From: Pseudoalteromonas sp. R3
GTDB lineage: Bacteria > Pseudomonadota > Gammaproteobacteria > Enterobacterales > Alteromonadaceae
Assembly (NCBI RefSeq): GCF_004014715.1
Contig: NZ_CP034835.1
Location: 3,658,001-3,722,000 of the forward strand
DNA: 64,000 bases
Direction: 5' to 3'
Under the pieces are notes generated by a model. The model searched no databases. It saw only the letters and a program-made list of their open reading frames with translations, and had not been told where the DNA came from. Positions 1 to 64,000 of this stretch are shown one piece after another. The position numbers and the translations under genes were made by a program. The number at the start of each line of letters is the position of its first letter. Position 1 is the first letter of the stretch.

Positions 1-1
1 C

Positions 2-3000
2 AGCCGCTATCAGCTTGAGCTGTCACCCAGCGTGTTGTTTATGCACTCGACCCTGAACAGCCTCAGAACCCATATTATCGCCGAGTATGGCGATATGCTG
101 ATCACTAGCAGCACAGTGACGCAAACAAGCTCAACGGATACAGCAGCAGAACAAGTCCCGGTGAATACCTCAAACGATGAAGCGATTGCCATTATTGGGA
201 TCAGCGCCGCCTTCCCCGAAGCGAGTAACCTCGACGAATTCTGGCACAACCTGAGCACAGGCAAAGACTGTGTAACCCGCCACAGCTGGCCACAACCGCA
301 AGACAGCGAGCTCAGCTGGCCCGGCGAAATTAACTGGCTGGGCCGCCTGCGACGCGACACCGAGTTCGACCCCTTATTCTTCAATATTGCCCCAGCAGAG
401 TGTGAGCGCATTCAGTTGCAGGAAAGCCTGCTAATGATGCATGTCTGGCAGTGTATTGAAAATGCCGGATACGATCCAAAATCGCTGGCAGGCACCAGCA
501 CCGGGTTATTTATTGGTTGTCAGTCTGGATATCACGAAGGGCTGATCACCTCCCCGGCATTTGCGCCAAACCGTATGAGCTACTTCCTCGACCTGCACGG
601 CCCGAGCGAAGGGATAGATACCACCTGCTCATCATCGCTAGTGGCCGTACATAAGGCCATGGCAGCCATTCGCATGGGTGAGTGTGAGCAGGCCATTGTT
701 GGCGGCGTCAATATCATAGACACCCCCACCGCCTCTATGGCCATGCAGGAGATAGGTGCGCTGTCGCCGGATGGACGATGCAAAACCTTTGCTGCCGATG
801 CCGATGGCATAGTACGGGGCGAAGGCGTTGGCATGATCATGCTGAAAAAGCGCTCGGCAGCCGAGCGCGATCAGGACGCCATTTACGCCACATTGCTGGG
901 CTCAGCGGTTAACCATGGCGGTAAATCACAAGGCTTTACCGTGCCCAATGCCCGGGCACAAACTCAGCTGCTGGATAAAGCCTGGCGCAACGCCAACATC
1001 GACCCGGCCACACTCAGCTACATCGAGTGTCATGGCACCGGCACCACACTCGGCGATCCGGTTGAACTGGATGCGCTCAAGGCAGCCTTTAATACACATC
1101 AGTGGCCAGCCCGCTGTGCGCTGGGTTCAGTGAAAAGCAACATAGGCCATACCGAGATTGCGGCGGGTATCGCCGGGCTTATCAAGGTTGTGCTGCAACT
1201 TAAGCATCAGACCCTGGTACCATCGCTCCATGTGCAGGCACTTAACCCCTATCTGGCACTCGAGGATACGCCGATCACGGTACAAACCCAAGCGCAGCCC
1301 TGGGAGCAGGGCGATACACCACGGCGGGCAGCCGTCAGTGCCTTTGGGATCAGTGGCGTGAATGCCCATGTGGTGCTCGAAGAGTATCAGCCGAACATCA
1401 CTGAGCAACACACAGCTTTGCCAGACTCGCCGGCGATGGTGGTGCTCTCGGCCACCAGCAAAGCGGCGCTGGGACAAAAAGTCACTGAGCTTGCCAATCA
1501 TGTTGCGACTTTGCCAGACACGCCGCAAATACTGGCACAACTGGCCGCGACCCTAGCACAGGGCCGCACCGCGCAGGCGTACAGACTCGGCTGGGTGGTG
1601 TCCTCACTGGACGAGCTGCGCACAGCCCTGAGCGAGGCCGTGCCTGATCAGGCTTCCAAGGTCAGCAATAACACCAGCGAGCAGCTAACAGCTGAGCAAT
1701 TGCTGACACTGCATCAAACTCAGGAATATGCCGCCATAATACGCTTGTGGCAATCCGGCAAAGTCGTGAGCTGGCAACCGCTTTACCCAACTTCTTTACC
1801 AAAACTGCACCTGCCTGGTACGTCTTTTATCAGCAAAAATGTGATTGAGGCTGAACAAACAAGTCCCTGGCTGCTGCTCGACAACCAATTTCACCCGGCT
1901 GCACTGACTCTGCCTAAGGACTGGCAGACGCTACTGACAACACAGCTGGCACACAGACATATTTTGCTGGTATCAGACACCCAGGCGCAGCTTGAAACAC
2001 TTAGTAAGCCGCTACATGCAAGTGGCTGTAAGGTGACTTCGCTGTGCTTTGAGCAACTGGATAACTCAGCGCTGGATCCAGAAGATCTGCCGGATACCAT
2101 CTTTGTGCTGGGCTGTGGTTCATTGCTTGAGCCGCAGCAGCAGATAAAACCCCTGTTCGAGCTGATGCAGCTAACCGCCCGTCACGACAATCACACGATG
2201 CAGCTGTTTTATGCCACTCAGACCGACTCGCAAATTGAAACCCGGGACGACCTGAGTGCCCTGCTACGTTGCTACAACCTGCGCAATCCGCAGCACAGCT
2301 GGATGTTAGTTGAGCAGCTCGGTGAGGCTGCTTGTCTGGGCGAATTGTTGCTACAGGAGTTTGCCAGTACCTTACTGAGCATAACCGAGCATCAGCCGAA
2401 TCAGGTGCAATACCGCGATGGTGCGCGCTATGCACTGCAACTAACACAACTGCCGGACGCAAGCGACACAGTTAAGCCTGAGTATGAAATACGTCACGGC
2501 GGTACTTATCTGATCGCAGGGGCACTGGGCGAACTGGGTATGGCACTGAGCCAGCGCTTGCTGGAAGACTTTGATGCGACCCTCATCTTACTAGGCAGGC
2601 GCGATGAGCAAGCCGTACAGCCACAACTGACTCAGTTCAGAGGAAAAGGCACAGTGCATTACCTGGCGTGTGATATTGCCGACGCCCAACATCTGGCATC
2701 ACTCAGCGACTTACTGAACGACAAATCACTAGAGCTCAACGGCGTGTTTCACCTCGGCACCACCTACACGGAAGAAGAAAACGACTGGGCCGACTTTGCC
2801 CGCTCAATGCAGGTCAAAGTGCAAGGCACGCAGCAGCTGGACTCCCTGCTCAGCAACTGTGAGCTGGACTTTTTTGTGCTGTTCTCTTCTATGGCCGTGT
2901 TTGGTAGCCTGAATCATCTGTCTTACTCATATGCCAATGGCTTTCAGAACGCCTTTGCCCGGACCCGAAATCAGCAAGTGGATAAGCAACAGCGTCATGG

Positions 3001-4741
3001 TCAGACTCTGGCAATTAACTGGGGCTACTGGCATTCAGATGATCCGCTAAAAAGCATTGAAAACAGCTTTGCCGAGAAAAAGGGCTATCAGCTGATCCAG
3101 ATGCACGATGCCTTTGCACAACTGCCCAAGCTGCTCAGCACCAAGCGCAGCACCCTGGCGGCCATTTGCACCACAGAGCCGGAGCGCATCATGCATAACA
3201 CAACGGCACTATTACAGCGTAAACGCCTCCTACAATCCCGCCTTGAACACGGTTCAGAGGCAGTAACTGAGGCGTCTCAGGATATCGCTGGCACTGTGGT
3301 GAGCATTGTTGGCCAGGTGCTGGGAATAGCTCCCGATGAGCTGGATCTAAATTGCGACCTGTATGATTATGGCTTTGACTCTATCTCATTGCTGAAAACC
3401 TTCCAGCAGCTCAAGGCCCGGCTCAATATTGATATTCAGGCCGATGCCTTTAAGAACATGAATACCATTCAGACACTGATCGACGAAATCGACAAGGCCC
3501 ATGGCCAGGTTCAGCATGAGGACGACGCTTCGTTACCTGAGTTTATTGTCGATGCGGGCATTGACTTGCCGACGCTGCCCGATGAGATAGTGCATGCCTA
3601 TGAGGGCGACGTCCGCAATGTGCTGCTCACCGGAGCAACCGGCTTTTTAGGCAGTCACCTGCTGGCAGAGCTGCTGGCCACCACCAAAGCAAAAATATAC
3701 TGCCTGGTACGCGCCGACAGTGTAGAGCAAGCCCTCACTCGCATTGCCGATAATGCCAAGCAGTATGCGCTGACTCTGGATCTGGAGCGCATCGTGCCTG
3801 TCCCGGGAGATATGGAGCAATCCCGGTTAGGCGTATCCGATGAGCACTGGGCACTGCTGTGCCGGGACATCCAGCATGTGGTCCATACGGCGTCTTATGT
3901 GAACCATATCCAGCCCTACTTTGCCTTTAAAAAGTCGGTGGCTGGTACCAATGCCCTGCTAACACTGTGCTGTACGGACACGCTGAAGATGATCCACTTT
4001 GTCTCCAGCACCACCGCCAGTACCCAGATAAAGGATTCCCACTTCTCAGTAAACCCGCGTGAGTCTTTTATTCCAACAGATGAAGCAGCCTTGCTGTGCA
4101 GCGGTTATGGTCAGTCGAAATGGGTGCAGGAAGAAAACATTCGTCAGGCATCACACATAGGTGTGCCCTACACGGTTTACCGTTTTTCAGAAATCTCGGG
4201 GTCATCTAAAACCGGCATTGGTAACACGGATGATGTCTTCCACCGTATCCTGAAAATGATGCTCAGCATTGAGGTGCGCCCGACTGAAAGTCCTTACATG
4301 CTGGATATTATTCCGGTTGACCGCGCAGCTACCTGTATTGTCGCGGGCATGAACGACCCACAAAAGCGCAACCAGGTCTATCACGTGGCCAACCCAGCGC
4401 CACTGAGCATTGCGGCCTTTTATGACTTTGCCACTGAGCGGGGTTTACGCTTTTCGCAAACAGATAAAGCCGAGTTTATTAGTGCCTGTGAAGCCTACGC
4501 GGCCCGGCGTGAGGGCAAAGATCAAGTCATTATGCAGGGTTTATTGTCATCACGCCCCGGCTATGACGAATACCTGTTTGAAGCCTATTTTATGCCGATG
4601 GACCCGTATGATAAGGACAACTTTATTGCGCTGACAGAGCGCTATGACATCACGCTGGGTGACTGGGAGCGTTTGTTTGATACTTACTTTACCCAGTGGC
4701 TGGAAGACAGACACTATCGGGAGATCTGGCAGGAGAGTTAA
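2..4741 (+). CDS. Trans-AT type modular polyketide synthase, terminal module with thioester reductase (5' end outside window)
   Basis: The reading frame is open from base 2, so the gene begins upstream; 1579 residues are visible. The first ~40 residues look like the end of an acyl carrier protein. A ketosynthase follows (about 58-475) with active-site Cys209 in DTTCSSS, His344 in ECHGTGT and His383 in NIGHTE. Next come the post-KS linker and an LPKLHLPGTSF segment like a trans-AT docking region, then a ketoreductase (about 825-1080; AGALGELG nucleotide motif, YSYAN holding the catalytic Tyr and Asn). A carrier protein has phosphopantetheine Ser1127 in GFDSIS. The C-terminal reductase has GATGFLG near 1210 and a Y1369-x3-K1373 pair. 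No acyltransferase domain is present, so malonyl units probably come from a separate enzyme. By family knowledge a terminal reductase releases the chain as an aldehyde or alcohol using NAD(P)H. A terminator and convergent serB follow, so this is the right-hand border of the cluster. The product is not identifiable. Confidence 0.93.
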   Translation, partial: SRYQLELSPSVLFMHSTLNSLRTHIIAEYGDMLITSSTVTQTSSTDTAAEQVPVNTSNDEAIAIIGISAAFPEASNLDEFWHNLSTGKDCVTRHSWPQPQDSELSWPGEINWLGRLRRDTEFDPLFFNIAPAECERIQLQESLLMMHVWQCIENAGYDPKSLAGTSTGLFIGCQSGYHEGLITSPAFAPNRMSYFLDLHGPSEGIDTTCSSSLVAVHKAMAAIRMGECEQAIVGGVNIIDTPTASMAMQEIGALSPDGRCKTFAADADGIVRGEGVGMIMLKKRSAAERDQDAIYATLLGSAVNHGGKSQGFTVPNARAQTQLLDKAWRNANIDPATLSYIECHGTGTTLGDPVELDALKAAFNTHQWPARCALGSVKSNIGHTEIAAGIAGLIKVVLQLKHQTLVPSLHVQALNPYLALEDTPITVQTQAQPWEQGDTPRRAAVSAFGISGVNAHVVLEEYQPNITEQHTALPDSPAMVVLSATSKAALGQKVTELANHVATLPDTPQILAQLAATLAQGRTAQAYRLGWVVSSLDELRTALSEAVPDQASKVSNNTSEQLTAEQLLTLHQTQEYAAIIRLWQSGKVVSWQPLYPTSLPKLHLPGTSFISKNVIEAEQTSPWLLLDNQFHPAALTLPKDWQTLLTTQLAHRHILLVSDTQAQLETLSKPLHASGCKVTSLCFEQLDNSALDPEDLPDTIFVLGCGSLLEPQQQIKPLFELMQLTARHDNHTMQLFYATQTDSQIETRDDLSALLRCYNLRNPQHSWMLVEQLGEAACLGELLLQEFASTLLSITEHQPNQVQYRDGARYALQLTQLPDASDTVKPEYEIRHGGTYLIAGALGELGMALSQRLLEDFDATLILLGRRDEQAVQPQLTQFRGKGTVHYLACDIADAQHLASLSDLLNDKSLELNGVFHLGTTYTEEENDWADFARSMQVKVQGTQQLDSLLSNCELDFFVLFSSMAVFGSLNHLSYSYANGFQNAFARTRNQQVDKQQRHGQTLAINWGYWHSDDPLKSIENSFAEKKGYQLIQMHDAFAQLPKLLSTKRSTLAAICTTEPERIMHNTTALLQRKRLLQSRLEHGSEAVTEASQDIAGTVVSIVGQVLGIAPDELDLNCDLYDYGFDSISLLKTFQQLKARLNIDIQADAFKNMNTIQTLIDEIDKAHGQVQHEDDASLPEFIVDAGIDLPTLPDEIVHAYEGDVRNVLLTGATGFLGSHLLAELLATTKAKIYCLVRADSVEQALTRIADNAKQYALTLDLERIVPVPGDMEQSRLGVSDEHWALLCRDIQHVVHTASYVNHIQPYFAFKKSVAGTNALLTLCCTDTLKMIHFVSSTTASTQIKDSHFSVNPRESFIPTDEAALLCSGYGQSKWVQEENIRQASHIGVPYTVYRFSEISGSSKTGIGNTDDVFHRILKMMLSIEVRPTESPYMLDIIPVDRAATCIVAGMNDPQKRNQVYHVANPAPLSIAAFYDFATERGLRFSQTDKAEFISACEAYAARREGKDQVIMQGLLSSRPGYDEYLFEAYFMPMDPYDKDNFIALTERYDITLGDWERLFDTYFTQWLEDRHYREIWQES

Positions 4742-4749
4742 GGAGATAA

Positions 4750-4779
4750 CAAAGCGGGCTTTATGCCCGCTTTGCTTTT
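4750..4779. terminator. Terminator between PKS and serB
   Basis: A perfect 10-bp inverted repeat (CAAAGCGGGC, 5-base loop, GCCCGCTTTG) is followed by CTTTT. It lies between two convergent genes and probably serves both. Confidence 0.8.
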
Positions 4780-4791
4780 AGTAACTCACAA

Positions 4792-5805
4792 CTAGACCGG
4801 GACACTCAGCAAATAAAGCAGCTGAGTCAAAGACCCTTGGGTAATGGCGGCATCGGCCTGCTCTACCACTTTAGGTTTGCCGTGTACTGCAACGCCTAAG
4901 CCCGCAGCGGCCATCATGATTAAATCATTTGCTCCGTCGCCCATAGCCACGGTTTGCCTGGGTGCAATGCCAAACTGTGTAGCCAAGGATTTAAGGACTT
5001 CGGCTTTTTTACTGCCATCGACGACTTCACCCAGCACTTTGCCAGTAAGCTTGTTCTCTGCAATTTCCAGTGTATTGGCAAAAACGGCATCCAGCTGTAA
5101 GGGCGCTTTTAACGCTTCGGCAAACCAGGTAAAGCCACCGGAGGCAATTGCGAGATGCCAGTGATGGGCTTTAAGAATTTCACATAGCTGTGCAACCCCC
5201 TCCATCAGCGGCAGGTTATCTTTGAGCTGCTGGATAAGCGGCAATTCGACTCCGGATAGCTTAGCAACACGCTGATAAAGACTGTCGTTAAATGCCAGCT
5301 GCCCGGCCATCGCCTGTGCAGTGACGGCGGCGACCTCATCATAGACCCCGGCCAGTCTGGCAATTTCATCAATGCACTCAATTTTGATTGCAGTGGAGTC
5401 CATATCCATCACCAGTAAACCAGGCTTGAGTATGCTGGGCGGCTGACTGATTGCGGCACCTTGCAGGCCACACTGTGCCGCTAATGCGCGAATGGTCGCG
5501 CGCACATCGCGTGTCGACTGGGTATATAAAACCAGTCCGGGTGCCATGTCAGCTGTGGGTTGATACAGCGCTAACCTGGTGACCTCAATATCCGCACGCA
5601 GGCACTGCCCTAAAACCTCCAAAACAGTCTCCTCGCTGATCTCGCCACCAAAGAAGCACAAGTACTGACCGTCTTCTGACAATGGACAAGCGCCAGGCTT
5701 AAGGTGATCGTCGTTTTCAATCTGGTACCAATTTGCTAAGGTAAGAAGCTGCTGAGCAGGCTCAGCGATGGCACGCAACTGGATTGACGCGAGTGACTTT
5801 GACAT
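4792..5805 (-). CDS. serB: Phosphoserine phosphatase
   Basis: Hydrolyses O-phosphoserine to L-serine, the last step of serine biosynthesis, in the cytoplasm. It is a HAD-family enzyme of 337 residues, near the size of the E. coli enzyme (322). The nucleophile motif DMDST starts at Asp134, SGGF is the Thr/Ser motif, and MGDGANDL near the C-terminus is the metal-binding motif. The N-terminal ~120 residues form the regulatory-type extension seen in enterobacterial SerB. The start is supported by AGGAG seven bases upstream. Divergent from an Smp/YtjB-like gene, the same arrangement as in E. coli. Confidence 0.96.
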   Translation of the reverse strand: MSKSLASIQLRAIAEPAQQLLTLANWYQIENDDHLKPGACPLSEDGQYLCFFGGEISEETVLEVLGQCLRADIEVTRLALYQPTADMAPGLVLYTQSTRDVRATIRALAAQCGLQGAAISQPPSILKPGLLVMDMDSTAIKIECIDEIARLAGVYDEVAAVTAQAMAGQLAFNDSLYQRVAKLSGVELPLIQQLKDNLPLMEGVAQLCEILKAHHWHLAIASGGFTWFAEALKAPLQLDAVFANTLEIAENKLTGKVLGEVVDGSKKAEVLKSLATQFGIAPRQTVAMGDGANDLIMMAAAGLGVAVHGKPKVVEQADAAITQGSLTQLLYLLSVPV

Positions 5806-5926
5806 GGATACTCCTGATTGGGGTCATATCCGGTTCTTCTGAACCGATGTATTAGTACTTGTTTGGTAACGGTATGCGCCCTTTGTAACATCTTAATCAT
5901 GGCATGTCAGCAGGCAAACAAGATCT

Positions 5927-6547
5927 ATGAAAAATACACAAGCCCTTGAATATCTCTCGTCGTCACGCAACCGCCGGTTACTGCGCCTACTGGTCGCCGC
6001 AATGTGCTTTTTAACCGTTACCTGGCTGGCCTTTAATACCAGCTTTCGCTCTCATCAGCTGTTACACACCAATGCCGATCACACAGGCCGTAGCCTGACG
6101 AAACAACTGGCGCTGAATGCTGCTTTACCGCTTAGTCGTATGGATACGCCCCAACTCAGGGCTTTGTGTAATCACCTCGCCAGCGACGAATTTGTACTGT
6201 CGGTCAGGCTCTACAATCAACAAGGCCAATTTGTTATCGGCAACGATGGCCAGGATGCACCACCTGAGATAACCGACTTGCCTCGTCATTTAGCCGGGTT
6301 GACTCAGTCTAAGCAGCCCATTATTGAACCCATTTATGATACAGAGCAACAACCCATAGGTTTCGTCAGCGTCGAGTATTTAACCGAATCCGCGATGGCC
6401 GAAAGTCACCGCCACTTCCACGAGCTGGGTCGCGTGGTGCTGCTGATGCTGGCTATTGCCTGTATTTTTACCTGGCAAATTGGCCGGGCCTTAAAGCGCT
6501 GGGAAGTGAAACGTCAGATCCGCAATAGCGTTGCTGATGAGCAATAG
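5927..6547 (+). CDS. Smp/YtjB-family membrane protein
   Basis: A 206-residue inner-membrane protein with one hydrophobic helix near residues 22-40 and a second near 170-185, enclosing a periplasmic-looking domain of about 125 residues. The topology and its place divergent from serB match the Smp (YtjB/AhpA) family of gammaproteobacteria, sometimes labelled a hemolysin homologue without good evidence. The C-terminal tail is short, basic and cytoplasmic. The molecular function is not established. Confidence 0.8.
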   Translation: MKNTQALEYLSSSRNRRLLRLLVAAMCFLTVTWLAFNTSFRSHQLLHTNADHTGRSLTKQLALNAALPLSRMDTPQLRALCNHLASDEFVLSVRLYNQQGQFVIGNDGQDAPPEITDLPRHLAGLTQSKQPIIEPIYDTEQQPIGFVSVEYLTESAMAESHRHFHELGRVVLLMLAIACIFTWQIGRALKRWEVKRQIRNSVADEQ

Positions 6548-6612
6548 CACTGCCAGTAACCCTAAAAACCAGCATGGGCAATAAATCACAAAAAAACAAA
6601 AAGTTAAAATTG

Positions 6613-6641
6613 TTGACATCAGGTTGGAATTAAAATAATTT
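6613..6641 (+). promoter_or_regulatory. Candidate promoter of the small peptide gene
   Basis: A perfect -35 hexamer TTGACA (6613-6618) is followed after 17 bases by a poor -10, TAATTT (6636-6641), in an AT-rich stretch about 90 bases before the 59-codon gene. The position is plausible, the -10 weak. Confidence 0.4.
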
Positions 6642-6732
6642 TTTACTGTGAGTTACCAGAATGGGTAACTAGCTTACCGCGCTGAGCAATTAAATTCGGC
6701 GTTGGCACAATTTCAAGTTTAAGGAAAATAAA

Positions 6733-6912
6733 ATGAAATTACAGATTAAAAAGAAAAAAATAAAAGTGCTATCTAGTCAAAGTAACCTCAACCGTTTGGC
6801 AACTCCCAATGTTGCAGGAGCTGGTTTCATTACGCATGTTGAGTTTTGCAATGGTAATAAAACGAATTTTAATTGTGCCTCTAATGGCTTTGAATACTGC
6901 ACAATTAAGTAG
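6733..6912 (+). CDS. Putative RiPP / natural-product precursor peptide (59 aa)
   Basis: A 59-codon gene starts seven bases after AAGGA, a good ribosome binding site. The first ~27 residues are Lys-rich (MKLQIKKKKIKVLSSQ) and run into TPNVAGAG, which resembles the leader and double-glycine-like cleavage boundary of small bacterial natural-product precursors (the KxLS-type leaders often annotated as class I lanthipeptide-like). The C-terminal ~29 residues would be the core: they hold three cysteines (C39, C48, C56) with Ser, Thr and many Asn and Gly, and end in CTIK. No lanthionine synthetase, radical SAM enzyme, peptidase or ABC exporter lies within the window, so modification and export would have to be supplied elsewhere. 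The ribosome binding site and composition make it look like a real gene; the family assignment is inference. Confidence 0.65.
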   Translation: MKLQIKKKKIKVLSSQSNLNRLATPNVAGAGFITHVEFCNGNKTNFNCASNGFEYCTIK

Positions 6913-6922
6913 GTGCTGACTT

Positions 6923-6943
6923 TGAGAGGTTATATACCTCTCA
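6923..6943. terminator. Hairpin after the small peptide gene
   Basis: An 8-bp perfect stem TGAGAGGT/ACCTCTCA with a TATAT loop begins 10 bases after the peptide stop. There is no strong T-run, so it may be a weak terminator or an mRNA 3' stabiliser. Confidence 0.4.
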
Positions 6944-6975
6944 TTCAACTCTTGCTGCTTACAGCCTTTACTTCC

Positions 6976-7737
6976 CTATCCAAACATCTCTCCTGACGCA
7001 CAATAAAGTGCTTCTGCAATAGCCTGCGGTGACTCGTCGCGAATAGCGCACAAATGCTCAAATACCTCCACCAACCGTTTAGGTAGATTTGGCTGACCCT
7101 GATACCCTGCCAACGGCATAGAAGGCGCATCGGTTTCCAACACGAGAGAGTCCAACGGCACTTGAGCCAGTGTAGTGCGGGTTTTCGCCGCCCGCGGATA
7201 GCTAATGGTGCCCCCCACGCCAAGTTTAAAGCCCAGTTTGAGATACGTGTTGGCATCTTGCAGTGAGCCGGAAAAGGCATGAATAACGCCACCGTTTTGA
7301 GGTGGCAGCTGTTTAAACGCCGCTGCCAGCAGGTGATGGCTTTTTCTGTGGTGCACTATCAGCGGCAGGCCGAGTGCATTGGCCAGCGTAATGTGTTCGA
7401 TAAACAGTGCCTGCTGCGCGGGGATATCCTCTACCATGGCATCTATGCCACACTCACCTATGGCCACCAGCTCTAAGCTATGCTGGTGTGCAAGTGCGGC
7501 CAGTTGCGCCATATCACCCGCTTTATGCTGCGCCATAAAGTACGGATGCAGGCCAAAGGCGATTTTGACGCCTGAATACTGCCGCGCAAAAGCGGGCAAG
7601 GTGCGGCATTGAGCCAGCGTCACCCCCGGCACCACAAACTGCTCGACCCCCAGTGCCCGTGCCTCACTCAGATGCTCCGCAAGGTGTGATGCAAGCTCAG
7701 TAAAGTCGAGGTGACAATGGGTATCGACAAAACGCAT
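6976..7737 (-). CDS. TatD-family metal-dependent hydrolase
   Basis: A 253-residue TIM-barrel hydrolase of the TatD/YcfH family, which includes 3'-5' exonucleases and D-aminoacyl-tRNA deacylase activity. The N-terminal metal motif is DTHCHLD, a Glu lies in AIGECGID, IVHHRK carries metal-binding His, HAFSG follows, and LETDAP near the C-terminus holds the last Asp. It lies 10 bases downstream of pdxH on the same strand and is probably co-transcribed. The exact in vivo substrate is unknown. Confidence 0.88.
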   Translation of the reverse strand: MRFVDTHCHLDFTELASHLAEHLSEARALGVEQFVVPGVTLAQCRTLPAFARQYSGVKIAFGLHPYFMAQHKAGDMAQLAALAHQHSLELVAIGECGIDAMVEDIPAQQALFIEHITLANALGLPLIVHHRKSHHLLAAAFKQLPPQNGGVIHAFSGSLQDANTYLKLGFKLGVGGTISYPRAAKTRTTLAQVPLDSLVLETDAPSMPLAGYQGQPNLPKRLVEVFEHLCAIRDESPQAIAEALYCASGEMFG

Positions 7738-7747
7738 AGTTTCTACC

Positions 7748-8386
7748 TTACGGGTTCAGACGCTCAACCAGCCACTGCCCGCTTGCATCTTTACGATACA
7801 TAAAGCGGTCGTGTAAACGGTGCTCTCCCCCTTGCCAAAACTCAATCTGGTGGGGTTTAACACAATAGCCGCCCCAGAAATCTGGCAGCGGAATATCGCC
7901 TTTGGCAAACTTGGTTTTCATGCTGTTAAAGGTTTGCATCAGGGCCTGACGAGAAGACACCGGGCGCGACTGCTGTGACGCCCAGGCGGCCAGCTGGCTT
8001 TCCTTGGGACGTGACAGAAAGTATTTCGCCACCGCCGAGGTTGGCAGCTGCTCGGCCTCACCATACACAATTACCTGACGCTCCAGATTGTGCCAGGGAA
8101 AGTGCAATGAAATCTTGTTATTGCCTTTGAGTTCCTGTGCCTTACGCGACCCGGTATTGGTAAAAAACACAAAGCCGTTATCGTCAACCTGCTTGAGCAA
8201 CACAATACGCTGCGACGGCTGACCCTGTTCATCTACCGTGGCCACCACCATGGCAGTCGGATCGCTGAGGTTTGCATCCACCGCCTGCTGCAGCCAGTGC
8301 TCAAACTGTACTATGGGGTTATCATCCAGCTTCTCGCGGGAGAGGCCGTCTTTGGTATATTCGCGACGAATATCATCAAGTTTCAT
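7748..8386 (-). CDS. pdxH: Pyridoxine/pyridoxamine 5'-phosphate oxidase
   Basis: FMN enzyme that oxidises PNP or PMP to pyridoxal 5'-phosphate, the last step of vitamin B6 synthesis and salvage. The 212-residue protein has the family pattern [14 protein letters not shown] at the N-terminus, [24 protein letters not shown], and the C-terminal HDRFMYRK and VERLNP ending. The ATG at 8386 is preferred over the one at 8395, because AAGGA overlaps the earlier ATG but is well spaced from the later one. Followed closely by a tatD homologue. Confidence 0.95.
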
Positions 8387-8410
8387 GGTGGTCATTCCTT
8401 ATATAATACA

Positions 8411-8433
8411 AAAGGCCGCAATATTGCGGCCTT
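8411..8433 (-). terminator. argS terminator
   Basis: AAGGCCGCA with its complement TTGCGGCCTT forms a strong hairpin, followed on the minus strand by TTTTG. It lies between the argS stop and the pdxH start. Confidence 0.8.
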
Positions 8434-8481
8434 AGTCTAGCATGTAACGGACAGGGTGAGCTGCATGATCTCACCCGGGGT

Positions 8482-10224
8482 TTACATCTGCTCCATCACC
8501 TCGATGCCAAGCAGCTCCAGACCGGTTTGCAGTGTTCTGGCAACCAGATTACACAATAACAGTCGGCTTTCACGTACCTCAGCAGACACATCGTCTTTGA
8601 GGATAGGACAGGCTTCATAGAAGGTCATGTACAGACTCGCCAGCTCGTACAGATATCCACACAATACGTGCGGTGTCGCTTCGCCGATCATCAAGTCTAA
8701 CACTTCTTCCAGTTGCAGAAGCTTCAGCGCCAGCGCCTTTTCTTGTGGTTCAACAATGCTGATGTTGCCGCTCAGTGCTGCACTGTCAACACCCGCTTTA
8801 CGGAAGATACTGCGCACACGGGTATAAGCATACTGCAAATAAGGTGCCGTAGCGCCTTCAAAGCTCAGCATGGTATCCCAGTTGAAGATGTAATCACTGG
8901 TACGGTGCTTCGACAGGTCGGCGTATTTTACCGCACCAATACCCACTTTACGGGCGATTTCAGCACGGGCTTCTTCGCTCAGCTCAGACGCGCGGTCAGC
9001 CAGTTTTTCGCTGGCACGGCTGACGGCTTCATCAAGTAGCTCCGCCAGCTTAACCGTGCCGCCGGTACGGGTCTTGAATGGTTTACCATCGCTGCCCATC
9101 ATAGTACCGAAAGGACAGAACTCATAGCTGGTTTCGTCACGCAGCAAACCTGCCTTACGGGCAGTCAACTCAACCTGATTAAAGTGCAAGCTCTGACGTG
9201 CATCGACAAAGATCAGGATACGCTCGGCACCCAGCTCATTAGAGCGATAGTCACAGGCCGCAAGATCCGTTGTGGCATACAGGAAACCACCGCCAGATTT
9301 TTGCACGATAAACACCGACGGCTCACCGTCTTTGTTTGCCAGCTCATCCAGGAACACCACCTGCGCGCCCTGATCTTCAACCGCAATGTTTTTCTCTTTT
9401 AGCAGCTCGATAATACCGGCCAGACGATCGTTGTAGGCACTTTCAGCCATGATGTCGTCGCGAGTCAGCGTCACATTGAGCTTTTTGTACACTTCTTCAG
9501 AGTGCTTAACAGAAGTGTCGATAAACAGCTGCCACAACTTCTGACAGTGCGCATCGCCGCCTTGCAGCTTAACCACGTAATCACGGGCTTTGTCTGAAAA
9601 GCCTTCTTCGTCGTCAAAACGCTTCTTAGCGTCACGGTAGAAAGTTTCTAAATCGGCTAGGGCCACATTTTCCAGGTCAATGCCTTGTGCCAGCATGTCT
9701 TCCAGATGGGCTATCAGCATACCGAACTGAGTACCCCAGTCACCCACGTGGTTCTGACGTGTGACTTTGTCACCACGGAACTCAAGGGCGCGTACCACCG
9801 CATCACCAATGATGGTCGAGCGCAGGTGACCTACGTGCATTTCTTTGGCCAGGTTAGGCGATGAGAAGTCCACCACCACATTTTGTGCCTGAGCGTGCTC
9901 AGCTACGCCCAGCTTGGCGTCCTGATTGGCCGCTTCCAGGCTGGTTGCCAGAAACTCAGGCTTCAGGTGGATATTGATAAAACCCGGGCCGGCGATTTCG
10001 GTTTTTGCAGCCAGGTCGCTGACATCCAGATTATCAATGATCTTCTGTGCCAGCTCACGCGGGTTGGTTTTCAGTGCTTTCGCGGCGCCCATTGCGCCAT
10101 TGATCTGATAGTCACCAAACTGTGCCCTGGTGCTTTGCGTCACCGCCGGGTTAGTGCCTTCAGGGATCCCTGCCGCAGCCATCGCAGACAGAGCTTTTTC
10201 AATCAGAATACTTTTAATGTTCAT
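8482..10224 (-). CDS. argS: Arginyl-tRNA synthetase
   Basis: Class I aminoacyl-tRNA synthetase that charges tRNA-Arg. Its 580 residues match the usual length. The N-terminal ArgS-specific domain (about 1-90) is followed by [17 protein letters not shown], which holds the HIGH-type signature (HVGH), then the Rossmann catalytic core with DWGTQFGML, and the C-terminal DALR-type anticodon-binding domain (about 460-580). It has its own terminator and a separate promoter region before prfC ends, so it is probably monocistronic. Confidence 0.97.
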
Positions 10225-10412
10225 TGTGTTTCCTTTGGGTCAGTGCCTGCGTGTGCACTGAGCAAACATCATCGACGCCCTCAGGCGCCGGCATAAAACG
10301 CGGCTCGTTCAGTTAAGCGAACAGGCGGGGCGGACTTACCAGCTTAAGATAAGCCCATAGCTCAAATCAACCCACACCATTACTTTTGCGAGTATTTAAC
10401 AGCCCACAGTGT

Positions 10413-12002
10413 TTAGTGTTCGCGTGTCTGATGGAATTGTACGTCCGGATAACGCTCCATCGACAGGTTCAGGTTAACGCGACTTGGCGCAACGTAAGTC
10501 AGGTTATCACCTCCGTCGAGTGCCAGGTTTTGCTCGCATTTACGGCGGAACTCTGCCAGCTTTTTCTCATCGTCACAATTAACCCAGCGCGCTGTCTGAA
10601 CGTTGACGCTTTCATAAATCGCATCCACGTTGTACTCAGACTTCAGACGTGCCACAACCACATCAAACTGCAGCACACCAACCGCGCCAACGATCAGATC
10701 GTTGTTGATCAACGGGCGGAATACCTGAACCGCGCCTTCTTCTGATAACTGTACCAGGCCTTTCAATAGCTGTTTTTGTTTCAACGGATCTTTAAGACGG
10801 ATACGACGGAACAGCTCAGGGGCAAAATTCGGGATACCGCTGAACTTGAGCTTTTCACCCTGAGTGAAGGTATCACCAATCTGGATGGTGCCGTGGTTGT
10901 GCAGACCAATGATATCACCAGCAAAGGCCTCCTGTGCGCGCTCACGATCGCCCGCCATAAAGGTCACGGCATCTGAAATACTCACCTGCTTGCCAAGACG
11001 TACATGGTTCATTTTCATGCCCTGAGTATATTTACCCGACACGATACGCATAAAGGCGATACGGTCGCGGTGTTTCGGGTCCATGTTGGCCTGAATTTTA
11101 AATACGAAACCGGTGAACTTCTCGTCATCTGCGCTCACTTCACGCTCGTCTGTCTGACGTGGCAGCGGCGACGGTGCCCACTCTGTCAGGCCATCCAGCA
11201 TATGGTCCACACCAAAGTTACCCAATGCAGTACCGAAATACACAGGTGTGAGTTCGCCGCTCAGGAATAGCTCTTTGTCGAATTCATGAGAGGCACCCAT
11301 GACCAGTTCCAGCTCTTCACGTAACTGCTCTGCCAGGCTTTCGCCGATGGCGGCATCTAAGTCTGCGTTGTCGAGCCCCTTAATGGTGCGGACGTCCTGA
11401 ATGGTGTGACCCTGACCGGTTTGATACAAAATAGTCTCGTCACGATGAATGTGATAAACGCCTTTAAATTCTTTACCACAACCAATTGGCCAGGTAACCG
11501 GTGCACACATGATGTTCAGCTCGGTCTCAACTTCGTCCAGCAGCTCCATCGGATCGCGGATATCACGGTCCAGTTTGTTCATGAAGGTCACGATAGGCGT
11601 ATCACGCAGGCGGGTGACTTCCATTAGCTTACGAGTTCGATCCTCAACACCTTTCGCGGCATCAATTACCATCAGGCACGAGTCCACAGCAGTCAGGGTA
11701 CGATAGGTATCTTCCGAGAAGTCTTCGTGTCCCGGCGTATCCAGCAGGTTTACCAGGCTGTCGTTGTACGGGAACTGCATGACTGAGGTCGTCACCGAGA
11801 TACCACGTTCTTTTTCCATGTCCATCCAGTCTGACTTTGCATGCTGGTTGGAGCCACGACCTTTAACCGTGCCGGCTTGTTGCAGGGCCTTACCGAACAA
11901 CAATACTTTTTCTGTGATGGTGGTCTTACCCGCATCCGGGTGTGAGATGATAGCGAAAGTACGTCGCTTATTTATTTCATTGAGGAAAGTCTGATCTGCC
12001 AT
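10413..12002 (-). CDS. prfC: Peptide chain release factor 3
   Basis: GTPase that removes RF1 and RF2 from the ribosome after termination. It has 529 residues, as in E. coli. G1 is SHPDAGKTT near the N-terminus, [12 protein letters not shown] is G3, and NKLDRD is G4. EF-G-like domains II and III follow. The start gives the conserved [21 protein letters not shown] beginning. A 9-bp inverted repeat sits about 42 bases upstream of its start. Confidence 0.97.
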
Positions 12003-12043
12003 TAGTCAATTCTTTTGGTTATACGCGGATCCATACATGCTGC

Positions 12044-12068
12044 GCAAAGTGTGCGCACGACACTTTGC
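12044..12068. promoter_or_regulatory. Inverted repeat in the prfC leader
   Basis: GCAAAGTGT and ACACTTTGC form a perfect 9-bp inverted repeat with a 7-base GC-rich spacer, 42 bases upstream of prfC on its sense strand. It could be a leader hairpin or a dyad operator; nothing else supports either. Confidence 0.3.
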
Positions 12069-12294
12069 AGGGTCATCCGGCGGGTTCATTTTTAATCGTG
12101 CACTATTTTCGCCGATCTTGGCACTTTTAACAATCAATGAAGGCAAGTTCAATCAGGATTTCGTGCAACACTAGGTCAATTCTGTCTTACGCATCTGAAA
12201 GTCTGAGTATTATGTGAATATTTTTTGAATAAAATGACGCGGCTGAATATCGTCTGGTAGGATAGTTCCCAATTCCAGAAAAAGACATAACGAT

Positions 12295-13035
12295 ATGAAC
12301 AACAAGCTTTTTGTAATACCTAAACCAAACCCCAATGCAAAACTCAGACTCTTCTGTTTTCCCTATGCCGGGGGCTCTCCTGCGATATACATGCCCTGGA
12401 GTAATGCACTGCACCCCGATGTAGAGCTGGTATTGCTACAATTCCCCGGCCGGGGCGCTCGCATGGGAGAAGCGGCCCATGTTGACATGCAGCGCAAAGT
12501 CAACGAACTGCTCGCACATCAGGCGTTTCTGACCGAAAAACCTTATGTTCTCATGGGCCACAGCTTGGGTAGTCGGGTTATTTTTGAAACCACTAAACAC
12601 TTGGCTGAACGAAACGCGCCTCTGCCACGCCACCTCATTGCTTCAGGCAGCCGCGCACCCCACACTTCCTCAGATAAAGAGCGTATCCACAACCTGCCTC
12701 ACGACGCCTTTGTCGCTGAATTATACAAGCTCAATGGCACGCCCAAGGAGCTGCTGGAGCACAAAGAACTGATGGAGTTACTACTGCCCTTACTCAGAGC
12801 CGACTTTCAGATTGCCGAGTGTTATCAGGGAGAAGCAATCGCTCTGCCCTGTCCAATCACCGTATTCCATGGATACGATGACAGTGATATCAGCGATGAA
12901 CAACTGCATGGTTGGCAAGACCTCAGTGACCATACAATTGATATTCACTACTTCCATGGCGATCACTTTTTCATTAATCAATGTCGTGATGAGGTGATCC
13001 GTGCGGTGAATCAGGTGCTCAGTAAAATACTGTAG
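12295..13035 (+). CDS. Type II thioesterase (alpha/beta hydrolase)
   Basis: A 246-residue stand-alone thioesterase of the family that hydrolyses wrongly loaded acyl groups from PKS and NRPS carrier proteins. It shows the family N-terminal pattern CFPYAGGSPAIY and LLQFPGRGARMGE, the nucleophile Ser90 in GHSLGS, an Asp near 195 (GYDDSD) and His224 in HGDHFF. It lies alone between housekeeping genes prfC and a zntB homologue, about 7.5 kb from the polyketide synthase at the left edge and not in an operon with it. It may serve that megasynthase or another cluster elsewhere. The ribosome binding site is weak. Confidence 0.9.
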   Translation: MNNKLFVIPKPNPNAKLRLFCFPYAGGSPAIYMPWSNALHPDVELVLLQFPGRGARMGEAAHVDMQRKVNELLAHQAFLTEKPYVLMGHSLGSRVIFETTKHLAERNAPLPRHLIASGSRAPHTSSDKERIHNLPHDAFVAELYKLNGTPKELLEHKELMELLLPLLRADFQIAECYQGEAIALPCPITVFHGYDDSDISDEQLHGWQDLSDHTIDIHYFHGDHFFINQCRDEVIRAVNQVLSKIL

Positions 13036-13101
13036 TGGTGCTTGCCAAAACACCTCTGCTAACCAATGATAAACATACTTGTTTACCCGTAGGGATTGAA
13101 T

Positions 13102-14061
13102 ATGGAAGGCTTACTTCATGCGCTTAGCCTCAATGGTCAGGGTGGCACTGTGCCTGTCACTGATCTGGCACAGGCACTCCAAGACGAACAACCAATATGG
13201 TTGCATTTCGACTATACCTGTGAGGCTGTACAACACTTTCTCAGCCAGCTAGATTGCTTACAGGAGTGGGAGTGGCAGGCACTACTTGCCGAAGAAACCC
13301 GCCCTCGCGTGACCCGGGCCAGTCAGGGCTTGTTGCTTTTTTTACGGGGCGTTAATCTAAACCCGAGGCAAAACCCCGAAGACATGGTTTCAGTCCGCTG
13401 TTTTGTCAGTAAAAACCTGTTGATCACCTGTCGTAAACGTGTGTTGATCTCTATCGAAGATTTACGTGATGCCCTACTGGATGGGGCTGGTGCACACACT
13501 ATTAGCGACCTGACTTGTGCTTTGATCGATCGTCTGACACACCGAATGCAAGACACACTATGGCAGGTCGAAGAACAGCTGGACGAATTTGAAGAACAGC
13601 TCGATAAAGAAGAGTCTCAGCCTGACTACCATCAAATTACCCTGTTGCGGCGCCAGGTGATCTCGTTAAAGCGCTATATTAAACCGCAGCGCCAGGCAAT
13701 CTATGACCTGATCGATACCAAGGTAAGCTGGCTCAGTCTTGAGCAAAGGCGGTTATTGGGTGAAGCCAATAATACCCTGAGCCGCTATATTGAAGAACTC
13801 GAAGCCAGTATAGAGCGCGCACAGGTACTCCAGCAAAGCATCGCCAATCAGCTCAATGAACAACTTAACCAGCGCATGTATATCATGTCTGTTGTAGCGG
13901 CTTTGTTTTTGCCTTTAGGCTTTTTAACGGGTCTGTTGGGTGTCAATATCGGTGGTATTCCAGGCACCGAGAACCCTTGGTCATTTACTATCTTTGTGAT
14001 TTCATTGGTGGTATTGACCATCGCAGTTGCGATACTTTTTAAGCGGAGAAAATGGATTTAG
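13102..14061 (+). CDS. ZntB/CorA-family metal ion transporter
   Basis: A 319-residue CorA-superfamily channel. The long N-terminal cytoplasmic domain contains an acidic coiled coil (about 150-190). Two C-terminal membrane helices (about 256-280 and 290-312) flank a GVN signature (LLGVNIGGIPG) in place of the GMN of classical CorA; the GIPG continuation is typical of ZntB, which moves Zn2+. The ion cannot be set from sequence. The ATG at 13102 is chosen over an upstream TTG because AGGG lies seven bases before it. Confidence 0.85.
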   Translation: MEGLLHALSLNGQGGTVPVTDLAQALQDEQPIWLHFDYTCEAVQHFLSQLDCLQEWEWQALLAEETRPRVTRASQGLLLFLRGVNLNPRQNPEDMVSVRCFVSKNLLITCRKRVLISIEDLRDALLDGAGAHTISDLTCALIDRLTHRMQDTLWQVEEQLDEFEEQLDKEESQPDYHQITLLRRQVISLKRYIKPQRQAIYDLIDTKVSWLSLEQRRLLGEANNTLSRYIEELEASIERAQVLQQSIANQLNEQLNQRMYIMSVVAALFLPLGFLTGLLGVNIGGIPGTENPWSFTIFVISLVVLTIAVAILFKRRKWI

Positions 14062-14098
14062 GCGCTTGATATAAGACTAGCAAGTTTGCAGTGAAAAA

Positions 14099-14173
14099 TG
14101 GCGCTCTCGCTAGGGATCGAACCTAGAACTTGGCCTCCGGAGGGCCACGTGATATCCATTTCACCACGAGAGC
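14099..14173 (-). tRNA. tRNA-Arg (anticodon CCG)
   Basis: Reads as a 75-nt cloverleaf on the minus strand: acceptor GCTCTCG/CGAGAGC, D-arm, anticodon stem TGGCC/GGCCA with loop CTCCGGA (anticodon CCG), T-arm GGTTCGATCC, discriminator G and an encoded CCA. It would read the CGG codon. Confidence 0.95.
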
Positions 14174-14332
14174 AACATCTTTGTGGTGCCAATAATAATC
14201 ATATCGAACAGCAAATACCAGTCATTGTTGTCTATATGCTTAATTTATAGTCTAAAACTGGAAAAAAGACTTCACATAGAGCGAAATTCGCGATATTTAA
14301 CTATGCTTAGAACAATAACAATAATGACGACC

Positions 14333-14369
14333 TGTTAATACAAGGGAAATTGGTCTTCCTGTATTAACA
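14333..14369. promoter_or_regulatory. Dyad upstream of the small HTH gene
   Basis: TGTTAATACA (14333-14342) and its exact complement TGTATTAACA (14360-14369) are separated by 17 bases and end 25 bases before the start of the HTH gene. This would suit an operator for that protein or another dimeric regulator. No other copy was seen in the window. Confidence 0.4.
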
Positions 14370-14394
14370 TGACATCATCTGAGAGGACCGTATT

Positions 14395-14577
14395 ATGACT
14401 CCAATGACCACTGAACAAGTTGCTGAATTTTTAGATGTTAAAGTGGAGCGCGTCAGACGACTGGCACGCGAAAACCTTCTGGTTGCCAAACAACAGGACG
14501 ACCAGGGCGAACCGATTTTTGATAAAGAAGATGTAGAAAAGTATAAAGAACTGGCACAACGGTTGGGAGGTATTTAG
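14395..14577 (+). CDS. Small MerR/excisionase-like helix-turn-helix protein
   Basis: A 60-residue protein that is essentially one winged helix-turn-helix domain: MTTEQVAEFLDVKVERVRRLARE matches the helix-turn-helix entry of MerR and excisionase-type domains, followed by a short wing (QDDQGEPIFDKEDVEKY). AGAGGA seven bases upstream supports the start. It lies about 220 bases from a tRNA-Arg gene, but there is no integrase, so a prophage excisionase role is not supported. It is probably a small DNA-binding regulator of unknown target. Confidence 0.75.
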   Translation: MTPMTTEQVAEFLDVKVERVRRLARENLLVAKQQDDQGEPIFDKEDVEKYKELAQRLGGI

Positions 14578-14676
14578 CCCCGCGAAAGGCTGACCAGTCA
14601 TTTCTTCCCACGTGCTTCGTTATCAGCCTGTTTTTATGCCCGAATGATTTCGGGCTGACATGCCTGTGCGAAGCAA

Positions 14677-15465
14677 CTAGCCCCGCCAGACTTTAAGTTG
14701 TACCCACAAAGGTCTTATATACTGATCTAATCCACGCTGCTGATACCAGGCGATACTAAGTAGCAGATAAACCTGAACATAACACTTTAGCTTGTCTTGA
14801 GCATAAGCAGGCATAGCTGTGTTCAACAGTGTATAATACTGACTCAACATAGCATTGCCCTGATGCACTGTCTGTGAAAATGACGTACACAAAGCCGCTA
14901 AATCAAAATACCGATCATTGTACTGCGCGTATTCAAAATCGATAAACATCGGTCCCTGGGCTGTTGCCAGTATATTGTCCCTGACCAAATCATTGTGGCA
15001 AAAGCAGATATCCCCCTCAAACTGCGCCAACTGCGAACACAGTTGTGTTGCATATGCAGATTGTGCCAGCACCTGGCCTGCCTCTGTCAGGGCAGTGCTC
15101 AAACTCAGATGTCCGATCTCAGGGAAAGCAAACTGATGTAATGTCTGCAGCCTCGTTAATAGCGCTTCATTGAGACTAATCGCTTCGTTGCTCTGCGTGA
15201 CAAATTCAAATAAGGCCAGCCGAGAGTGCGCGTCATAGACAACCGGAGGTTGCGCCACGCCAACTTCTGCCAGCTGACGTTGCGCATCCAATGCCATTGT
15301 GGGCAACGCATTTGAGTAGCACTTTAGCAGATAGCTCTGCTGTCCTACCTCCAGGTAGTAATTCTTATTACTTAACCCTTTATCGAGCGGTCGCAACACA
15401 CGGGTTGAAACATCCTCAAAGGCCTGCCTGAGCAAACCTTCGAGTTGGGCATTACAAAGCGGCAA
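14677..15465 (-). CDS. Choline/thiamine kinase-like phosphotransferase
   Basis: A protein-kinase-like small-molecule kinase of 262 residues. The catalytic loop is CFCHNDLVRDNIL (HxDxxxxN) and the metal motif is FIDFEYAQYNDRYFD, the pattern of choline kinase, LicA and ThiK. It follows a PnuC-family transporter and a YkoF-like protein, so thiamine kinase is the favoured inference (phosphorylating thiamine after uptake). An ATG at 15510 is in frame, but it would overlap pnuC by 59 bases and has no good ribosome site; a TTG at 15465 has GAGGG eight bases upstream and is preferred with moderate certainty. Confidence 0.75.
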   Translation of the reverse strand: MPLCNAQLEGLLRQAFEDVSTRVLRPLDKGLSNKNYYLEVGQQSYLLKCYSNALPTMALDAQRQLAEVGVAQPPVVYDAHSRLALFEFVTQSNEAISLNEALLTRLQTLHQFAFPEIGHLSLSTALTEAGQVLAQSAYATQLCSQLAQFEGDICFCHNDLVRDNILATAQGPMFIDFEYAQYNDRYFDLAALCTSFSQTVHQGNAMLSQYYTLLNTAMPAYAQDKLKCYVQVYLLLSIAWYQQRGLDQYIRPLWVQLKVWRG

Positions 15466-16075
15466 GCGGCTTACCCTCTTTGTCTTGATGTACCTCGTAC
15501 CAGCGTACATAGCCCCAGCAGACCATCACAGTATAGAAGCCGAACAACACCAGTGTGGGATAATAGCCCTTGAGGTAATACAGATACATGGAAGCGGCAT
15601 CGATCACCACCCAGTATAACCAGTTCTCCAGTACCTTGCGGGCAACAAGATAAGTTGTCACAACAGCAAAGCAAGTCGTCAGGCTATCCAGATAGGCCAG
15701 TTCAGCATGGGTATAATTGTCCATTACATACCCTATCGCCAGTGCCACAGCTAAGGTGCTCAGAATGATAACTGTATGGCACAATAAGGACCAGGATACG
15801 ATGGGCAGTGACTTATCCTGCCGACCACTGCGCCACATCCACCAACCGACCACCGCCATAAACATGTAGTAAAAGTTCAGCAGTGATTCCATCAGCAATG
15901 CGCCATTCCAGTACATCACGGTGTAGATAAATGTACTGACAAATGCCGCAGGCCAGCACCAGGAGTTTTCCCGAATTGCCAGCAACAAGTAGGCCGCGGA
16001 TAAAATAACAGCCAGATACTCCCACATTGACATGGCGGTAAACCCAGCCAGAGTTTCAGTAAGCCACTGCATCAT
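15452..16075 (-). CDS. PnuC-family vitamin transporter, probably thiamine (PnuT-like)
   Basis: A 207-residue membrane protein with about seven helices. It contains the PnuC signature ENSWCWPAAF followed by LNFYYMFMAVVGWWMW. PnuC proteins take up nicotinamide riboside, and PnuT members take up thiamine; both rely on a kinase to trap the substrate. The start overlaps the stop of the preceding YkoF-like gene by four bases (ATGA), a sign of translational coupling, and a kinase gene overlaps its own end. The neighbours argue for thiamine rather than nicotinamide riboside; no nadR is present. Confidence 0.85.
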   Translation of the reverse strand: MMQWLTETLAGFTAMSMWEYLAVILSAAYLLLAIRENSWCWPAAFVSTFIYTVMYWNGALLMESLLNFYYMFMAVVGWWMWRSGRQDKSLPIVSWSLLCHTVIILSTLAVALAIGYVMDNYTHAELAYLDSLTTCFAVVTTYLVARKVLENWLYWVVIDAASMYLYYLKGYYPTLVLFGFYTVMVCWGYVRWYEVHQDKEGKPLAAL

Positions 16076-16326
16076 GACTGAGGTGACAGATCGCCACTGA
16101 TAAATTTGCAGACAAACACTATTTTACCGAACTGTTCAAATGAGCGCTTCATTTGCTTAGATAATACCGCCATCAGCAGATCATAGTCGCCAAACACTTG
16201 GGTGGACATGGTATTTGTTACCACTTTGAGCTCCGGATGCTGATTCAGCCGCTCAATAAAGTCTTTGATAAACGGAATATAGTCCGAGTGTAATGGGTAT
16301 TTGCTGATCTCAACAGAGAGTTGCAT
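16072..16326 (-). CDS. YkoF-like / MTH1187-type thiamine-binding protein
   Basis: An 84-residue protein with the pattern of the small YkoF/DUF77 family: MQLSVEISKYPL at the N-terminus, a helix FIKDFIERLN, and TNTMSTQVFGDYD in the middle. Members of this fold bind thiamine or its pyrimidine moiety. It is translationally coupled to the PnuC-type transporter gene, consistent with a part in thiamine uptake, perhaps as a cytoplasmic binding protein. Its biochemical role in this setting is inferred. Confidence 0.7.
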   Translation of the reverse strand: MQLSVEISKYPLHSDYIPFIKDFIERLNQHPELKVVTNTMSTQVFGDYDLLMAVLSKQMKRSFEQFGKIVFVCKFISGDLSPQS

Positions 16327-16356
16327 AGCAGAGTCCTCGCCAGAGTTATAAAGGGA

Positions 16357-16893
16357 TTAGTTGCTTAGAAGGTTTAAATTACTACCACCGTCCGTCAATG
16401 TGAGAGGCCGGTAGTTGATCCAATCCTGCTGATAGGAAATCTTATTGTCCGAGTTAAAATGCAACACGGTTGTAAACCGCCAGGGCCCCATTTCCCGCCC
16501 TTCATATGTAAAGCGAACATAGGTACCACGAATAACAGCACGTCTTTGCTGCTCATTGACGATCACCTCGTCCAGTATAAAGGTTTGTTCACCATCCAGA
16601 ATTTGTACGTTTCCCGCCGACCAGTTAAAAAACTCAGCCAGCCCCTGTTTATCTTTGACGACAAACCCATAGATCATGTCTTCAAGCTGCACATCATCGG
16701 CATAATAAGACAAAAAGTGTTCAAAGTCCTGACGCGCCTGATAGGTCGCAATATAGTTATTTATGTGCTGTTGAAGCTTACTGGCATGGTGTGTTTGCTG
16801 GGTACCGCTTGGTGTCAAACCACAACCAGCTGTCAGCATAGTGATCAATAAGATCAGACACAAAAAGACATGAGTTTTAAATGATCCGCGCAA
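16357..16893 (-). CDS. Predicted lipoprotein with NTF2/SnoaL-like domain
   Basis: A 178-residue protein started at TTG 16893, because GGAGGT lies four bases upstream and this start gives a clean lipoprotein signal: basic RGSFKTH, a hydrophobic core and the lipobox LTAGC. The longer frame to 17067 would overlap the upstream enzyme gene. The mature part (about 45-165) has the SnoaL/NTF2-like pattern, IATYQARQDFEHFLSYYADDVQLED and a strand-rich end. That fold serves many enzymes and binding proteins, so no function is given. It lies 30 bases before the YkoF-like gene and may head that operon. Confidence 0.7.
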   Translation of the reverse strand: MRGSFKTHVFLCLILLITMLTAGCGLTPSGTQQTHHASKLQQHINNYIATYQARQDFEHFLSYYADDVQLEDMIYGFVVKDKQGLAEFFNWSAGNVQILDGEQTFILDEVIVNEQQRRAVIRGTYVRFTYEGREMGPWRFTTVLHFNSDNKISYQQDWINYRPLTLTDGGSNLNLLSN

Positions 16894-16978
16894 ACTTACC
16901 TCCGAGTATGAGTATCTATCAGGTATTAACCCTGAAATGATACCACACCCGGATTGGATGATCTGTGTTGGCAAGCAA

Positions 16979-18355
16979 CTATACGCCAACAATCCCCAAT
17001 GGTTTTGCACTTTCCCAGGCACCCCGGGTAAAGTCAGGAATAGTGACTGACTCACTGCGATTTGCAACTGACAGTGCCGACAAAGGCGAAATCACTGACC
17101 AGGCTGCGCCATCATAGACATCCTGATCCAATGGCTCGCCATTGCGTAGACAGTAAATCATTCGCCAAAACATCAAGAAATCCATACCACCATGGCCACC
17201 ATTACGTTCCGCCTCGGCCCCCATTTTCAGCCATAAGGGATGATCATATTTAGCATACCAGGCATTCATGTCCTCATCCCACTCATGAAAGGACTTACTA
17301 CCGCCGTGCTCCAGCGCAATGCGATTTGGGAATCCGGCAAACACGCCATTGGTACCCTGGATCAGGTTATGTCTGGAGTAAGGGCGTGGCGTCGTCGTGT
17401 CGTGCTGGATCATGATGCTGCGACCTTTGATCGTTTTAACCAAAGTCGTATTCATATCTCCAGCCACATATTGCCATCGATTGCGCTCATGGTCCGGTGC
17501 AAATTCTCGCGCAGCATAAGCTGCACGGCCCAGTGCCGGAGAACTCATGGACGTCAGATAATCAAACCGGTCGCCCCGATTGATGTTCATATACTGAGAA
17601 ACCGGTCCCAAACCATGGGTGGGATAAAGGTTACCGTTACGTTTGGTGTGCCACTGCGTACGCCATGAGCCGGTTTTATGTTCCAGCTCTTTCATCTGCC
17701 AGCGTAATTCATGAATATAAGCCGCTTCACCATGTAACAGTTCACCAAACAGGCCCTGACGCACCATATTCAGCACCATCAGCTCATCACGGCCATAGTT
17801 GACGTTTTCCATCATCATACAGTTTTTCTGGGTACGTTCTGCGGTGTCAACCAGTTGCCACATTTCTTCAACCGTCAGAGCCAATGGCACCTCGACAAAG
17901 GCATGCTTACCACTTTCCATAGTATCCACAGCCATAGGTGCGTGCCAGCGCCATGGAGTTGAAATGATAACGATGTCAATGTCATCCCTGGCAAGCATTT
18001 CCCGGTATGCAAATTCAGACCCCTGATACAGCGCTGGTGCTTTTACTCCACGCTCAGCGAGGTAGTTTGCTGAGCGCTGTAACACTTCATCATGGGTATC
18101 ACACAAGGCAACAATCTCAGCCCCATCAATATGACTCATGCGTTTAACATGGCCATACCCCCGCTGGCCCACGCCAATGAAACCGACACGAACAATGTCC
18201 ATTTTTGGTGCTATCAGGCCAATCACTGATTTACCCTGTCGCTCTGGTACATGTTGCAACGGGTCCGCTTTACTTTGCGCACACCCAGAAACGACACCTG
18301 CGGCCGCTGCAACCCCGGCAGCTTTGAGAAAATCTCGGCGATTTAAATTTGTCAT
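16979..18355 (-). CDS. GH109-type NAD-dependent glycosidase (Gfo/Idh/MocA fold), exported
   Basis: A 458-residue oxidoreductase-fold protein. The N-terminus has a twin-arginine motif (RRDFLKAAG) followed by a lipobox-like VSGC, so it is probably exported folded with its cofactor and may be lipid-anchored. [14 protein letters not shown] near residue 57 is the Rossmann nucleotide motif. The block [24 protein letters not shown] and DMNTTLVKT resembles GH109 alpha-N-acetylgalactosaminidases, in which a His in this region is catalytic. Such enzymes cleave alpha-GalNAc using bound NAD+. The substrate remains an inference; an ordinary sugar dehydrogenase is the alternative. GAGG precedes the start. 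Confidence 0.78.
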
Positions 18356-18489
18356 TATTATTATCCTCGAAGATACTTCCCCTGAACGCTAACGGATTGT
18401 ACACAAGGTTGCAAAAGCATTGCGACAAACAGGTATCTAATCGGTACAAAGTGATATTCTAGCTGCCCACGTTAGCGCAATAGGCATTT

Positions 18490-18531
18490 CAGACGTAAAA
18501 AAAGCGCCTTACGGCGCTTTTTTTACGTCTG
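18490..18531. terminator. Perfect 19-bp palindromic terminator
   Basis: Two perfect 19-base arms (18490-18508 and 18513-18531) flank TTAC; the GC-rich tip GGCGC is bordered by seven A and seven T. On the minus strand it begins a few bases after the stop of the kinase gene and separates it from the GH109 gene. Confidence 0.9.
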
Positions 18532-18536
18532 AAAAC

Positions 18537-19610
18537 TCAGGCTGCATCAATAATATGACTCAGCTGGACCTGTTTCTCGACGATGTCCCGATACAACGCA
18601 AACTGGTTTCTTGCACGCTGTAAGTTATGCTCAGAGTGTTTAGTGGCGAAATAATTATCTCCATCCAGATAATCGGTTAGAAAGCGTAAGCCAATCATAA
18701 AAGGCATGACTTTCGCGCCAAGAATGAAACTGTGCTTCTCAGTGTCAGTCAGGCTCGCTGACAGAGGGCCTTTGTAGCCTTTCACCAACGCAGCAAAGAT
18801 TTCTTCTCGTACCCGAACGTTTGCCAGGTTAATCGAATCTTCAGCTTCCGGAGAGCAAAAAGTTCTGACCATATCGCCAAAGTCATAGAACCAATAACCT
18901 GGCATACAGGTATCGAGATCAATGACGGCTCGTGCTTTATTTGACTCAGAACAGAACAGCATATTATTGATTTTAGTATCGTTATGACAAGCTCTCAATG
19001 GTAATTGCGCTTCCACATCGGCCACTTCTTGTGCCAGCGAAAATTGCGCTCGGCAAAACGCGATTTCTTCCTGACATAAGGCTGAACGTCCCTGTGGGTC
19101 GCGACTGAGAATATCTTCAAACATCTCAATGCGCATTGCCAGATTATGAAAATCCGGGATTACATGATGGAGCTGAGTTGCATCAAAGTCATCTAATGCA
19201 GATGCAAACTGACCAAAAGCATTCGCTGCAACGGCGGCTTTCAGTTCACTGTCGACGACATCTTCACTGTAACTGCCACCTATAAACTCTAACGCCCGCC
19301 AAACTTCGCCCTCAATATGCACCAGGTAGTCACCACTGACAGTCGATACATGACGAATGATCGCTAACTCATAGTCACCATTTTTAGCTTTACTTTCAAG
19401 GTGATGCTCTATTTTTCTGGCATTTTTAACTAATTGCTCAGGCTCTGGAAAAACAACTGTATTGAGTTTTTGCACAACCAAAGCACGCTGCTTATTTTTT
19501 AGCAACATTGTTGTATTTATATGTCCATTGCCGATAGGACGAAGAGAGACAGAGTCTCCATGCAGACCAAATTGCTGCGACAAGACTTCTGCAATTGCGC
19601 GATTTTTCAT
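18537..19610 (-). CDS. NahK-like sugar kinase (aminoglycoside phosphotransferase fold)
   Basis: A 357-residue kinase with the APH fold: PIGNGHINTTMLL near the N-terminus acts as the nucleotide loop, VVQKLN holds the ATP-binding Lys, and CHNDTKINNMLF plus VIDLDTCMPGYWFYDFGD are the catalytic loop and metal motif. These features are like N-acetylhexosamine 1-kinases (NahK). It follows a nucleotidyltransferase gene, fitting a route from free amino sugar to sugar-1-phosphate to nucleotide sugar. ATG 19610 is chosen because GAGG lies five bases upstream; an in-frame ATG at 19691 would overlap the preceding gene. The substrate is not proven. Confidence 0.75.
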   Translation of the reverse strand: MKNRAIAEVLSQQFGLHGDSVSLRPIGNGHINTTMLLKNKQRALVVQKLNTVVFPEPEQLVKNARKIEHHLESKAKNGDYELAIIRHVSTVSGDYLVHIEGEVWRALEFIGGSYSEDVVDSELKAAVAANAFGQFASALDDFDATQLHHVIPDFHNLAMRIEMFEDILSRDPQGRSALCQEEIAFCRAQFSLAQEVADVEAQLPLRACHNDTKINNMLFCSESNKARAVIDLDTCMPGYWFYDFGDMVRTFCSPEAEDSINLANVRVREEIFAALVKGYKGPLSASLTDTEKHSFILGAKVMPFMIGLRFLTDYLDGDNYFATKHSEHNLQRARNQFALYRDIVEKQVQLSHIIDAA

Positions 19611-19653
19611 TGTAACCTCATTGCCACTTTCAATACTGTGACAGGTGATAGGC

Positions 19654-20537
19654 TCATCCGTGACGTAGTTCATATAATAATCCTGAGACACTCTTTAATT
19701 CTTCTTTGTAAGTGATACCAAACCAGCGATCACAGGCGCGGTGCACTCGAACTCGCAGCAGGCCCTGCTTAATGCAGCTTTGGATACAGTCAGGTAAATA
19801 ATACTCGCTTTTGACATCGCTGTCATAATTTTCTAGAAACCGAGAAAACTCTGCTTCAAGCTGCGATAACAAGGTTTGCGTTACCCCCAGCAAGTCATCG
19901 AAGCCAGCGCAGATGCCGACAACTTAACCCGGCTACCTTCAGGCGAATTACCCGACAGACCATCATAACCTTGTTGAATATCCAGATATTCAACAACTTC
20001 TGATAACCAGTCTTTGTGAGTTTGGCATATTCCTCGATTTACGCCACCTTGTTGTGACAAAGTTTGCGCTAAGGGATAGCCAACAATAGCCATGTCACTT
20101 TGCTCTGGCCCTGCAAAGTGACAAACCAATTGCTTAAAAGCACCTGGGCCGTAATAGTCATCAGCCGTTATCACAATAGCTGCGCCAGGGATATGAGGTT
20201 TAGCACACAACAGTGCATGACCGGTTCCCCAAGGCTTTTGGCGTGACAAGGCTTTGTCGTTAAAACGCAGCGGCACATCCATGATGGCTTGCTCGACCAG
20301 CTCAACCTGCAGGTCGCCCGAAAGCCGCGGTAAAATTTGCTGCTCTATCAATGGCCTAATCAAACGGTTAATGACCAAGACTACGTGACGAACCCCGGCT
20401 GCATGTGCGTCCTGAATGCTCAGCTCCATGATGGTGCAGTTAAAGTCGGGCAGTTGTGCTATTTGCTTGTTACCACCAAACCGGGTGCCCAGACCCGCAG
20501 CCAGGATCACCAGACTCGGTTCCTTCCCAGTGTACAT
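19654..20537 (-). pseudogene. Sugar-1-phosphate nucleotidyltransferase, split by a frameshift
   Basis: The first ~217 codons encode the N-terminus of an NTP-transferase: LVILAAGLGTRFGGNKQ is the nucleotide-binding signature, ITADDYYG the metal-binding Asp motif, and KPWGTGHAL a substrate loop. That frame stops at 19881. The missing C-terminus (GFDDLLGV, YYLPDCIQ, WFGITYKEEL) is intact in the next frame from about 19910 to 19654. A single missing base near 19905-19915 explains the break, in a stretch without a long homopolymer. It could be a true pseudogene, a sequencing or assembly error, or, least likely, programmed frameshifting. The start ATG 20537 is taken instead of an upstream TTG. It precedes a NahK-like kinase. 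Confidence 0.8.
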
Positions 20538-20774
20538 AGACAATTTCCAGCCAATCAAAATTTAAACGGCTAGTGTACATAGCTTCGACATAAATTAAAA
20601 GTCGTTGTAAAAAGTGAGATAACCATCGCGCTTTAAATATCACAAAACGGTGAGAGAAAAGAGACTAAGACATTGAATTTTATTGATTTAATCGCATTTC
20701 TATGCGAATAAAGCCACGGCTCTACTCGCACTGCCAACAATGGGTCTAAATAAAAGTTCCAGTTTACGGAACAA

Positions 20775-22211
20775 TCATTCATGAAACTTTTGACACAGGT
20801 ATTTGATTTCCTGAAATTCCAGAAGCCCTTCTTTGGCTCCTTCGCGCCCCAGACCAGATTGCTTCATACCACCAAACGGGGCAACTGGGTTCGAAATCGC
20901 TCCTTCATTAATACCAATCATGCCATATTCAAGTGCCATCGACACCCGATGGATCTGAGACACATCCTGAGAATAGAAATAGGCGGCCAACCCTTCATTA
21001 ACAGTATTGGCCTGACGTATTACAGACTGTTCGTCATCAAATGTAATAACACTAACAACTGGCGCAAAAATCTCCTGATGGTAAATATCCATCTCCTCGG
21101 TAACACCCAGTAAGATAGTCGGTGCCATAAAGTTGCCGGCTCCGGCAACTCCCTTATAAACCCGCTGAGCCCCTTTGTTAAGCGCATCTTCAATCAACTT
21201 CTGCGCTTTGTCTTTGGCCTTAGCGTTGATCAGCGGTCCGATATCTGTATCCGCCTCTAATCCGTCACCAACCACCAGTTTTTCAACCGCATCAATGAGT
21301 GCATCTGTGAACGCTTTTTGTACATCCTGATGCACAAAAACCCGGTTGGCTGCCACACAGGTTTGTCCACCATTTCTAAACTTAGCAACCATCAAGCCAG
21401 CTAGCGCCTCACCTATATCAGCACTTGCAAAAACGATAAAGGGCGCATTACCTCCAAGCTCCATCGAGGTTCGTTTTACCGTGTCGGCACTTTGTGCCAA
21501 CAGCTTTTTACCCACCAACGTGGAGCCTGTGAAAGTCAGCTTGCGCACCACCGGGCTTGCCAGTAACGGAGCTACCAGCGCCTCAGCATCATCCGTTACC
21601 AGAACCTGAAAAGCACCGTCTTCAAATCCAGCTTGCAGCGCCAGCTTAACCAACGCGATAGCACTGAGCGGCGTTTCCTCTGATGGCTTGAGGATAAACG
21701 GACACCCTGCTGCATAAGCCGGCGCTACTTTGCGCGTGATCATCGCCAGTGGAAAATTCCAGGGCGTGATCCCTAACACCACACCGACAGGCTGTTTAAT
21801 CGCTGTCAGCTGATGATGTGAGGTATGTGATGGGATCACTTCACCATAGGCACGCCGGGCCTCTTCAGCAAACCACTGCACAAACCCCGCGGCATATCTG
21901 ACTTCGGCTTTCGCTTCACGCAGCGGTTTGCCCTGCTCTTTGGTCATCAGCTCAGCAAGCAGCGCTTCATTGTCCAGTATGAGCTGATACCAGCGCGTCA
22001 GCACCTCGGCTCGCTGCTGGGCCGGGCACTGTTTAAGGATATCAAAACATGCCAGCGCTGCGCTGAGCGCTTGTTCTGCGGCCTCGTGATCGGCAATGGA
22101 AACCGTCGCGATGGGTGCATCGTTGGCCGGGTTATGCACTGTTAATTGCCGCTGTGATTGCCAGGGGCTGCCATTCACCCATGAGTGGTTTTGTTCGGTG
22201 ATAAGTGTCAT
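20775..22211 (-). CDS. gabD: Succinate-semialdehyde dehydrogenase (NAD(P)+)
   Basis: An aldehyde dehydrogenase of 478 residues that would oxidise succinate semialdehyde to succinate in GABA degradation. Family marks are GITPWNFPLAMITRK (cofactor site), ELGGNAPFIVF with the catalytic Glu, and FRNGGQTCVAANR with the nucleophile Cys. The whole pattern matches GabD better than other ALDHs, but related semialdehyde substrates are possible. ATG 22211 is preferred to the codon at 22229 because AAGGAG lies eight bases before it. No gabT or GABA permease is nearby. Confidence 0.85.
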   Translation of the reverse strand: MTLITEQNHSWVNGSPWQSQRQLTVHNPANDAPIATVSIADHEAAEQALSAALACFDILKQCPAQQRAEVLTRWYQLILDNEALLAELMTKEQGKPLREAKAEVRYAAGFVQWFAEEARRAYGEVIPSHTSHHQLTAIKQPVGVVLGITPWNFPLAMITRKVAPAYAAGCPFILKPSEETPLSAIALVKLALQAGFEDGAFQVLVTDDAEALVAPLLASPVVRKLTFTGSTLVGKKLLAQSADTVKRTSMELGGNAPFIVFASADIGEALAGLMVAKFRNGGQTCVAANRVFVHQDVQKAFTDALIDAVEKLVVGDGLEADTDIGPLINAKAKDKAQKLIEDALNKGAQRVYKGVAGAGNFMAPTILLGVTEEMDIYHQEIFAPVVSVITFDDEQSVIRQANTVNEGLAAYFYSQDVSQIHRVSMALEYGMIGINEGAISNPVAPFGGMKQSGLGREGAKEGLLEFQEIKYLCQKFHE

Positions 22212-22271
22212 AGCAAACGCTCCTTCCATAACTGAACAGGGCCGCTAAATGCGGCCCTGTAGAGACAAAGA

Positions 22272-22610
22272 TTAATGTTCTTCGTTGACGATATTGAGGT
22301 TGTATTTAGGAATTTCCACAACCAAATCTTCGTCGGCAATCACCGCCTGACAGCCCAGCCGGGATTCGGCTTCCAGCCCCCACGCTTTATCAAGCATATC
22401 ATCTTCCAGCTCATCACTTTCTTCAAGCGAGTCAAACCCTTCGCGGATCACCACGTGACAGGTGGTACACGCACAGGATTTTTCACAGGCATGTGGAATG
22501 CTGATGCCATTTTTCAGTGCCACATCCAGTACAGTTTTGCCTGATTCAGCCTCAATAGCAGCGCCTTCAGGGCAAAGTTCTTCATGGGGTAAAAAGATAA
22601 TCTGTGGCAT
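22272..22610 (-). CDS. fdx: ISC-type [2Fe-2S] ferredoxin
   Basis: Electron donor for iron-sulfur cluster assembly. The 112-residue adrenodoxin-type protein has cluster ligands in ACEKSCACTTC (Cys42, Cys48, Cys51) and a fourth in RLGCQAV. The acidic stretch EESDELEDDML is characteristic of ISC ferredoxins. It is the last gene of the isc operon, one base after hscA. No iscX follows; the next gene is gabD. Confidence 0.96.
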   Translation of the reverse strand: MPQIIFLPHEELCPEGAAIEAESGKTVLDVALKNGISIPHACEKSCACTTCHVVIREGFDSLEESDELEDDMLDKAWGLEAESRLGCQAVIADEDLVVEIPKYNLNIVNEEH

Positions 22611-22611
22611 A

Positions 22612-24474
22612 TTACACCTCGTCTACCGACTGACCTTGCAGTGCGTGTTTAATTGATACATCCATACGGCGTGATGCAAACTCGCTGCTTGCCTCATCCA
22701 CCTGTTCTATTGCCGCTTTGATCGCTTGTGGATCTGTGGCCGTTAATCGTGCATTGTCAAGCTCGGCCATCGCACTACGCAGTGCTACAAGCTCTTGCTC
22801 GTTTAGCAACTCACTGTCGGTCGCCAAAGAGGCCTCCAGTGCTTCGAGGACACGTAACGCCTCAACTTGCTGCTCTTTAAGCATACGTGCCTGCATGTCT
22901 TCTTTGGCATTACTCATTGAATCTTTGAGCATCTGTGCAACCTGATCGTCACTCAGACCAAATGACGGCTTAACCTGAATTTCAGCCTGTACTTCAGTGG
23001 ATTTCTCCATCGCAGACACACTCAGCAAACCATCTGCGTCCACCTTAAAGGTTACGCGAATATGTGCCGCCCCTGCCGCCATTGGCGGAATGCCTTTAAG
23101 ACTGAACTTAGCCAAAGAGCGGCAATCATCAACCAGCTCTCGCTCACCCTGCAACACATGCAGTGACATGGCCGTCTGACCGTCTTTAAACGTAGTGAAC
23201 TCCTGAGCGCGGGCAACCGGAATGGTGGTGTTACGTGGAATGATCTTCTCAACCAGACCACCCATGGTCTCCAGTCCCAAGGATAAAGGTAGCACATCCA
23301 GCAACAGCATATCTGAGTCCGGTTTGTTACCGACCAAGATATCTGCCTGAATTGCGGCGCCCAGTGCAACCACTCTATCTGGGTCAATCGACGTCAGTGG
23401 AGGTTTAGCAAAAAAAGTTTCGACGGCGCTGCGGATCACTGGCATACGGGTTGAGCCACCCACCATCACCACGTCCAGCACCTCTTCTTTTTCAACGCCC
23501 GCATCTTTGAGCGCACGACGGCACGAACGTAGTGTTTTCTTAACCAATTCCTCTGCCAATTCAGCAAACTGCGCTTGGCTGATGGTCACGGTAAATTCCT
23601 GCTCACGTACAGGCAATTTCACGTTCACCGTTTCATAGCTGGTCAGCGCTTCTTTACACGCCTTGGCTTTGTTGATGAACAGGCGCAGCTCTTTGGCTGT
23701 CAGGTCGGTTAATCCGGTTTGCTGTTTAAAGGTATTCACCAATAGTGCATCAAAGTCGTCACCGCCCAGGCTTGAGTCGCCACCGGTGGCCAGTACTTCA
23801 AATACACCTTTATTCAGGCGCAGGATAGAAATATCAAAAGTACCACCGCCTAAATCATACACAGCAATCACGCCTTCCTGACCAGAGTCCAGACCATAAG
23901 CGACTGCCGCTGCGGTTGGCTCATTCAGTAAACGCAATACTTTAAGACCCGCGATTTCAGCGGCATCTTTGGTGCTTTGACGCTGTGCATCATCAAAATA
24001 GGCAGGTACAGTGATCACCGCCCCCATTACATCCTCACCACCGAAGCTTTCAACTGCGCGCTGATGGAGTGATTTAAGTATTTCAGCCGATGCCTGAACC
24101 GGACTGACAGGACCCGCACAGGTCTGAACAGCCAGGCTGCCCTGATGTTCAACAAAGGTATAAGGCAGCTGACCATAGCTGCTGGCAATTTCTTCAGCCG
24201 TTTTACCCAAAAAGCGTTTCACTGAGATCAAGGTATTTTCCGGATCCAGTGCCGCCTCTTGCTGCGCCGATTTACCGACGATGATTTGTTCGCCATGATA
24301 ACGAACCACAGAAGGCAACATCGCGTCGCCATTGATGTCGGTCAGGGTTTTGGTTTCGCCACTTTGAACCGTAGCAACCAACGAATTCGTGGTCCCCAGA
24401 TCTATCCCAATGGCCAGTTTATGTTCATGAGGTGCCGCGCTCTGCCCCGGCTCAGCAATTTGCAATAATGCCAT
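22612..24474 (-). CDS. hscA: Fe-S assembly chaperone HscA (Hsp70 family)
   Basis: A specialised Hsp70 that, with HscB, promotes transfer of the cluster from IscU. The 620 residues show [15 protein letters not shown] at the N-terminus, [14 protein letters not shown] in the ATPase, and [13 protein letters not shown] at the linker before the substrate-binding domain. Length and operon position match the family. The expected client motif LPPVK is present in the IscU encoded upstream. Confidence 0.97.
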
Positions 24475-24530
24475 AATGCTCTTTCACTTTGGTGAAGCTG
24501 GTTGTCGCTGCAATATGCAGCTACACCGTA

Positions 24531-25055
24531 TCAGTCAAACAGGCTGTCTTCAATTCGAGACAACTCGTCTTTCAATTTATAAACAAACTTGAGTTTACGA
24601 ATATGATCCGCCGCGCGATGCAGGTCACCTTCGTCACTGCTCGCCAAAAGCTCACCCAAGCCGGCGCTATATTGCTGTTCCAGCTGTTTGGCCTGCGCTT
24701 CAAATGACTCGATTTCCGCTTCAGGATCGCCACTATGTTGAATGTCTTCCAGCGCTTCACGCAGCTCCATTTGCTGCATTAAAAAGGCAGGATCCTGCAG
24801 GGTTTGTTGCTCAGCACGGATATCAACACCGCGTTCACTCAACATATATTCCGCACGTTTCACGGGGTGCTTCAGCACTGCCAACGCATCGTTGATCTCT
24901 GCCGTCTTTTGCACCGCCAACAATTTTTCACGCTCGCCAAGGTGGGCAAACTTGTCAGGATGAACCGCGCGTTGCAGGTCAAGGTAACGCTGATTTAAAA
25001 CACTCAGATCAACTTGATAGCTGACAGGTAAATCGAATAATTCAAAATATCGCAT
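24531..25055 (-). CDS. hscB: Fe-S assembly co-chaperone HscB (J protein)
   Basis: J-domain partner of HscA that brings IscU to it. It has 174 residues, beginning MRYFELFDLPVSY, with the HPD motif in RAVHPDKFAHLGE and a C-terminal helical domain for IscU binding. The ATG at 25055 is chosen because it gives the conserved N-terminus; codons further upstream add residues not seen in the family. Confidence 0.95.
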   Translation of the reverse strand: MRYFELFDLPVSYQVDLSVLNQRYLDLQRAVHPDKFAHLGEREKLLAVQKTAEINDALAVLKHPVKRAEYMLSERGVDIRAEQQTLQDPAFLMQQMELREALEDIQHSGDPEAEIESFEAQAKQLEQQYSAGLGELLASSDEGDLHRAADHIRKLKFVYKLKDELSRIEDSLFD

Positions 25056-25071
25056 ACACATCCAATACAGC

Positions 25072-25095
25072 AAAGCCCTACCAAGGCAGGGCTTT
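25072..25095 (-). terminator. Hairpin between iscA and hscB
   Basis: AAAGCCCT and AGGGCTTT form an 8-bp stem with an 8-base loop in the iscA-hscB gap. There is no T-run beyond three T. It might lower transcription into the chaperone genes or protect the upstream mRNA. Confidence 0.35.
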
Positions 25096-25118
25096 CTATT
25101 TGTTAATCACAAGAGAGA

Positions 25119-25442
25119 TTAAACGGTGAAACTTTCGCCGCAGCCACACTCGTCCTTCTGATTCGGGTTATTGAATTTAAACCCTTCATTCAGACCTTCT
25201 TTGGTGTAGTCTAGCTCAGTGCCATCGATATACACTAGGCTCTTGGCATCGACGATGATCTTGACGCCCTTTTCTTCGAACACCTCATCGCCTTCGTCCA
25301 GCTCATCGACAAACTCGAGTACATAGGCAAGACCTGAACAGCCGGTCGTTTTAATGCCGACTCTCAGCCCAATGCCTTTACCGCGGTTGGCCAAAAAAGT
25401 CTGTACTCGGCCTGCCGCCGACTCTGTCAGTGTCACTGCCAT
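25119..25442 (-). CDS. iscA: A-type Fe-S carrier IscA
   Basis: A 107-residue A-type carrier that delivers iron-sulfur clusters to target enzymes. The three conserved cysteines are in [10 protein letters not shown] and the C-terminal DECGCGES. Located between iscU and hscB in the usual order. Confidence 0.96.
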
Positions 25443-25451
25443 AGTTATCTC

Positions 25452-25835
25452 TTACTTCGCCTGTTTACTCTTGTAGTCTGCAATTGCAGCCTGGATCGCG
25501 TCTTCTGCCAGAATTGAACAGTGGATTTTCACTGGTGGCAACTCTAGTTCTGCGCTGATATCGGTATTCTTGATTTCTCCGGCTTCGTCAAGCGTCTTAC
25601 CTTTGACCCACTCAGTAACCAGTGAAGATGACGCAATGGCGCTGCCACAACCATAGGTTTTAAATTTCGCGTCTTCAATGATGCCTTGATCAGATACTTT
25701 GATCTGTAGCTTCATCACATCGCCACACGCCGGTGCACCAACCATACCAGTGGCCACACTCGGATCGTTTTTGTCTAATGACCCAACGTTACGTGGGTTT
25801 TCCACGTGGTCAATTACTTTATTACTGTACGCCAT
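25452..25835 (-). CDS. iscU: Fe-S cluster scaffold IscU
   Basis: Scaffold on which IscS-derived sulfur and iron are assembled. 127 residues. Ligand cysteines are Cys37 (APACGD), Cys63 (TYGCGS) and Cys106 (KIHCSI), with Asp39 near the first. LPPVK at 99-103 is the HscA recognition motif. Nine bases separate it from iscA. Confidence 0.97.
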   Translation of the reverse strand: MAYSNKVIDHVENPRNVGSLDKNDPSVATGMVGAPACGDVMKLQIKVSDQGIIEDAKFKTYGCGSAIASSSLVTEWVKGKTLDEAGEIKNTDISAELELPPVKIHCSILAEDAIQAAIADYKSKQAK

Positions 25836-25888
25836 AATTCTTTCCTCACTACCTGCCTATAGTATTAACTTGCTATACACGGATTTGC

Positions 25889-27103
25889 TTAATGGTGTGC
25901 CCATTCAACTGCATCTAAGTCCACGCCATCTTTGAACATTTCCCAAAGCGGTGACATCTCGCGCAGACGACCAATCGAGTCTTTGATGAGCTTAACGGTA
26001 TAATCGATTTCTTCTTCAGTGGTAAAACGGCCGATGCTGAAACGGATTGAGCTGTGCGCCAACTCATCGTTACGACCCAGTGCGCGCAGTACGTAAGATG
26101 GCTCAAGGCTTGCAGAAGTACATGCAGAACCAGATGACACGGCAATGTCTTTAACCGCCATCAGCAATGACTCACCCTCAACAAAGTTGAAGCTCAGGTT
26201 AACAATGCCAGGTACTGACTGGTCAATCGCACCATTGAAATACACTTCTTCCATATCCATCACGCCGTCCAGCAAACGCTTACGCAGTGTGCTGATGTGC
26301 GCATGATCTTTTTCGAAATCTTCTTTGGCAACACGGAAAGCTGTGCCCATGCCCACGATTTGGTGGGTTGCCAGTGTACCTGAACGCATACCACGTTCAT
26401 GACCACCACCGTGCATTTGCGCTTCAAGGCGTGCACGCGGCTTACGGCGAACATACAGTGCGCCAATGCCTTTAGGACCGTACACTTTGTGGCCTGAGAA
26501 AGACATAAAGTCTACTTTCAGCTGTTGCAGGTCAATCTGTACTTTACCGGCACTTTGCGCGGCATCGACATGGAACATGATTTTGCGCTCGCGACACATC
26601 TCACCAATAGTGGCGATATCCTGAATCACACCCAGCTCGTTATTAACGTGCATAACGCTTATCAAAATGGTGTCTTCGCGGATAGCGGCTTCAAGCTTTT
26701 TCAGATCCAGCAGACCGTTTTCTTCCACTTCCATATAAGTGACGTCGAAGCCCTGACGCTCCAGTTCACGACAAGTATCAAGCACAGCTTTGTGCTCGGT
26801 CTTAACGGTGATCACGTGCTTGCCTTTCTTCTGATAGAAGTTAGCCGCACCTTTGATAGCCAGGTTATTTGATTCTGTAGCCCCTGAGGTGAAAACAATT
26901 TCACGCGGATCGGCATTGATTAAATCAGCGATATCATTACGCGCCTGGTCAATCAGCTCTTCTGCCTGCCACCCGAAACGGTGCGAACGTGAGGCTGGAT
27001 TACCAAAATTACCATCCATCGTCAGGCACTGCATCATCTCATCTGCAACACGCTGATCAACCGGTGTGGTCGCTGCATAATCTAAATATATCGGTAATTT
27101 CAT
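25889..27103 (-). CDS. iscS: Cysteine desulfurase IscS
   Basis: PLP enzyme that takes sulfur from cysteine for Fe-S clusters, tRNA thiolation and other pathways. The start at 27103 gives the usual 404 residues and [20 protein letters not shown] precedes it. The PLP Lys lies in [10 protein letters not shown], and the persulfide Cys in [15 protein letters not shown]. Second gene of the isc operon, 23 bases after iscR. Confidence 0.97.
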
Positions 27104-27126
27104 TTCTTTCTCCGCTAGACGCCAGT

Positions 27127-27618
27127 TTACAGCTGGCAACTCACTTGAATATTCTCTAATTGCTTCATTGCACTGTTAACCCCATTGTCCTGACGTGTGG
27201 CAACAGACTGCACATCAGAATTGGCGACTAACTCGGCGAGGGAAATACTGTTTAAAAACTCTTCTATACGCATACTTAAGTCCGACCACAGCGTATGTGT
27301 CAGACAACGCATGCCGCTTTGGCAGCCGCCGCCTTCTCCGTGACATCGGGTTGCATCTACGGATTCATCTACCGCAGCGATCACATCACCAACCGAGATA
27401 GTATGCGCGTCGCGGCCCAGCAAGTAGCCACCACCCGGTCCGCGAACAGAGCTAACTAAGCCATGTTTGCGTAAGCGGGCAAATAATTGTTCCAGGTATG
27501 ACAGGGAAATTTCCTGACGTTCGGAAATATCCGCAAGAGGCACGGGCCCAATATTTGCGTGTAGTGCGACGTCCAGCATCGCTGTCACTGCATATCTGCC
27601 TTTTGAAGTCAGTTTCAT
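27127..27618 (-). CDS. iscR: Fe-S sensing regulator IscR
   Basis: Rrf2-family repressor of the isc operon that is active when it holds a [2Fe-2S] cluster. The start at 27618 gives 163 residues with the canonical [17 protein letters not shown]-terminus. A winged helix-turn-helix is followed by the cluster ligands Cys92, Cys99 and Cys105, and a His after them. Three IscR-type operator sequences lie upstream, two overlapping promoters, so autoregulation is expected. Confidence 0.96.
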
Positions 27619-27649
27619 GCGTGCCCCCAGAAAAGTTATCAAGGCGCAA

Positions 27650-27682
27650 ATTGTAATTACCTGACTAAGATAGTCAAGTATT
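27650..27682 (-). promoter_or_regulatory. Proximal isc promoter with overlapping IscR site
   Basis: On the minus strand, -35 TTGACT (27672-27677), 16 bases, then -10 TACAAT (27650-27655). The interval ATACTTGACTATCTTAGTCA (27662-27681) plus GGTAAT matches the type 1 IscR operator pattern, so bound IscR would cover the -35. Confidence 0.75.
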
Positions 27683-27761
27683 AACCAACAACGAATCGCC
27701 CTGCACCATGCGGATAACACGTAGGTAGGTACTTACCTGACGTATTTAATCTGCGCTTATC

Positions 27762-27792
27762 GTAATACCTGACTAATTTCCTCAGGTATTAC
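27762..27792. promoter_or_regulatory. Perfect-dyad IscR-like operator
   Basis: GTAATACCTGA and TCAGGTATTAC are perfect 11-bp arms around a 9-base centre. This resembles the type 1 IscR site and is the most symmetric of the three in this gap. Confidence 0.6.
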
Positions 27793-27796
27793 GGAC

Positions 27797-27828
27797 ATTG
27801 TAATTACCTGAGTAATTTAGTCAAGTAT
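27797..27828 (-). promoter_or_regulatory. Distal isc promoter with overlapping IscR site
   Basis: A second TTGACT (27819-27824), 16-base spacer and TACAAT (27797-27802), with ATACTTGACTAAATTACTCA and GGTAAT across it. Spacing and hexamers are identical to the proximal promoter, which suggests duplication. Confidence 0.7.
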
Positions 27829-27847
27829 TTGCGTAAGAGATTATTGC

Positions 27848-27878
27848 AGCGTTTTGGTATATCTCATACCAAAACGCT
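27848..27878. terminator. 13-bp perfect hairpin between trmJ and iscR
   Basis: AGCGTTTTGGTAT and ATACCAAAACGCT are perfect arms around ATCTC, just after the trmJ stop on its strand. There is no T-run after the stem, so it is an atypical terminator or a 3' stabiliser. Confidence 0.45.
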
Positions 27879-27884
27879 AACTCT

Positions 27885-28607
27885 TTATTTTATTGATTTA
27901 TTTATTGAGCTTAAAATCCCACGCAGGATGTTTAATTCCTGATCTTCCGGGCGGGCACGGTTAAACAAGCGTTTTAACTTGGTCATCACCATGCCCGGAT
28001 GTTGCTTAATGATAAAGCCAGTGTCGTTCAGGGTAGACTCAAGATGCTCGTAAAATAGTTCCATCTGCTGGGACGTAGGGTACTGCGCATCGTCCGGCTC
28101 AACAGGTTGTTCCTGGCGGTCCAGGTAGGTCATGCGAGTTTCATAAGCCAACGTCTGCACCGCCATCGCCAGATTCAAGGAGCTATACTCAGGGTTTGCC
28201 GGGATACAAACGTGGTAGTTACATAGCTGCAATTCTTCATTAGTTAAGCCGCTATTTTCGCGACCAAATACCAATGCAACCGGCGTCTGTTCAGCACCAT
28301 CAACCAGCTTTTGGGCACACTCACGCGGACCAACCATAGGCCAGGATAAAGTACGAGAACGCGCGCTGGTGCCTATGGTCAGGGCACAGTCTGCAATGGC
28401 GTCTTCGAGTTTCTCTACTTGAACCGCATTACCCAGTACATCTGTTGCACCGGCCGCCAATGCGCTGGCATGACTGTCTACCTCACACGCAGGGTCTACC
28501 AGATAGAGTTTCGATAACCCCATAGTTTTCATCGCGCGTGCAACTGAGCCGATATTGCCTGAATGAGAGGTATTAACCAATACAATGCGAATGTCTTCTA
28601 ATGCCAT
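27885..28607 (-). CDS. trmJ: tRNA (cytidine/uridine-2'-O-)-methyltransferase TrmJ
   Basis: SPOUT-class enzyme that methylates the 2'-OH of nucleotide 32 in certain tRNAs using SAM. 240 residues. [19 protein letters not shown] at the N-terminus, [16 protein letters not shown] and [16 protein letters not shown] are the knot motifs that bind SAM. It lies upstream of iscR on the same strand, as in E. coli, and is divergent from suhB. Confidence 0.94.
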
Positions 28608-28890
28608 GTCTTATGCCTCAGGAAAAAAATAATGGCGGAGTTTAGCACAAACGCGAATTCGCCAGATAGTAAAATCAGGGCCAACCTCAAGTCGGTGACA
28701 GAAAGACTGGTAAAGCGCAAAAGCAATCATCGAAGGCGTATCAACAGAACTGCCTGAATTTGAGTTACTTATTCATGTTGATTAAAAAAAGCACAGCTTT
28801 TTTGACGCCGGGTTATTTACTTTGCAGGAAAAATCGCTAGAATACGCCGGCTCAAAAATTTTAGTTCTTTTACAATTCAAAGGTAATGCT

Positions 28891-29694
28891 ATGCATCCAA
28901 TGTTAAACATTGCGGTACGCGCTGCGCGTAACGCGGGTAAGGTGATTCTACGTGCTTGTGAAAATATGTCTCAGGTTGAGACGTCACAAAAAGGCTCGAA
29001 CGATTTCGTTACAAACGTAGACAAAGAAGCGGAAATGGTTATCCGTGACACAATTTTAAAAGCCTACCCGGAGCATGCAATCGTCGGTGAAGAACTTGGC
29101 CATACCGATGGCAAGCAAGCCGATTACCTTTGGGTTATTGACCCGCTTGATGGCACCACTAACTTCATCAAGGGCATTCCTCACTTCGCTATTTCTATCG
29201 CGCTAAAAGTTAAAGGCCGCGTAGAACAGGCCGTTGTATACGATCCAATCCGCGATGAACTATTTACAGCCTCTCGCGGCCAGGGCGCACAATTGAACAG
29301 CAAACGTATTCGCGTTACTAAGAGTAACGAGCTGGCGGGCTCTGTATTGGCAACGGGCTTCCCGTTCAAACAAAAGCATCACCTGGACGCTTACACTGAA
29401 GCCTTTAAAGCGTTGTTTATCCAGACGACAGATATCCGTCGTGCCGGCTCTGCGGCGCTGGATATGGCCTATGTTGCTGCGGGCCGTATCGATGGTTTCT
29501 ATGAAATTGGTCTTAAGCCGTGGGACACTGCGGCAGGTGAATTGCTGATCAAAGAAGCCGGCGGTATGCTGATGGACTTCGCAGGCGGCGCCAACTACAA
29601 CAACAGCGGTAACATCGTATGTGGCGCACCTAAGCTGTGTCAGGCGATTGTAAAAGAAATTCGTCCAGTGCTGACTGAGTCACTGCTTAAGTAA
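28891..29694 (+). CDS. suhB: Inositol-1-monophosphatase family protein SuhB
   Basis: Mg2+-dependent phosphatase; in E. coli SuhB also joins rRNA antitermination complexes. The start at 28891, after AAAGG, gives the usual 267 residues and MHPMLNIAVRAARNAGK. Metal motifs are GEELGH, DPLDGTTNF and, near the C-terminus, KPWDTAAGELL. Divergent from trmJ; a terminator follows. Confidence 0.95.
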   Translation: MHPMLNIAVRAARNAGKVILRACENMSQVETSQKGSNDFVTNVDKEAEMVIRDTILKAYPEHAIVGEELGHTDGKQADYLWVIDPLDGTTNFIKGIPHFAISIALKVKGRVEQAVVYDPIRDELFTASRGQGAQLNSKRIRVTKSNELAGSVLATGFPFKQKHHLDAYTEAFKALFIQTTDIRRAGSAALDMAYVAAGRIDGFYEIGLKPWDTAAGELLIKEAGGMLMDFAGGANYNNSGNIVCGAPKLCQAIVKEIRPVLTESLLK

Positions 29695-29706
29695 GCAAAT
29701 TGGTTT

Positions 29707-29738
29707 AAAAAAACCCAAACAACTGTTTGGGTTTTTTT
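29707..29738 (+). terminator. suhB terminator
   Basis: CCCAAAC, loop AACT, GTTTGGG, then seven T; seven A precede the stem. Confidence 0.9.
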
Positions 29739-29756
29739 ATGTCTGACGCTAAACCA

Positions 29757-29920
29757 AATACCAATTTCACTTAATACCTGTTCAATTTGACGGAGCAAAT
29801 ATGACGCTAACTGTGTTAAAAATTTTTCATTTAGAGCAACTAAATAGCAAAATTTTTGCCTTGTTATCGAACATATTTTCTCGCCTCAAAATAGAACACT
29901 TAATTAAGCAAATTGGTATT
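29757..29920 (-). repeat. Copy A of an AATACCAATTT-ended intergenic repeat
   Basis: About 164 bp, reverse in orientation relative to the copies at 35579 and 59321. The two halves are imperfect complements of each other over most of their length, so the element can fold into one long hairpin. The inner end includes the TAA stop of the gene ending at 29919. No open reading frame is inside. Confidence 0.88.
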
Positions 29921-31094
29921 ACTTGATTTCGACCCGGGCTGAGCGCATTACCACTTCGTCATTTAGCTCAATGCCGATGCCTGGTGCTTCAGAGACCTTG
30001 AACATACCTTTTTCCGGCTGTGGATCCTGAAGACACAACTCCCGGTTCCACTTTTTAATCGCATAAGTGTGATGCTCGTGGATCAGGAAGTTAGGAATGG
30101 CCGTTTCCAAGTGCAAAGAAGCCGCCGTCGCAACCGGGCCACCGCAGACATGAGCCTGAATGCGGATATCAAAAATATCGGCATAGTCACAGACCTTTTT
30201 GGTCTCAGTAAAGCCACCACACAGACCGATATCCGGCTGCAGAACGTCAATACTTTGATCTTCAAAATAAGGACGTACATCCCAGCGATTATACAAGCGC
30301 TCACCACCGGCAATCGGCACTGCTGTTTTGTTGGCCACTTTGGCGTGTAACGAATGGTTGAGGTAATTGACCGGCTCTTCGTAATACATACAGTCAAATT
30401 CTTCGGCAATCTCAGCAATCTGAATTGCAGAGGTCGCCCCTGGCAAACTGTGACATTCAAAAATAATATCGACTTCGTCGCCAACCGCTTCACGGATCGC
30501 CTGCATGCGTGCCCGGTATAATTTCATTTCGCCGCGCGAAATCAGTTTGGTGCGGTCGTAATAAGTATTACCGTCTTTGTCGTACATGATAGGGTCAACT
30601 TTAACCGCATCATAGCCTTCAGCCAGTGCTTTGTGAGCGGCCTCAGCATATTCGTGTGGCTGTACCAATGCCTTAAATTCACTGTCCCAGTCAAACTGAA
30701 GCTGTGATGCATAGGTGCGTAGCTCGTCGTTCACCTTACCGCCAAGTAGCTGATACACAGGCAAGTTCAGCGCTTTACCTTTAATGTCCCACAGCGCAGT
30801 ATCGATGGCACTCATCGCCGCGTATACCACAGGTCCACCACCTAACCCCCAGAAGCTCTCACGTAACATGCGAGCCCACAACATCTCAGTCTGAAACGGG
30901 TCGTGGCCAATTAAAAAGGCTTCCGCCATTTCTTTGATCATGGCAGCAGCGGCACTGTGGCCCAGATCGTAAGCCAGACCGGCTTCACCTACTCCCGAAA
31001 TCCCCTCATCGGTGTGAATACGAACAAATACAGGGGTCCAGGCTGGTCTGTCCGGACAGTGAATATCAAACACTTCGACGCGATTAACTTTCAT
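29919..31094 (-). CDS. Enolase-superfamily acid-sugar dehydratase (DgoD-like)
   Basis: A 391-residue member of the mandelate racemase/enolase superfamily. N-terminal capping domain (about 1-125), then the barrel: DAVKVDP on the second strand, FECHS with a Glu and His in the positions used by D-galactonate dehydratase, YYEEPVN and AGGERL as further metal ligands, and QAHVCGGP with the C-terminal His. These features fit dehydration of a sugar acid, exact substrate unknown. It lies eight bases downstream of a class II aldolase gene and is probably in one operon with it. Its stop codon is formed within a repeat. Confidence 0.8.
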   Translation of the reverse strand: MKVNRVEVFDIHCPDRPAWTPVFVRIHTDEGISGVGEAGLAYDLGHSAAAAMIKEMAEAFLIGHDPFQTEMLWARMLRESFWGLGGGPVVYAAMSAIDTALWDIKGKALNLPVYQLLGGKVNDELRTYASQLQFDWDSEFKALVQPHEYAEAAHKALAEGYDAVKVDPIMYDKDGNTYYDRTKLISRGEMKLYRARMQAIREAVGDEVDIIFECHSLPGATSAIQIAEIAEEFDCMYYEEPVNYLNHSLHAKVANKTAVPIAGGERLYNRWDVRPYFEDQSIDVLQPDIGLCGGFTETKKVCDYADIFDIRIQAHVCGGPVATAASLHLETAIPNFLIHEHHTYAIKKWNRELCLQDPQPEKGMFKVSEAPGIGIELNDEVVMRSARVEIK

Positions 31095-31102
31095 TTTGAC
31101 TC

Positions 31103-31870
31103 CTATTCGGCAAAGCCAGGATCCAGGCGGTATGCCTTTCTCAACATGGCAGGCCAGGCTAATTGGCCACCGGTGCTACCACTGTGTACCACCTTTGCCT
31201 GATTATAAATATTGTCCTGAATGGGTTGTGGCACTTCAATGGCTTTTCTGCCTGTTGCCTGAATGGCTACCTGGATCTCACAGGCGCGCTGCAGATCATA
31301 AAAGCGCATAAAAGCGTCACCGACTGTTGGTCCGACTGTCAGGCCGCCGTGATTTACCAGTAGCATATGGTTGGTTGTGCCAAGGTCATTTTGTAATCGG
31401 GCTTTTTCGGCGTCATTCACCGCCAGACCTTCGTATTCGTGATAAGACAGTGAAGGCAAAGAGAACATACTATGCTGGCTCAGAGGTAATAGTCCCCCTT
31501 CCAGACTGGCAACAGCAATGGTCTCTTTAGTGTGCAGGTGGATAACACAGTGTGCATCTTCGCGCACTTCATGAATCGCGCTGTGAATGGTAAAGCCGGC
31601 CGGATTGATTTCAAAAGGAGTGTCATCAAGAATATTGCCTTGCAGGTCAACCTTGACCAAATTAGAAGCCGTGACTTCATCAAAACTCAGCCCAAAGGCA
31701 TTAACCAGGTAATGATCGGTGCCAGGCAGGCGTGCAGACATATGTGTATAGATGAGATCGCCCCAGCGAAAGTGCTCCACCAAGCGGTAACACGCTGCCA
31801 GATCAACACGCAGTCGCCACTCTTGCTCACTGACTTTGTCTTTTACGTTGAGTTTCGGCAATTCAAACAT
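31103..31870 (-). CDS. Class II aldolase/adducin family protein
   Basis: A 255-residue zinc aldolase-fold protein. AAAGGAAGG before the ATG at 31870 sets the start. Metal-binding His are in VIHLHTKET and the later VNHGGLTVG; the N-terminal VDLAACYRLVEHFRWGD and the YTHMSARLPG loop fit the family. Members include fuculose-phosphate aldolases and decarboxylases or dehydratases, so the reaction is open. With the dehydratase-like gene after it, a sugar-acid breakdown route is inferred. Confidence 0.8.
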   Translation of the reverse strand: MFELPKLNVKDKVSEQEWRLRVDLAACYRLVEHFRWGDLIYTHMSARLPGTDHYLVNAFGLSFDEVTASNLVKVDLQGNILDDTPFEINPAGFTIHSAIHEVREDAHCVIHLHTKETIAVASLEGGLLPLSQHSMFSLPSLSYHEYEGLAVNDAEKARLQNDLGTTNHMLLVNHGGLTVGPTVGDAFMRFYDLQRACEIQVAIQATGRKAIEVPQPIQDNIYNQAKVVHSGSTGGQLAWPAMLRKAYRLDPGFAE

Positions 31871-31985
31871 GGCCCTTCCTTTTGTTATAAAGCCCAATAT
31901 ATTTTGGATGTATAGAAGTCTAAAACACTCATCCCCGGGATGCAATAACTCAATTCGGGAGAAAGTACATTAGTCGATGTGGATC

Positions 31986-32015
31986 AAAAAACCACCGACA
32001 AGCGGTGGCTTTTTT
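31986..32015. terminator. Terminator after cytochrome c gene
   Basis: CCACCG, loop ACAAG, CGGTGG with six A before and six T after; on the minus strand it ends with TTTTTT about 20 bases after the cytochrome c stop. Confidence 0.9.
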
Positions 32016-32029
32016 ATTTACTGTCAGTA

Positions 32030-32353
32030 TTACTGAACTTTTGACAGGTAATCAGCAATAGCTTCTAGCTCTGCGTCAGACACATTTGCCGTCATTGCTT
32101 TCATCGCAGCCGACATACCATTGCTGCGTGCACCCGATTTAATGTCTTTCATCTGCGCGAACAAGTACTCTTTATTTTGCCCAGCCAATTTAGGATACAC
32201 AGGCATAATAGGAGCTTTACCTTCTGCGCCATGACAGGTCTGGCACATCTTTGCGGTATAAAGTGCTTTACCATCGGCTGCACTGGCAGTACCAGCAGAT
32301 AGGGCAGCAACGGCCAACGTACTGGCCAACATCAGTTGTTTCATCTTGCTCAT
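32030..32353 (-). CDS. Small periplasmic class I cytochrome c
   Basis: A 107-residue protein with a cleavable signal (MKQLMLASTLAVAALSAG, then TASA) and a single haem site CQTCH. A Met in the C-terminal GMSAAMKAMT region is the likely sixth ligand. It resembles cytochrome c553 or the half unit of c4. It would carry electrons in the periplasm; the partner is unknown. Monocistronic, with its own terminator. Confidence 0.88.
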   Translation of the reverse strand: MSKMKQLMLASTLAVAALSAGTASAADGKALYTAKMCQTCHGAEGKAPIMPVYPKLAGQNKEYLFAQMKDIKSGARSNGMSAAMKAMTANVSDAELEAIADYLSKVQ

Positions 32354-32454
32354 ATCTTTTCTCTTCTTATATAACGGATCAATTCAAGTGTAGTCTATGC
32401 CGCACTGTTATCCATACTCTCATGACGGTGAGCTTACAGGTACGGCTGCTGTGC

Positions 32455-32997
32455 CTACCAGATCAGATCATCCGGGACTTCGAAGTCCGCATACGGATCA
32501 TCCTCGTCTTTATCTTTCTGATCATCTTCAACATGAAAGACAATGTACTTTTCATCGACTTCAGCAACCTTACGTGCCGGCTCGTCTTGTAAAACATAAA
32601 ACTGACCTTCCAGCACGCATATCGCCAGTCGACCTTTTGCCAGTGCCTGCTGAGTTTGTGCATTCACATCCAGCTCTTTAATTTTACTTTCATAAGTAAA
32701 GTTAAAGGTCACATTACCACGGATCTCATCCTGATTATGATGTTCCAGGATTTGTTTCACTCTGGCAACCTGCTCACGTTCTTTGAGCTCAGCCTGTTTG
32801 GCTTTGTTGAGCTCTTCCGCTTTTTGCTGCTGAGCCTGTTTAGTTTGCTCAATGTGTTTTTGCAGATCACTGACGTCGCTGGTCGCGCCTTTTTTCTTCT
32901 TTTTCTTTTGCGCTTTGCGTTTTTCGCTCTTCGCAACTTTGGCTTTGTGCTCGGTGGTCAGGCCCGCTTTCAATAGTTGATCTTGTAGAGATCCCAT
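32455..32997 (-). CDS. DUF2058 family protein (YaiL-like)
   Basis: A 180-residue, highly charged soluble protein. The N-terminal half is Lys-rich (KAKVAKSEKRKAQKKKKKK) and predicted as a coiled coil; the C-terminal half holds the conserved DUF2058 block around IRGNVTFNFTYESKIKEL and ends in a short acidic tail. The basic region suggests binding to nucleic acid. Function unknown in the family. Confidence 0.8.
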   Translation of the reverse strand: MGSLQDQLLKAGLTTEHKAKVAKSEKRKAQKKKKKKGATSDVSDLQKHIEQTKQAQQQKAEELNKAKQAELKEREQVARVKQILEHHNQDEIRGNVTFNFTYESKIKELDVNAQTQQALAKGRLAICVLEGQFYVLQDEPARKVAEVDEKYIVFHVEDDQKDKDEDDPYADFEVPDDLIW

Positions 32998-33214
32998 AAT
33001 GCCACTCCATAAAACTAGACTGACGCTATTTTAACGCAGTGGACAAATTTGACCACTGCTGGCGAACATTCCGGAAGAAAAAATTTGCACCTCAAAAATC
33101 TAGCAGAGTCGGCACTAAAAAATATGATTTAACGCAAGTTTTCTGTAATTTGCTTCGCAATTATGTGATTCGGCAGGCATAATTTGAGCGCGATTTGGTC
33201 ATTATGGATAGATT

Positions 33215-34369
33215 ATGTCTCTGCCGCACTTGCTGCTGTGCTCTGTTGCCATTTTTTGTGTGTTGTACGCCCCTCAACCCTTGTTGTCTTTATTTGCAGA
33301 GTCTTATCAGGTCGCTCCGGCCAAAGCAGGTATGCTGATGTCGCTGACCATGCTGCCACTGGCTATTGCGCCTATTTGCTACGGGTTATTATTTACGAAA
33401 CGTAACCCTTTGCGGATCATCAAAGCCAGCATGCTGATGCTGGCACTCTGTTGTATTGGTTTCGCATTCAGCGAGGATTTCCAATGGATGATGGCGATAC
33501 GCTTTATGCAGGGCCTGTTACTCCCGGCCGCCCTCACCGCAATGACCGGTTATCTGGGCCGAACTTATCAACATAGCCAGCTGAAGCGGTCAATGAGTTG
33601 GTACATTGGCAGTACCATTGTCGGGGGCTACCTTGGCCGCACATTATCCGCAAACTTTGCAGTGTGGCTTGACTGGCAGAGTTTTTATCTGCTCAATGCC
33701 GCTGTCCTGATAATACTGGCTTTATGGATAAAACCCCGGCGAGCTCAGCTCGTCAACAGTCCGGCTAATCATCCTTTGGCATATCTAAAGCCACTCAAAC
33801 AGGCTGATTTGTTAGGTCTCTACGGGGCTGTTTTTTGTATGTTTTTTTGCTTTGCTGCATTGCTCAACTATTTGCCCTTTATACTCAGTAATGACTATAA
33901 AATAAGTGACCCCCGTTTGATCGGCTGGGTTTATACAGGTTACCTGGTTGGCGCTTGCTTATCTTTGTCTACGCCATGGCTGAGTAAGCTACAAGCCAGT
34001 ATGTGGCAGATCCTCAGTGGCTTATTTGTCATGTATTGTCTGACTATTGCGGGCATGTTGTGGCATAACTTCTGGCTGTTTCTGGTACTGTTCACCCTGT
34101 TTTGTGCCTGCATGTTTATGATCCATGCCAGTGCTGCCCCCCTTGCTAATCAACTTAGTCGTGCCGAATCCACGGTCACCAATGGCGCGTATGTGTCGTT
34201 TTATTATTGCGGCGGCGCGCTGGGCTCCTACCTGCCGGGCCTGATCTATCAACGTTGGGGACTGCCCTATTTTTTGCTGTCTCTATTGATAGTGTGTATC
34301 ACCGGGTTGTCACTGGTATGGAGAAATCACTATTATGCTCGGTCCAACAGAGCCCGCCTTCCTCTATAG
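33215..34369 (+). CDS. MFS transporter (YnfM-like)
   Basis: A 384-residue, very hydrophobic protein with about 12 membrane helices and a central loop near residues 175-195 (KPRRAQLVNSPANHP). The first cytoplasmic loop holds LFTKRNPLRIIKAS, a degenerate form of the major facilitator signature. The family exports or takes up small molecules; the substrate is not predictable. The C-terminus is followed by a convergent gene 12 bases later. Confidence 0.85.
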   Translation: MSLPHLLLCSVAIFCVLYAPQPLLSLFAESYQVAPAKAGMLMSLTMLPLAIAPICYGLLFTKRNPLRIIKASMLMLALCCIGFAFSEDFQWMMAIRFMQGLLLPAALTAMTGYLGRTYQHSQLKRSMSWYIGSTIVGGYLGRTLSANFAVWLDWQSFYLLNAAVLIILALWIKPRRAQLVNSPANHPLAYLKPLKQADLLGLYGAVFCMFFCFAALLNYLPFILSNDYKISDPRLIGWVYTGYLVGACLSLSTPWLSKLQASMWQILSGLFVMYCLTIAGMLWHNFWLFLVLFTLFCACMFMIHASAAPLANQLSRAESTVTNGAYVSFYYCGGALGSYLPGLIYQRWGLPYFLLSLLIVCITGLSLVWRNHYYARSNRARLPL

Positions 34370-34381
34370 CCGCACTCTCGT

Positions 34382-34891
34382 TCAGGTTTGACGCTCAGGT
34401 AAAGCCAGCCACTGTGGCTGATGACCTGTGTGCTGCCAGACTAACTCAAGATCTGCCAAAGACAATACCCAGGTTTTATCATTTTCGAAAGGATGGCATT
34501 GCCATAAAGCAGCCTCACGTAGATTCTCATCCAACCACAGCTGGACATGCTGCCGGGGGTCATTGACCGTCGCCAGCGCGGATACGCACCCAGGCTTAAT
34601 GCCCAGATATTGTTGCAGTCGACTGTCTGAGGCAAACCCCAGACGAGACAGGCCTTGTTGTTTGGATAACGCCTTTAAATCAATTTGCTTATTCGCAGTG
34701 GTGATCAATAAGATGTGTTGCCGACCGTAATTGTCGCGTAAAAATAAGTTTTTCAATCGTGTGCCTTCACGCACCAGCTCAAGTCGATCAGCATCCCGAC
34801 AAGTCGCCAATGGTGGGTGCTGATAGGCCTGGTAAATAATGCCCAACTTATTGAGCAATGCCGCCAATTGAGAGACTGTCAGAGTGCTCAT
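34382..34891 (-). CDS. YbaK/ProX-type aminoacyl-tRNA deacylase
   Basis: A 169-residue protein of the editing-domain family that removes wrongly attached amino acids from tRNA. Family marks are TCRDADRL near residue 30, GTRLKNLFLRDN, and LRLGFAS/GCVSALA-like GLSRLGFASD and KPGCVSALATVND. This pattern is closest to ProX/PrdX (Ala-tRNA-Pro) rather than YbaK proper. The ATG at 34891 overlaps the stop of the upstream lipoprotein by four bases. Confidence 0.85.
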   Translation of the reverse strand: MSTLTVSQLAALLNKLGIIYQAYQHPPLATCRDADRLELVREGTRLKNLFLRDNYGRQHILLITTANKQIDLKALSKQQGLSRLGFASDSRLQQYLGIKPGCVSALATVNDPRQHVQLWLDENLREAALWQCHPFENDKTWVLSLADLELVWQHTGHQPQWLALPERQT

Positions 34892-35280
34892 TGACAAGTA
34901 CCGCGTAACTGTACACTGCGGTCGCGCCAAAACACGCGCTCTATCTTGTAGCCGGACTCACAGTAACGGGCCTCACTGAGTGCTTTTTTTAGCCTGACAA
35001 CCGCTTCATCTTCCAGTTTGAGTTTCATCTCTGGCGAGTCCTCGACCCTTTGCTGATCCGCAAAGCGCTTTAAATCCCGCCGGGAAACCGGTTTGCTGGT
35101 ATCCAAATCCATTTGTGGGGTCGCTTTCACCGTGACAACAAACGCAAATTCGTCCTGCCCTTTGGTGTTCACACGTTGATGTAATTGCTGGCTTTCAACT
35201 TCCAGAAGAGGCACTTCAGGCTTACTAATACAAGCACTAAGCAGCAGAGCTGCGCCAAGCAGTAGACTTACACGTATCAT
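34888..35280 (-). CDS. Predicted lipoprotein, unknown function
   Basis: A 130-residue protein with a lipoprotein signal (MIRVSLLLGAALLLSAC) using the ATG at 35280. The mature part has a strand-rich start and an Arg/Lys-rich middle (SKPVSRRDLKRFADQQRVED), and ends with a Cys pair region (ARYCESGYK, RGTCQ). It matches no family I can name. Coupled to the deacylase gene by an ATGA overlap. Confidence 0.65.
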   Translation of the reverse strand: MIRVSLLLGAALLLSACISKPEVPLLEVESQQLHQRVNTKGQDEFAFVVTVKATPQMDLDTSKPVSRRDLKRFADQQRVEDSPEMKLKLEDEAVVRLKKALSEARYCESGYKIERVFWRDRSVQLRGTCQ

Positions 35281-35408
35281 AAATTTCTCTGTGTTTTTTG
35301 CCCAGTGTAACAAAGCAAAGCAGCATCTTGGCAAGTTTTTTGAGTCGAAGGCTTGACGCTGGGTAGAAAAATGATTTAAATTCTCACCGTCAAATCGACA
35401 CCGGAAGT

Positions 35409-35484
35409 GGGGCTATAGCTCAGCTGGGAGAGCGCCTGCCTTGCACGCAGGAGGTCAGCAGTTCGATCCTGCTTAGCTCCACCA
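35409..35484 (+). tRNA. tRNA-Ala (anticodon TGC)
   Basis: Complete 76-nt cloverleaf: acceptor GGGGCTA/TAGCTCC, D-arm GCTCAGCTGGGAGAGC, anticodon stem CCTGC/GCAGG with loop CTTGCAC (anticodon TGC), T-arm and encoded CCA. It stands alone, not inside an rRNA operon. Confidence 0.96.
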
Positions 35485-35578
35485 CTTTCCGCCTTTCCTT
35501 GCTAATTAATCCCAAACTTAAAAACCATGCAAAAGGCAGTCTGTTAAGCTATTTTCAGGGCACATCCTTGTACCCAAT

Positions 35579-35801
35579 AATACCAATTTGCTTAATTAAG
35601 TGTTCCATTTTGAGGCGAGAAAATATCGTCGATAACACCGCTCACGCGTCCTGCTATCGCTGAGGTACCTACGTCCATGTAGGCAAGGCAAAAATTTGCG
35701 AACTCATACCTTAAGTAAAGGTTCTAAATAAGAAGTTTTTAACACAGTTAGCGTCATATTTGCTCCTTCAAATTGAACAGGTATTAAGTGAAATTGGTAT
35801 T
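35579..35801 (+). repeat. Copy B of the AATACCAATTT-ended repeat, with internal insertion
   Basis: About 223 bp, 60 bp longer than the other two copies. Both ends match copies at 29757 and 59321; the middle carries about 48 extra bases (from CCGCTCACGCG to CATGTAGGC) and a different right-hand loop. It lies between tRNA-Ala and the end of proA. Confidence 0.88.
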
Positions 35802-35806
35802 AGATA

Positions 35807-37054
35807 CTAATCTCTTATCTGACCTTCGCCATTAACCAGGTATTTCTCTGTTGTCAGCGATTCCAGTCCCATTGGACCGTAGGCATGAAGCTTAGTCGTT
35901 GCAATCCCGATCTCAGCACCCAAGCCCAGTTGACCACCATCACTGAACCGTGATGACGCATTCACCATAACAACTGATGCATCGACGCTGCGCTGGAACA
36001 GCTCTGCCGTTTGCGGATCCTGAGTACAGATCACTTCAGTGTGGTGACTGCCAAAGCGGTCAATGTGTGCAATGGCGCCGCTGAAATCCGCAACCTGTTT
36101 GATTGCAATCTCCAGGCTCAGATATTCTTCACCAAACTCATCGTCAGCCAGTACAGTGGCATTATCGAAGTAACCGGCACTCGCCTGATCAGCATTGATC
36201 TTAACGCCACGCTGCTGCAGGGCTTGTGCAGCTTGTGGTAAAAACTGCTCAGCGATGTCCTGATGGACAATCAAACCTTCGAGTGCATTACAGACCCCAG
36301 TACGCTGGGTTTTACCATTGATCAGCAGTTGCAGCGCCTTGTCGAGATCGGCGTCTTTATCCACATACAGGTGACACACCCCTTTAAAGTGCTGGATCAC
36401 CGGCACTGTACTGTTTTGTGTGACGAACTGGATCAGCCCTTCACCACCACGTGGAATGATCAAATCAATGTAATCTTTTTGCTGCATCAACTCCATCATC
36501 AGGCTGCGATCCGGGTCTGGGATCACGCTGATCAGCGCCGTCGGCAGGCTGTGAGTTTCCAGCACGCTGTGCAGTACTTTGGCGATGGCCAGTGAGCTTT
36601 GCAGTGCTTCTTTACCGCCGCGCAGGATCACGCCATTGCCCGATTTAAAACACAAAGCACCGGCATCTGCTGTCACATTCGGGCGGGCTTCATAAATCAT
36701 ACACACCACGCCCAATGGCACGCGCATTTTTCTGATTTCAATGCCGTTAGGTCGCGCGCCCAAATCCCTGGTTGTGCCAACCGGATCGGGTAATTCGATA
36801 ATGGTTTCAATGCCCTGTGCCATGTCTTCAATGCGCTCTGGCGTAAGCGTCAGACGGTCGACCATCGCCGCTGGCAACTGGTTTTCGCGTGCCGCCTCCA
36901 GGTCTTGCTGATTGGCATGAATGATTTCATCCATACTGGCCCTGAGCGCGCCCGCCATACCTCGTAGAACAGCATCTTTTTGTGTGGTCGATAACAGCGC
37001 CAGGGTTTTTGCAGCCTGCGCAGCATTATGTGCAATTTCTGTAATTAAACTCAT
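35807..37054 (-). CDS. proA: Gamma-glutamyl phosphate reductase
   Basis: Reduces gamma-glutamyl phosphate to glutamate semialdehyde with NADPH, the second step of proline synthesis. 415 residues, usual length. The nucleophile Cys lies in QRTGVCNALEGLIVH, and MIYEARPNVTADAGALCFKSGN and FSDGGQLGLGAEIGI are family blocks. Its start overlaps the end of proB by four bases. Confidence 0.97.
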   Translation of the reverse strand: MSLITEIAHNAAQAAKTLALLSTTQKDAVLRGMAGALRASMDEIIHANQQDLEAARENQLPAAMVDRLTLTPERIEDMAQGIETIIELPDPVGTTRDLGARPNGIEIRKMRVPLGVVCMIYEARPNVTADAGALCFKSGNGVILRGGKEALQSSLAIAKVLHSVLETHSLPTALISVIPDPDRSLMMELMQQKDYIDLIIPRGGEGLIQFVTQNSTVPVIQHFKGVCHLYVDKDADLDKALQLLINGKTQRTGVCNALEGLIVHQDIAEQFLPQAAQALQQRGVKINADQASAGYFDNATVLADDEFGEEYLSLEIAIKQVADFSGAIAHIDRFGSHHTEVICTQDPQTAELFQRSVDASVVMVNASSRFSDGGQLGLGAEIGIATTKLHAYGPMGLESLTTEKYLVNGEGQIRD

Positions 37055-38142
37055 GATTTTCTTTCCTCAAATACTGCAATATCATTTTGTGAGATGACCG
37101 GGCCTATACTGTCCTGAACTTTTTCGGTCACTATATCCTTATCCTGCTGGGCAATGAAGTTAAGCAAACAGCTGCTGTAATTACTGTTTGCCTTGGCCAG
37201 CTTTTGACCATCTTCGTTTCTCACCAGTACAGTTTCGCCCGCCGAGAAGTCACCATTGACTGCGACTATGTCATCACAGCTCAGTTCATCAAACTCATTT
37301 GCTTCAACGATCAGCTCCCCCTGCTCCGATGCGGTATGTGTCATCCAGTGCACAGCTTCCTGCATCGGCGTGTCATAAGGGAGGAAACACGTGCCAGGAT
37401 TAGCCCCATTGAGTAACTCGGAGAAGGTGTCTTCGTTAAACCCGTTCACAATATAGGTCACAATGCCATGGGATGTGGCCTTTTCAGCAGCCTGTAACTT
37501 AGTCCTCATGCCACCAGTTCCTACACTACTGGTCGGTCCGCCAGTCATGGCATAAATTTCCGGGGTCAGCTCACCCACAGTGTCCAGCAGTCTGGCATCC
37601 GGATTTTTATTGGGATCTGTGTCGTACAGGCCGTTCACATCTGAACAAATGATCAGGCAATCTGCATCAGCCGCAGCTGCCACCATGGCTGAGAGATTGT
37701 CGTTATCACCGACCTTCAATTCGTCCGTCGTCACCGCATCATTCTCGTTGATAATAGGCAGGATCCCTTGCTCCAGTAAAGTGAACAATGTTTCACGAAT
37801 ACTGTTATAGCGATCGCGGTCACGTAAATCGCCGTGAGTCAGCAATAACTGGGCCGACGGAAAGTCAAAGAAACGCTCCCAGGTCGAGATCATTTCTGTC
37901 TGTCCTGCCGCCGCCATGGCTTTTTTTACCGCCACCGAGCTCTTGTCTTTGTTTTTGAACAAGTGCGATCCGGCCGCCACAGCGCCAGATGACACCAACA
38001 GCACCTCTTTGCCTTTGGCACGACACTGCACGATAAACTGTGCAATGTTAAGCAGGTAACGAGAGCGGCAACCGTCCTGCTCTGGTGCGATTAACGCACT
38101 GCCGATTTTGATCACTATGCGTTGAGATGTTTCGATTGACAT
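37051..38142 (-). CDS. proB: Glutamate 5-kinase
   Basis: Phosphorylates glutamate to start proline synthesis and is the usual site of proline feedback. 363 residues: amino-acid kinase domain (about 1-255; VIKIGSALI, LLVSSGAVAAG, INENDAV, VGTGGMRTKLQAA), then a PUA domain (about 275-350). Operon with proA. Its promoter must lie in the large gap upstream of 38142. Confidence 0.97.
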   Translation of the reverse strand: MSIETSQRIVIKIGSALIAPEQDGCRSRYLLNIAQFIVQCRAKGKEVLLVSSGAVAAGSHLFKNKDKSSVAVKKAMAAAGQTEMISTWERFFDFPSAQLLLTHGDLRDRDRYNSIRETLFTLLEQGILPIINENDAVTTDELKVGDNDNLSAMVAAAADADCLIICSDVNGLYDTDPNKNPDARLLDTVGELTPEIYAMTGGPTSSVGTGGMRTKLQAAEKATSHGIVTYIVNGFNEDTFSELLNGANPGTCFLPYDTPMQEAVHWMTHTASEQGELIVEANEFDELSCDDIVAVNGDFSAGETVLVRNEDGQKLAKANSNYSSCLLNFIAQQDKDIVTEKVQDSIGPVISQNDIAVFEERKS

Positions 38143-38782
38143 GTTTTTTCCGTTTTACCTTATATCCTCATGCGCGCAGTATTCTGGTTGATACTACAAC
38201 GCTTCTTTGTCAGCATACGCGACCACAAAAAGATAAGATAACAACGGCTTCGAAATACCCACTCACACGAATACAGCATACATTTCGAAACGGCAAACAG
38301 ACAGACCCCTGACATGCACGCACTGATTTATTCAGTACTAACAAGCAACTGTGGCTGCGAAAACTAAGAAAGATTGATTGTGACCTGAGAGACTTGCTCT
38401 GCTGGTCGAGCCGTTCTTTGCAGGCTCACCATGGTTTGGTGCGGCAAAGAAGGCCTGATCGCAATGAATAATTGCGCACATGAGTAGATTGATGATGGGC
38501 GCAAAGCCCGCTCGAATTAACGCTATATACCTTAGCGCGGATCTAGCTTACATTTCAACCCTGCCTCGTGACTTTCATTTATAATCATCATAAATACAAT
38601 TAATAGTTTATATTTTTCATAATATTACACGGTTAAAGTGATCTGGCTGACTATTTTTCTGCACCGTCAGAGATGCTCGGCTTATCACACTTAAAGCAAT
38701 GTAAACACTTTATTTGTGGTTTGTCTGTGCTATAACCAAGCAAACACTATAATTATATTTACCCCAACTTGCGGGAGCAGCT
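38143..38782. other. 640-bp intergenic region without a recognised gene
   Basis: The divergent gap between proB and the antiporter gene. I find no convincing reading frame with a ribosome site, no tRNA and no copy of the dispersed repeat. 38570-38640 is very AT-rich, and GCGGGAG lies before the antiporter start. The middle (38380-38480) is more GC-balanced and could be a gene remnant or regulatory RNA, but nothing in it is recognisable. Confidence 0.5.
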
Positions 38783-40639
38783 ATGTCAGCTATTTATATT
38801 GCCGGGATTGCGTTATTTTCTGTTTTAGCCCAATGGCTTGCCTGGGTATGCCGGGTTCCGGCTATTTTATTTTTACTTCTCACCGGCTTGATACTGGGTC
38901 CAGTCTCCGGACAATTACAACCCGACCAGCTGCTTGGTGATTTACTTTTTCCTGTTGTCTCTTTGTCTGTTGCCATTATTTTATTTGAAGGTGCACTCAC
39001 ACTACATTTTCATGAATTAAAAGGTATCGGCAAGGTCGTGAGAAACCTGTGCTCAATAGGTATGCTAACGACATTTGCTATCCTCACTACCAGTGCTATC
39101 TGGCTGCTGGAACTTGACTGGCGGGTAGCTGCAGTACTGGGTGCAGTGCTAGTGGTTACCGGCCCCACGGTAATAGCGCCGATGCTCAACGCCATGCGAC
39201 CGGAAAAAGACATTGATCGGATCCTCCGCTGGGAAGGTATCGTCATCGACCCCATCGGCGCGTTATTCGCCGTTCTGGTGTTTGAAGCAGTCAATCAGGT
39301 GGGAGAGGCCGCAGTGTTCAGCCATACCATGTTAGCGCTGTTTTCAACTCTGGGCGTGGGTACCTCTGTAGGGATTGTTGCAGGCTGGCTGACCACCACC
39401 ATCATTCGTCGGGAATGGCTGCCGTACGAGTTACACAAGTTTGGTATTCTTGCGCTGGTTTTGTTCAGTTTTACTCTGGCCAACCACCTAAGTCATGAAT
39501 CTGGACTGCTGGCGGTGACCATCTTTGGTATCTGGCTGGCTAATCAGGATGATCTGGAAATTGATTCCGTGCTGGAATTCAAAGAAGACTTATCAATGAT
39601 CTTGATCTCCAGTTTGTTCATCCTTCTGGCAGCCAGGTTGCAACTGGAAGATTTGATGTTACTCGACAGTGAGGTGTTCATCTTTCTGGCCATCGTGTTG
39701 TTTGTAGCGCGCCCTTTGAGTATTGCAGTATCGACATTTGGCAGTGATCTGCCACTGCGCTCTCGGTTGCTGCTGGCCTGGATAGCCCCGCGGGGGATCG
39801 TTGCTGCAGCAGTGGGTTCCGTATTCGCACTAAGCATGATGCAGTCGGGCTATCCTGACGCTAACAAGATGGTACCGCTGATTTTCACCGTGATCATTGT
39901 CACTGTGATACTACAAAGTCTCACAGCCACCCCTCTGGCGCGTTTACTTAAGGTGCGTCAACCAGCCCCTAATACCCTATTGCTGATTGGTGCTAACCAT
40001 GTATCCCGTGCTATCGCCAAAGGCCTGAAAGAGCAAAGTGTCGACGTCTATTTGTCTGATCCAGCATGGGAAAACTGTAAGATGGCACGTATGGACGGTC
40101 TGCCCTGTTACTATGGTAACCCACAGTCAGAGCATGCCGAGCGCTACCTGCCACTGACCAGCCTGAAATCTGTTATGGCACTGTCGCCCAACCGCCACCA
40201 TAACGCACTTGGAGTGCAATACTTTTCACACTTACTGGGCGAGCAAAACGTATTTTCCCTCAAGTCCTCAACGAATCATGCCAAAGCAAACAAAGACAGT
40301 GCCACTTTCTTGTCACGTCAGCTATTGTTTGGAGATGAAGGCAATTATGCCAAGCTAAGCAGTATGATGGCCAAAGGTGGTAAGGTGAGCGCAACTCGCT
40401 TATCGGAAGAATTTACCTGGGCGCAATACCAGGAAGTCAATAAAGAGGCTATCCCGCTTTTTATCATAGGAGAAGCCAGTAAAAATGACGACGGCTTGCC
40501 AGTGCGACCTTTTACAACAGACATAAAAGACGCACCAGGCAGCGGTGAGCGGGTTTTAGCGCTACAACCCCCTAAGCTATCGGTCCTGAAAGATCCGGCT
40601 CAAAAAGAGGCCCCCATCGGAGAAAAACTGGGAGATTAG
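38783..40639 (+). CDS. CPA-type cation/proton antiporter with TrkA-N-like domain
   Basis: A 618-residue protein. The first ~390 residues hold about 12-13 membrane helices; VVTGPTVIAPML and the EGIVIDPIGALFA stretch contain the acidic residues expected of Na+/H+ or K+/H+ exchangers. From about 395, NTLLLIGANHVSRAIAKGL begins a Rossmann-like TrkA-N/RCK domain, with a further ~120-residue cytoplasmic tail. The nucleotide-binding tail suggests gating by NAD(H) or nucleotides. The ion is uncertain; pH or salt homeostasis in a marine host is the likely job. Confidence 0.85.
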   Translation: MSAIYIAGIALFSVLAQWLAWVCRVPAILFLLLTGLILGPVSGQLQPDQLLGDLLFPVVSLSVAIILFEGALTLHFHELKGIGKVVRNLCSIGMLTTFAILTTSAIWLLELDWRVAAVLGAVLVVTGPTVIAPMLNAMRPEKDIDRILRWEGIVIDPIGALFAVLVFEAVNQVGEAAVFSHTMLALFSTLGVGTSVGIVAGWLTTTIIRREWLPYELHKFGILALVLFSFTLANHLSHESGLLAVTIFGIWLANQDDLEIDSVLEFKEDLSMILISSLFILLAARLQLEDLMLLDSEVFIFLAIVLFVARPLSIAVSTFGSDLPLRSRLLLAWIAPRGIVAAAVGSVFALSMMQSGYPDANKMVPLIFTVIIVTVILQSLTATPLARLLKVRQPAPNTLLLIGANHVSRAIAKGLKEQSVDVYLSDPAWENCKMARMDGLPCYYGNPQSEHAERYLPLTSLKSVMALSPNRHHNALGVQYFSHLLGEQNVFSLKSSTNHAKANKDSATFLSRQLLFGDEGNYAKLSSMMAKGGKVSATRLSEEFTWAQYQEVNKEAIPLFIIGEASKNDDGLPVRPFTTDIKDAPGSGERVLALQPPKLSVLKDPAQKEAPIGEKLGD

Positions 40640-40645
40640 TATTAC

Positions 40646-41278
40646 TTACATCGGTAGCCGGGCACGTTTAACCACGCTGTCCGGCATTTTCTGCGCCAGT
40701 AACGCCAACGCCGTTTCGATGCGCTTGTGTAGTTTTTTGTCTGCGACCGCAGCATGAAACAGCCACCGATAGGCATCTTCGTAATCACGCGGGCTGCCAT
40801 ACCCTTTATTAAACAAATCGACCAACCGTAACTGAGCCTGCAAATTCCCCAATACTGACGCTTCGCGCAAATAGGTGATCGCCATGCGCTTGTCCATCTG
40901 CACCAGTTTACCCAGATCATAATAGCGACCAAGCTGTTCCAGCGCCGGTGCCAACCCTTGCTCTGCAGCCCTACGCATATAATACAGTCCAAGTTCAACA
41001 TTACGATCCACACAAACGGCATAAGCCAGCATATCGCCATACAGAAACTGGTAAGATGGCAGCGCCATTATTTCGGCACGGGCTTCAATATCCTGTACCA
41101 ACTGACACTCATCATCTTTAACACGCTTGAGGTGGGCATTGCGACTAATCAGTTCCAATAGCTCAGCTTGACTGTAAAGAGGTACAGCTTCAATTGCCTC
41201 TTCTGAGATAGAGTTACCACTAAAGAGTAAGCAAGTACTTACAACCAGAGTTAAGAATGGACTTAAATGCTTGTTCAT
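40646..41278 (-). CDS. motX: Sodium-driven flagellar motor protein MotX
   Basis: A 210-residue exported protein with an N-terminal signal (FLTLVVSTCLLFSGNS, then ISEEA). VPLYSQAELLELI, DDECQLVQDIEARA and then Sel1-type repeats (LGLYYMRRAAEQGLAPALEQLGRYYD, AITYLREASVLGNLQAQLRL, YEDAYRWLFHAAV) follow the MotX plan. MotX and MotY form the T-ring that holds PomAB stators in Na+-driven polar flagella. It stands alone here, 125 bases after purA on the same strand. A TTG at 41284 is an alternative start with slightly better ribosome spacing. Confidence 0.85.
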   Translation of the reverse strand: MNKHLSPFLTLVVSTCLLFSGNSISEEAIEAVPLYSQAELLELISRNAHLKRVKDDECQLVQDIEARAEIMALPSYQFLYGDMLAYAVCVDRNVELGLYYMRRAAEQGLAPALEQLGRYYDLGKLVQMDKRMAITYLREASVLGNLQAQLRLVDLFNKGYGSPRDYEDAYRWLFHAAVADKKLHKRIETALALLAQKMPDSVVKRARLPM

Positions 41279-41366
41279 GTTCAATACGTACCTGTGACAC
41301 AGTGATATTAAGTATACAATAAATGTGCCACCGCGTCGGTCGGTGTGACAGACAAACTACAGACAT

Positions 41367-41393
41367 AAAAAAAGCTGCCGAGGCAGCTTTTTT
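41367..41393. terminator. purA terminator
   Basis: AGCTGCC, GA, GGCAGCT stem with seven A before and six T after; on the minus strand the T-run follows the stem directly after purA and before motX. Confidence 0.88.
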
Positions 41394-41402
41394 CTTTAAG
41401 AA

Positions 41403-42740
<1,338 letters not shown>

Positions 42741-42896
42741 TTAGGCGCAGATTTTATCAGAAAAGCCCGATCAAAACACCCCATTACGGCTATTTTTTCC
42801 GCACTTGCTGGGATCCCAATGAAATTAAGAGAGTTTCTTTAACTCGTCTGATCAGGTGATATTGCCCGCTGGCGTGTTCGAACCTGGTTAGAAAAG

Positions 42897-42923
42897 AAAA
42901 AACCCCGCTGCTGCGGGGTTTTT
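42897..42923. terminator. hflC terminator
   Basis: ACCCCGC, TGCT, GCGGGGT stem flanked by A and T runs, 45 bases after the hflC stop on the minus strand; closes the hfl operon. Confidence 0.9.
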
Positions 42924-42968
42924 CAGTTCGGACTTTAGTCGCGTTGTTACAGTAAAAAGAACGCTAAC

Positions 42969-43847
42969 TTATTCACCTTTTTTGCTCTTCATATAATCGA
43001 AGAATTCACTGTCTGGTGACAACACCATGACATCACCTTTGCTGGTGAAGGTATTTTTGTATGCTTCCAGTGAGCGAACAAAGCCAAAGAACTCTGGATC
43101 TTTGTTATAGGCATCAGCATAAATTTTTGCCGCTAGCGCATCACCCTGACCTCGTACAGCACGAGCATTACGCTCTGCGTCTGCCAACATAACAGTTACC
43201 CGGCGGTCCACTTCAGCGCGAATGATCTCCGCCTTTTCCTGACCTTCAGAGCGGTGCTCTTTTGCCACCGCAGTACGCTCAGCACGCATCCGCTGGAAAA
43301 TAGAGTTACTGACTTCATTCGGCAGGTTGATTTGCTTAACCCGCACATCCAGTACTTCAATACCCAGCTCCTGAGCGCTTTCAGAGGCCTGTACCAGTGC
43401 TTCTTCCATCAGTTCACTACGTTCACCTGACACGATCTCTTTGATGGTACGGGAACCAAAGTTTGTTCTCAGACCATTGTTCACTTTCTGTTTAAGCAGG
43501 GTCTCAGCGTACTGCTTGTCACCTCTGGCACGCAGATAGTACGCAGAGAAATCGTTAACACGCCACTTGACGAATGAATCAACGATCAAGTCTTTCTTCT
43601 CGCTGGTAACAAAACGATCTGGTGCACCATCCAGAGTCTGAATACGCGCATCAATACGGCGTACCTGGCTGAAGAAAGGCACTTTCAGGTGCAGGCCTGG
43701 TTCATAGACCACGGCATTGTCCTGACTGTCTTTTTGTACTTTACTGAATAGTAAAACAATGGCGCGCTGCCCTTCTGTCACAACAAACACCGACGAAAAA
43801 GTCAGAAATGCAACAATGAGCAATCCTACAATAGTCATGTTTTTCAT
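42969..43847 (-). CDS. hflC: FtsH modulator HflC
   Basis: SPFH-family membrane protein that pairs with HflK to enclose FtsH protease and control its access to substrates. 292 residues, with an N-terminal membrane anchor (TIVGLLIVAFLTFSSVFVV) and the band-7 domain after it (TEGQRAIVLLF, RIDARIQTLD), then a long helix. Five bases after hflK. Confidence 0.96.
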   Translation of the reverse strand: MKNMTIVGLLIVAFLTFSSVFVVTEGQRAIVLLFSKVQKDSQDNAVVYEPGLHLKVPFFSQVRRIDARIQTLDGAPDRFVTSEKKDLIVDSFVKWRVNDFSAYYLRARGDKQYAETLLKQKVNNGLRTNFGSRTIKEIVSGERSELMEEALVQASESAQELGIEVLDVRVKQINLPNEVSNSIFQRMRAERTAVAKEHRSEGQEKAEIIRAEVDRRVTVMLADAERNARAVRGQGDALAAKIYADAYNKDPEFFGFVRSLEAYKNTFTSKGDVMVLSPDSEFFDYMKSKKGE

Positions 43848-43852
43848 GTCAG

Positions 43853-45016
43853 TTACCTCCCACCATTGTTAAAACGGTCACGTGAAAAACGGTCATCACT
43901 GCTGTTTACCGTACTGTTACGTGACTGGCCCAGCGACTGGCGAAGCTGATTGATGTCGTTCTGGCTCGGCAGAGTCACCTGGGTGCCCGACTTACCTTGC
44001 TGCATAATTTTATCCAGTGGCAGGTACATCATGTTATTACCGCCTTTTACATCGACCAGTACTTTAGAGCTGTTACCCAGTACTTGTTCCATAGTTTCGA
44101 TGTACAGACGTTCACGGGTAACTTGCTTGGCTGCCTGATACTCTGGCAGTAGCTTTTCAAAACGCTCAACCTCACCCTGTGCCTCTAGCGTGATGCGCTC
44201 TTTATAACCTTCTGCTTCCTGGGTCATACGAGTAACCTGACCACGGGCACGCGGCTCAATTTCTCTTGCGTATGCTTCGGCTTCACGAATGAAACGCTCT
44301 TCATCCTCTTGCGCTGCGATGGCATCATCGAATGCATCTTTTACTTCTGCAGGCGGACGTGAATCTTTGAAGTTCACATCAGTGACGATAATACCCAGGT
44401 TATAGGGCTCGATGATTTTGGTTAGTTCATCCCAGGTACGCTGACGTACTAATTCACGACCGGTGGTTAAGACCTGGTCCATGCGAGAGTGACCCACAAC
44501 ATAACGCAATGCACTATCAAGCGCCTGCTGTAAGCTGTGATCGGCATCGGTTACGCTGAAGCGATACAAAGTCGGGTCAACCACTCGATACTGTACTTCA
44601 AACTCAACACTAACCACGTTTTCGTCTTCCGTCAGCATGAAGCCGGATGCCGACAATGAGCGAACCGCTTCAATATCAATGGGGATAACACGTTCAACAA
44701 AGGTCATTTTCCAGCGAAGACCCGGCTCGGCTATACGGTTAAATTCACCGAATTGCAGCACGATGCCACGTTCGGCTTCTTTTACTGTGTAAATACCGCT
44801 CAGTGCCCAGACAACAAAGGCTATCAGCAGTACAAATACCGTACCGGCACCGCCGATACCACCGCCTTTGCCTGGCTTACCGCCAAACATACCGCCAAAC
44901 TTGTTGTTAAATTTGCGGAATACCTCGTCTAAGTCAGGTGGCCCCTGATCACGACCGCCGCGGTTTTTCCACGGGTCGTTATCGTTGCCATTATTACCCG
45001 GTTCGTTCCAGGCCAT
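43853..45016 (-). CDS. hflK: FtsH modulator HflK
   Basis: Partner of HflC, 387 residues. The N-terminus is Gly/Asn/Asp-rich (MAWNEPGNNGNDNDPW, GGMFGGKPGKGGG), then one membrane helix (about 55-75), band-7 domain (KEAERGIVLQFGEF) and a coiled region. The C-terminal tail is Ser/Arg/Asn-rich. Downstream of hflX in the usual order. Confidence 0.96.
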   Translation of the reverse strand: MAWNEPGNNGNDNDPWKNRGGRDQGPPDLDEVFRKFNNKFGGMFGGKPGKGGGIGGAGTVFVLLIAFVVWALSGIYTVKEAERGIVLQFGEFNRIAEPGLRWKMTFVERVIPIDIEAVRSLSASGFMLTEDENVVSVEFEVQYRVVDPTLYRFSVTDADHSLQQALDSALRYVVGHSRMDQVLTTGRELVRQRTWDELTKIIEPYNLGIIVTDVNFKDSRPPAEVKDAFDDAIAAQEDEERFIREAEAYAREIEPRARGQVTRMTQEAEGYKERITLEAQGEVERFEKLLPEYQAAKQVTRERLYIETMEQVLGNSSKVLVDVKGGNNMMYLPLDKIMQQGKSGTQVTLPSQNDINQLRQSLGQSRNSTVNSSDDRFSRDRFNNGGR

Positions 45017-45107
45017 AGCTATACTCCATTGTTATAAAATGAATTAATCTAAATCTAACAAAAAACACAGAGATCTAATAGAGAAATGCGTGCGATATAT
45101 GGCTTTT

Positions 45108-46397
45108 TCAATCCCCAACCACAAATTGCTCTATTTCCTGGCCCTGCTCTTTTTTAAGTCTTTCCCAGTCTGCCTGTGGCAATCTAACGTCCAGCAACCA
45201 ATTTCCGGTCTCATCATAAGACTCGCCGTTTACTGCATTGAGGTTAAACAACGCTCCACGTAACTTGCCAAAAGCAGGTGGCACGATGAGCTTATGGGCA
45301 AAAATTTTCTTTGCTAATAGCTCCGAAATCGCCTGCTCAAGCAATTCACTGCCTTCACCAGTATGCGCAGACAACCACACACGCACAGGTAGGCCTTGAT
45401 CGTCTCTGTCTATTTTAGGGTTGATCTCCTCAACCAGATCAATTTTGTTGTAAACCAGCAACTGAGGGATCTCATCAGCCTCAATTTCTTTAAGGACCGA
45501 TTGTACCTCTTCTATGTTCTCTTTTCTTCTCTGATCAGCCACATCCACTATGTGAAGCTGCAAATCCGCTTCGCGGGTTTCTGTAAGCGTTGCTTTAAAC
45601 GCAGCCACTAAATCATGAGGTAAATGGCGAATAAAACCAACGGTGTCGGCAAAGATCACCGGTCCGACATCCGCAATTTCAAGCTTACGCAATGTCGGGT
45701 CTAAGGTCGCGAACAGCTGATCCGCGGCGTATACATCGGCATGCGTGACATGATTAAACAAGGTTGATTTGCCCGCATTGGTATAGCCGACCAAAGACAC
45801 TGTGGGGATCTCGTTACGGCTACGTGCCCGGCGCCCCTGTTCACGCACCGTCGCAACTTTCTCCAGTCGCTTACGAATACTCTTGATCCGCTCTCTGAGT
45901 AAACGACGGTCGGTTTCGAGCTGTGTTTCACCCGGCCCGCGCAAGCCGATCCCGCCTTTTTGTCTTTCAAGGTGGGTCCAGCCACGGATCAGGCGAGTTG
46001 AAATATGTCGCAACTGCGCCAGTTCAACCTGCAACTTACCCTCGTGGGTTCGTGCACGCTGAGCAAAAATATCCAAAATTAAGGTCGTTCTATCTAATAC
46101 CCGGCAACGGCAGACACGCTCTAAGTTGCGCTCTTGAGAGGGACTGAGTTGATGATTAAAGATGATGACATCTGCATTGTGAGTTCTGACAATCTCAGCG
46201 ATTTCTTCTGCTTTCCCCGTTCCGACAAACAATTTCGGATGAGGCGCCTGACGGCTGCCTTGCACAACCGTCAAACAACTAACACCAGCAGAAGACACTA
46301 GCATCTCCAGTTCGCGAAGATCTTCTCGATCTCCTTCATTCGGAAACTCTATATGTACTAAGACTGCCTGTTCGCCGGCTTCATAACGGTCAAACAA
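45108..46397 (-). CDS. hflX: GTPase HflX
   Basis: Ribosome-associated GTPase that rescues stalled or heat-damaged 70S ribosomes. 429 residues: N-terminal HflX domain, then the GTPase with G1 GYTNAGKST, DTVGFIRHLP and NKIDLV. The start is TTG at 46397, because AGGAG lies eight bases upstream and it gives the conserved MFDRYEAGEQAVLVHI beginning. It follows hfq. Confidence 0.96.
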   Translation of the reverse strand: MFDRYEAGEQAVLVHIEFPNEGDREDLRELEMLVSSAGVSCLTVVQGSRQAPHPKLFVGTGKAEEIAEIVRTHNADVIIFNHQLSPSQERNLERVCRCRVLDRTTLILDIFAQRARTHEGKLQVELAQLRHISTRLIRGWTHLERQKGGIGLRGPGETQLETDRRLLRERIKSIRKRLEKVATVREQGRRARSRNEIPTVSLVGYTNAGKSTLFNHVTHADVYAADQLFATLDPTLRKLEIADVGPVIFADTVGFIRHLPHDLVAAFKATLTETREADLQLHIVDVADQRRKENIEEVQSVLKEIEADEIPQLLVYNKIDLVEEINPKIDRDDQGLPVRVWLSAHTGEGSELLEQAISELLAKKIFAHKLIVPPAFGKLRGALFNLNAVNGESYDETGNWLLDVRLPQADWERLKKEQGQEIEQFVVGD

Positions 46398-46428
46398 GCA
46401 TTACGCTCCTACTATCGACTAAAAACGA

Positions 46429-46692
46429 TTAAAAGTTACCATCTTCGCCATGTTCTGCACTGTCATTGCCTTGTGTGTTCTGGAAATTTACAGCACGAGC
46501 AGGCACCACGGTCGAAATGGCGTGTTTGTAAACCATCTGATTTACTGTGTTTTCAAGCAAGATGACGAACTGATCAAAGGACTGGATCTTGCCTTGTAAT
46601 TTGATACCGTTAACTAAAAAGATGGAAACGGGAATGCGCTCACGACGTAAGACATTCAAAAATGGGTCTTGTAACGATTGGCCTTTTGCCAT
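46429..46692 (-). CDS. hfq: RNA chaperone Hfq
   Basis: Hexameric Sm-like protein that pairs small RNAs with mRNAs. Starting at 46692 gives 87 residues beginning [18 protein letters not shown]. The Sm1 region ([21 protein letters not shown]) and Sm2 YKHAIST are intact. The C-terminal tail is short and acidic, unlike the longer enterobacterial tail. Between miaA and hflX, the usual place. Confidence 0.97.
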
Positions 46693-46770
46693 GTTCTTAT
46701 CCTTCGTTCTAGGTGTTATTATGTTGAGATAGTTGAAGTAATCTGAATAAAAAAATTTCCCCAACCTCTA

Positions 46771-47688
46771 TTAGCTTAGCGAACTTAATACACGTTGCAA
46801 GTTTTCTTGCCCGTCCGTTTCAAGCCAGGTGACATCTGGCCAACTACGTAACCAGGTTAATTGGCGCTTCGCTAACTGCCTGGTTGCTGCAATTCCTTTG
46901 AAGAGCATTTCTTCATAATCGCACTCGCCAGCCAAATGCTCCCACATCTGCCGATATCCCACACAACGAATGGAAGGCAAATCCGGATGCAAATCATTCC
47001 GCTGATATAAGGCCAAAACTTCGTTTTTAAAGCCCTGATCCAGCATTATTTTAAATCTTTTTTCTATCCTTTCGTGCAATATCTTACGATCCTTCGGGGC
47101 AATTGCAAACTGGTGAAACTGATAAGGCAAAGGCGCTTGTTTGGCTTTTTGCAATTCAGTCATGGTTTTGCCCGTTAAACGGTGCACTTCCAACGCTCTG
47201 TTGATACGCTGTGAATCATTCTCGCTGATTTTCGCCGCCGCCTGTGGATCAATCTTCACCAATTGTGCATGCAAAGCCGGCCAGCCTAGCGCTTTTGCTT
47301 CTTGCTCAAGTGCTTCACGCACTTGTGGGCAGGCTTCAGGCAAAGGCGATAAGCCTTCAATCAGGCCTTTAAAATACATCATAGTGCCACCAACCAGCAC
47401 AGGCACTTTGCCCTGCTCATGCAAGCGGTCAATGCAGACAATGGCATCACGGCGAAAATCTGCAACAGAGTAACTTTCAGCCGGATCCAACATATCAATC
47501 AGGTGGTGCGGTGCCATAGCCTGTTCAGCAGCATCAGGTTTAGCGGTACCTATATCCATGCCTTTGTAGACCAGTGCAGAGTCCACACTGATAATCTCAC
47601 TATTTAAATGCTGACAGAGCTCAATAGCCAACGCGGTTTTACCGGCGGCGGTTGGCCCCATCAAGGTAATAACGGGTTTTGCTTGCAC
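46771..47688 (-). CDS. miaA: tRNA dimethylallyltransferase
   Basis: Adds the isopentenyl group to A37 of tRNAs that read UNN codons. 305 residues. P-loop GPTAAGKT at the N-terminus, [19 protein letters not shown], and [17 protein letters not shown] are family blocks, with a C-terminal [13 protein letters not shown]. Between mutL and hfq. Confidence 0.97.
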
Positions 47689-47746
47689 GCTGTTTCTCTA
47701 CTGCTGTTGGTGCTGCAACACATCGGGTTACAGCCAGGACAAGACC

Positions 47747-49639
47747 TTATGGCTCTTGCTGGGACAAGCTTTTCAGCTTGCTTTGGTCTATTGTAACCGC
47801 TTTTGCTTCAATTTGAGCACAGCTTCTGGCATTTTTTAATATTTTTTCAATGGCTGCCGCAAAGTGTTGGGAGTCAAAGTAACTCACAGGCGTCGTAGTT
47901 TGCAGCCAGTTTAACCAATCTTCCAATGTCTGCGCCTCTGCCGAACAAGCATCAAATACTCTGTCCAGGCACTGGGGCACATCCAGACTATACAGACTTA
48001 AGGGCAACTTTTTCACCATCACGTAGCGTTCGTGTGCCTGGATAGCAAACCCCAGTAAAGTCAGCCAGGACTCCTGCTGCGCAATATGAGCAATCTCCTG
48101 CGCACTTAAGTTAACGCGCACGGGTAGTAACAATGCTTTGCCCTGTAAAGTACCGTCCTGTTCAAGCTGTGTCTGCCAGGTTTCTATCAGACCATCTCGA
48201 CAATGGCCCAGCCTGAGTTCAGAGCCCTTAGTAAAGAGGACTGCACCGCTATTTAGAGGTAAAAACTGGGTTACTGCTACTTCATGATGAACCGCAGTTT
48301 CCTCAGTTCTTGGAATTTCCTGCGGCGAATGTGCCGTGGTAAGCATCCCCTGATACAGCTCGTTGACATTAACCTGAGGAGGCTTAGCAGAGACTGAACT
48401 GGTGTTGTTTTTCGCACCACCGCGATGATTTGGGTTTACATTTATCGTACCGGATGAGGGCCCGCGAGCTGATGAAAAAGCGTTGTCGCGCACCCCTGAA
48501 TATTCACTTTGTAGCGGTGTACGATAAGCCTGATGCTGACGCGTCTGCTGTAAGGTCAATTGCTCAGACCCCACTGGCTCGCTATGACTTATTGTGTCAG
48601 TTACCGCGCCCGCAGCCACTTGAGCATCCGCTTGGTGTAATGGTAGTTCTGGTCGCTCACTCAGTACGACTTGCTTCACAGCCTGAACAATAAAATCATG
48701 GATCAAACGTGCCTGGTGAAACCGTACTTCATGCTTAGCAGGGTGCACATTCACATCAACCTGAGTTGGATCTAGCTCCAGGTAAATCACGAAACCCGGC
48801 GTATCAACGGCCCCGATTGTTTCTTCAAACGCTTGTCGGATAGCATGCAGGATCAATTTATCTCGCATCATCCGCCCGTTTACATAAGTATATTGGGTCT
48901 GATTATTGCTTCCTACCGGCAACACCCAACCATACAATTTCAGGCCATCGTGACCGGACTCAACAAAACTGGCTTGCTGTGAAAACACCTTACCAGCAAC
49001 CTGAGCAACCCGCTCCACACTGTATGGATCCGGCCGGGCACGAAACTGTCTGATCACTTTTTGGTTGTGCGTCAGTGTCAGGGCCAAGTCAAAGCGACTT
49101 AATGCAATACGCTTAATCAATTCGTCAATATGACTAAACTCGGTTTTTTCAGTACGTAAAAACTTTCGTCTGGCCGGGGTGTTAAAGAACAGGTCTTTGA
49201 CTTCAATGGTGGTCCCATTAGGGTGAGCGGTCGGCTGGATTTGAACCGTCATATCACGCCCCTCAGCAAACGCCTGCCAGGCCGTTTCCTGATCGGCGGG
49301 CTTGGAACTTAATGTCAGCCTGGATACAGAACTGATCGAAGCCAGCGCCTCTCCGCGAAAGCCCAGCGACGAAATGCATTCCAGGTCGTCCAAGGTTTTA
49401 AGCTTGCTGGTTGCATGACGAGACAGCGCCAGCGTCAGCTCATCTTTGACAATACCGGCACCATTGTCCCTTATCCGGATGAGCTTATGGCCCCCACGCT
49501 CTATGTCTATTTGTATGCGTGTCGCGCCCGCATCAATACTATTTTCGACCAGCTCCTTAACGACAGATGCCGGGCGTTCAACCACCTCCCCAGCAGCTAT
49601 CTGGTTCGCTAATCTTGCTGGTAAGATTTCAATAGCCAC
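47747..49639 (-). CDS. mutL: DNA mismatch repair protein MutL
   Basis: Matchmaker ATPase of mismatch repair that activates MutH and UvrD. 630 residues. The GHKL ATPase shows [30 protein letters not shown] and [10 protein letters not shown]. The C-terminal dimerisation domain (about 440-620) lacks the DQHA-type metal motif of endonuclease MutLs, as expected where MutH makes the nick. A variable linker of about 100 residues separates the two. Confidence 0.97.
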
Positions 49640-49642
49640 AGT

Positions 49643-50989
49643 CTACGCCTTAGGAATGGTCAGTACCTGACCAATATACAAAGTATTTTTAGTCAGCCGG
49701 TTGGCCTTCTTTAGCGCCGAAACCGTCGTGCCGTAGCGGGCGGCCAACACACTTAAAGATTCACCCCGCTGTACTTTATGGCGCAGAGGTTTGTTGTTTT
49801 TCAGGCTCGCAAACAAAGTGTTATCTGGCGGGTTTTGCTGATAATACCGCTTGATCGACTTAAAAATGGCATTCGCCAGGCGCTGCTGATGGTAGCTGGT
49901 TTTTAGCTGTTTTTCTTCCTGTGGATTAGAGATAAAACCCGTTTCAACCAAAATGGAAGGAATATCCGGTGACTTTAGTACCCCAAAGTTTGCCGCTTGA
50001 GGACGCTTTTTATGTAGCTTGGTGACTTTTTTCAGCTCGGTTACCACTTCTTCCGCCACCTTAAAACCGGTTTTCATTGAGTGGTCCATGGACATATCCA
50101 GCAATGCCTTAGCCAGATATTTTTCGTTCGCAGTATCCTTTATCACATCCGCCGCACCGCCCAGTAACTGAGAGTGCTTCTCTTTGTCCTCAAGCCATTT
50201 ACCGACTTCAGAATTGGCTCGACGTAATGACAAGATCCACACTGAGGCACCACGGGGCTCCGGGCGAGAAAAGGCATCTGCGTGGATAGACACAAAGAAA
50301 TCAGCCTGGCGCTCTCTGGCTCGTGCTGTACGGGTATTGAGCTTAATATAGTAATCACCCGTGCGGGTCAGACGTGCCTGCATACCAGGTTCTTTATCAA
50401 TTAAGCGTGCAAGTCGTTTCGCTATCGGCAGAGTGATGTTTTTTTCGTAAGTCCCTGAAGGTCCGATTGAGCCGGGGTCTTCCCCACCATGACCTGCATC
50501 AATGGCAACAATGATGTCTCTGTCTTTAACCAGCTCACGCTTCTTACTTTGTTTAGATTTGCTGGCGTAAAGGCTTTTTTGCTGCCCGTATAAATCCACT
50601 ACCAAACGGTCTTTATATGGCCCGGTCGGCGCAAGCGCAAAAATAACCGGCTTAGCTGTGCGGCTCAGCTCCATGACTACCCGAGTACTGTTACGACTCT
50701 TGGCCTGACTGTAGCGGAGCTTCTCAACGATTTTATGCTCTTTAGGCAAAGTGGGAAGTTGCTTGAGTTTGCTGGTATTTTCCAGATCGATAACCAGTCG
50801 CAGCGGGTTTTTCAGCATAAAGTAGCTGTATTCAGGCTTTTCCGACAGGTCAAACACCACGCGCGTGCTTTCGGGTGAAGGCCAGACACGCACACCGTTG
50901 ATTTTGTTTTTTGCCTGTGCAGCGCTGGCGAGTAGCAACACACTCAGCGCAAACAGGGTAAAGCTAATTTTTATTATCGCACTACGCAT
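49643..50989 (-). CDS. amiB: N-acetylmuramoyl-L-alanine amidase AmiB-type
   Basis: Periplasmic amidase that cleaves peptide from glycan to split daughter cells. 448 residues: signal ([13 protein letters not shown]), AMIN domain (about 30-130), amidase_3 domain ([14 protein letters not shown] with Zn His, [16 protein letters not shown] with catalytic Glu), and one LysM at the C-terminus ([17 protein letters not shown]). The order amiB-mutL matches E. coli. Overlaps tsaE by eight bases. Confidence 0.95.
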
Positions 50990-51458
50990 ATAGACTTATA
51001 GCTTGAGCAAGCTGCCTTCCTCGTTCTGTATGTGGCCTCAATACGGCACGGCGCCCTTCGTCATGATAAGCCAGGTCAATGTCCATATCTGCCGTTGGGA
51101 TCACGCCAGCGCCCTTCTCTGGCCATTCAACAATACAAACGGCATGTGGGGCAAAATAATCTCGGATCCCCATAAACTCTAGTTCTTCCGGGTCGCCTAA
51201 ACGATACAAATCAAAGTGATAAATACAGGCATCCCCCAGCTCATAAGGTTCAACCAAGGTATAAGTCGGGCTTTTTACATTACCCTTATGACCCAGACCT
51301 TGCACAATACCGCGGGTCAGAGTTGTTTTACCAGCGCCCAAGTCACCATGCAAATAGAATACCGCCCCAGAGTCGATCAACTTGGCAAGTTGGTTTCCCA
51401 AAGCAATCGTTGCGGCTTCATCAGCCAGCTCAATTTCTAATGTCGCATCGACACTCAT
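50982..51458 (-). CDS. tsaE: tRNA t6A-modification ATPase TsaE
   Basis: ATPase of the TsaBDE complex that makes threonylcarbamoyl-A37 in tRNA. 158 residues. Walker A is [15 protein letters not shown], with [10 protein letters not shown] and HFDLYRL after it. Overlaps nnr by four bases and amiB by eight. Confidence 0.96.
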
Positions 51459-52960
51459 CCGATAATACCTCTAATATGGACAAATAAATCACTTGCCAGC
51501 AACCCATGCGCGCCGTCATGTGCCGCTTTTTCGGCCGCAAGACCATGAATATACACCGCTAACATAGCCGCATCAAATTTACTCAAGCCCTGCGCTAATA
51601 AAGCTGCAATTATACCAGATAATACATCACCCATCCCAGCGCTAGCCATGGCGGCACATCCTGAGCGGTTGATATTTATTCGCTGTGCCTGCTGAATCAA
51701 TGTACCCGGCCCTTTTAACACCACACAAGCCTGATAATACTGTGCTAATACATCGCTCATCTCGAATCTGGAGCTGCTTTTTGGTAAGGTCGCTACAGTT
51801 GCGCTCAGCCGCTTTGCTTCTCCCCAATGTGGGGTCAAAATAGCATTCTGCCACTGCCTGGGTTGTCTCGCCAGCAAATTCAACCCATCGGCGTCAACAA
51901 CTACCTGATGAGAACAGCGAATCACCTTGTCAAACAGTGACCTCGCCCATGCAGATTGCCCTAAACCAGGGCCAATCACTAAGGTATCAGCCTTGTCCAG
52001 TAAAGGGGTCAGTTCATCAGGGCCTGTCACACCATGTACCATCAGTTCATAGCGCCCCTGCAGCACCATAGTCTGATTATCAGGATGAGTTGCAACGCTG
52101 ACCAAACCAGCACCAGAGCGCAAACATGCCTCGGCGGCAAGGCGTATTGCTCCCGCCATACCGGGACCTCCACCAATTAACAGCACATGGCCACAGCGGT
52201 TTTTATAGGTGTCAGCGGGGCGTACAGGGCGCTTTGCCAGTAAAGACTCACCTGAAAAGTAGTGACTTGAGGGAGATACCAGTTGTGCAAATTCGCCCCC
52301 AACCCCCAGCTCAGCCAGAAAGACAGTCCCAGCATGGTGTCTGGCGGAACCGGTGAGCAAGCCTTGCTTTAGTGCAATAAACGTGATGGTAACGTCCGCA
52401 ACAAAGGCATCCTCGGCAACTTCACTGGTCGAGCCATTCACACCACTGGGAATATCAACCGCAAGTCGATGTGACGTATACTGAGCGAGTTGCCTGAAAA
52501 CCGCTGCGACATGCTCTGGCAACTGACCACGAAAGCCGCTGCCAAACACGGCATCCACGATTAAAGCGGGTACCGTCTCTGACTCCTGCCAGTCGGCACT
52601 ATGCCGTGACACCTTAGCGCCACCGCCCTGATATTGACGATAAGCCGCGCGAGCATCTCCCTGAAGCTGCTCGGGGTCAAACAGCGCAAGTACTTCAACA
52701 GCAATACCCGCCTGGTGACACAAGTGTGCCAGCACGTAGCCATCTCCCCCATTATTTCCCTTACCTGCGAGGATCAGTACAGGGCCGCTAAGTGACAGGC
52801 TACTGACATACTCAAACAATGCGCCTGCCGCACGTTGCATTAATGCACTTAGCGTGGTTCCTGCCTGGCGCGCCGCTTCGCCTTCATTGACTTGTACCGC
52901 TTGGGCCGTATAGGCAACTTGTGGTAAATTAGTCAGGTATTTTGCTTGTAACATAGACAT
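51455..52960 (-). CDS. nnr: Bifunctional NAD(P)H-hydrate epimerase/dehydratase
   Basis: Repairs hydrated NAD(P)H. About 501 residues: epimerase domain (about 1-220; [29 protein letters not shown]) and ADP-dependent dehydratase domain (about 230-500; [46 protein letters not shown]). ATG 52960 is taken; ATG 52954 is equally possible. A longer frame reaches 53098, but that would run through the divergent queG. Confidence 0.94.
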
Positions 52961-52963
52961 GCC

Positions 52964-54112
52964 GTGACAACCACTACTCATTCTTCTATTGATATTAACT
53001 ATACTGAACTTGCAGAAAAAATTAAGCTCTGGGGCAAAGAACTTGGCTTTGCTGAAGTTGGTATCACCGATATAGATCTCAGCGAACATGAAGCGCAATT
53101 ACAGCGTTGGCTCGATAACGGCTATCATGGCGAAATGGACTACATGGCTGCCCATGGAATGAAACGTGCCCGCCCCGCTGAGCTGGTGCCCGGTACGCAG
53201 AGAGTAATCTCAGTTAAAATGAACTACCTGCCACCTGACGCCAGCTTCGCCCGTGCGCTTAAAAATAAGCAAACGGCCTATATCAGCCGTTACGCTTTAG
53301 GCCGAGACTATCATAAAGTTATCCGTAATCGGTTAAAGAAACTCGGTCAGCGCATAGAGCAGGAAGTCGGACAGTTTGGCTTTCGCCCGTTCGTTGATTC
53401 AGCGCCAGTGTTAGAACGCCAGCTTGCTGAAAAGGCAGGTCTGGGCTGGCGAGGCAAAAATAGCTTGCTGATCAACAAGCAAGCCGGTTCCTGGTTTTTC
53501 CTTGGTGAGCTGTTTGTTGACCTGCCTTTACCTGTAGATAATCACCCACAAGAAGAAGGCTGTGGCAAGTGTAATGCCTGTATCACGCTTTGCCCCACGG
53601 GTGCGATTGTGGAACCCTATGTAGTGGATGCTCGCAAGTGTATTTCTTATCTGACTATTGAACTACAAGGCCCGATCCCCGAGCAGTATCGCGCATTACT
53701 GGGCAATCGAGTCTATGGTTGCGACGACTGTCAACTGGTTTGCCCATGGAACCGCTATGGCCAGCTCACGGACGAAAGCGACTTCCATCCCCGCCAGCAG
53801 CTCAAAGAGCAGGAGCTGGTCACCCTATTCAACTGGGATGAGTCCACGTTTTTGAAAAATACCGAAGGCAGTCCCATTCGTCGTATTGGTCATGAACGCT
53901 GGCTGCGTAATCTGGCCGTTGGACTGGGCAATGCCGACCCAGATCCGGGCATTATGAAAGCACTCGAGGCACGTCTTGAGTCGGCCTCAGAGCTGGTCAA
54001 GGAACATATTGTCTGGGCACTTGAACAACAACGCACTAAACAAACTCAGCAACAACGCAAGAACGCCAGATTGATCAGGATAATCGAGAAAGGCCTGCCA
54101 AGAGATGCTTAG
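52964..54112 (+). CDS. queG: Epoxyqueuosine reductase
   Basis: Cobalamin and 4Fe-4S enzyme that makes queuosine in tRNA from epoxyqueuosine. 382 residues. Two ferredoxin-like clusters are bound by GCGKCNACITLCPTGA and YGCDDCQLVCPWN. The GTG at 52964 fits the conserved N-terminus (TELAEKIKLWGKELGFAEVGITD), but has no clear ribosome site. Divergent from nnr with only a few bases between the starts. Confidence 0.95.
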   Translation: MTTTTHSSIDINYTELAEKIKLWGKELGFAEVGITDIDLSEHEAQLQRWLDNGYHGEMDYMAAHGMKRARPAELVPGTQRVISVKMNYLPPDASFARALKNKQTAYISRYALGRDYHKVIRNRLKKLGQRIEQEVGQFGFRPFVDSAPVLERQLAEKAGLGWRGKNSLLINKQAGSWFFLGELFVDLPLPVDNHPQEEGCGKCNACITLCPTGAIVEPYVVDARKCISYLTIELQGPIPEQYRALLGNRVYGCDDCQLVCPWNRYGQLTDESDFHPRQQLKEQELVTLFNWDESTFLKNTEGSPIRRIGHERWLRNLAVGLGNADPDPGIMKALEARLESASELVKEHIVWALEQQRTKQTQQQRKNARLIRIIEKGLPRDA

Positions 54113-54280
54113 AAGACTATATTTTCAACGCCTTATACAAGCTTAACTTCATACATACACCTATGTCACCGCCAGGAGCTGTGTATTTTATCTACTTCAA
54201 TCCGAAACAAAATACAGTCCATCAGCGGCTCGCTCAGACTATCCAAGTTTTAGTACAGGCCGTATCTGTCTCAATTTTTG

Positions 54281-55423
54281 TCACTGTGATTGCTTTCCAG
54301 CCGAACTGAGCAAGGACAAATCACTTTCGATTTCAGTGAATGCTTCACGCACCTGCATAATGGCTTCTTCTCGGGCGATGGAGCCCTGGATCGCTTCATC
54401 AATATGTTGGTATATGAAGACTTCCTGATCTTCATCCAGCCCCATGGTCGGGATCCGCTGCTCGAATACTTCCTGTAGATTTCTGAAGATCGATTCATTC
54501 TGACTGCGGTTGTTGTTGAGCAAAGCCAGTAGGCCGGTAAACTTACTGTGGATCATGGTAATGGCTTCATTCAATTCCGCCTGCTGACAGATCAGTTGTT
54601 TACGCGTCAGGATGGCCAGTAACTGCTGCTCAGTGACGCTGGCAATAAAACAGATGTGATCTCTGAGCCGGCCATGCTTGTCGGCATCTTCTGATGGCAT
54701 GTTCAAAATAAGTACACTAACCAGATTGTAATTGACTAGGATCCGGCTGGTAAACTCATGTAACCGGCCTTTAGAGCGTAATATTTCAAACAATTCCAGT
54801 ACGATAGGGGAGCACAGTCCAGACGATGCGAAATGATGGCGCTGCTCGTCTACCCGAAATTCGATATTACAACTTAACCCCAAATTATTGAGACACTGGA
54901 TCAGCGCTTTTGCTAACGCCTGAATATCATCAATTGCACCGATCTGCTCGATATAATTAACGATAAAACCCATCTCACTACTGGTTGCCATGGCGTTAAA
55001 TGCTGTGGAGGTGGCGTCCTCTACCTGCTGCTCGAGGATATCTCGCTCCAGTAACATTTGCCCCAGATTGAGTAGCTTAGCCTTGAGTTCATTGTGGCCA
55101 AAAGGCTTAACAATGTAGTCTTCGGCGCCCACGGCATAACCTTCCATACGCTCTTCAACCGAGCCCCGTGCCGACACAAACATCACTATGATGTCTTGAG
55201 TTTGCAAATTTGCTTTAAGCTTTTTACAGACCTCATAGCCATTCATTTGCGGCATACTTACGTCCAGCAAAACAACCTGAGGGGCAAAATCTTCAACCAC
55301 ATCCAAACACTGCTGCCCACTGGTTACCGTAAGCAGTTCAAAATCAAGGTCTTCAAGTATTTCTTCAATGATTTCAAGGTTGAAAGGTTCATCATCCACC
55401 GCCAGGATTCGTTGCAATGCCAT
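54281..55423 (-). CDS. Response regulator with non-DNA-binding output region
   Basis: A 380-residue protein. The N-terminal receiver (about 5-120) is intact: acidic pair Asp10/Asp11, phosphoacceptor Asp54 in VVLLDVSMP, and Lys in YIVKPFG. The remaining ~250 residues contain no helix-turn-helix, GGDEF, EAL or HD-GYP signature; residues about 150-280 look GAF-like and the end is helical. It may act by protein contact. ATG 55423 is chosen as it gives MALQRILAVDDE. It follows a hybrid kinase by about 110 bases and is the likely partner. Confidence 0.82.
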   Translation of the reverse strand: MALQRILAVDDEPFNLEIIEEILEDLDFELLTVTSGQQCLDVVEDFAPQVVLLDVSMPQMNGYEVCKKLKANLQTQDIIVMFVSARGSVEERMEGYAVGAEDYIVKPFGHNELKAKLLNLGQMLLERDILEQQVEDATSTAFNAMATSSEMGFIVNYIEQIGAIDDIQALAKALIQCLNNLGLSCNIEFRVDEQRHHFASSGLCSPIVLELFEILRSKGRLHEFTSRILVNYNLVSVLILNMPSEDADKHGRLRDHICFIASVTEQQLLAILTRKQLICQQAELNEAITMIHSKFTGLLALLNNNRSQNESIFRNLQEVFEQRIPTMGLDEDQEVFIYQHIDEAIQGSIAREEAIMQVREAFTEIESDLSLLSSAGKQSQ

Positions 55424-55535
55424 AACACAGTTCCTTTTCCGTTGCCAAGCTCTTGTCATCCGCCAACCCATAATAAAGCCACAAAGCCAGCGGTGACACT
55501 CATCCTTTAGTTATAGACAGTGATTCACGATGGCG

Positions 55536-57491
55536 CTAGTGCTGTGCCTGAATTGGCAGTTCAATATGAATACAGGCGCCCTCATCTGGGTTGTTCTCCG
55601 CATAAATACACCCTTTATGTAACAAGACAAACTCTTTGCAGATTGCCAGCCCAAGCCCCGTTCCACCTGCACCGCTGTTGGTTTTACTACTCTGTGCAAA
55701 TTTATCAAAAATATGCTCCAGTTCATCCTCTGGGATCCCAACACCTTTATCACGCACCAACAGGTGTACATACCCTGATTTTTGCATGACAGTGACGCTG
55801 ACTTCACTGCCTTCAGGGCTAAATTTCAGCGCATTGCCCAATAAATTTCTCATTACCTGAGTGAGCTGCTCAGCGTCACAAAACAGTATGATGGTGTCAT
55901 CCTGCGCATCCAGTTCAATGTGGATATGGCGCGCCATCGCCAGACCTGAAACATCTTCTTTGGCGGTATGAATTAGGGTTAGTAAGTTATGCGCTGAAGG
56001 ATTAAAAGGAAAACGCCCGGCATCCAGCTTGGACAAGTCCAGTAAGTTGTTCAGTAACAACAGTAAACGTTCGCCACTGGTTTCGATACGAGACAAATAT
56101 TTTTCCAGCTTGCCAACGGGTATCTCGTCGCCACTTAGTTTATCGAGCCCGAAACGGGCAAAACTAAGGATAGAGTGCATAGGCGTTCTGAGTTCATGTG
56201 ACATATTCGCCAGAAACTCAGATTTACTGATATTTGCGGCCTCCGCGGCCTCTTTGGCAGCCTGAAGTTGGGCCGTACGCGCCTGAACTTCTACCTCAAG
56301 TACTTCTTTGGCTTCTTCCAGTAACTGTTGTTTACGCTTTAATTGAGCAACATTCTTAAAAATTGCCGCCAACGCAATTTCGCCATGATGATCAATTTCA
56401 ATAAAAGTGCCCATCAGGGGGATACTCGGCCCGTCCTCCTGTGGCAACACCAGCTCACAATTAAAATGGCGCAAGATGCCAGCATCATTTATTGCGTCTT
56501 GCAATGCTGCAACTGATGCAGGCTCAAACAGGTCAAATATCGAGTGCTGTTGCAGCTGATCGCTGGGCAGGCGCAGCAGAGTACTGCAACCATCATTGGC
56601 CTCAATGACATAACCTTCCAGATTAAACAGCATAATGGGATCCGGCGTATGCTTATAAATCACTCGTAGTAAACTGTCTCTTTCAATTAACGCATCAACG
56701 GTATCCTGTAAACGCTCAACCAGCTCCTGATTATGTCGACGCAGCAACTCGCTCTGCCACAGTTTGTGCAAAGATTGCAGCAGCGCACCTTCATCGATGG
56801 GCTTGGTTAGTACGTCTTCGACTCCCTGGCGGATAGCTTCCATCATATCAACCTGATCTTGCCGCGAGGTCATCAGCAAACAACGGGTATCGCGATGGAT
56901 CTGACGCACCATTTTAAAGACATCCAGCCCACTTCCCTGCTCCAGATTGAAGTCACAAATCAACAAATCGATATGATGACTTCTCGCTTGTTGCATTGCC
57001 TCGGCAATACAGTGCGCGGTGACCACCGAAAGCTGTGCGCCACGCAAACTGGCTGCCAGACGTGCAAGCCGGTCCTCTCTGTGGTCAACCAATAAAATTT
57101 TGGGCAGCTCAAGACGGTCCTGATCGCCCGTCTCAAGTACTCGCTCCAGTAAGCTGGTAATGTCTTTGTTGCCATAAAAGGGGTAAATCACAATGGCATT
57201 GCACAGCATCCGGTTTAGGCGACTGAATGCCTCTACATGTTCCGAGTTTTCAGGCTTGGGGGCCAATAAAATCAAACGATCATGATCTCTAAGTGCAGAC
57301 AATGAATCGAACGTAGTATCGGGCAGCCCATGCGCAATTGCGACAACATGGTAGGCAAAAAAATCCTGAACTTTGTGCAATACCTGAAAGTGCAGGTGTA
57401 CCACTTCACACCCCAGTAACTCAAATAATACCTTCAGTCTCATAGCCAGCACACTACTACTATCGATAATCAATACCTTGTTGTTTTCCAT
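55536..57491 (-). CDS. Hybrid sensor histidine kinase with two N-terminal receiver domains
   Basis: A 651-residue soluble kinase with no membrane segments. Residues 1-120 look like a receiver but lack the phosphoacceptor (YHVVAIAHGL instead of an Asp), a pseudo-receiver. A second receiver (about 130-250) is intact with Asp180 in LLICDFNL. Then a PAS domain (about 270-385), HisKA with His432 in NMSHELRTP, and HATPase (about 535-645; NLLGNALKFSPEG, GVGIPEDELEHIF, GGTGLGLAICKEF). The signal is unknown. Followed by its probable response regulator. Confidence 0.88.
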   Translation of the reverse strand: MENNKVLIIDSSSVLAMRLKVLFELLGCEVVHLHFQVLHKVQDFFAYHVVAIAHGLPDTTFDSLSALRDHDRLILLAPKPENSEHVEAFSRLNRMLCNAIVIYPFYGNKDITSLLERVLETGDQDRLELPKILLVDHREDRLARLAASLRGAQLSVVTAHCIAEAMQQARSHHIDLLICDFNLEQGSGLDVFKMVRQIHRDTRCLLMTSRQDQVDMMEAIRQGVEDVLTKPIDEGALLQSLHKLWQSELLRRHNQELVERLQDTVDALIERDSLLRVIYKHTPDPIMLFNLEGYVIEANDGCSTLLRLPSDQLQQHSIFDLFEPASVAALQDAINDAGILRHFNCELVLPQEDGPSIPLMGTFIEIDHHGEIALAAIFKNVAQLKRKQQLLEEAKEVLEVEVQARTAQLQAAKEAAEAANISKSEFLANMSHELRTPMHSILSFARFGLDKLSGDEIPVGKLEKYLSRIETSGERLLLLLNNLLDLSKLDAGRFPFNPSAHNLLTLIHTAKEDVSGLAMARHIHIELDAQDDTIILFCDAEQLTQVMRNLLGNALKFSPEGSEVSVTVMQKSGYVHLLVRDKGVGIPEDELEHIFDKFAQSSKTNSGAGGTGLGLAICKEFVLLHKGCIYAENNPDEGACIHIELPIQAQH

Positions 57492-57684
57492 AACTAAACC
57501 CTGTTTTGGTAACCCAATTTACCGGAGCAATTTTGTCATTCATTGCATTCAGTTTAGCCAATAAATACCAGCACGATACTTTGTACGCTTGAATCACGCT
57601 GTTCAACGGATAAACTGTGAACTGAACATAGTCGTACCGCGTATACTCAGTCATTGAATTTAAAACAGTTTCAGGGAGTCCCCA

Positions 57685-58251
57685 ATGATAAAACCGTTAA
57701 TGATCTCTTTCGCTCTGCTCACCAGCGCCACCATTCATGCCAGTGAAGCCCCTAATTTCTCAAAGAGCGCAGCGTGTGATGACTTCACGGGCTACGAGTT
57801 CAGAAAGTTGAGGTCAAAAGACACGGTTGACTTGTGTGCTTTCAAAGGCAAGCCTTTGTTGGTGGTCAATACCGCCAGTAATTGCGGCTTTACCGGTCAG
57901 TTCGACGGACTGGAAAAACTACACAAAGCCTATGCAGATAAAGGCCTGGTTGTACTAGGATTTCCTTCGGATGATTTTTTCCAGGAAGAAAATGACGAAA
58001 AAGACACAGCCGAAGTATGCTTTATAAACTACGGTGTCACCTTTACCATGATGGCAACCGGCGCGGTCCGAGGCAGTGATGCCAACCCTGTCTTCCAGCA
58101 TCTCGGTGAACAAAGCGGGGCGCCCATGTGGAACTTTTATAAGTATCTGATTTCCGCAGATCGCAAGACAATTCAGCAGTTCAATAGTAGAACTAAGCCT
58201 ATGTCAGAGCCGCTTATTGCTGCGATTGAAAAAGAACTTGATCTTAAATAA
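57685..58251 (+). CDS. Exported glutathione peroxidase-family protein
   Basis: A 188-residue thioredoxin-fold peroxidase with an N-terminal signal (MIKPLMISFALLTSATIHAS), so probably periplasmic. The catalytic Cys67 lies in VNTASNCGFTGQ; PSDDFFQE replaces the usual PCNQF block, and PMWNFYKYLI holds the Trp/Asn site. The change at PCNQF departs from the canonical family. It would reduce peroxides with thioredoxin-type donors. CAGGGAG supports the start. Confidence 0.85.
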   Translation: MIKPLMISFALLTSATIHASEAPNFSKSAACDDFTGYEFRKLRSKDTVDLCAFKGKPLLVVNTASNCGFTGQFDGLEKLHKAYADKGLVVLGFPSDDFFQEENDEKDTAEVCFINYGVTFTMMATGAVRGSDANPVFQHLGEQSGAPMWNFYKYLISADRKTIQQFNSRTKPMSEPLIAAIEKELDLK

Positions 58252-58316
58252 TGCGCTTTAAATCCAATTATATTAGAATAATGTATGAGCAATAATTAAC
58301 CACCCATGGAGAGATA

Positions 58317-58598
58317 ATGACACTAGCCAGCGCAAGACATATTTTGGTCGATAACGAAGCCCAGTGCCTGGAGCTTAAGCAACGTATTGCATCAGGCGAA
58401 GACTTTGCCGACATTGCCAAGCAATATTCAAGTTGTCCGTCCGGTCAGGATGGAGGAGAGCTGGGAGAATTTGGACCGGGTATGATGGTGCCAGAATTCG
58501 ACAAAGTGGTTTTTTCTGCACCGATCAATGAAGTACAAGGGCCTGTTCAAACTCAGTTCGGTTATCACCTGCTTGAAGTAACGAGCCGGGTCGATTAA
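58317..58598 (+). CDS. ppiC: Parvulin-type peptidyl-prolyl isomerase (PpiC)
   Basis: A 93-residue single-domain parvulin that isomerises Xaa-Pro bonds. SARHILVDNEAQ at the start, DFADIAKQYSSCPSG, GGELGEFGPGMMVPEFD, and FGYHLLEV at the end are the family blocks. No signal peptide, so cytoplasmic. Confidence 0.94.
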   Translation: MTLASARHILVDNEAQCLELKQRIASGEDFADIAKQYSSCPSGQDGGELGEFGPGMMVPEFDKVVFSAPINEVQGPVQTQFGYHLLEVTSRVD

Positions 58599-58743
58599 GC
58601 GACCGACGCCCATTTGCTACTGGCAGCTTACTGCTGCTGGTAGCTCTGCTTGTAATTTCTGAAGTCTGCTCCGCTCTGTTTCTACCCACATAAAAGTAGT
58701 GCTATAGTCATTGCGCATCCAACTAAAACATAAGGATTGAGTG

Positions 58744-59322
58744 ATGATCTTATACGGCTCCGACACGTCTCCATACGTCAGGCGCATCCGCATCTACTGC
58801 CTTCGCCATGATATTACCCTGGACTATCGAAAACTGGACATCTTCAGTGATGAAGGCAGAACGACGCTTAACCAATATAACCCGGCAAGAAAGTTACCGT
58901 TTCTGCTCGCTGATGATCAAGCGGTATTAGACTCAAATGTCATTGCCCGTTATTTACAACAGAAGTTTTCCCTCCCCCACCTCAACTGGGAGCAAGAAAA
59001 CCTCTTGACGATCCTTAATGCTTGTAACGATTCCCTGGTAGAACTTTTGCTGTGCCAGCGTTCTGAGTTTGATACTAACGAAGACAGACTATTCTTTAAC
59101 CTTCAACGTGGCAGAATAGCTGAAACCTTAAAAGTATTAGAGCAGCGTTGTCAGGAAAACGTATTTTTAAACTGCGAGTATCTTCAGATCAGTTTATACT
59201 GCCTGCTGGATTGGATCCGCTTCAGAAACCTGTTCGACTTAACAGCGTACAGTGCTCTGGAGCAGTTTTATGACCAGTGGCAGTCTCTTGATGAGGCACG
59301 TCTTACAGATCCCAGAGCGTAA
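58744..59322 (+). CDS. Glutathione S-transferase family protein
   Basis: A 192-residue protein. The N-terminal thioredoxin fold has SDTSPYVRRIRIYCLRH and NPARKLPFLL (the cis-Pro glutathione site), then a helical domain. ATG 58744 is preferred to the GTG at 58741 because AAGGA is well spaced from it. Function in the family is broad. Its TAA stop is shared with the first bases of a dispersed repeat. Confidence 0.85.
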   Translation: MILYGSDTSPYVRRIRIYCLRHDITLDYRKLDIFSDEGRTTLNQYNPARKLPFLLADDQAVLDSNVIARYLQQKFSLPHLNWEQENLLTILNACNDSLVELLLCQRSEFDTNEDRLFFNLQRGRIAETLKVLEQRCQENVFLNCEYLQISLYCLLDWIRFRNLFDLTAYSALEQFYDQWQSLDEARLTDPRA

Positions 59323-59482
59323 TACCAATTTGCTTAATTAAGTGTGCTATTTTGAGGCGAGAAAATAGGGTCGATAACAAGGCGAAAATTTCGCTATTTA
59401 GTCGCTCTAAATGAGAAACTTTTAACGCCGATAGCGTCGTATTTTCTCCTTCAAATTGAACAAGTATTAAGTGAAATTGGTA
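59321..59482 (+). repeat. Copy C of the AATACCAATTT-ended repeat
   Basis: About 162 bp, beginning on the stop codon of the preceding gene. It matches copy A (reversed) nearly throughout; the halves are imperfect complements, e.g. ATTTTGAGGCGAGAAAATA on the left against AATTTGAAGGAGAAAATA on the right strand. Confidence 0.9.
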
Positions 59483-59509
59483 GAAGCTCGTTAACTTTGG
59501 AAATACACC

Positions 59510-59860
59510 ATGAGTGACATCGAAATAGAATCGGAAGTAGTCAGTTTTGTCGTTGCAGCGAAAGAACAGGAGCAAGTGTGGGCACTGGGCTCAGAAGATG
59601 GCGGCCTGGTTGTCGTTGACTCTAACCAGTTTGAAGAATCAGACGTGTTACTGTTGTGGGATAACGAAGACAATGCAAAAGCACAATGTCGTGATGAGTG
59701 GGCTGATTTTAAACCTATCGCCATCGCACTTGACGAGCTGCTTGACGAATGGATTGAAGATTTACGCGACGATAACGCGCTGCTGGGTCTTAACTGGAAC
59801 GATGACAACGTCTGTACAGAAATAGAGCCTGTCGGCCTTGCCCGAGCATTGTCTGAATAA
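59510..59860 (+). CDS. DUF2750 family protein
   Basis: A 116-residue acidic, soluble protein. VWALGSEDGGLVVVDS, LLLWDNEDNAKAQCRDEW and LDELLDEWIEDLRDDNALLGLNWN match the DUF2750 pattern. No catalytic motif is visible and the function is unknown. Confidence 0.8.
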   Translation: MSDIEIESEVVSFVVAAKEQEQVWALGSEDGGLVVVDSNQFEESDVLLLWDNEDNAKAQCRDEWADFKPIAIALDELLDEWIEDLRDDNALLGLNWNDDNVCTEIEPVGLARALSE

Positions 59861-59866
59861 TCCCGC

Positions 59867-60250
59867 TTAGTCTGCGCAAACCAAGGCAACGAGCGTGCCT
59901 TCTATTGAGCGCACATAAGCCTGTGTGTGCTCTCCCTTTTGGCAGGGCGGCGACAAAGGCTCTGCGCCTGCCTCAACCGCTTTGTCGTAGCTTTTTGCGA
60001 CATTCTCACAACCTAATGTCAATTCAAACCCCAGTGCAGGCTGCTTGGGCTGACTACGGATATAGCTTTGTTTAAACTGCGCCTGAGCAACTGGGTGTGT
60101 GGCAAATGCCAGTAGCACTTCTCCGGTATCCAGCTCACCATAATCCCCGTCCTCGCTGAGACCACAGGCACTCAGGCCAAATGCCTGATAATAAAAGTCC
60201 AGTACCTCTTCGACACTATCAACATAGATCACGGTTTTCAGAAACTGCAT
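59867..60250 (-). CDS. VOC-family (glyoxalase/bleomycin-resistance) protein
   Basis: A 127-residue vicinal-oxygen-chelate protein: two beta-alpha-beta repeats, VIYVDSVEEVLDFYYQAFGL at the start and EAGAEPLSPPCQKGEHTQAYVRSIEGT in the second. A plausible Glu ligand sits in GFELTLG. The reaction is not predictable. Convergent with the DUF2750 gene, six bases apart. Confidence 0.82.
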   Translation of the reverse strand: MQFLKTVIYVDSVEEVLDFYYQAFGLSACGLSEDGDYGELDTGEVLLAFATHPVAQAQFKQSYIRSQPKQPALGFELTLGCENVAKSYDKAVEAGAEPLSPPCQKGEHTQAYVRSIEGTLVALVCAD

Positions 60251-60342
60251 GGCGAATATTCGGGCTAAATAAATATAAATAAAGCATATTTTTCGTTCAG
60301 CGTAAACCGATTTAGGATCCAGACAACAATGAGGGAGGCAGT

Positions 60343-60369
60343 AAAAAGGGCACCATTTGCGCCCTTTTT
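60343..60369 (-). terminator. der terminator
   Basis: AAAAAGGGC and GCCCTTTTT form a 9-bp stem round a 9-base loop; the minus-strand T-run follows about 10 bases after the der stop. Confidence 0.8.
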
Positions 60370-60376
60370 CAAGCAG

Positions 60377-61849
60377 TTACTGCTTGTTCTTTTGCTCTTT
60401 GGTAAACGCTCTGAGTTTACGCTTCTGCGACAAAGTCATTTTGTTGGTGCGACCAGAATACGGGTTATCCCCTTCACGGAACTCAATCTTAATCGGCGTC
60501 CCCATGATATTTAGCGCTTTGCGATAGTAATTCATCAGGTAACGCTTATAGCTATCGGGCAAATCATGTACCTGGTTGCCGTGGATCACGATTCGCGGCG
60601 GGTTATAACCACCGGCATGGGCATATTTAAGCTTAACGCGACGACCTCGTACCAGAGGTGGTTGGTGATCGGCCTGAGCCATATCCATGATGCGTCTGAG
60701 CATGGCGGTACTAACACGCTTAGTTGCCGACTCATAAGCCTCTTCAACCGATTCAAATAAGTGTCCTACCCCAGTCCCGTGCAGTGCCGAAATAAAGTGC
60801 AGGCGCGCAAAATCGATAAAACCAAGACGGCGGTCCAGTTCAGACTTAATACGCTCTTTCACGTAGTCATCCAGACCATCCCACTTATTTACTGCAATCA
60901 CCAAAGAGCGACCAGCATTGAGTGCAAAACCTAGCAAGCTGAGATCCTGATCAGAGATACCATCACGGGCATCGATCACCAATAAAATAACGTTGGCGTC
61001 TTCAATTGCTTTGAGTGTTTTGATTACCGAGAACTTTTCAACCACATCACTGACTTTCTTGCGCTTACGAACACCAGCCGTATCGATCAGTACATAGTCA
61101 CGCTCATTACGGGTCATCGGGATATAGATGGAGTCCCGTGTGGTGCCCGGCATATCGTACACAATGACGCGCTCTTCACCGAGAATGCGGTTAGTAAGTG
61201 TCGATTTGCCCACATTTGGACGACCAATTATCGCCAGTTTAATGGGCTTGTCTTCAAAGCCGGTTTTACCCTCTTCCGGGGCTTCTTCCCCTTCCAGATA
61301 AAGCTCTGTCAGCAGCTCATCATCCTGCTCAATTTCATCTTCTTCAGCAGCCAGTTCAGCGATCACCGGACCTAGCGTGGCTTCCAGGAGTTGCGTCACA
61401 CCACGACCATGCGCTGCGGCGATATGATACACCTCACCCAATGCTAACTGGTAAAACTCGGCACAGTTAGAATCAGCGTCAATACCGTCTGTTTTATTGG
61501 CAACAACAAAGCTTTTCTTTTGTTGTTTACGTAAGTGCTGCGCTATGGCTTGGTCAGCCGCGGTCATGCCAGCACGAGCATCAACCAGAAAGAGCACCAC
61601 ATCGGCTTCTTCGATGGCCAGCAAAGATTGCTCTGCCATTTCCGTTTCGATACCTTCTTCACTGCCATCAATACCGCCGGTATCGACCACGATAAATTCA
61701 TAGCCATCATAGTTTGCCTGGCCATATTTACGGTCACGTGTTAAGCCGGGAAAGTCCGCCACCAACGCATCACGCGTGCGGGTAAGACGGTTAAATAAAG
61801 TGGATTTACCCACATTGGGTCGCCCGACGAGAGCGATCACAGGAAGCAT
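60377..61849 (-). CDS. der: Ribosome-biogenesis GTPase Der (EngA)
   Basis: Double-GTPase needed for 50S subunit assembly. 490 residues: first G domain ([15 protein letters not shown] near the N-terminus), second G domain near 210 ([26 protein letters not shown]), and a C-terminal KH-like domain. The ~40-residue linker between them is acidic ([10 protein letters not shown]). Last gene of the hisS-yfgM-bamB-der series. Confidence 0.97.
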
Positions 61850-61874
61850 AGACTACCTCTTTTAAAAACAACAA

Positions 61875-61897
61875 AAGGCTTCGCACCGCGAAGCCTT
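61875..61897 (-). terminator. Hairpin between bamB and der
   Basis: AAGGCTTCGC, ACC, GCGAAGCCTT forms a 10-bp stem; on the minus strand TTTTG follows. It could partly end transcription before der. Confidence 0.6.
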
Positions 61898-61923
61898 ACT
61901 TCTATTTAAACCGTATAAAGTGA

Positions 61924-63099
61924 TTACGGAATTTTTACCGCACTGACTTCACCATCACGGGTGTACAGGATCAGTTTGTCGTCTACCACGATTGGCTCGA
62001 CAAAAAAGCCCGAACTATCAAATTCTTCGCGAGAAACCAGTGCACCGGTTTGCTTGTCTAACCAATGCAGGTTTCCTTCCTGATCTCCAACCACCAGATA
62101 ATCGCCAGCTACCGCTGGGGTGGTAAGGTACCAGCCACGTAACGCGGACTGACTCCAGCGCTCGATACCTGATTCTCTATCTAGAGCATAGAGTACGCCC
62201 TCGCTATCTACCAAATAAATGGTATTCAGCTCAATGCTCAGATCCCGATAGCTGCTGTATTCGCGATCCCAGATCACATTACCATTGCGCACATCTAATG
62301 CAGCTAGTTTACCATTATACGCTATGGTATACACGGTACTACCCATCACAATCGGCTTAGTATCTACATCAACCAGGCGCTCAAACTCAGAGGCACCTTT
62401 TGCCAGAGCAATATCTGTACTCCAGGCCATGAATCCGTTTTCAGCAATCAATACCGACAGCTTGCCACTCTCTTCACCGATCAGTACGCCGCCATTCGCG
62501 GACGTGGGTGAACTCAAACCACGCAACGTCAGTGCCGGTACTTCCTGCTCAAACTGCCAGCGCTCTTCACCTGTATCAGGGTGTAGTGCCAGCAACTTAC
62601 CTGAGCCCAGGTTCACATATACCAAGCCATCTCCGGCTGCGGGTACGGACAAAGATTCTCCTGGAACGGATTTACGCCACACCACTTCGCCTGTTTCGCG
62701 GTCCAATGCAACAACTTCACCATGCTCCGAGCCAATATACAGCTTGCCATAGGCCTGCAAAATGCCACCGGACAACTTTGCACTGTCATCGTCTTCCCAG
62801 GGCCAAAAAGCAGGGTTGTCTCGGGTATCGACTTCCCATAGCGTATCACCACTGCTGACATCCAGCGCAGCAACAAGACCGTTTCGCTCTGCCACGTAGA
62901 CCGTATTTTGATAGAAAGCAGGGACCAAACGAGAGAAGTAATGCTCAACGCCATCACCCACAGACTCTTGCCAAACCACGTCAGTTTCAAACTGGTTTAC
63001 AATCTCAGGTAGCACCAACTCTTCTTCATCATCACTTGAGGAGCACCCCAGTAACGACGCCATACACAGCGCCAGAGAGGCCATAGTCAACTTCTTCAT
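61924..63099 (-). CDS. bamB: Outer membrane assembly lipoprotein BamB
   Basis: Beta-propeller lipoprotein of the BAM complex that folds outer membrane proteins. 391 residues with signal and lipobox (MASLLGCSS), then eight-blade PQQ-type repeats (SGDTLWEVDTR, TGEVVWRKSVP, TGEERWQFEQE, ALDVRNGNVIWDRE). An acidic stretch follows the lipid anchor. Nine bases after yfgM. Confidence 0.95.
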   Translation of the reverse strand: MKKLTMASLALCMASLLGCSSSDDEEELVLPEIVNQFETDVVWQESVGDGVEHYFSRLVPAFYQNTVYVAERNGLVAALDVSSGDTLWEVDTRDNPAFWPWEDDDSAKLSGGILQAYGKLYIGSEHGEVVALDRETGEVVWRKSVPGESLSVPAAGDGLVYVNLGSGKLLALHPDTGEERWQFEQEVPALTLRGLSSPTSANGGVLIGEESGKLSVLIAENGFMAWSTDIALAKGASEFERLVDVDTKPIVMGSTVYTIAYNGKLAALDVRNGNVIWDREYSSYRDLSIELNTIYLVDSEGVLYALDRESGIERWSQSALRGWYLTTPAVAGDYLVVGDQEGNLHWLDKQTGALVSREEFDSSGFFVEPIVVDDKLILYTRDGEVSAVKIP

Positions 63100-63108
63100 G
63101 GCTACTCC

Positions 63109-63726
63109 TTAAAGTGCTGTTGTGCCAGCCAGGTCATCCAGTTTGATTTGCAACAGTGGGTTATTATCGCTGCCACCGGCTGTCACTGCCTTTTGGTATT
63201 CATCACGCGCGGCGTCTTTTTTACCTTGCGCTAAAAGAATATCACCTTTAACTTCAGCAAGCTGAGCTGCAAAGCTTGCAGGCATTTGATTGCCTAATGT
63301 AGTCATTGCCGCACTGTAGTCTTGTTGCGCCGCCTGAACGCGCGCCAAACGCAGATAGGCCGTAGCTTTTAACTCTGGCGCTTGCACGGTGCTTGCTGCG
63401 AAGCTCAGCTTCTCTTGTGCAACATCCAGCTTGCCTTGCTCCACCGCTTCTTTAGCAGCAACAAAAGCAGCCAGAACTGCGTAGCTAGACTCGCCGTTAT
63501 TCGTTAAAAACTCATCGCTTTTGGTCAGAACGTCACCACTATCAACCAGCTGGTTGTAGGCTTCAGAACCGGCTTCTGCGCTATCGATTTGATGCTGATT
63601 GTAAGCTTTCCAACCATACAGACCACCCAGGCCCAGCACCGCGCCGATAATCAAAGATGTTCCATTTTCACGGAAAAATCGTTTTATTGCTTCGGCTTGT
63701 TGTTCTTCTGTTGAATAAATTTCCAT
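63109..63726 (-). CDS. yfgM: YfgM, ancillary SecYEG translocon protein
   Basis: A 205-residue inner-membrane protein with one N-terminal helix (SLIIGAVLGLGGLYGWKAY, about 25-43) and a periplasmic TPR-like domain. Binds PpiD at the Sec translocon. Between hisS and bamB, the usual order. Confidence 0.9.
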   Translation of the reverse strand: MEIYSTEEQQAEAIKRFFRENGTSLIIGAVLGLGGLYGWKAYNQHQIDSAEAGSEAYNQLVDSGDVLTKSDEFLTNNGESSYAVLAAFVAAKEAVEQGKLDVAQEKLSFAASTVQAPELKATAYLRLARVQAAQQDYSAAMTTLGNQMPASFAAQLAEVKGDILLAQGKKDAARDEYQKAVTAGGSDNNPLLQIKLDDLAGTTAL

Positions 63727-63799
63727 TCTGACCTCTTTATTAATAGCGTAAAGCCAGTACCCAACTTTTGAGTAACCCGGCTTTACTGCGCATCAGCGC

Positions 63800-64000
63800 T
63801 TATTCCACCAACGTTGACAACAGGCTCTTTGCCTCTGCCAGTGTCAGGGTAACTTGTTCTTTATGTTCGCGGAGATACTTAACAGTCACCTTACCTTCGG
63901 CCAATTCATCTTCGCCAAAAATCAGGGCAACCAAGGCATCGCTTTTGTCCGCACGTTTTAATTGTTTCTTGAAGTTGCCACCACCGGCGTTAACCAGTAC
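63800..64000 (-). CDS. hisS: Histidyl-tRNA synthetase, C-terminal part (start outside window)
   Basis: The last 67 codons, open to the right edge, end at TAA 63800-63802. The visible part, VLVNAGGGNFKKQLKRADKSDA, LIFGEDELAEGKVTVKYL, matches the C-terminal anticodon-binding domain of HisS. The next gene on the strand is yfgM, as in E. coli. Confidence 0.94.
   Translation of the reverse strand, partial: VLVNAGGGNFKKQLKRADKSDALVALIFGEDELAEGKVTVKYLREHKEQVTLTLAEAKSLLSTLVE

Follow-up and report, generated by a model that had tools for sequence, protein, structure and literature searches.

The closest described plan is that of the prochlorosins and synechococsins, for which the accessible part of the source gives 29 precursors with ProcM and 79 with SyncM, in a dispersed class II arrangement (PMC10783134). 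One promiscuous enzyme, a conserved leader ending in GG, variable cores and scattered genes are the properties, as given in that part of the source, which the family described below appears to share. The prochlorosin system differs from it in the class II LanM, the Nif11-type leader and the phylum, whereas class I LanB and LanC and a short Lys-rich leader are found here. Enzyme promiscuity is best known from class II, according to the accessible text of another source (PMC12328550).

Class I products are described closer to the organism studied. Pseudorosins A-C of Pseudoalteromonas flavipulchra S16 (PsfB) are given as class I lanthipeptides in the accessible text (PMC12819058). PciA of Pseudoalteromonas citrea DSM 8771 is a class I lanthipeptide made by heterologous expression (PMC9993889, in part), and thalassomonasins A and B of Thalassomonas actiniarum are lanthipeptides made in the same way (PMC11015633, in part). 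PciA and the thalassomonasins are marine gammaproteobacterial lanthipeptides, like the products proposed here; they are presented as gene clusters in the accessible text, which contains nothing on dispersed precursors. Genome mining of P. viridis gave a LanB/LanC/C39 region, and no word beginning with 'precursor' occurs in the accessible main text (PMC11015633). C39 transporters accept leaders ending in GG, GA or GS, as stated in the accessible part of PMC10885120.

Mining is commonly restricted to the surroundings of the enzyme gene. In one survey, as far as its accessible text goes, inspection extended over seven genes to each side of LanC, and distant prochlorosin genes were missed for this reason (PMC7268733). 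No dispersed class I precursor family is reported in the literature searched, the scope of which stopped short of most subscription papers, including the original pseudorosin report.

The gene considered here, from Pseudoalteromonas sp. R3, is one of about 60 similar peptide genes dispersed over the genome, which are probably matured by one set of distant ring-forming and export enzymes. The gene itself is read, with a probability of about 0.85, as coding for a lanthipeptide precursor of class I whose maturation takes place in trans. The dispersed system, more than the single gene, is the finding.

The peptide gene between smp and tatD

The window (the whole stretch of 64,000 nucleotides that was analysed) contains a 59-codon open reading frame with an ATG start, a TAG stop and AAGGA at 6721-6725, separated from the ATG by seven bases. 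A short gene with a good ribosome site between smp and tatD had been noticed in the preliminary description, and both the frame and the neighbours, the latter identified by Pfam, agree with it. The features of the locus, in window positions, are as follows.

5927..6547, + strand: smp homolog, upstream neighbour, outside the system (Pfam SMP_2, PF10144)
6613..6641, + strand: candidate promoter TTGACA-17-TAATTT, the -10 box matching at 3/6 positions, under the threshold of the promoter scan
6652..6669, + strand: operator-like inverted repeat GTTACC-AGAATG-GGTAAC, read upstream of the gene
6719..6725, + strand: ribosome binding site TTAAGGA, read in the sequence
6733..6912, + strand: precursor peptide gene, 59 amino acids plus stop (sequence and the genome's own paralogs)
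6733..6822, + strand: leader, residues 1-30, MKLQIKKKKIKVLSSQSNLNRLATPNVAGA (paralog alignment, nine aligned and 63 read)
6823..6909, + strand: putative core, residues 31-59, GFITHVEFCNGNKTNFNCASNGFEYCTIK (cut placed from the aligned paralogs and the GA motif)
6923..6943, + strand: stem-loop without a T run (folding energy -13.1 kcal/mol, z -3.94)
6976..7737, - strand: tatD homolog, convergent downstream neighbour, outside the system (Pfam TatD_DNase, PF01026)

Elsewhere in the window, positions 32-4741 encode a polyketide-synthase-like protein with KS, KR, carrier and terminal NAD-binding reductase-like domains.

The leader ends with GA at residues 29-30, one of the three double-glycine-type ends (GG, GA, GS). 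At positions -4, -7 and -12, for which hydrophobic residues are the criterion, it carries V, Thr and L; V, T and L are also the commonest residues at these positions in the family, with Thr at -7 in 51 of 63 leaders. The 29 core residues include 3 Cys, 3 Thr, 1 Ser and 5 Asn. The reading as a RiPP-like precursor with a Lys-rich leader, a boundary at the GA of NVAGA and a 29-residue Cys-containing core is supported; the core indeed has the three Cys and the abundance of Asn that had been described, and the mention of many Thr and Ser was generous. Thr34, Thr44 and Ser50 lie on the N-sides of Cys39, Cys48 and Cys56, respectively, so that possible rings would be Thr34-Cys39, Thr44-Cys48 and Ser50-Cys56. 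The calculated [M+H]+ of the putative core (G31-K59) is 3258.44 without modification and would be 3204.41 after three dehydrations. NCBIfam and Pfam searches with this frame alone gave no match.

By eye, a sequence similar to the candidate promoter is present in the four junction orthologs described below, as is the inverted repeat, with the same left half and GGTAAT as the right half; a stem-loop of similar placement is seen 3' of the gene in the junction orthologs, again by eye only. None of the other 62 paralogs has this exact repeat pattern within 220 bases of upstream sequence. The promoter and terminator scan gave no terminator and one other weak promoter site on the + strand, and listed neither the candidate promoter at 6613 nor the stem-loop at 6923.

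The junction was surveyed in 30 genomes, picked mainly among LanB carriers (28/30). All 30 have tatD, and in 25 smp lies beside it; in four genomes no smp was found within 1.5 kb of tatD, and in G018 a partial smp lies 1.2 kb away. A precursor gene is located between smp and tatD in 5 of the 25 (the own genome G000, G053, G094, G054 and G051), in a gap of 428-493 bp. At the 20 precursor-free junctions the smp and tatD frames overlap convergently by 34 bp (12 cases) or lie 31-84 bp apart (8 cases); the overlap was read through by eye in G106 only (example: L097 1491-1525).

The leader has 20-22 of 30 residues in common with those of the junction orthologs (pN 0.14-0.18, pS 0.61-0.67), and the core 6-10 of 29 (pN 0.47-0.55). 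In an alignment made with the dN/dS pairs described below, 8-9 core residues are in common, and this copy is among the fastest-changing of the family. The relatives have four Cys, the last three of which correspond in the alignment to those of the window core; the remaining one falls in a 4-residue gap. Conservation at the junction, the lack of which was to count against the preliminary description, is therefore found for the leader and for three Cys, and is lacking for the rest of the core and for most of the junctions surveyed. The gene is most simply explained as a fast-changing insertion of one subclade at smp-tatD; a loss is possible in G106, a genome equally close by its tatD sequence in which the precursor is absent.

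Such divergence could also mean that this copy is decaying and has drifted since it landed between smp and tatD, an explanation compatible with the proposed maturation of the family as a whole. Its presence at a minority of junctions, the few common core residues, the 4-residue gap and the high core pN would all be expected of such a copy. However, the frame, the ribosome binding site, the inverted repeat and the stem-loop are kept, the leader pN is far below its pS, and each of the three Cys retains its own N-side Ser or Thr. Decay is thus considered unlikely.

The precursor family and its cores

The genome consists of two contigs of 1.33 and 4.50 Mb and has a completeness of 100; a search of it with the peptide as query gave 7 further places at E<=9.3e-4 (eight with the query itself). 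The search for homologous leaders, proposed earlier, was extended with a nine-row profile, which gives 64 places at E<=1 and 56 at E<=0.001, the nine input rows included. The peptide is therefore no orphan, as it had been called. Both contigs carry members, with 19 places on one and 45 on the other. If places separated by over 5 kb are counted as different sites, there are 47 sites, of which 36 hold a single gene.

Reading frames were read at 63 of the 64 places (C2:4438811, on contig C2, was left out by the requirement for 3-kb flanks); places with a stop inside the profile match (e.g. C2:3564062, 1663361, 175140 and 3746728) were read to the first stop only, and C2:3262165 (E 0.85, no ATG start) is a doubtful member. 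Starts were set by a script, which also separated leader from core at whichever GG or GA came first within residues 21-41. Nearly all leaders are Lys-rich, of the type MKLxLxKKxLKxLS, with GG or GA at the end. The median lengths are 30 residues for the leader and 29 for the core. AGGA, GGAG or AAGG precedes the start in 58/63 members, and none of the 63 frames overlaps by more than half with a frame of at least 150 amino acids. Word counts over the 220-base upstream regions of these 63 frames gave ribosome-binding and AT-rich words only and no common motif.

Named leader families fit poorly: NCBIfam searches with nine members gave one weak match each to NF038158 (E 0.016) and NF038153 (E 0.18), both class I leader families, and to TIGR04149 (E 0.22), with none for the window frame; two precursors adjoining LanB in other species gave no NCBIfam match.

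The cores contain 11.35% Cys and 18.4% Ser+Thr, compared with 1.26% and 11.08% in a control of 40 mechanical frames of at least 200 amino acids from the window. Cys together with Ser/Thr is present in 57 of the 63 cores, and Cys is absent from 6. A distinct N-side Ser/Thr partner can be assigned to 201 of the 204 core Cys. Full shuffles of the cores allow 156.7 +/- 6.0 paired Cys; part of the excess over them arises because Cys tend towards the C-terminal half of the cores (mean relative position 0.61), an effect removed by shuffles with the Cys fixed, which allow 185.8 +/- 3.4. Neither kind of shuffle reaches 201 in 1000 trials (0/1000 each). In the same N-side test the z values of eleven other residue sets lay between -2.3 and 1.6; Ser alone gave z 3.82, and Thr alone (z 1.04) no excess. 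Pairing to the C-side is possible for 142 core Cys. The N-side Ser/Thr signature is of the kind that lanthionine rings would want.

Selection was estimated from the 30 best-scoring of the places found in G094 and G054, 29 of which gave a frame and 27 of which were paired by their flanks with places of the own genome. The pooled dN/dS of these 27 ortholog pairs is 0.233 for the leader and 0.232 for the core, with the pairs L212 and L219, which look mispaired, retained and with G094 and G054 being close relatives. The expectation that cores evolve faster than leaders was rejected on these equal values; the cores are conserved in the sampled orthologs, and the window locus is the exception. Since a pooled ratio of 0.23 reflects purifying selection, the products of the sampled orthologs are probably in use.

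LanB, LanC and exporter genes and their distribution

A profile search gave one LanB match in the whole genome, about 0.75 Mb from the window gene. It belongs to a gene run which, in contig coordinates and in the order of transcription, comprises:

C2:4415501-4423474, - strand: HlyD, C39 peptidase-ABC exporter (714 aa), LanC, LanB (domain searches)

LanB (1048 aa) matches PF04738 with 445 bits over positions 2-649 of 649 and PF14028 with 207 bits over the full length. Its structure matches in PDB are NisB (4wd9) and the lantibiotic dehydratase 5ehk, and NCBIfam places it under a thiopeptide-type domain. The closest named LanBs, 96% identical, are those of two P. rubra strains and of Pseudoalteromonas sp. 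XMcav2-N, which puts the genome near P. rubra. LanC matches PF05147 and, in PDB, NisC (2g02); it contains GWCYG from residue 272 and CHG at 323-325, which we take to be the zinc-binding Cys, Cys and His of the cyclase. The exporter starts with a C39 domain, in which Cys, His and Asp are present as picked by eye from what we take to be the C39 motif. No member of the precursor family lies within 15 kb of the run, the nearest of the 64 places being at 15.3 kb. The genetic linkage of precursor and LanB/LanC that is customary in class I, though no strict part of its definition, is thus lacking, and the association is one of co-occurrence across genomes.

All genome-wide LanB and LanC matches lie outside the window, as the first reading of the window had it for modification genes. 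Of the enzymes proposed for a genome search, LanB and LanC were found genome-wide and a C39 peptidase-ABC in the same gene run, and a LanM dehydratase domain is absent from the three PF05147 proteins of the genome (LanC, a 412-aa LanC-like protein and LanKC). The gene of the 412-aa protein forms a run with those of a class IV aminotransferase and of ATP-grasp proteins (L045:7535-12094(-) = G000:C2:1118534-1123093). The class III LanKC (RamC_N, kinase and LanC-like domains), followed by an ABC transporter, is located at L044:677-5000(+) = G000:C2:4426676-4430999.

Precursor and LanB matches coincide in the genus: of 108 genomes, the same 51 have both and the other 57 have neither, the LanB-free genomes giving no precursor match at E<=0.001. 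The scan of the genus scored at most 56 candidates per genome and that of the bacterial family the best 15, so that high counts are lower bounds. In 395 genomes of the bacterial family, precursors are present in 35 and LanB in 43, and all 35 precursor genomes carry LanB. These 35, from 11 of 52 genera (13 genomes in the genus and 22 outside), are exactly the genomes with a LanB match at E<1e-100, a cut chosen post hoc after inspection of the list; in the 8 of 43 LanB genomes without a precursor match among the best 15 candidates, the LanB E-value is 5e-51 to 3e-18. The two samples overlap, 13 of the 35 being also genus genomes, and the counts are not independent because the genomes are related. 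As a control, LanKC occurs in 10 of the 108 genus genomes, all within the 51. Precursor matches per LanB genome of the genus number from 1 to at least 56, with at least 20 in 29 of 51; in four g14 genomes outside the genus there are 13 to at least 15, spread over contigs among the matches listed.

Two branches had been left in the preliminary description, the action of distant enzymes and a new type of unmodified exported peptide. The membership in a family of about 60 and the co-occurrence of LanB with the precursors in 51/51 genus and 35/35 family genomes make the former the most likely. The latter would take the form of an unmodified or disulfide-only double-glycine peptide, similar to small class II microcins, which is exported by C39-ABC/HlyD and untouched by LanB. 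A GG/GA leader with a C39 peptidase-ABC and HlyD would suffice for such a peptide, the Cys-rich cores could form disulfides, and the cores without Cys would fit. Yet every surveyed genome with the family contains LanB, the exporter is encoded in one gene run with LanC and LanB, and disulfides do not demand a Ser or Thr on the N-side of each Cys. An unmodified product is therefore quite improbable, and maturation by LanB in trans is preferred.

Clustered precursors are found elsewhere in the genus. Four genus genomes have no more than two precursor matches each (G001, G016, G061 and G070), and in every one of them a match lies less than 2 kb from LanB. At 37 named LanB loci a precursor was found in the flanks of up to 5 kb in 12 cases (the contig of L185 and one flank of L164 being short), and none at the 12 loci of P. 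rubra (3) and P. luteoviolacea (9). Since genomes with few precursors keep a LanB-adjacent copy and the P. rubra and P. luteoviolacea flanks are empty, the one-precursor cluster looks ancestral and the dispersed library derived.

The pseudorosin producer species illustrates the clustered state: the LanB of P. flavipulchra NCIMB 2033, of the same genus and class, is 63% identical to that described here, and about 1.4 kb from it lies a precursor that matches the leader profile (L178). This contrasts with the roughly 60 dispersed precursors here and with the LanB flanks of P. rubra and P. luteoviolacea. Cys-less small frames with a GG leader and the same profile are present near LanB in P. flavipulchra (L178:10584-10733(+)) and P. 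peptidolytica (L186:8761-8940(+)).

Within the R3 genome there is a tandem array of four Cys-less members (core ...RPTGWP...). A second C39-ABC/HlyD pair is located at about 2 kb from this array, and a RimK-type ATP-grasp gene at about 13 kb.

L086 (G000:C2:4441001-4461000) 2408-3328 and 10618-14072, and C2:4456977-4457647, - strand: region of the Cys-less members, the second exporter and the ATP-grasp gene (sequence)

The ATP-grasp protein (C2:4443-4444k) resembles graspetide maturases and is below every NCBIfam cut-off. As four of the 6 cores without Cys are near the second exporter and the ATP-grasp gene, some members need not go to LanB, and the leader family may be common to a second, ATP-grasp chemistry in the same genome. 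That the window peptide itself, through the shared leader, is a substrate of this graspetide-like enzyme is very improbable: the tandem members near it would speak for such a use, but the window core has three Cys with N-side Ser/Thr and lacks RPTGWP, and the enzyme falls under the cut-offs mentioned. Modification of the window peptide by LanKC is hardly credible. Its gene and that of the ABC transporter are close to LanB (some 8 kb from the LanB gene itself, with 3.2 kb separating them from the operon), but LanKC is found in 10 genus genomes and the precursors in 51, a distribution by which it is also ruled out as the general enzyme.

Proposed maturation and its meaning

Maturation of the window peptide by the class I enzymes could proceed as follows. 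The single genomic LanB would recognise the approximately 30-residue Lys-rich leader (MKLxLKKKxLKxLS...TPxVAGG) and dehydrate Ser and Thr of the core. LanC would then add the core Cys to the dehydro residues on their N-sides, with the formation of up to three lanthionine or methyllanthionine rings. The C39 domain of the exporter would cut after the GA of NVAGA, and the product of about 29 residues would be secreted by the ABC/HlyD pair. We infer that LanB acts on this peptide, and likewise the arrangement of the rings, the site of cleavage and the secretion. About 60 paralogous precursors with differing cores, encoded on both contigs, would enter the same machine, and the dispersed genes would thus constitute a genome-wide library.

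The family is best read as a class I counterpart of the prochlorosins, apparently alike in its working and not a member of that group. A more far-reaching version is somewhat favoured: one class I LanB/LanC pair would natively mature some fifty to sixty unlinked precursors, a set of prochlorosin size and, judging by the literature searches, the first in class I. Its origin would be a cluster with one precursor, from which it would have expanded, in no connection with the prochlorosins of cyanobacteria, as short precursor cassettes were planted at sites such as the convergent smp-tatD junction. The bolder extension, in which the leader family also addresses the ATP-grasp chemistry of the same genome, is less supported.

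The system also bears on how precursors are looked for. Because mining usually stays close to the enzyme, the LanB locus of P. rubra and P. luteoviolacea seems free of substrates, while many candidates lie elsewhere. The system occurs in 51 of 108 genus genomes, and 29 of these give 20 or more precursor matches, so that a single genus would suffice to trace how such a library grows. The biological role of the products would most likely be competition or signalling. If one LanB/LanC pair accepts all of the cores, it would represent a promiscuous class I machine.
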